From an uncultured Planctomycetaceae bacterium (lineage in GTDB: Bacteria > Planctomycetota > Planctomycetia > Planctomycetales > Planctomycetaceae): a DNA stretch of 8,124 nt. The stretch covers positions 1 to 8,124 of the forward strand of contig CAIXQV010001214.1 in NCBI GenBank assembly GCA_903921605.1, in the 5' to 3' direction. The notes below the pieces were generated by a model that saw nothing but the letters and a program-made list of their open reading frames with translations, was not told where the DNA came from and searched no databases. Each line of letters opens with the position of its first letter. The first letter of the stretch is position 1. Positions 1 through 8,124 of this stretch are shown here, piece by piece. A program made the position numbers and the translations under genes.

Positions 1-38
1 CCGCGTATTACACGCTGCACTACATCCCAAAGGAATAG
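1..38 (+). CDS. Possible 3' end of an upstream plus-strand gene
   Basis: Frame 3 reads AYYTLHYIPKE and then a TAG stop at 36-38. This is an ordinary-looking protein C-terminus with codons typical of the window, and it ends just before the convergent gene that stops at 41. Only eleven residues are visible, so no family can be named. The alternative is that these bases are non-coding downstream sequence of the minus-strand gene. The call rests only on an open frame and plausible composition. Confidence 0.3.
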   Translation, partial: AYYTLHYIPKE

Positions 39-40
39 GG

Positions 41-439
41 CTACGCTGCATCTCGCATGATGTCTTCAACCACTTGACGGCGTTTGGACCGGCGGCGGAG
101 TTTATGCATCCAGCGATCTTCGCCATCGTCTGTTTCTTTGAGAAACGATCCGGCCAGCAGGCGATAGAAGAAGAGCAGTGTGAATGCTCCGAAGACAGCA
201 GCGAAGAAGCCCTTCACACTGATCGGATCCACCGTGGCGTCGCGCCAGAAGAACAGCACGGTTCCGCATCCGATCACGCTGCCCCCGATGCCGGTCAGCA
301 TGGTCGCCACTGCACCACCAGGATCGCGGCCTGGCATCACAGCCTTGGCGGCGAGGCCGGTCAGGGTGCCAAAACCAACCCAGCGCAGAAGCTCATTGAC
401 GCTGGTGCGTAAGACTTCGACGAATTCAGCTTCTGTCAT
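41..439 (-). CDS. Small membrane protein with a GlsB/YeaQ/YmgE (transglycosylase-associated) domain
   Basis: The 132-residue product has a glycine-rich hydrophobic segment at about residues 19-64 containing GLAAKAVMPGRDPGG and GIGGSVIG. This is the pattern of the small GlsB/YeaQ/YmgE membrane proteins (Transgly_assoc family), often linked to stress responses but without a proven activity. Those proteins are usually about 80-90 residues. This one adds a further membrane segment at about 76-97 and a very basic C-terminal tail (RRRSKRR near residue 115-121), likely cytoplasmic. I chose the ATG at 437-439 because AGGAG at 449-453 lies 9 bases upstream of it. The frame is open further upstream, to 553, but those alternative starts lack a ribosome site and would add a charged, non-conserved extension. 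The gene is transcribed divergently from the 604 gene. Confidence 0.7.
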   Translation of the reverse strand: MTEAEFVEVLRTSVNELLRWVGFGTLTGLAAKAVMPGRDPGGAVATMLTGIGGSVIGCGTVLFFWRDATVDPISVKGFFAAVFGAFTLLFFYRLLAGSFLKETDDGEDRWMHKLRRRSKRRQVVEDIMRDAA

Positions 440-486
440 GATTTGGGACTCCTGCTTTCTCCTGTCTTCTCTTTTCGGCATACTTG

Positions 487-540
487 TCCGATTCCACGCA
501 GTCCGAAAACTCTTCTTCCAGGACTGTCCGTTGAATCGGA
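487..540. repeat. Long imperfect hairpin in the divergent intergenic region
   Basis: TCCGATTC (487-494) pairs with GAATCGGA (533-540), ACG (496-498) with CGT (529-531), and CAGTCC (499-504) with GGACTG (521-526). This gives 17 base pairs broken by one mismatch (495/532) and a 2-base bulge (527-528), around a 16-base loop. The loop is purine-rich on the minus strand. The element sits in the leader of the minus-strand gene (48 bases from its start) and upstream of the plus-strand gene at 604. It could be a leader RNA structure or a protein-binding dyad; its function is unknown. I saw no convincing -35/-10 pair in the rest of 440-603. Confidence 0.55.
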
Positions 541-603
541 GAACTTTCGGCAATTGTTGCCGGTCACCGTGGACCTGAAATGCTCTTTTCCTGCGGGATA
601 CCG

Positions 604-1140
604 ATGAAATTGCCGCCTGACGTTATTCGCTATCTGCTGATCGGGCAGGTGGTCATCCCGATCTTCATTAACGCCGCCATCACGTTTGGCATCGGCTGGA
701 TCACTTTTCGCCAGCAGGCGACCGTCACTGTCTGGGTTCTCGATAAGGGAGCGGTCACCGATTTTCTGGGCGCTTGTTATTTGCTCCCGGCGATAACGTG
801 TCTGATTGCAACGCCGATCGTGCGAGGTCAGGTGGCTCGGGGTGAAGCTGCTTCACTCACCGTTGACATGACCGGAACGTGGGTTCGGTTCTTCCGAGGC
901 GGTCTGATCTGGCGGGCGACAAAGTTTGGTCTGACCGGCCTGATAAGTTTGATCGGCCCCGTGATGGCCACCTGGAGTTTGTTTGGTTCCGACACGATCG
1001 CTACATTCTGGTTCCTGCTGGTCAAAGTCGCCTTCGCCACACTGCTGGGATGTGTTGTTACCCCGCTGATAGCGATCGTTGCTATGACAGATGCACCCAA
1101 ATCTCACGATCCAGAAGCTGATTCATGTTCAGAGATCTGA
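604..1140 (+). CDS. Integral membrane protein of unknown function (four predicted membrane segments)
   Basis: The 178-residue product has hydrophobic segments at about residues 10-33, 53-72, 105-125 and 132-162, separated by short basic loops (for example VRGQVARG near 73-80), so it is probably an inner-membrane protein with little soluble mass. The sequence ITFRQQATVTVW followed by LLPAITCLIATPIVR resembles a family of uncharacterised bacterial membrane proteins, but I cannot attach a function. I prefer the ATG at 604 because a weak GGGA (595-598) precedes it. An in-frame ATG at 580 would add eight residues and has no visible ribosome site. The 3' end overlaps the next gene by 16 bases, suggesting translational coupling and a shared role with that small membrane protein. 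Confidence 0.65.
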   Translation: MKLPPDVIRYLLIGQVVIPIFINAAITFGIGWITFRQQATVTVWVLDKGAVTDFLGACYLLPAITCLIATPIVRGQVARGEAASLTVDMTGTWVRFFRGGLIWRATKFGLTGLISLIGPVMATWSLFGSDTIATFWFLLVKVAFATLLGCVVTPLIAIVAMTDAPKSHDPEADSCSEI

Positions 1141-1346
1141 TTCCCTTTCTGGTACAAGGATTGTTTCTGCTGGGATTCCTGGCTCAGCTCTGGTTTGGCA
1201 TAGCGATCCTGGGGAGGCCGGGAAATCACGAGGTTGTTTACCGCGAGAAATCCCCTGTCAAGTTCTGGCTGATTATCCTGGCAGAGCTGGCCGTCGGGAT
1301 GGTGATTGGCTTGTATCAGTACGATGCGACCATGATCATGGGTTAG
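1125..1346 (+). CDS. Small two-segment membrane protein of unknown function
   Basis: A 73-residue protein with two hydrophobic helices at about residues 7-29 and 46-65, joined by a polar loop (GRPGNHEVVYREKSP). It starts inside the end of the preceding membrane-protein gene (16-base overlap) in a different frame and has no strong ribosome site of its own, so it probably depends on translation of that gene. The overlap, matching strand and good membrane topology support it as real. I do not recognise the family. It may form a complex with the upstream product. Confidence 0.5.
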   Translation: MFRDLIPFLVQGLFLLGFLAQLWFGIAILGRPGNHEVVYREKSPVKFWLIILAELAVGMVIGLYQYDATMIMG

Positions 1347-1451
1347 ACGTCACCACTTTTGGACTCGCTCCGAGGTCTCTTTTCTGTTCAGGATACTCTG
1401 GACCTTGGATGTTTGACCCATTCCCCGACTTCCGATGAAGGACACGCTGCA

Positions 1452-2894
1452 ATGAGAGTTCCTGTGTTTCAGACATTGTGTCTGATGGTGATACTGACGA
1501 TCCTGTCCGGCTCTTATCCCACCGCGGTTGCTCAGTCCGAGTTGCCTCCCAGCCTGTACATCGAAGCGTATCCGGATCGGACAAGCGTCGCGGCCAAAGA
1601 AGACTTGGCCTTTCACACGTCCACCACTGCGGCCGAGTACAGCCTGGAGATTGCTCGCATCGGTGCCAAACGCGAGGTCGTGTTTCAGAAGTCCGGCATC
1701 CCAGGTGGCGGAGCTCATCCAATTCCCGAACATGCCAGCGCCAATGGGTGTGGCTGGCCGATTAGCTTTTCGATGCCGGTTCCTTCCGAGTGGAAGTCCG
1801 GATACTACACCGCCACATTTAAAGTCACCGATGGAGGCGGCAAGTTTGTCGCTCGTAACCGCCGGACAGCCGAGACGGAATCATGGTTTGTTGTTCGTCC
1901 TTCGAGCTTCGACAAGAACGTAAAGATCCTGCTTCAGCTCGCCACGAACACCTACAACGCTTACAACAACTGGGGCGGCAGCAGCTTGTACGCTTACCAT
2001 GGTCGAGCCAATCTGCAGGGGCATCGAGTGTCCTTTCAGCGACCTCAAAGCAGTTTGTTTCCCAACTGGGAACAACCATTTGTCGCCTGGGCAGAATCAA
2101 ACGGCTTCGTGATCGACTATTGCTCGAATCTCGATCTGGAGCAGCGGCCGGAACTACTCGAACACTATTCTCTGGTTCTAAGCGTTGGCCATGACGAATA
2201 CTGGTCTGCCGGGATGCGTGATCGCCTGGAAGCATGGATCGCGAAGGGCGGGAACGTGGCCTTTTTCAGCGGGAACACCTGCTGCTGGCAGGTTCGTCCC
2301 GAAGAGAACGGACAGGCTCTGACCTGTTACAAACAGACGTTTAATCTCGACCCGGTGTTCAAGACTGACGACCATAGTTTGCTGACGACGACATGGAGCC
2401 ACCATCTGGTGAAGCGGCCGGAAAATCTCCTGACGGGTGTCGGTTTCCTGTACGGCGGATATCACAAAAGCCACGGCCAGTTCATGGACGGCAGCGGAGC
2501 GTTTACGGTTCATCGCCCCGATCACTGGATGTTTGCCGATACAAATCTGAAGCCCGGCGACAGCTTCGGTGGCCAGCATACGATCGTTGGTTACGAATGT
2601 GACGGTTGTGAGCTGCAATGGAAGGACGGCGTTCCCTCCCCGACTCATCGCGACGGGACTCCCGAGTCCTTTGAAGTGCTCGCGACGTGTCAGGCTCAAT
2701 GGGCTCCGGACGACTGCGAGTGGTATGACCAGTGGGAACAGGGTCGAGTCGGCGCGGCGTGCCTGGGTATTCGCACCGACGGCGGCACCGTCTTCACCTG
2801 TGGTTCCACCGACTGGGCTCACGGCCTGCGCGGCGGTGACGCGGTGGTCGAACAGATCACTCGCAACATCCTGAAGAAGTTGTCGGCACCCTGA
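1452..2894 (+). CDS. Exported N,N-dimethylformamidase large-subunit-like protein
   Basis: The 480-residue product starts with a signal peptide of about 28 residues ending near TAVAQ, so the enzyme is probably periplasmic or secreted. The body matches the C-terminal catalytic region of the N,N-dimethylformamidase large subunit: WKSGYYTA near 115-121, TYNAYNNWGG at 167-176, GHDEYW at 246-251, FFSGNTCCWQVR at 271-282, and a GYE motif at 380-382. The characterised enzyme has a mononuclear iron held by two tyrosines and one carboxylate. By motif and spacing the counterparts here are Tyr168, a tyrosine at 118 or 119, and Glu249, with His247 and Asn275 also in the active site. All are present, so an active amide hydrolase is plausible, but the substrate is unknown. 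No small-subunit gene is nearby. The ATG at 1452 is chosen because AAGGA (1438-1442) lies 9 bases upstream and it starts the signal peptide; the frame is open from 1359 but the added residues look non-coding. Confidence 0.8.
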   Translation: MRVPVFQTLCLMVILTILSGSYPTAVAQSELPPSLYIEAYPDRTSVAAKEDLAFHTSTTAAEYSLEIARIGAKREVVFQKSGIPGGGAHPIPEHASANGCGWPISFSMPVPSEWKSGYYTATFKVTDGGGKFVARNRRTAETESWFVVRPSSFDKNVKILLQLATNTYNAYNNWGGSSLYAYHGRANLQGHRVSFQRPQSSLFPNWEQPFVAWAESNGFVIDYCSNLDLEQRPELLEHYSLVLSVGHDEYWSAGMRDRLEAWIAKGGNVAFFSGNTCCWQVRPEENGQALTCYKQTFNLDPVFKTDDHSLLTTTWSHHLVKRPENLLTGVGFLYGGYHKSHGQFMDGSGAFTVHRPDHWMFADTNLKPGDSFGGQHTIVGYECDGCELQWKDGVPSPTHRDGTPESFEVLATCQAQWAPDDCEWYDQWEQGRVGAACLGIRTDGGTVFTCGSTDWAHGLRGGDAVVEQITRNILKKLSAP

Positions 2895-2923
2895 AACCGT
2901 CTGTAAAGGGTGTTGTTCCCGTA

Positions 2924-2945
2924 CGATGGGCATTCCTGCCCGTCG
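2924..2945. terminator. Hairpin between convergent genes, candidate bidirectional terminator
   Basis: CGATGGGCA (2924-2932) and TGCCCGTCG (2937-2945) form a 9-bp stem with one G-U pair and a TTCC loop. It sits 29 bases after the stop of the plus-strand gene and 47 bases past the stop of the minus-strand operon. Neither side has a clear T-run, so this is not a textbook intrinsic terminator. Position and stem quality suggest transcription ends here from both directions or that it stabilises the 3' ends. Confidence 0.5.
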
Positions 2946-2992
2946 AATTGTTCTCGGCCACGAATGCCGAACGTACGACATTTCTACGTCCG

Positions 2993-4309
2993 CTACTCCG
3001 GCGGGATCGGGCTACCGTGAGGATCGATTACCGGGGCCGAGGTTTCCTGTTGCAGACGGTCTCGCAATTCGCGGCCAGTGAAATGTTCCAATTGTTCAGC
3101 CTGACCGTGAATTCGATCGACCGCCACGCCACCTTCAGAAACCAGATACTGTTCCCACAGCCGATGAGAACGAACCAATTCTGCTCCAAGACGGCGACCG
3201 GAATCCGTAAGCTGATAGCCGTTCGCTGTGGCGATGACGTGGCCTTTTCGTGCATGCTGCTTCATCAGCAGAGAACTCATTAAGCCGCCGGAGAGCAGGG
3301 CGGCTCGTAGTTGGTCGATCGACGCCACAACGCCCGATTTTCTTTCGTCCATCCGGTACAGCAGAGCAATCAGGTCCTCGGAAAGAATTCTGCGAGACAG
3401 CCGCTGGCGACGCAGGATCCTGATCAATACTCCATGCTGTGGTGCTAACAACGAAACCAGAAAAAAGATTATCCCGGCACACAGAGCCATCATCCCGGAT
3501 GTGCTGGTACTGCGATAACCAAACCAGTTCGGCACGACCAATGCTGATACGTGCCCCAAAGTCGCTGACACGGCTGCGATCAGCGCGCTGACGATGATCA
3601 TCGATCGCAATCGTTCCGTCAGTAAGAACGCGGTCGCGGGCGGGACGACAAACATGGCGACGACCAGAATATTTCCGACAGACTCAAAACTGGCGACTGC
3701 CGTCACGGCCACAATGATCATCAGGAGATAATGCATGAGTCTGGCACTGATGCCACAAGTGGTGGCCAGAGCCGGGTCAAACGCGCTGAGTTTCAGCTCT
3801 TTGAAGAAAAGTACCACCACGACCAGATTGATGACCGTCACGGCAGCCAGCACCAACACGACTCGGGGAATTTCTGTTCCGGCTACATCCACCATGTCGA
3901 AGGTGGTCGTCTCCAGTGATCCGTAAAGCACGCAACCGGGATCCAAGTCCACGTGATCGGCGGCCTGAACAATCATCACCAGTCCCAGGGCGAAGAGCGT
4001 AGTAAACACGACGCCCATCGAAGCGCCTTCGTCGACTTCTCCGAAGTTGCGAATCCATTCGGTGAAGACGGCCGTCAACAAGCCGACCACCACCGCCCCG
4101 AGAAACATCGGAAGACTCGAACGGCTGCCAGTAATCAAAAAAGCGACCGCCAGACCGGGGAGAATCGCGTGGCTGATTGCATCGCCCAGCAGACTCATGC
4201 GGCGGAGCAGCAGAAAATTTCCTGGCAGCGATGCTGCAACGGCGCAGAGGATTCCAGCCAGCACGATCCAGCCATCATAGTCCCATGACCAATTGCTGAG
4301 CGCGCTCAT
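2993..4309 (-). CDS. ABC-3 metal permease fused to a C-terminal DtxR/MntR-like sensor domain
   Basis: Residues 1 to about 300 are a ZnuB/TroD-type ABC-3 permease with about eight membrane segments and the motif GDAISHAILPG at 42-52. Plain permeases of this family end near 280-300 residues; this one has 438. A basic stretch (RRQRLSRR, 300-307) leads into a region like a complete metalloregulator: helix SEDLIALLYR at 310-319, a winged-helix region at about 327-371, then SHRLWEQYL at 381-389 and HGQAEQLEH at 401-409, ending with DPHGSPIP at 429-436. By alignment to DtxR/MntR from memory, ligand positions Asp312, His382, Glu386, His401, Glu405, Glu408 and His409 are retained; the MntR Glu11 position is alanine. 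Glu405 replaces the cysteine of iron-type DtxR, as in manganese-type MntR. It is the last gene of the operon, overlapping the preceding one by 4 bases (ATGA), with GGAG (4318-4321) 8 bases before the start. Confidence 0.88.
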   Translation of the reverse strand: MSALSNWSWDYDGWIVLAGILCAVAASLPGNFLLLRRMSLLGDAISHAILPGLAVAFLITGSRSSLPMFLGAVVVGLLTAVFTEWIRNFGEVDEGASMGVVFTTLFALGLVMIVQAADHVDLDPGCVLYGSLETTTFDMVDVAGTEIPRVVLVLAAVTVINLVVVVLFFKELKLSAFDPALATTCGISARLMHYLLMIIVAVTAVASFESVGNILVVAMFVVPPATAFLLTERLRSMIIVSALIAAVSATLGHVSALVVPNWFGYRSTSTSGMMALCAGIIFFLVSLLAPQHGVLIRILRRQRLSRRILSEDLIALLYRMDERKSGVVASIDQLRAALLSGGLMSSLLMKQHARKGHVIATANGYQLTDSGRRLGAELVRSHRLWEQYLVSEGGVAVDRIHGQAEQLEHFTGRELRDRLQQETSAPVIDPHGSPIPPE

Positions 4310-5712
4310 GAGACGTGCTCCGTGGCATCAACCGGATGCGGGCTGGGAGCAATCCCCTGGACTCGGCGTTTCTGAAGCAACAATTCTTCCAGTTGAGCGA
4401 TCAATTCGGGTTCGAGAACGTGCTCGATCGCATCCGCACTTTGGTCGACTCGTCCTGGAGCAACATCCGCATGAGTGATCAGATACAGCTCCCAAAGGCG
4501 ATGCTCATGAACCAGTCGGGATGCTTCAACCAACCCCGAACTGGTCAGACACAGTTTTTGATCACTGTTGCGAAAGACGAGCCCCTGTCGGCGACATCGT
4601 TCGATCTCTTTCAGAAGTCTGTGCGACGACCAGCTTCGCAGAGTCTGCAGTTCGGAAAAGGGGATTCCAGCTTTGGGGCCGCGCGATTCCTGCAGCTCAA
4701 ACATCCCGCGAAGCAGATGCTGGTGATCAACGCTGCGATTCAGATCACGCCGGCGAAGAGCTCTCACAACCACACCACGTTCCGTCCCAAACATCATGCT
4801 GATAAAAAACAGCGAGCTACAGACCAAAACAATCATGGCGCCGGCGGGAAGGTTGCGAAACAACGCACTCATCGCGGCCCCAAGAAAACCGCCTGCTCCG
4901 CCGATCGCTGCTGATATCAATATCATCTGCTTCAGATTCTGCGTCCAGAAACGAGAGGCCGCGGCCGGGATGACGAGCAGAGCGATCATCAGCACCAAAC
5001 CAACAGCCTGCAGTCCGATGATAGTGACGATCACGACCAGACCCATGAGCACAAGATCCAGAAGCAGGACCGGGTAACCTCGCGATTTCGCGAAACCCTC
5101 ATCGAAACAGAGTAATGTCAGTTCCTTAAACAGCACGCCCATGATGAGCAGCGTCAAAACGCCGGAGCAACCGATCAGAAGCCGGTCGGATTCAATCATC
5201 GACGCTGGCTTACCATAAATGAACGACTCCAGCCCGGCCGAATGTCCGACGGACTGTTGAGCGATCGACAGGATCGCGATCCCGGCGCCGAAAAAGACGC
5301 TCAGCACAATTCCCAGAGCGGCATCTTCCTTGAGTCGGGTCAGGTTGCGAACGTAGAGAATCGCTATGACTCCGGCGATACCACTCAAAGCCGCACCTGT
5401 GAGAAGAACCGGCAGTGACTTTTCTGCCAATCCCAGACTGGGAGCAATCAGAAACGCCAGGCCAACCCCGGGCAATGTCGCATGGCTCAGAGCATCACCC
5501 ATGAGTGCTCGGCGGCGGAGCAGGGTGAAGCTGCCGACCATGCCGGCGGCCAGCCCCAGCAGCATTGTCCCAAGCATAACGACGCGTGTGTTGTAGTCCT
5601 GAAGTAACAACACACGTTGCCACTCCGGCCACGTGGGCCAGCGAATTGAACGATCCGTCAAAGATGATGCTGCGAATGCGAGAAAGCTATGGAGAGCACA
5701 GAGAGTTCTCAC
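4306..5712 (-). CDS. ABC-3 metal permease fused to a partly degenerate DtxR/MntR-like domain
   Basis: A 468-residue second permease, the partner of the downstream one in the importer's membrane core. Membrane segments lie from about residue 43 to 310, with the family motif GDALSHATLPG at 72-82. From about 320 on it carries the same type of extension: a winged-helix-like part (about 327-392), HEHRLWELYL at 402-411 and DQSADAIEH at 423-431. Of the DtxR/MntR ligand positions, His404, Glu408, Glu430 and His431 are kept; Asp423 stands where a histidine is usual and Asp427 where Glu or Cys is usual; the first-helix acidic ligands are absent. The C-terminal DPHG-type motif is replaced by SPHP (457-460). 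The start is a GTG (5710-5712) that overlaps the ATPase stop by 4 bases, with GGGAG (5721-5725) 8 bases upstream. Mn, Zn or Fe is likely the substrate. Confidence 0.86.
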   Translation of the reverse strand: MRTLCALHSFLAFAASSLTDRSIRWPTWPEWQRVLLLQDYNTRVVMLGTMLLGLAAGMVGSFTLLRRRALMGDALSHATLPGVGLAFLIAPSLGLAEKSLPVLLTGAALSGIAGVIAILYVRNLTRLKEDAALGIVLSVFFGAGIAILSIAQQSVGHSAGLESFIYGKPASMIESDRLLIGCSGVLTLLIMGVLFKELTLLCFDEGFAKSRGYPVLLLDLVLMGLVVIVTIIGLQAVGLVLMIALLVIPAAASRFWTQNLKQMILISAAIGGAGGFLGAAMSALFRNLPAGAMIVLVCSSLFFISMMFGTERGVVVRALRRRDLNRSVDHQHLLRGMFELQESRGPKAGIPFSELQTLRSWSSHRLLKEIERCRRQGLVFRNSDQKLCLTSSGLVEASRLVHEHRLWELYLITHADVAPGRVDQSADAIEHVLEPELIAQLEELLLQKRRVQGIAPSPHPVDATEHVS

Positions 5713-6503
5713 AGCGTCCGCTCCCGACGTCGCATCGCTTCGGTGGCCTCGTCCAGCAGTGTCAGTCGGCCGCCGTAGGTCTTTTCGAGATTATCTCGAG
5801 TGAAAACGGTATCGGTCGGACCACTTGCAACGACTCGCATGTTCAACAACACGACCGAATCGAAGTATTCCGGGACCGTATGCAGATCATGATGAATCAC
5901 AATCGCGGTTTTGCCGGCCTGCTTCATCTCCCGCAGAATCTGCACGATGGCTTTTTCCGTCGCAGCGTCGACTGCCGCAAATGGTTCGTCCATCAGATAC
6001 AGGTCCGCATCCTGCACTAGCGCTCGAGCGAGGAATGTGCGTTGCTGCTGACCACCGGATAACTGACTGATTTGTCGATTCGCAAATTCGCCGATTCCGA
6101 CTCGCTCAAGAGCCTGTTGAGCGGCTTCTCGATGTTTGCGGCGAACCGGCATGCACCAGCCGATCTTCCCGTACAGCCCCATGGTCACGACATCCAGCAC
6201 GCTAACGGGAAAATCCCAGTCCACGCTTTCGCGCTGGGGAACGTAGCCGACGCGGTGACGACTGCGTTTGTAAGACTGGCCAAAGATCTCGATTCGCCCC
6301 GAGGCCCGCGGGACGAGATCCATGATGGCCTTCAGAAATGTGCTTTTGCCGGCTCCGTTGGGGCCGATCACGCCGACCAATTGCCCGGGAGAGACATCCA
6401 GACCCACGTCCCAGATCACCGGCTTGCGGTACCACGCGACTGTGAGATCTTTCACAGAAAGTGGCAACGAGTTATTGGGTGGCTGGGTGATCGATCCGCT
6501 CAT
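5709..6503 (-). CDS. Metal ABC transporter ATP-binding protein (TroB/MntB/ZnuC type)
   Basis: The 264-residue product is a complete ABC ATPase: Walker A GPNGAGKST at 47-55, Q-loop VPQ at 88-90, signature LSGGQQQR at 148-155, Walker B LYLMDE at 168-173, D-loop around AAVD at 176-179, and the switch histidine in IHHD at 203-206. The sequence after the Q-loop (RESVDWDFPVSVLDVV) is typical of manganese/zinc/iron importers. It powers uptake through the two permeases encoded directly downstream. The ATG at 6501-6503 overlaps the stop of the binding-protein gene by 4 bases, and AAGGAA (6509-6514) sits 5 bases upstream. No extra domain is present. Confidence 0.95.
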   Translation of the reverse strand: MSGSITQPPNNSLPLSVKDLTVAWYRKPVIWDVGLDVSPGQLVGVIGPNGAGKSTFLKAIMDLVPRASGRIEIFGQSYKRSRHRVGYVPQRESVDWDFPVSVLDVVTMGLYGKIGWCMPVRRKHREAAQQALERVGIGEFANRQISQLSGGQQQRTFLARALVQDADLYLMDEPFAAVDAATEKAIVQILREMKQAGKTAIVIHHDLHTVPEYFDSVVLLNMRVVASGPTDTVFTRDNLEKTYGGRLTLLDEATEAMRRRERTL

Positions 6504-7558
6504 GGTTGTTCCTTTGGCAACGTCAGCTTGCCGGAAAGGCCACGTTCCGGGGCGGTTCCGCCGAGAGCTCTGGCGACCATCGTAATATTGTGGTCGAGCA
6601 TCCCGAGGTAAGTGCCCTCATAAATGCCGGCGGCTCCCATCGCATCAGAGAAAAGCTCGCCGCCAATCTTGACGTCGTGTCCCCGAGACTTCGCGCCATC
6701 GATCAGGGCCAGAATGTTCTTTTGAGGCACGCTGCTTTCCACAAAGACAGCCGGAACCTTTCGCTCAACCAGCAGATCAACCAGCTCATTGATCCGCTGC
6801 AACCCGGCTTCGGATTCTGTCGACAGCCCCTGAACGCCAAGTACTTCCAGATTGTAAGCACGGCCAAAGTAGTTGAACGCATCGTGCGACGTCACGAGCA
6901 CTCGACTTGATTCTGGAATTGAACCGATCGCGGACAGTCCATACTCATGCAGGGCCTGCAGAGTTTTTCGATATTCAACAGCGCGAGATTGGAACTCCGT
7001 CGCATGGTCGGGCAGCGACTTGCTGAGTCCTTCGGTGATCACATCAAGACAATTGGCCCACGCGGCCACATCCATCCAGACATGCGGATCAGGGTGATCG
7101 CCGGCGCCGTCGGGCTTCAGGAGAAGATCCTGAGGCAAATCTCGGGTCATCGCGAAAACCGGCTTTTTCTGCGCGATGCGATTGAAGGTGTCTTCAAGTC
7201 GACCTTCCAGCATCAGGCCATTGGTGAAGACCAGATCGGCGGTCATGATCTGCTGCACGTCATCTCGAGTGGCTTTGTAGAGGTGTGGATCAACCCCCGG
7301 ACCCATGAGCTGAGTCAGCTCGATCCGTTCGCCACCAATCTCTCGAACGACGTCAGCCACCATGCCGACGGTGGCCACAACTTTCAGTCGACCGCCGTTG
7401 CTCGACGTACTGTTTTCGCTCGTAGCTGTTGAAGGATCGCCGTTCTGGCAACCAGTGAAAAGCACCAGCAAAGTCAGCAAAAACCGGTGCAAAAATGACG
7501 AGTTTCGGTTCGCCATGCGACACGCTACTGCGTCAGCACTGAGCAGCCACTTCTGCAT
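6500..7558 (-). CDS. TroA/ZnuA-type metal-binding lipoprotein of the ABC importer
   Basis: A 352-residue cluster A-I solute-binding protein. A signal peptide ends in the lipobox LFTGC, with Cys37 as the lipidated residue, followed by a Ser/Thr/Asn-rich linker and the binding domain from about residue 57. Expected metal ligands are all visible: His92 (VDPHLY), His159 (DPHVW), His225 (TSHDAFNYFG) and Asp305 (ELFSDAMG). This His-His-His-Asp set and the GVQGLSTESE motif (241-250) match TroA-like proteins, which bind zinc or manganese. The long histidine-rich loop of zinc-specific ZnuA is missing (only DHPDPH), so manganese or a broad range is favoured. I chose the ATG at 7556-7558 because AAGGAA (7568-7573) lies 9 bases upstream. 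An internal ATG at 7514-7516 would give a tidier, shorter signal peptide but lacks a ribosome site. First gene of the four-gene operon. Confidence 0.93.
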   Translation of the reverse strand: MQKWLLSADAVACRMANRNSSFLHRFLLTLLVLFTGCQNGDPSTATSENSTSSNGGRLKVVATVGMVADVVREIGGERIELTQLMGPGVDPHLYKATRDDVQQIMTADLVFTNGLMLEGRLEDTFNRIAQKKPVFAMTRDLPQDLLLKPDGAGDHPDPHVWMDVAAWANCLDVITEGLSKSLPDHATEFQSRAVEYRKTLQALHEYGLSAIGSIPESSRVLVTSHDAFNYFGRAYNLEVLGVQGLSTESEAGLQRINELVDLLVERKVPAVFVESSVPQKNILALIDGAKSRGHDVKIGGELFSDAMGAAGIYEGTYLGMLDHNITMVARALGGTAPERGLSGKLTLPKEQP

Positions 7559-7590
7559 AACTCCAGCTTCCTTTTTTCTTCGCAACCGGA

Positions 7591-7606
7591 TGTAGCATAG
7601 GCTACA
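7591..7606. promoter_or_regulatory. Dyad operator candidate upstream of the metal-import operon
   Basis: TGTAGC (7591-7596) and GCTACA (7601-7606) form a perfect 6+6 bp inverted repeat with a 4-base spacer. It lies just downstream of the proposed promoter, at roughly +7 to +22 of the operon transcript, a position where a bound repressor would block transcription. The centre (TAGGCTA) slightly resembles DtxR-type boxes, but the full dyad is not a clear match to DtxR, MntR, Fur or Zur consensus sites as I know them. The regulator is unknown. Confidence 0.45.
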
Positions 7607-7619
7607 AATCGTTCAGGTC

Positions 7620-7647
7620 AGTCTATCTGCCGGTCTGTCTGCGTCAA
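7620..7647 (-). promoter_or_regulatory. Candidate sigma70-like promoter of the metal-import operon
   Basis: On the minus strand TTGACG (7647-7642) is followed after 16 bases by TAGACT (7625-7620), giving a good -35 and a 4-of-6 -10 box. The predicted start would be near 7613, leaving a leader of about 55 bases to the lipoprotein ATG. Placement directly before the inverted repeat and the first operon gene supports it. Confidence 0.45.
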
Positions 7648-7867
7648 GACGCGATATTCGGAGCCCTGATAATCTCACCAAAAGGAAGGGGATCTGTGCG
7701 ATGTGTGCGGGGATGACGTGTGGTGGCGGAGCAGTGATTATCGATGTGATGACCCATACATCAAAGCTGTCTGAACAACTCTGCTGTCGTCCTTCATCAA
7801 CTAACGTCGGTCACCAACTTAGCGACAGGATGAAGTCAGGAACGCCTTGTCGTCCAAGGATTTCTGC
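7648..7867. other. Intergenic region with no convincing gene
   Basis: This stretch separates the divergent metal operon and the right-end gene. It holds an isolated -10-like GATAAT (7668-7673, plus strand) and a Shine-Dalgarno-like AGGAAGGGG (7683-7691) before an ATG at 7701 that opens a 56-codon frame with weak coding character. It also holds the direct repeat TGTCGTCC (7785-7792 and 7848-7855), a 7-bp inverted repeat CTTCATC/GATGAAG (7792-7798 and 7829-7835), and a small hairpin CCTTG-N5-CAAGG (7845-7859). I saw no tRNA or recognisable riboswitch. Confidence 0.5.
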
Positions 7868-7897
7868 TTGACGCAATCGACTTAACTCATCTATAAC
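7868..7897 (+). promoter_or_regulatory. Sigma70-like promoter for the right-end gene
   Basis: TTGACG (7868-7873) and TATAAC (7892-7897) are separated by 18 bases; each box matches the consensus at five of six positions. The inverted repeat AACCC-CGGA-GGGTT (7895-7908) overlaps the end of the -10 box and the expected start point near 7904, so it could be an operator at the promoter. Confidence 0.6.
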
Positions 7898-7904
7898 CCC
7901 GGAG

Positions 7905-8032
7905 GGTTGTCACAGGTGGGTCTTTTTTGGCCCCACCGCAACCTAAGAGTACTCGCGGTTGTTCGTGCCTGACACCGGCGGACATCCTGCAAATTTCATC
8001 GGTGTCAAAGAATCCTCACGGAGGAAATGGTA
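7905..8032 (+). promoter_or_regulatory. Structured leader of the lysine/alanine-repeat gene
   Basis: The predicted transcript has a leader of about 130 bases before the ATG. It contains GGTGGG (7915-7920) facing CCCACC (7932-7937) with a T-rich loop, and GACACCG (7971-7977) facing CGGTGTC (8000-8006) across a 22-base loop. The second stem ends 13 bases before the strong ribosome site GGAGG (8020-8024). The length and repeats suggest RNA-level control or stabilisation, but no known riboswitch class is recognised. Confidence 0.4.
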
Positions 8033-8124
8033 ATGGCCGCAAAGAGCACCGCAGCAAAGACAACTGCAGCAAAGTCCACAAAGGCAAAGACAGCCGCTGC
8101 AAAGCCAGCTGCACCAAAGTCAAC
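8033..8124 (+). CDS. N-terminus of a lysine/alanine pentad-repeat protein, histone H1/HU-tail-like (cut by window end)
   Basis: An ATG at 8033-8035 follows GGAGG (8020-8024) by 8 bases and opens a frame that runs off the window. The 30 visible residues after Met fall into five-residue units: AAKST, AAKTT, AAKST, KAKTA, AAKPA, APKS. Lysine is the third residue of every unit, and there is no acidic residue. Such Ala/Lys/Pro/Thr-rich stretches occur in bacterial histone H1-like proteins and in extensions of HU-family DNA-binding proteins, where they bind DNA non-specifically, so a nucleoid-associated role is likely. The DNA itself shows the repeat (GCAGCAAAG recurs). An in-frame ATG at 8027 is only 2 bases from the ribosome site and is less likely. 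The domain following the repeat is outside the window, so the family cannot be settled. Confidence 0.75.
   Translation, partial: MAAKSTAAKTTAAKSTKAKTAAAKPAAPKS

Follow-up and report, generated by a model that had tools for sequence, protein, structure and literature searches.

The permeases of PsaBC, TroABCD and MntABC end at the membrane domain, and the chains of 7kyp comprise 271–290 residues. The tro locus, troABCDR, is described as having its regulator as a separate gene (PMC2628430). Fusions of permease and regulator are also on record: in Chlamydia trachomatis, YtgC–YtgR is described as a permease–DtxR fusion that is cleaved to release an iron-dependent repressor, and the discovery of permease–repressor fusions in 11 phyla is credited to Thompson et al. 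2012 (PMC5599777). YtgR is reported to repress the ytg and trp promoters (PMC5599777, PMC6504234, PMC7755916). MetNI and ModABC are presented as transinhibited importers in which the sensor lies on the ATPase, a mechanism backed by structures (PMC10710835), and that review makes no mention of DtxR. In the open-licence literature, we found neither a transport-level feedback role for DtxR domains on ABC permeases nor a planctomycete case.

We analyzed an 8,124-nt stretch of DNA from an uncultured Planctomycetaceae bacterium (hereafter, the window), in which both permeases of an ABC importer carry a C-terminal DtxR/MntR-like domain. An earlier note on this DNA allowed that databases may hold similar fusions but knew of no described mechanism; any novelty of the fusion itself does not survive comparison with chlamydial YtgCR, which is already published and experimentally studied (PMC5599777, PMC6504234, PMC7755916). 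The fusion as such is known; what is new is the presence of two sensors in one importer, with the metal site kept and the DNA-binding signature gone, together with a separate MntR and a matching dyad in relatives.

Chlamydial YtgCR (CT069, encoded in ytgABCD) resembles the window in being a C-clade ABC-3 permease with a C-terminal DtxR-like domain whose ligand positions are kept. In chlamydial loci, however, the domain is found on the C permease only and the D permease is plain (31 of 31 examined), whereas in the window both permeases bear it. Moreover, YtgR is reported as a released repressor, whereas the window’s relatives have a stand-alone MntR plus the dyad. With the stand-alone regulators of the DtxR/IdeR/MntR group (DR2539, B. 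subtilis MntR and DtxR), the window’s sensors share a predicted two-domain fold and the ligand positions, but they are fused to a membrane protein, leave PF01325 unmatched and have a drifting recognition helix. MetNI and ModABC likewise join a cytoplasmic ligand-binding domain to an importer subunit, although their domains have other folds and sit on the ATPase, whereas those of the window sit on the permeases and their inhibitory action is one that we infer.

An importer operon with a sensor domain on each permease

The four importer genes lie on the minus strand in the order substrate-binding protein, ATPase, permease C, permease D, with neighbors overlapping by 4 bases, an arrangement that suggests a unit transcribed together.

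2993..4309, minus strand: D-type permease, 438 aa, with an ABC-3 domain and a C-terminal DtxR/MntR-like sensor (Pfam match, model, D clade in the permease tree)
4306..5712, minus strand: C-type permease, 468 aa, GTG start, with an ABC-3 domain and a C-terminal DtxR/MntR-like sensor (Pfam match, model, C clade with chlamydial YtgCR-like proteins)
5709..6503, minus strand: ABC ATPase subunit of the importer, 264 aa (ORF list, profile match)
6500..7585, minus strand: ZnuA/TroA-type substrate-binding protein, listed from TTG 7585 (ORF list, profile match)

From the sequence, ATG 7558 or 7516 is a likelier start for the substrate-binding protein than the TTG. A ZnuA-type binding protein, an ATPase and ABC-3 permeases in one operon constitute the gene set of an Mn/Fe/Zn ABC importer (Tro/Psa/Mnt); none of the NCBIfam equivalog models shown reaches its cut-off for any of the four proteins (for the ATPase, among the best 25 of 203). 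Named homologues of the fused permeases are mostly planctomycetes (Planctomycetota, Planctomycetaceae, Gimesia and others), with two entries labelled Bdellovibrionales. Of six genomes searched from the window’s family, five have exactly two ABC-3 permeases, which are the fused pair, and the sixth (G119) has a third, weak ABC-3 match.

Past the usual permease end, each ABC-3 permease continues for about 140–150 residues that match PF02742 (residues 368–436 of permease D, E 3e-19; residues 390–445 of permease C, E 8e-12; Pfam scan) and adopt a two-domain DtxR/MntR fold in the models. This is the YtgCR-type layout, in which one ORF encodes an ABC-3 permease and then a DtxR-family metal-binding domain.

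3209..3400, minus strand: winged-helix half of the D sensor, residues 304–367 (predicted fold; PF01325 unmatched)
3245..3286, minus strand: helix at the DNA-recognition-helix position of the D sensor, residues 342–355 in the model, poorly conserved (model and alignment)
3002..3208, minus strand: metal-binding/dimerisation half of the D sensor, residues 368–436, with H382, E386, H401, E405, E408 and H409, plus D312 on the first helix (Pfam and alignment)
4546..4746, minus strand: winged-helix half of the C sensor, residues 323–389 (predicted fold; PF01325 unmatched)
4588..4626, minus strand: helix at the recognition-helix position of the C sensor, residues 363–375 in the model (model and alignment)
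4378..4545, minus strand: metal-binding half of the C sensor, Pfam residues 390–445, with H404, E408, D423, D427, E430 and H431, plus H332 on the first helix (Pfam and alignment)

The earlier note had likened the extensions of both subunits to a DtxR/MntR metalloregulator and had proposed a profile search and structure prediction as checks. Both bear the likeness out: the DtxR-family match is significant in each permease, a winged-helix plus dimerisation fold is predicted for each, and hydropathy and charge place the sensors on the cytoplasmic side. In both models, each of a single chain, the first sensor helix begins about 5 residues past the membrane domain, with no long linker; the pLDDT of the metal half of the C sensor is just 64–75 at residues 411–450. 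The Trp of an HRLWE stretch is present in 104 of 105 fused rows, with one gap.

Metal ligands are kept and the DNA-binding signature is lost

Across 111 D and 113 C proteins picked by similarity to the extension, the window’s two included, the ligand positions are invariant except at D position 405 (109/111); they hold with scattered exceptions in 105 less selected fused rows. The Mn site of B. subtilis MntR is given as Asp8, Glu99, Glu102 and His103, and the corresponding residues of DtxR as Met10, Cys102, Glu105 and His106 (PMC4805248). The D-sensor ligands D312, E405, E408 and H409 align with the former set and not with the latter. Glu11 of MntR is not kept in the fused sensors and is Ala in the window’s D sensor. 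The full ligand row D-H-E-H-E-E-H appears in 20 of 27 D rows.

A C-terminal PF02742 sensor is also present on three ABC ATPases encoded close to the iron permease FTR1 and in line with it; all three of those read have Cys at the metal-selectivity position. Because the D ligand set is MntR-like, the metal sensed by the window’s importer is probably Mn, an assignment that the Cys of the FTR1-side sensors fits.

The C sensors differ from one another according to the partner permease. In 69 C rows (six single-permease rows and L081, which have no C/D pair, are left out), 24 combine Asp/Asp at two ligand positions with a sensor-bearing D permease (22 at the same locus, including the window, and two with the D permease elsewhere in the genome), 40 combine His/Glu with a D permease lacking the metal half, four have Asp/Asp alongside a plain D permease (L203, L211, L213 and L214) and one is degenerate (L148). 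One further row, L082, has His/Glu in C alongside a fused D permease. This association follows the tree and thus may reflect one event.

The recognition-helix region drifts more than the metal part. Mean pairwise identity is 0.73 (D) and 0.76 (C) in the metal part, and 0.35 (D) and 0.47 (C) in the recognition-helix region of the same 111 D and 113 C proteins. The ratio of helix to metal identity is 0.40–0.52 in six fused groups versus 0.89 and 1.15 in two stand-alone groups, the genus Chlamydia being an exception (0.67 in the recognition-helix region versus 0.71 in the metal part, ratio 0.94). In some Chlamydiota (L063 and L064) the recognition-helix region is shortened. PF02742 is found in 222 of 223 scans of fused proteins and in 23 of 23 stand-alone regulators, whereas the PF01325 DNA-binding domain (E<=0.01) is found in none of the 223 and in all 23. 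These 223 scans comprise 60 D and 60 C proteins, 12 plus 19 chlamydial proteins and 72 from genome-search loci, including the window’s two; an even thinning of 110 and 112 full-length matches, among the 120 and 120 listed, gave the 60 and 60, and the rows are partly non-independent. The suggestion in the earlier note that the winged helices could still bind DNA is therefore left with a predicted fold that lacks a recognizable signature, and appears doubtful. With the metal-binding residues kept and that signature lost, the sensor is more likely a brake on the transporter than a gene switch. The recognition-helix region is basic in fused proteins, with a mean net charge of +1.7 to +3.8 that would be fitting for contact with DNA or lipid as well.

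Stand-alone regulators and a dyad upstream of the operon

The absence of a separate regulator, which the earlier note stated for the window, holds there: none of the eight ORFs scanned is one. It does not extend to relatives: a stand-alone PF02742 frame of 149–204 aa lies on another contig in 10 of 11 genus-level genomes, and an operator-like dyad lies upstream of the window’s own operon. The evidence for a stand-alone MntR comes from these relatives’ genomes. The exception is G002, in which a search of PF02742 frames and then with an MntR protein detected no stand-alone regulator. All 11 genus-level genomes contain frames of fused length; for G001, G002, G005, G007 and G011 the sequences of the fused pair were read, and for the other six the pair was recognized by frame length, with one fused frame cut or partial in G003 and G009. 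A stand-alone frame also occurs in seven of seven further genomes of the same family (by frame length, with part read as sequence). Typing of 30 further stretches with stand-alone frames distinguishes an E. coli-type MntR, a 220-aa type and, in many, a third type; in G022 the frame of the E. coli-type MntR contains a TGA.

7591..7606, no strand: dyad TGTAGC-ATAG-GCTACA, putative operator for a stand-alone MntR (position upstream of the operon, recurrence in relatives’ loci)

This dyad, which we take to resemble the E. coli MntR box, recurs as TGTAGC-N4-GCTACA at 11–12 of 12 positions in 10 of 43 operon loci, namely the window, G002 (no regulator found) and eight loci from genomes that also encode an E. 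coli-type MntR; among these ten, the window, L070 and L072 hardly differ and are hence non-independent. In each of the ten loci, none of 200 shuffles reaches the dyad score. Of the 10 loci from genomes encoding an E. coli-type MntR, 8 carry the dyad. It is present in none of 25 loci with a 220-aa regulator and no E. coli-type seen, and in none of six other loci, scores in either set being at most 9 of 12. Twelve of the 25 dyad-less loci on the 220-aa side are double-fused. Thus, double-fused operons have or lack the dyad according to the stand-alone regulator, and the dyad goes with the regulator rather than with the fusion. Two loci depart from this association, L085 (with an MntR-like gene of uncertain start beside the operon) and L091 (G022); the two genomes with an E. 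coli-type MntR whose scanned region lacks the dyad are G036 and G022. G002 stands as an unexplained case. Regulator labels were read from draft genomes, in which ‘not seen’ differs from ‘absent’.

On the 220-aa side, another dyad, TTTTGA-N3/4-TCAAAA, matches at 12 of 12 positions in 7 of 25 loci, including L086, L195 and L198, which lie outside the set in which the dyads were first seen; the operator scan is partly in-sample, as some of these loci are where the two dyads were first noticed, and it follows phylogeny. Exact copies of the first dyad number one to five per genome in 10 of 11 genus genomes and are present in 13 of 24 genomes searched. Across the 11 genus genomes they are no commoner than a reversed control (19 versus 17), so only position speaks for the dyad. 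At least four genomes (G001, G002, G005 and G047) have a second dyad site, which precedes a DUF1559-type gene (Pfam-checked in G005).

Proposed feedback sensing and its alternatives

We propose that the operon encodes a binding-protein-dependent Mn/Fe/Zn importer of the TroABCD/MntABC kind, in which each permease ends in a cytoplasmic sensor derived from a DtxR/MntR regulator. With cytosolic metal (probably Mn2+) in ample supply, the ion would bind between the first sensor helix and the metal-binding helices, and the closed sensor, presumably touching the ATPase, would halt the ATPase/permease cycle (transinhibition). Transcription would be handled apart, by a stand-alone MntR that may bind the upstream dyad. 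Feedback inhibition by the sensor domains was one of two models in the earlier note; that the repressor-derived sensors stay on the transporter for this purpose is upheld here as a model, and we judge it reasonably probable and the best supported of the readings considered.

Several lines of evidence count for feedback sensing: the two-domain fold, ligand conservation set against drift of the helix, the MntR-like Mn site, the loss of PF01325, the stand-alone regulators in relatives, the dyad association, the fused pair as the only ABC-3 permeases in five of six genomes, the short junction between membrane domain and sensor, and the FTR1-side sensor ATPases. The second-site Mn2+ of MntR, described from simulations as a glue between its two halves (PMC9861239), also counts for it. 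Against it we count the basic helix region, the conservation of the helix in Chlamydia, the reported repressor activity of YtgR, the dyad without a regulator in G002, the lack of the dyad in G036 and G022, its genome-wide frequency no higher than the control, the loss of Glu11, the low pLDDT in the C metal half, and the placement of the MetNI and ModABC sensors on the ATPase. Chlamydial importers and certain others, moreover, carry just one sensor, so a sensor–sensor dimer within one transporter cannot be essential everywhere.

The main rival takes the extensions to be YtgR-like transcriptional repressors, either proteolytically released or membrane-bound, that act on their own operator when metal-loaded. 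It gains from YtgCR itself, whose permease belongs to the same C clade and whose regulator is reported to be cleaved off and to repress, as well as from the intact predicted winged-helix fold, the basic helix region and G002, where a dyad coexists with no detected MntR. We nevertheless regard it as unlikely for the window, because PF01325 matches no fused scan, because the helix-to-metal ratio is, outside the genus Chlamydia, lower in the fused groups than in the stand-alone ones, because the helix region is shortened in some Chlamydiota, because the dyad in double-fused operons tracks the stand-alone regulator and because the models have no long linker ahead of the sensor. An improbable alternative is that the extensions serve mainly in assembly or stability of the permease–ATPase complex, the metal sites being structural: the near-invariant HRLWE Trp would fit, as would six planctomycete D permeases (L090–L095) that have lost the metal half and keep a 75–87-residue tail, winged-helix-like by sequence. 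Yet the C and D ligand sets differ while each is conserved, and many D permeases have a short tail or lack one altogether. The same six tails speak against a highly improbable reading in which the domains act as acceptors or buffers that take the ion leaving the permease without gating transport; conserved ligands, a cytoplasmic position by hydropathy and charge, and two sites per transporter are in its favor, but an acceptor would not need the winged-helix half, which is kept in these tails without the metal half and elsewhere as part of a whole regulator fold.

If the sensors act on transport, the importer would be a metal-gated ABC transporter with a transcription factor as its raw material and would clearly exemplify the re-use of a repressor fold in pump feedback, and the chlamydial fusion, too, may directly control import. 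Feedback sensing thus offers a second, testable reading of permease–DtxR fusions, which the papers cited here read as released repressors. The ligand difference between the C and D sensors provides a natural pair in which to test for two metal set-points on one transporter.

Origin and distribution of the fusion

The permease tree has a C clade and a D clade (SH-aLRT 91 and 96), each with a chlamydial counterpart: YtgCR is C-type and its plain partner is D-type. Single-permease systems with a longer DtxR part fall outside both clades. This permease tree is a quick one, and its outgroup does not occupy one side of a branch (two rows lie on the wrong side). In the extension tree, the fused rows split from 21 stand-alone regulators with support of 100/97, two twin-FeoA regulators falling on the fused side and the single-permease group not being firmly placed; the fused C, D and chlamydial rows group with support of 96/90. 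The two trees leave out ten loci that are near-duplicates or fragments and contain no unfused TroC/TroD proteins from other phyla. A single fusion that predates the C/D duplication is the likely origin.

A fuller scenario, which we offer tentatively as close to evenly balanced and a little on the doubtful side, is that an importer captured a complete DtxR/MntR repressor, which became two non-equivalent brakes. One, the D sensor, would have an MntR-like Mn site (D-H-E-H-E-E-H); the other, the C sensor, would have switched two of its ligand positions to Asp/Asp in those lineages whose D permease bears a sensor as well. Transcription would have been left to a separate MntR, and YtgCR would be a one-sensor relative in which DNA binding is a derived or an added role. 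The phylum of a genome labelled Verrucomicrobia has fused pairs as well (six loci read).

Sensor domains in transporters and separate regulators

Three ABC ATPases read from other genomes end in PF02742, the DtxR-type metal-binding/dimerisation domain, and a Pfam scan found PF01325, the DtxR-type DNA-binding domain, to be absent from each:

L105, 6235-7338: ABC ATPase with C-terminal PF02742, near FTR1/FtrD
L107, 5483-6571: ABC ATPase with C-terminal PF02742, near FTR1/FtrD
L098, 6939-8810: ABC ATPase with C-terminal PF02742, near FTR1/FtrD

The FTR1/FtrD iron permeases are close to and collinear with these ATPases, the iron-type selectivity position is Cys in 3/3, and FtsX-like permeases were checked in L105 and L107. 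It appears that a transporter here acquired the sensor in a separate event.

The D permeases of six loci (L090-L095) have a winged-helix-like C-terminal tail of 75-87 residues without the metal half, and a separate regulator ORF of the 220-aa type adjoins the operon in four of them. Stand-alone PF02742 regulators also come in a third type, which is ~170-190 aa long and has a metal site that contains Cys (DACKIEH-like); it was found at L230, L233-L235, L237, L239-L242, L245, L247, L250 and L255, and many fusion-bearing genomes encode it on other contigs. An 806-aa frame (L091, 9348-11768) terminates in a complete DtxR regulator (PF01325, PF02742 and FeoA); a Pfam scan of its remaining part gave no match, and that part may be merely an open frame.

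In genus Chlamydia, the DtxR-like part of YtgCR, a C-type permease fusion, is 17.9-18.7 kDa (15 proteins, L215-L229), whereas passages of the published accounts give a cleavage product of ~28-30 kDa (PMC5599777, PMC7755916); the fragment should thus include some membrane domain or run anomalously. A full-length YtgCR match is missing from just one of 16 genus-level genomes, Chlamydia sp. 17-3921 (G129, the genome of L041), whose sole match is weaker and permease-only.

Second dyad sites and a neighbouring gene

Four loci carry a second TGTAGC-N4-GCTACA site:

L185, 5968-5995: upstream of a DUF1559/N_methyl-type gene
L186, 5451: upstream of a DUF1559/N_methyl-type gene
L187, 2765: upstream of a DUF1559/N_methyl-type gene
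L192, 4273-4298: upstream of a DUF1559/N_methyl-type gene

A 111-aa lipoprotein-like ORF follows this gene in L185, L186 and L187. The second sites could possibly define a small MntR regulon.

In the window, the importer operon is convergent with a neighbouring gene:

1359-2894, + strand: 511-aa ORF matching DMFA2_C (N,N-dimethylformamidase beta-subunit-like; Pfam E 2.5e-83)
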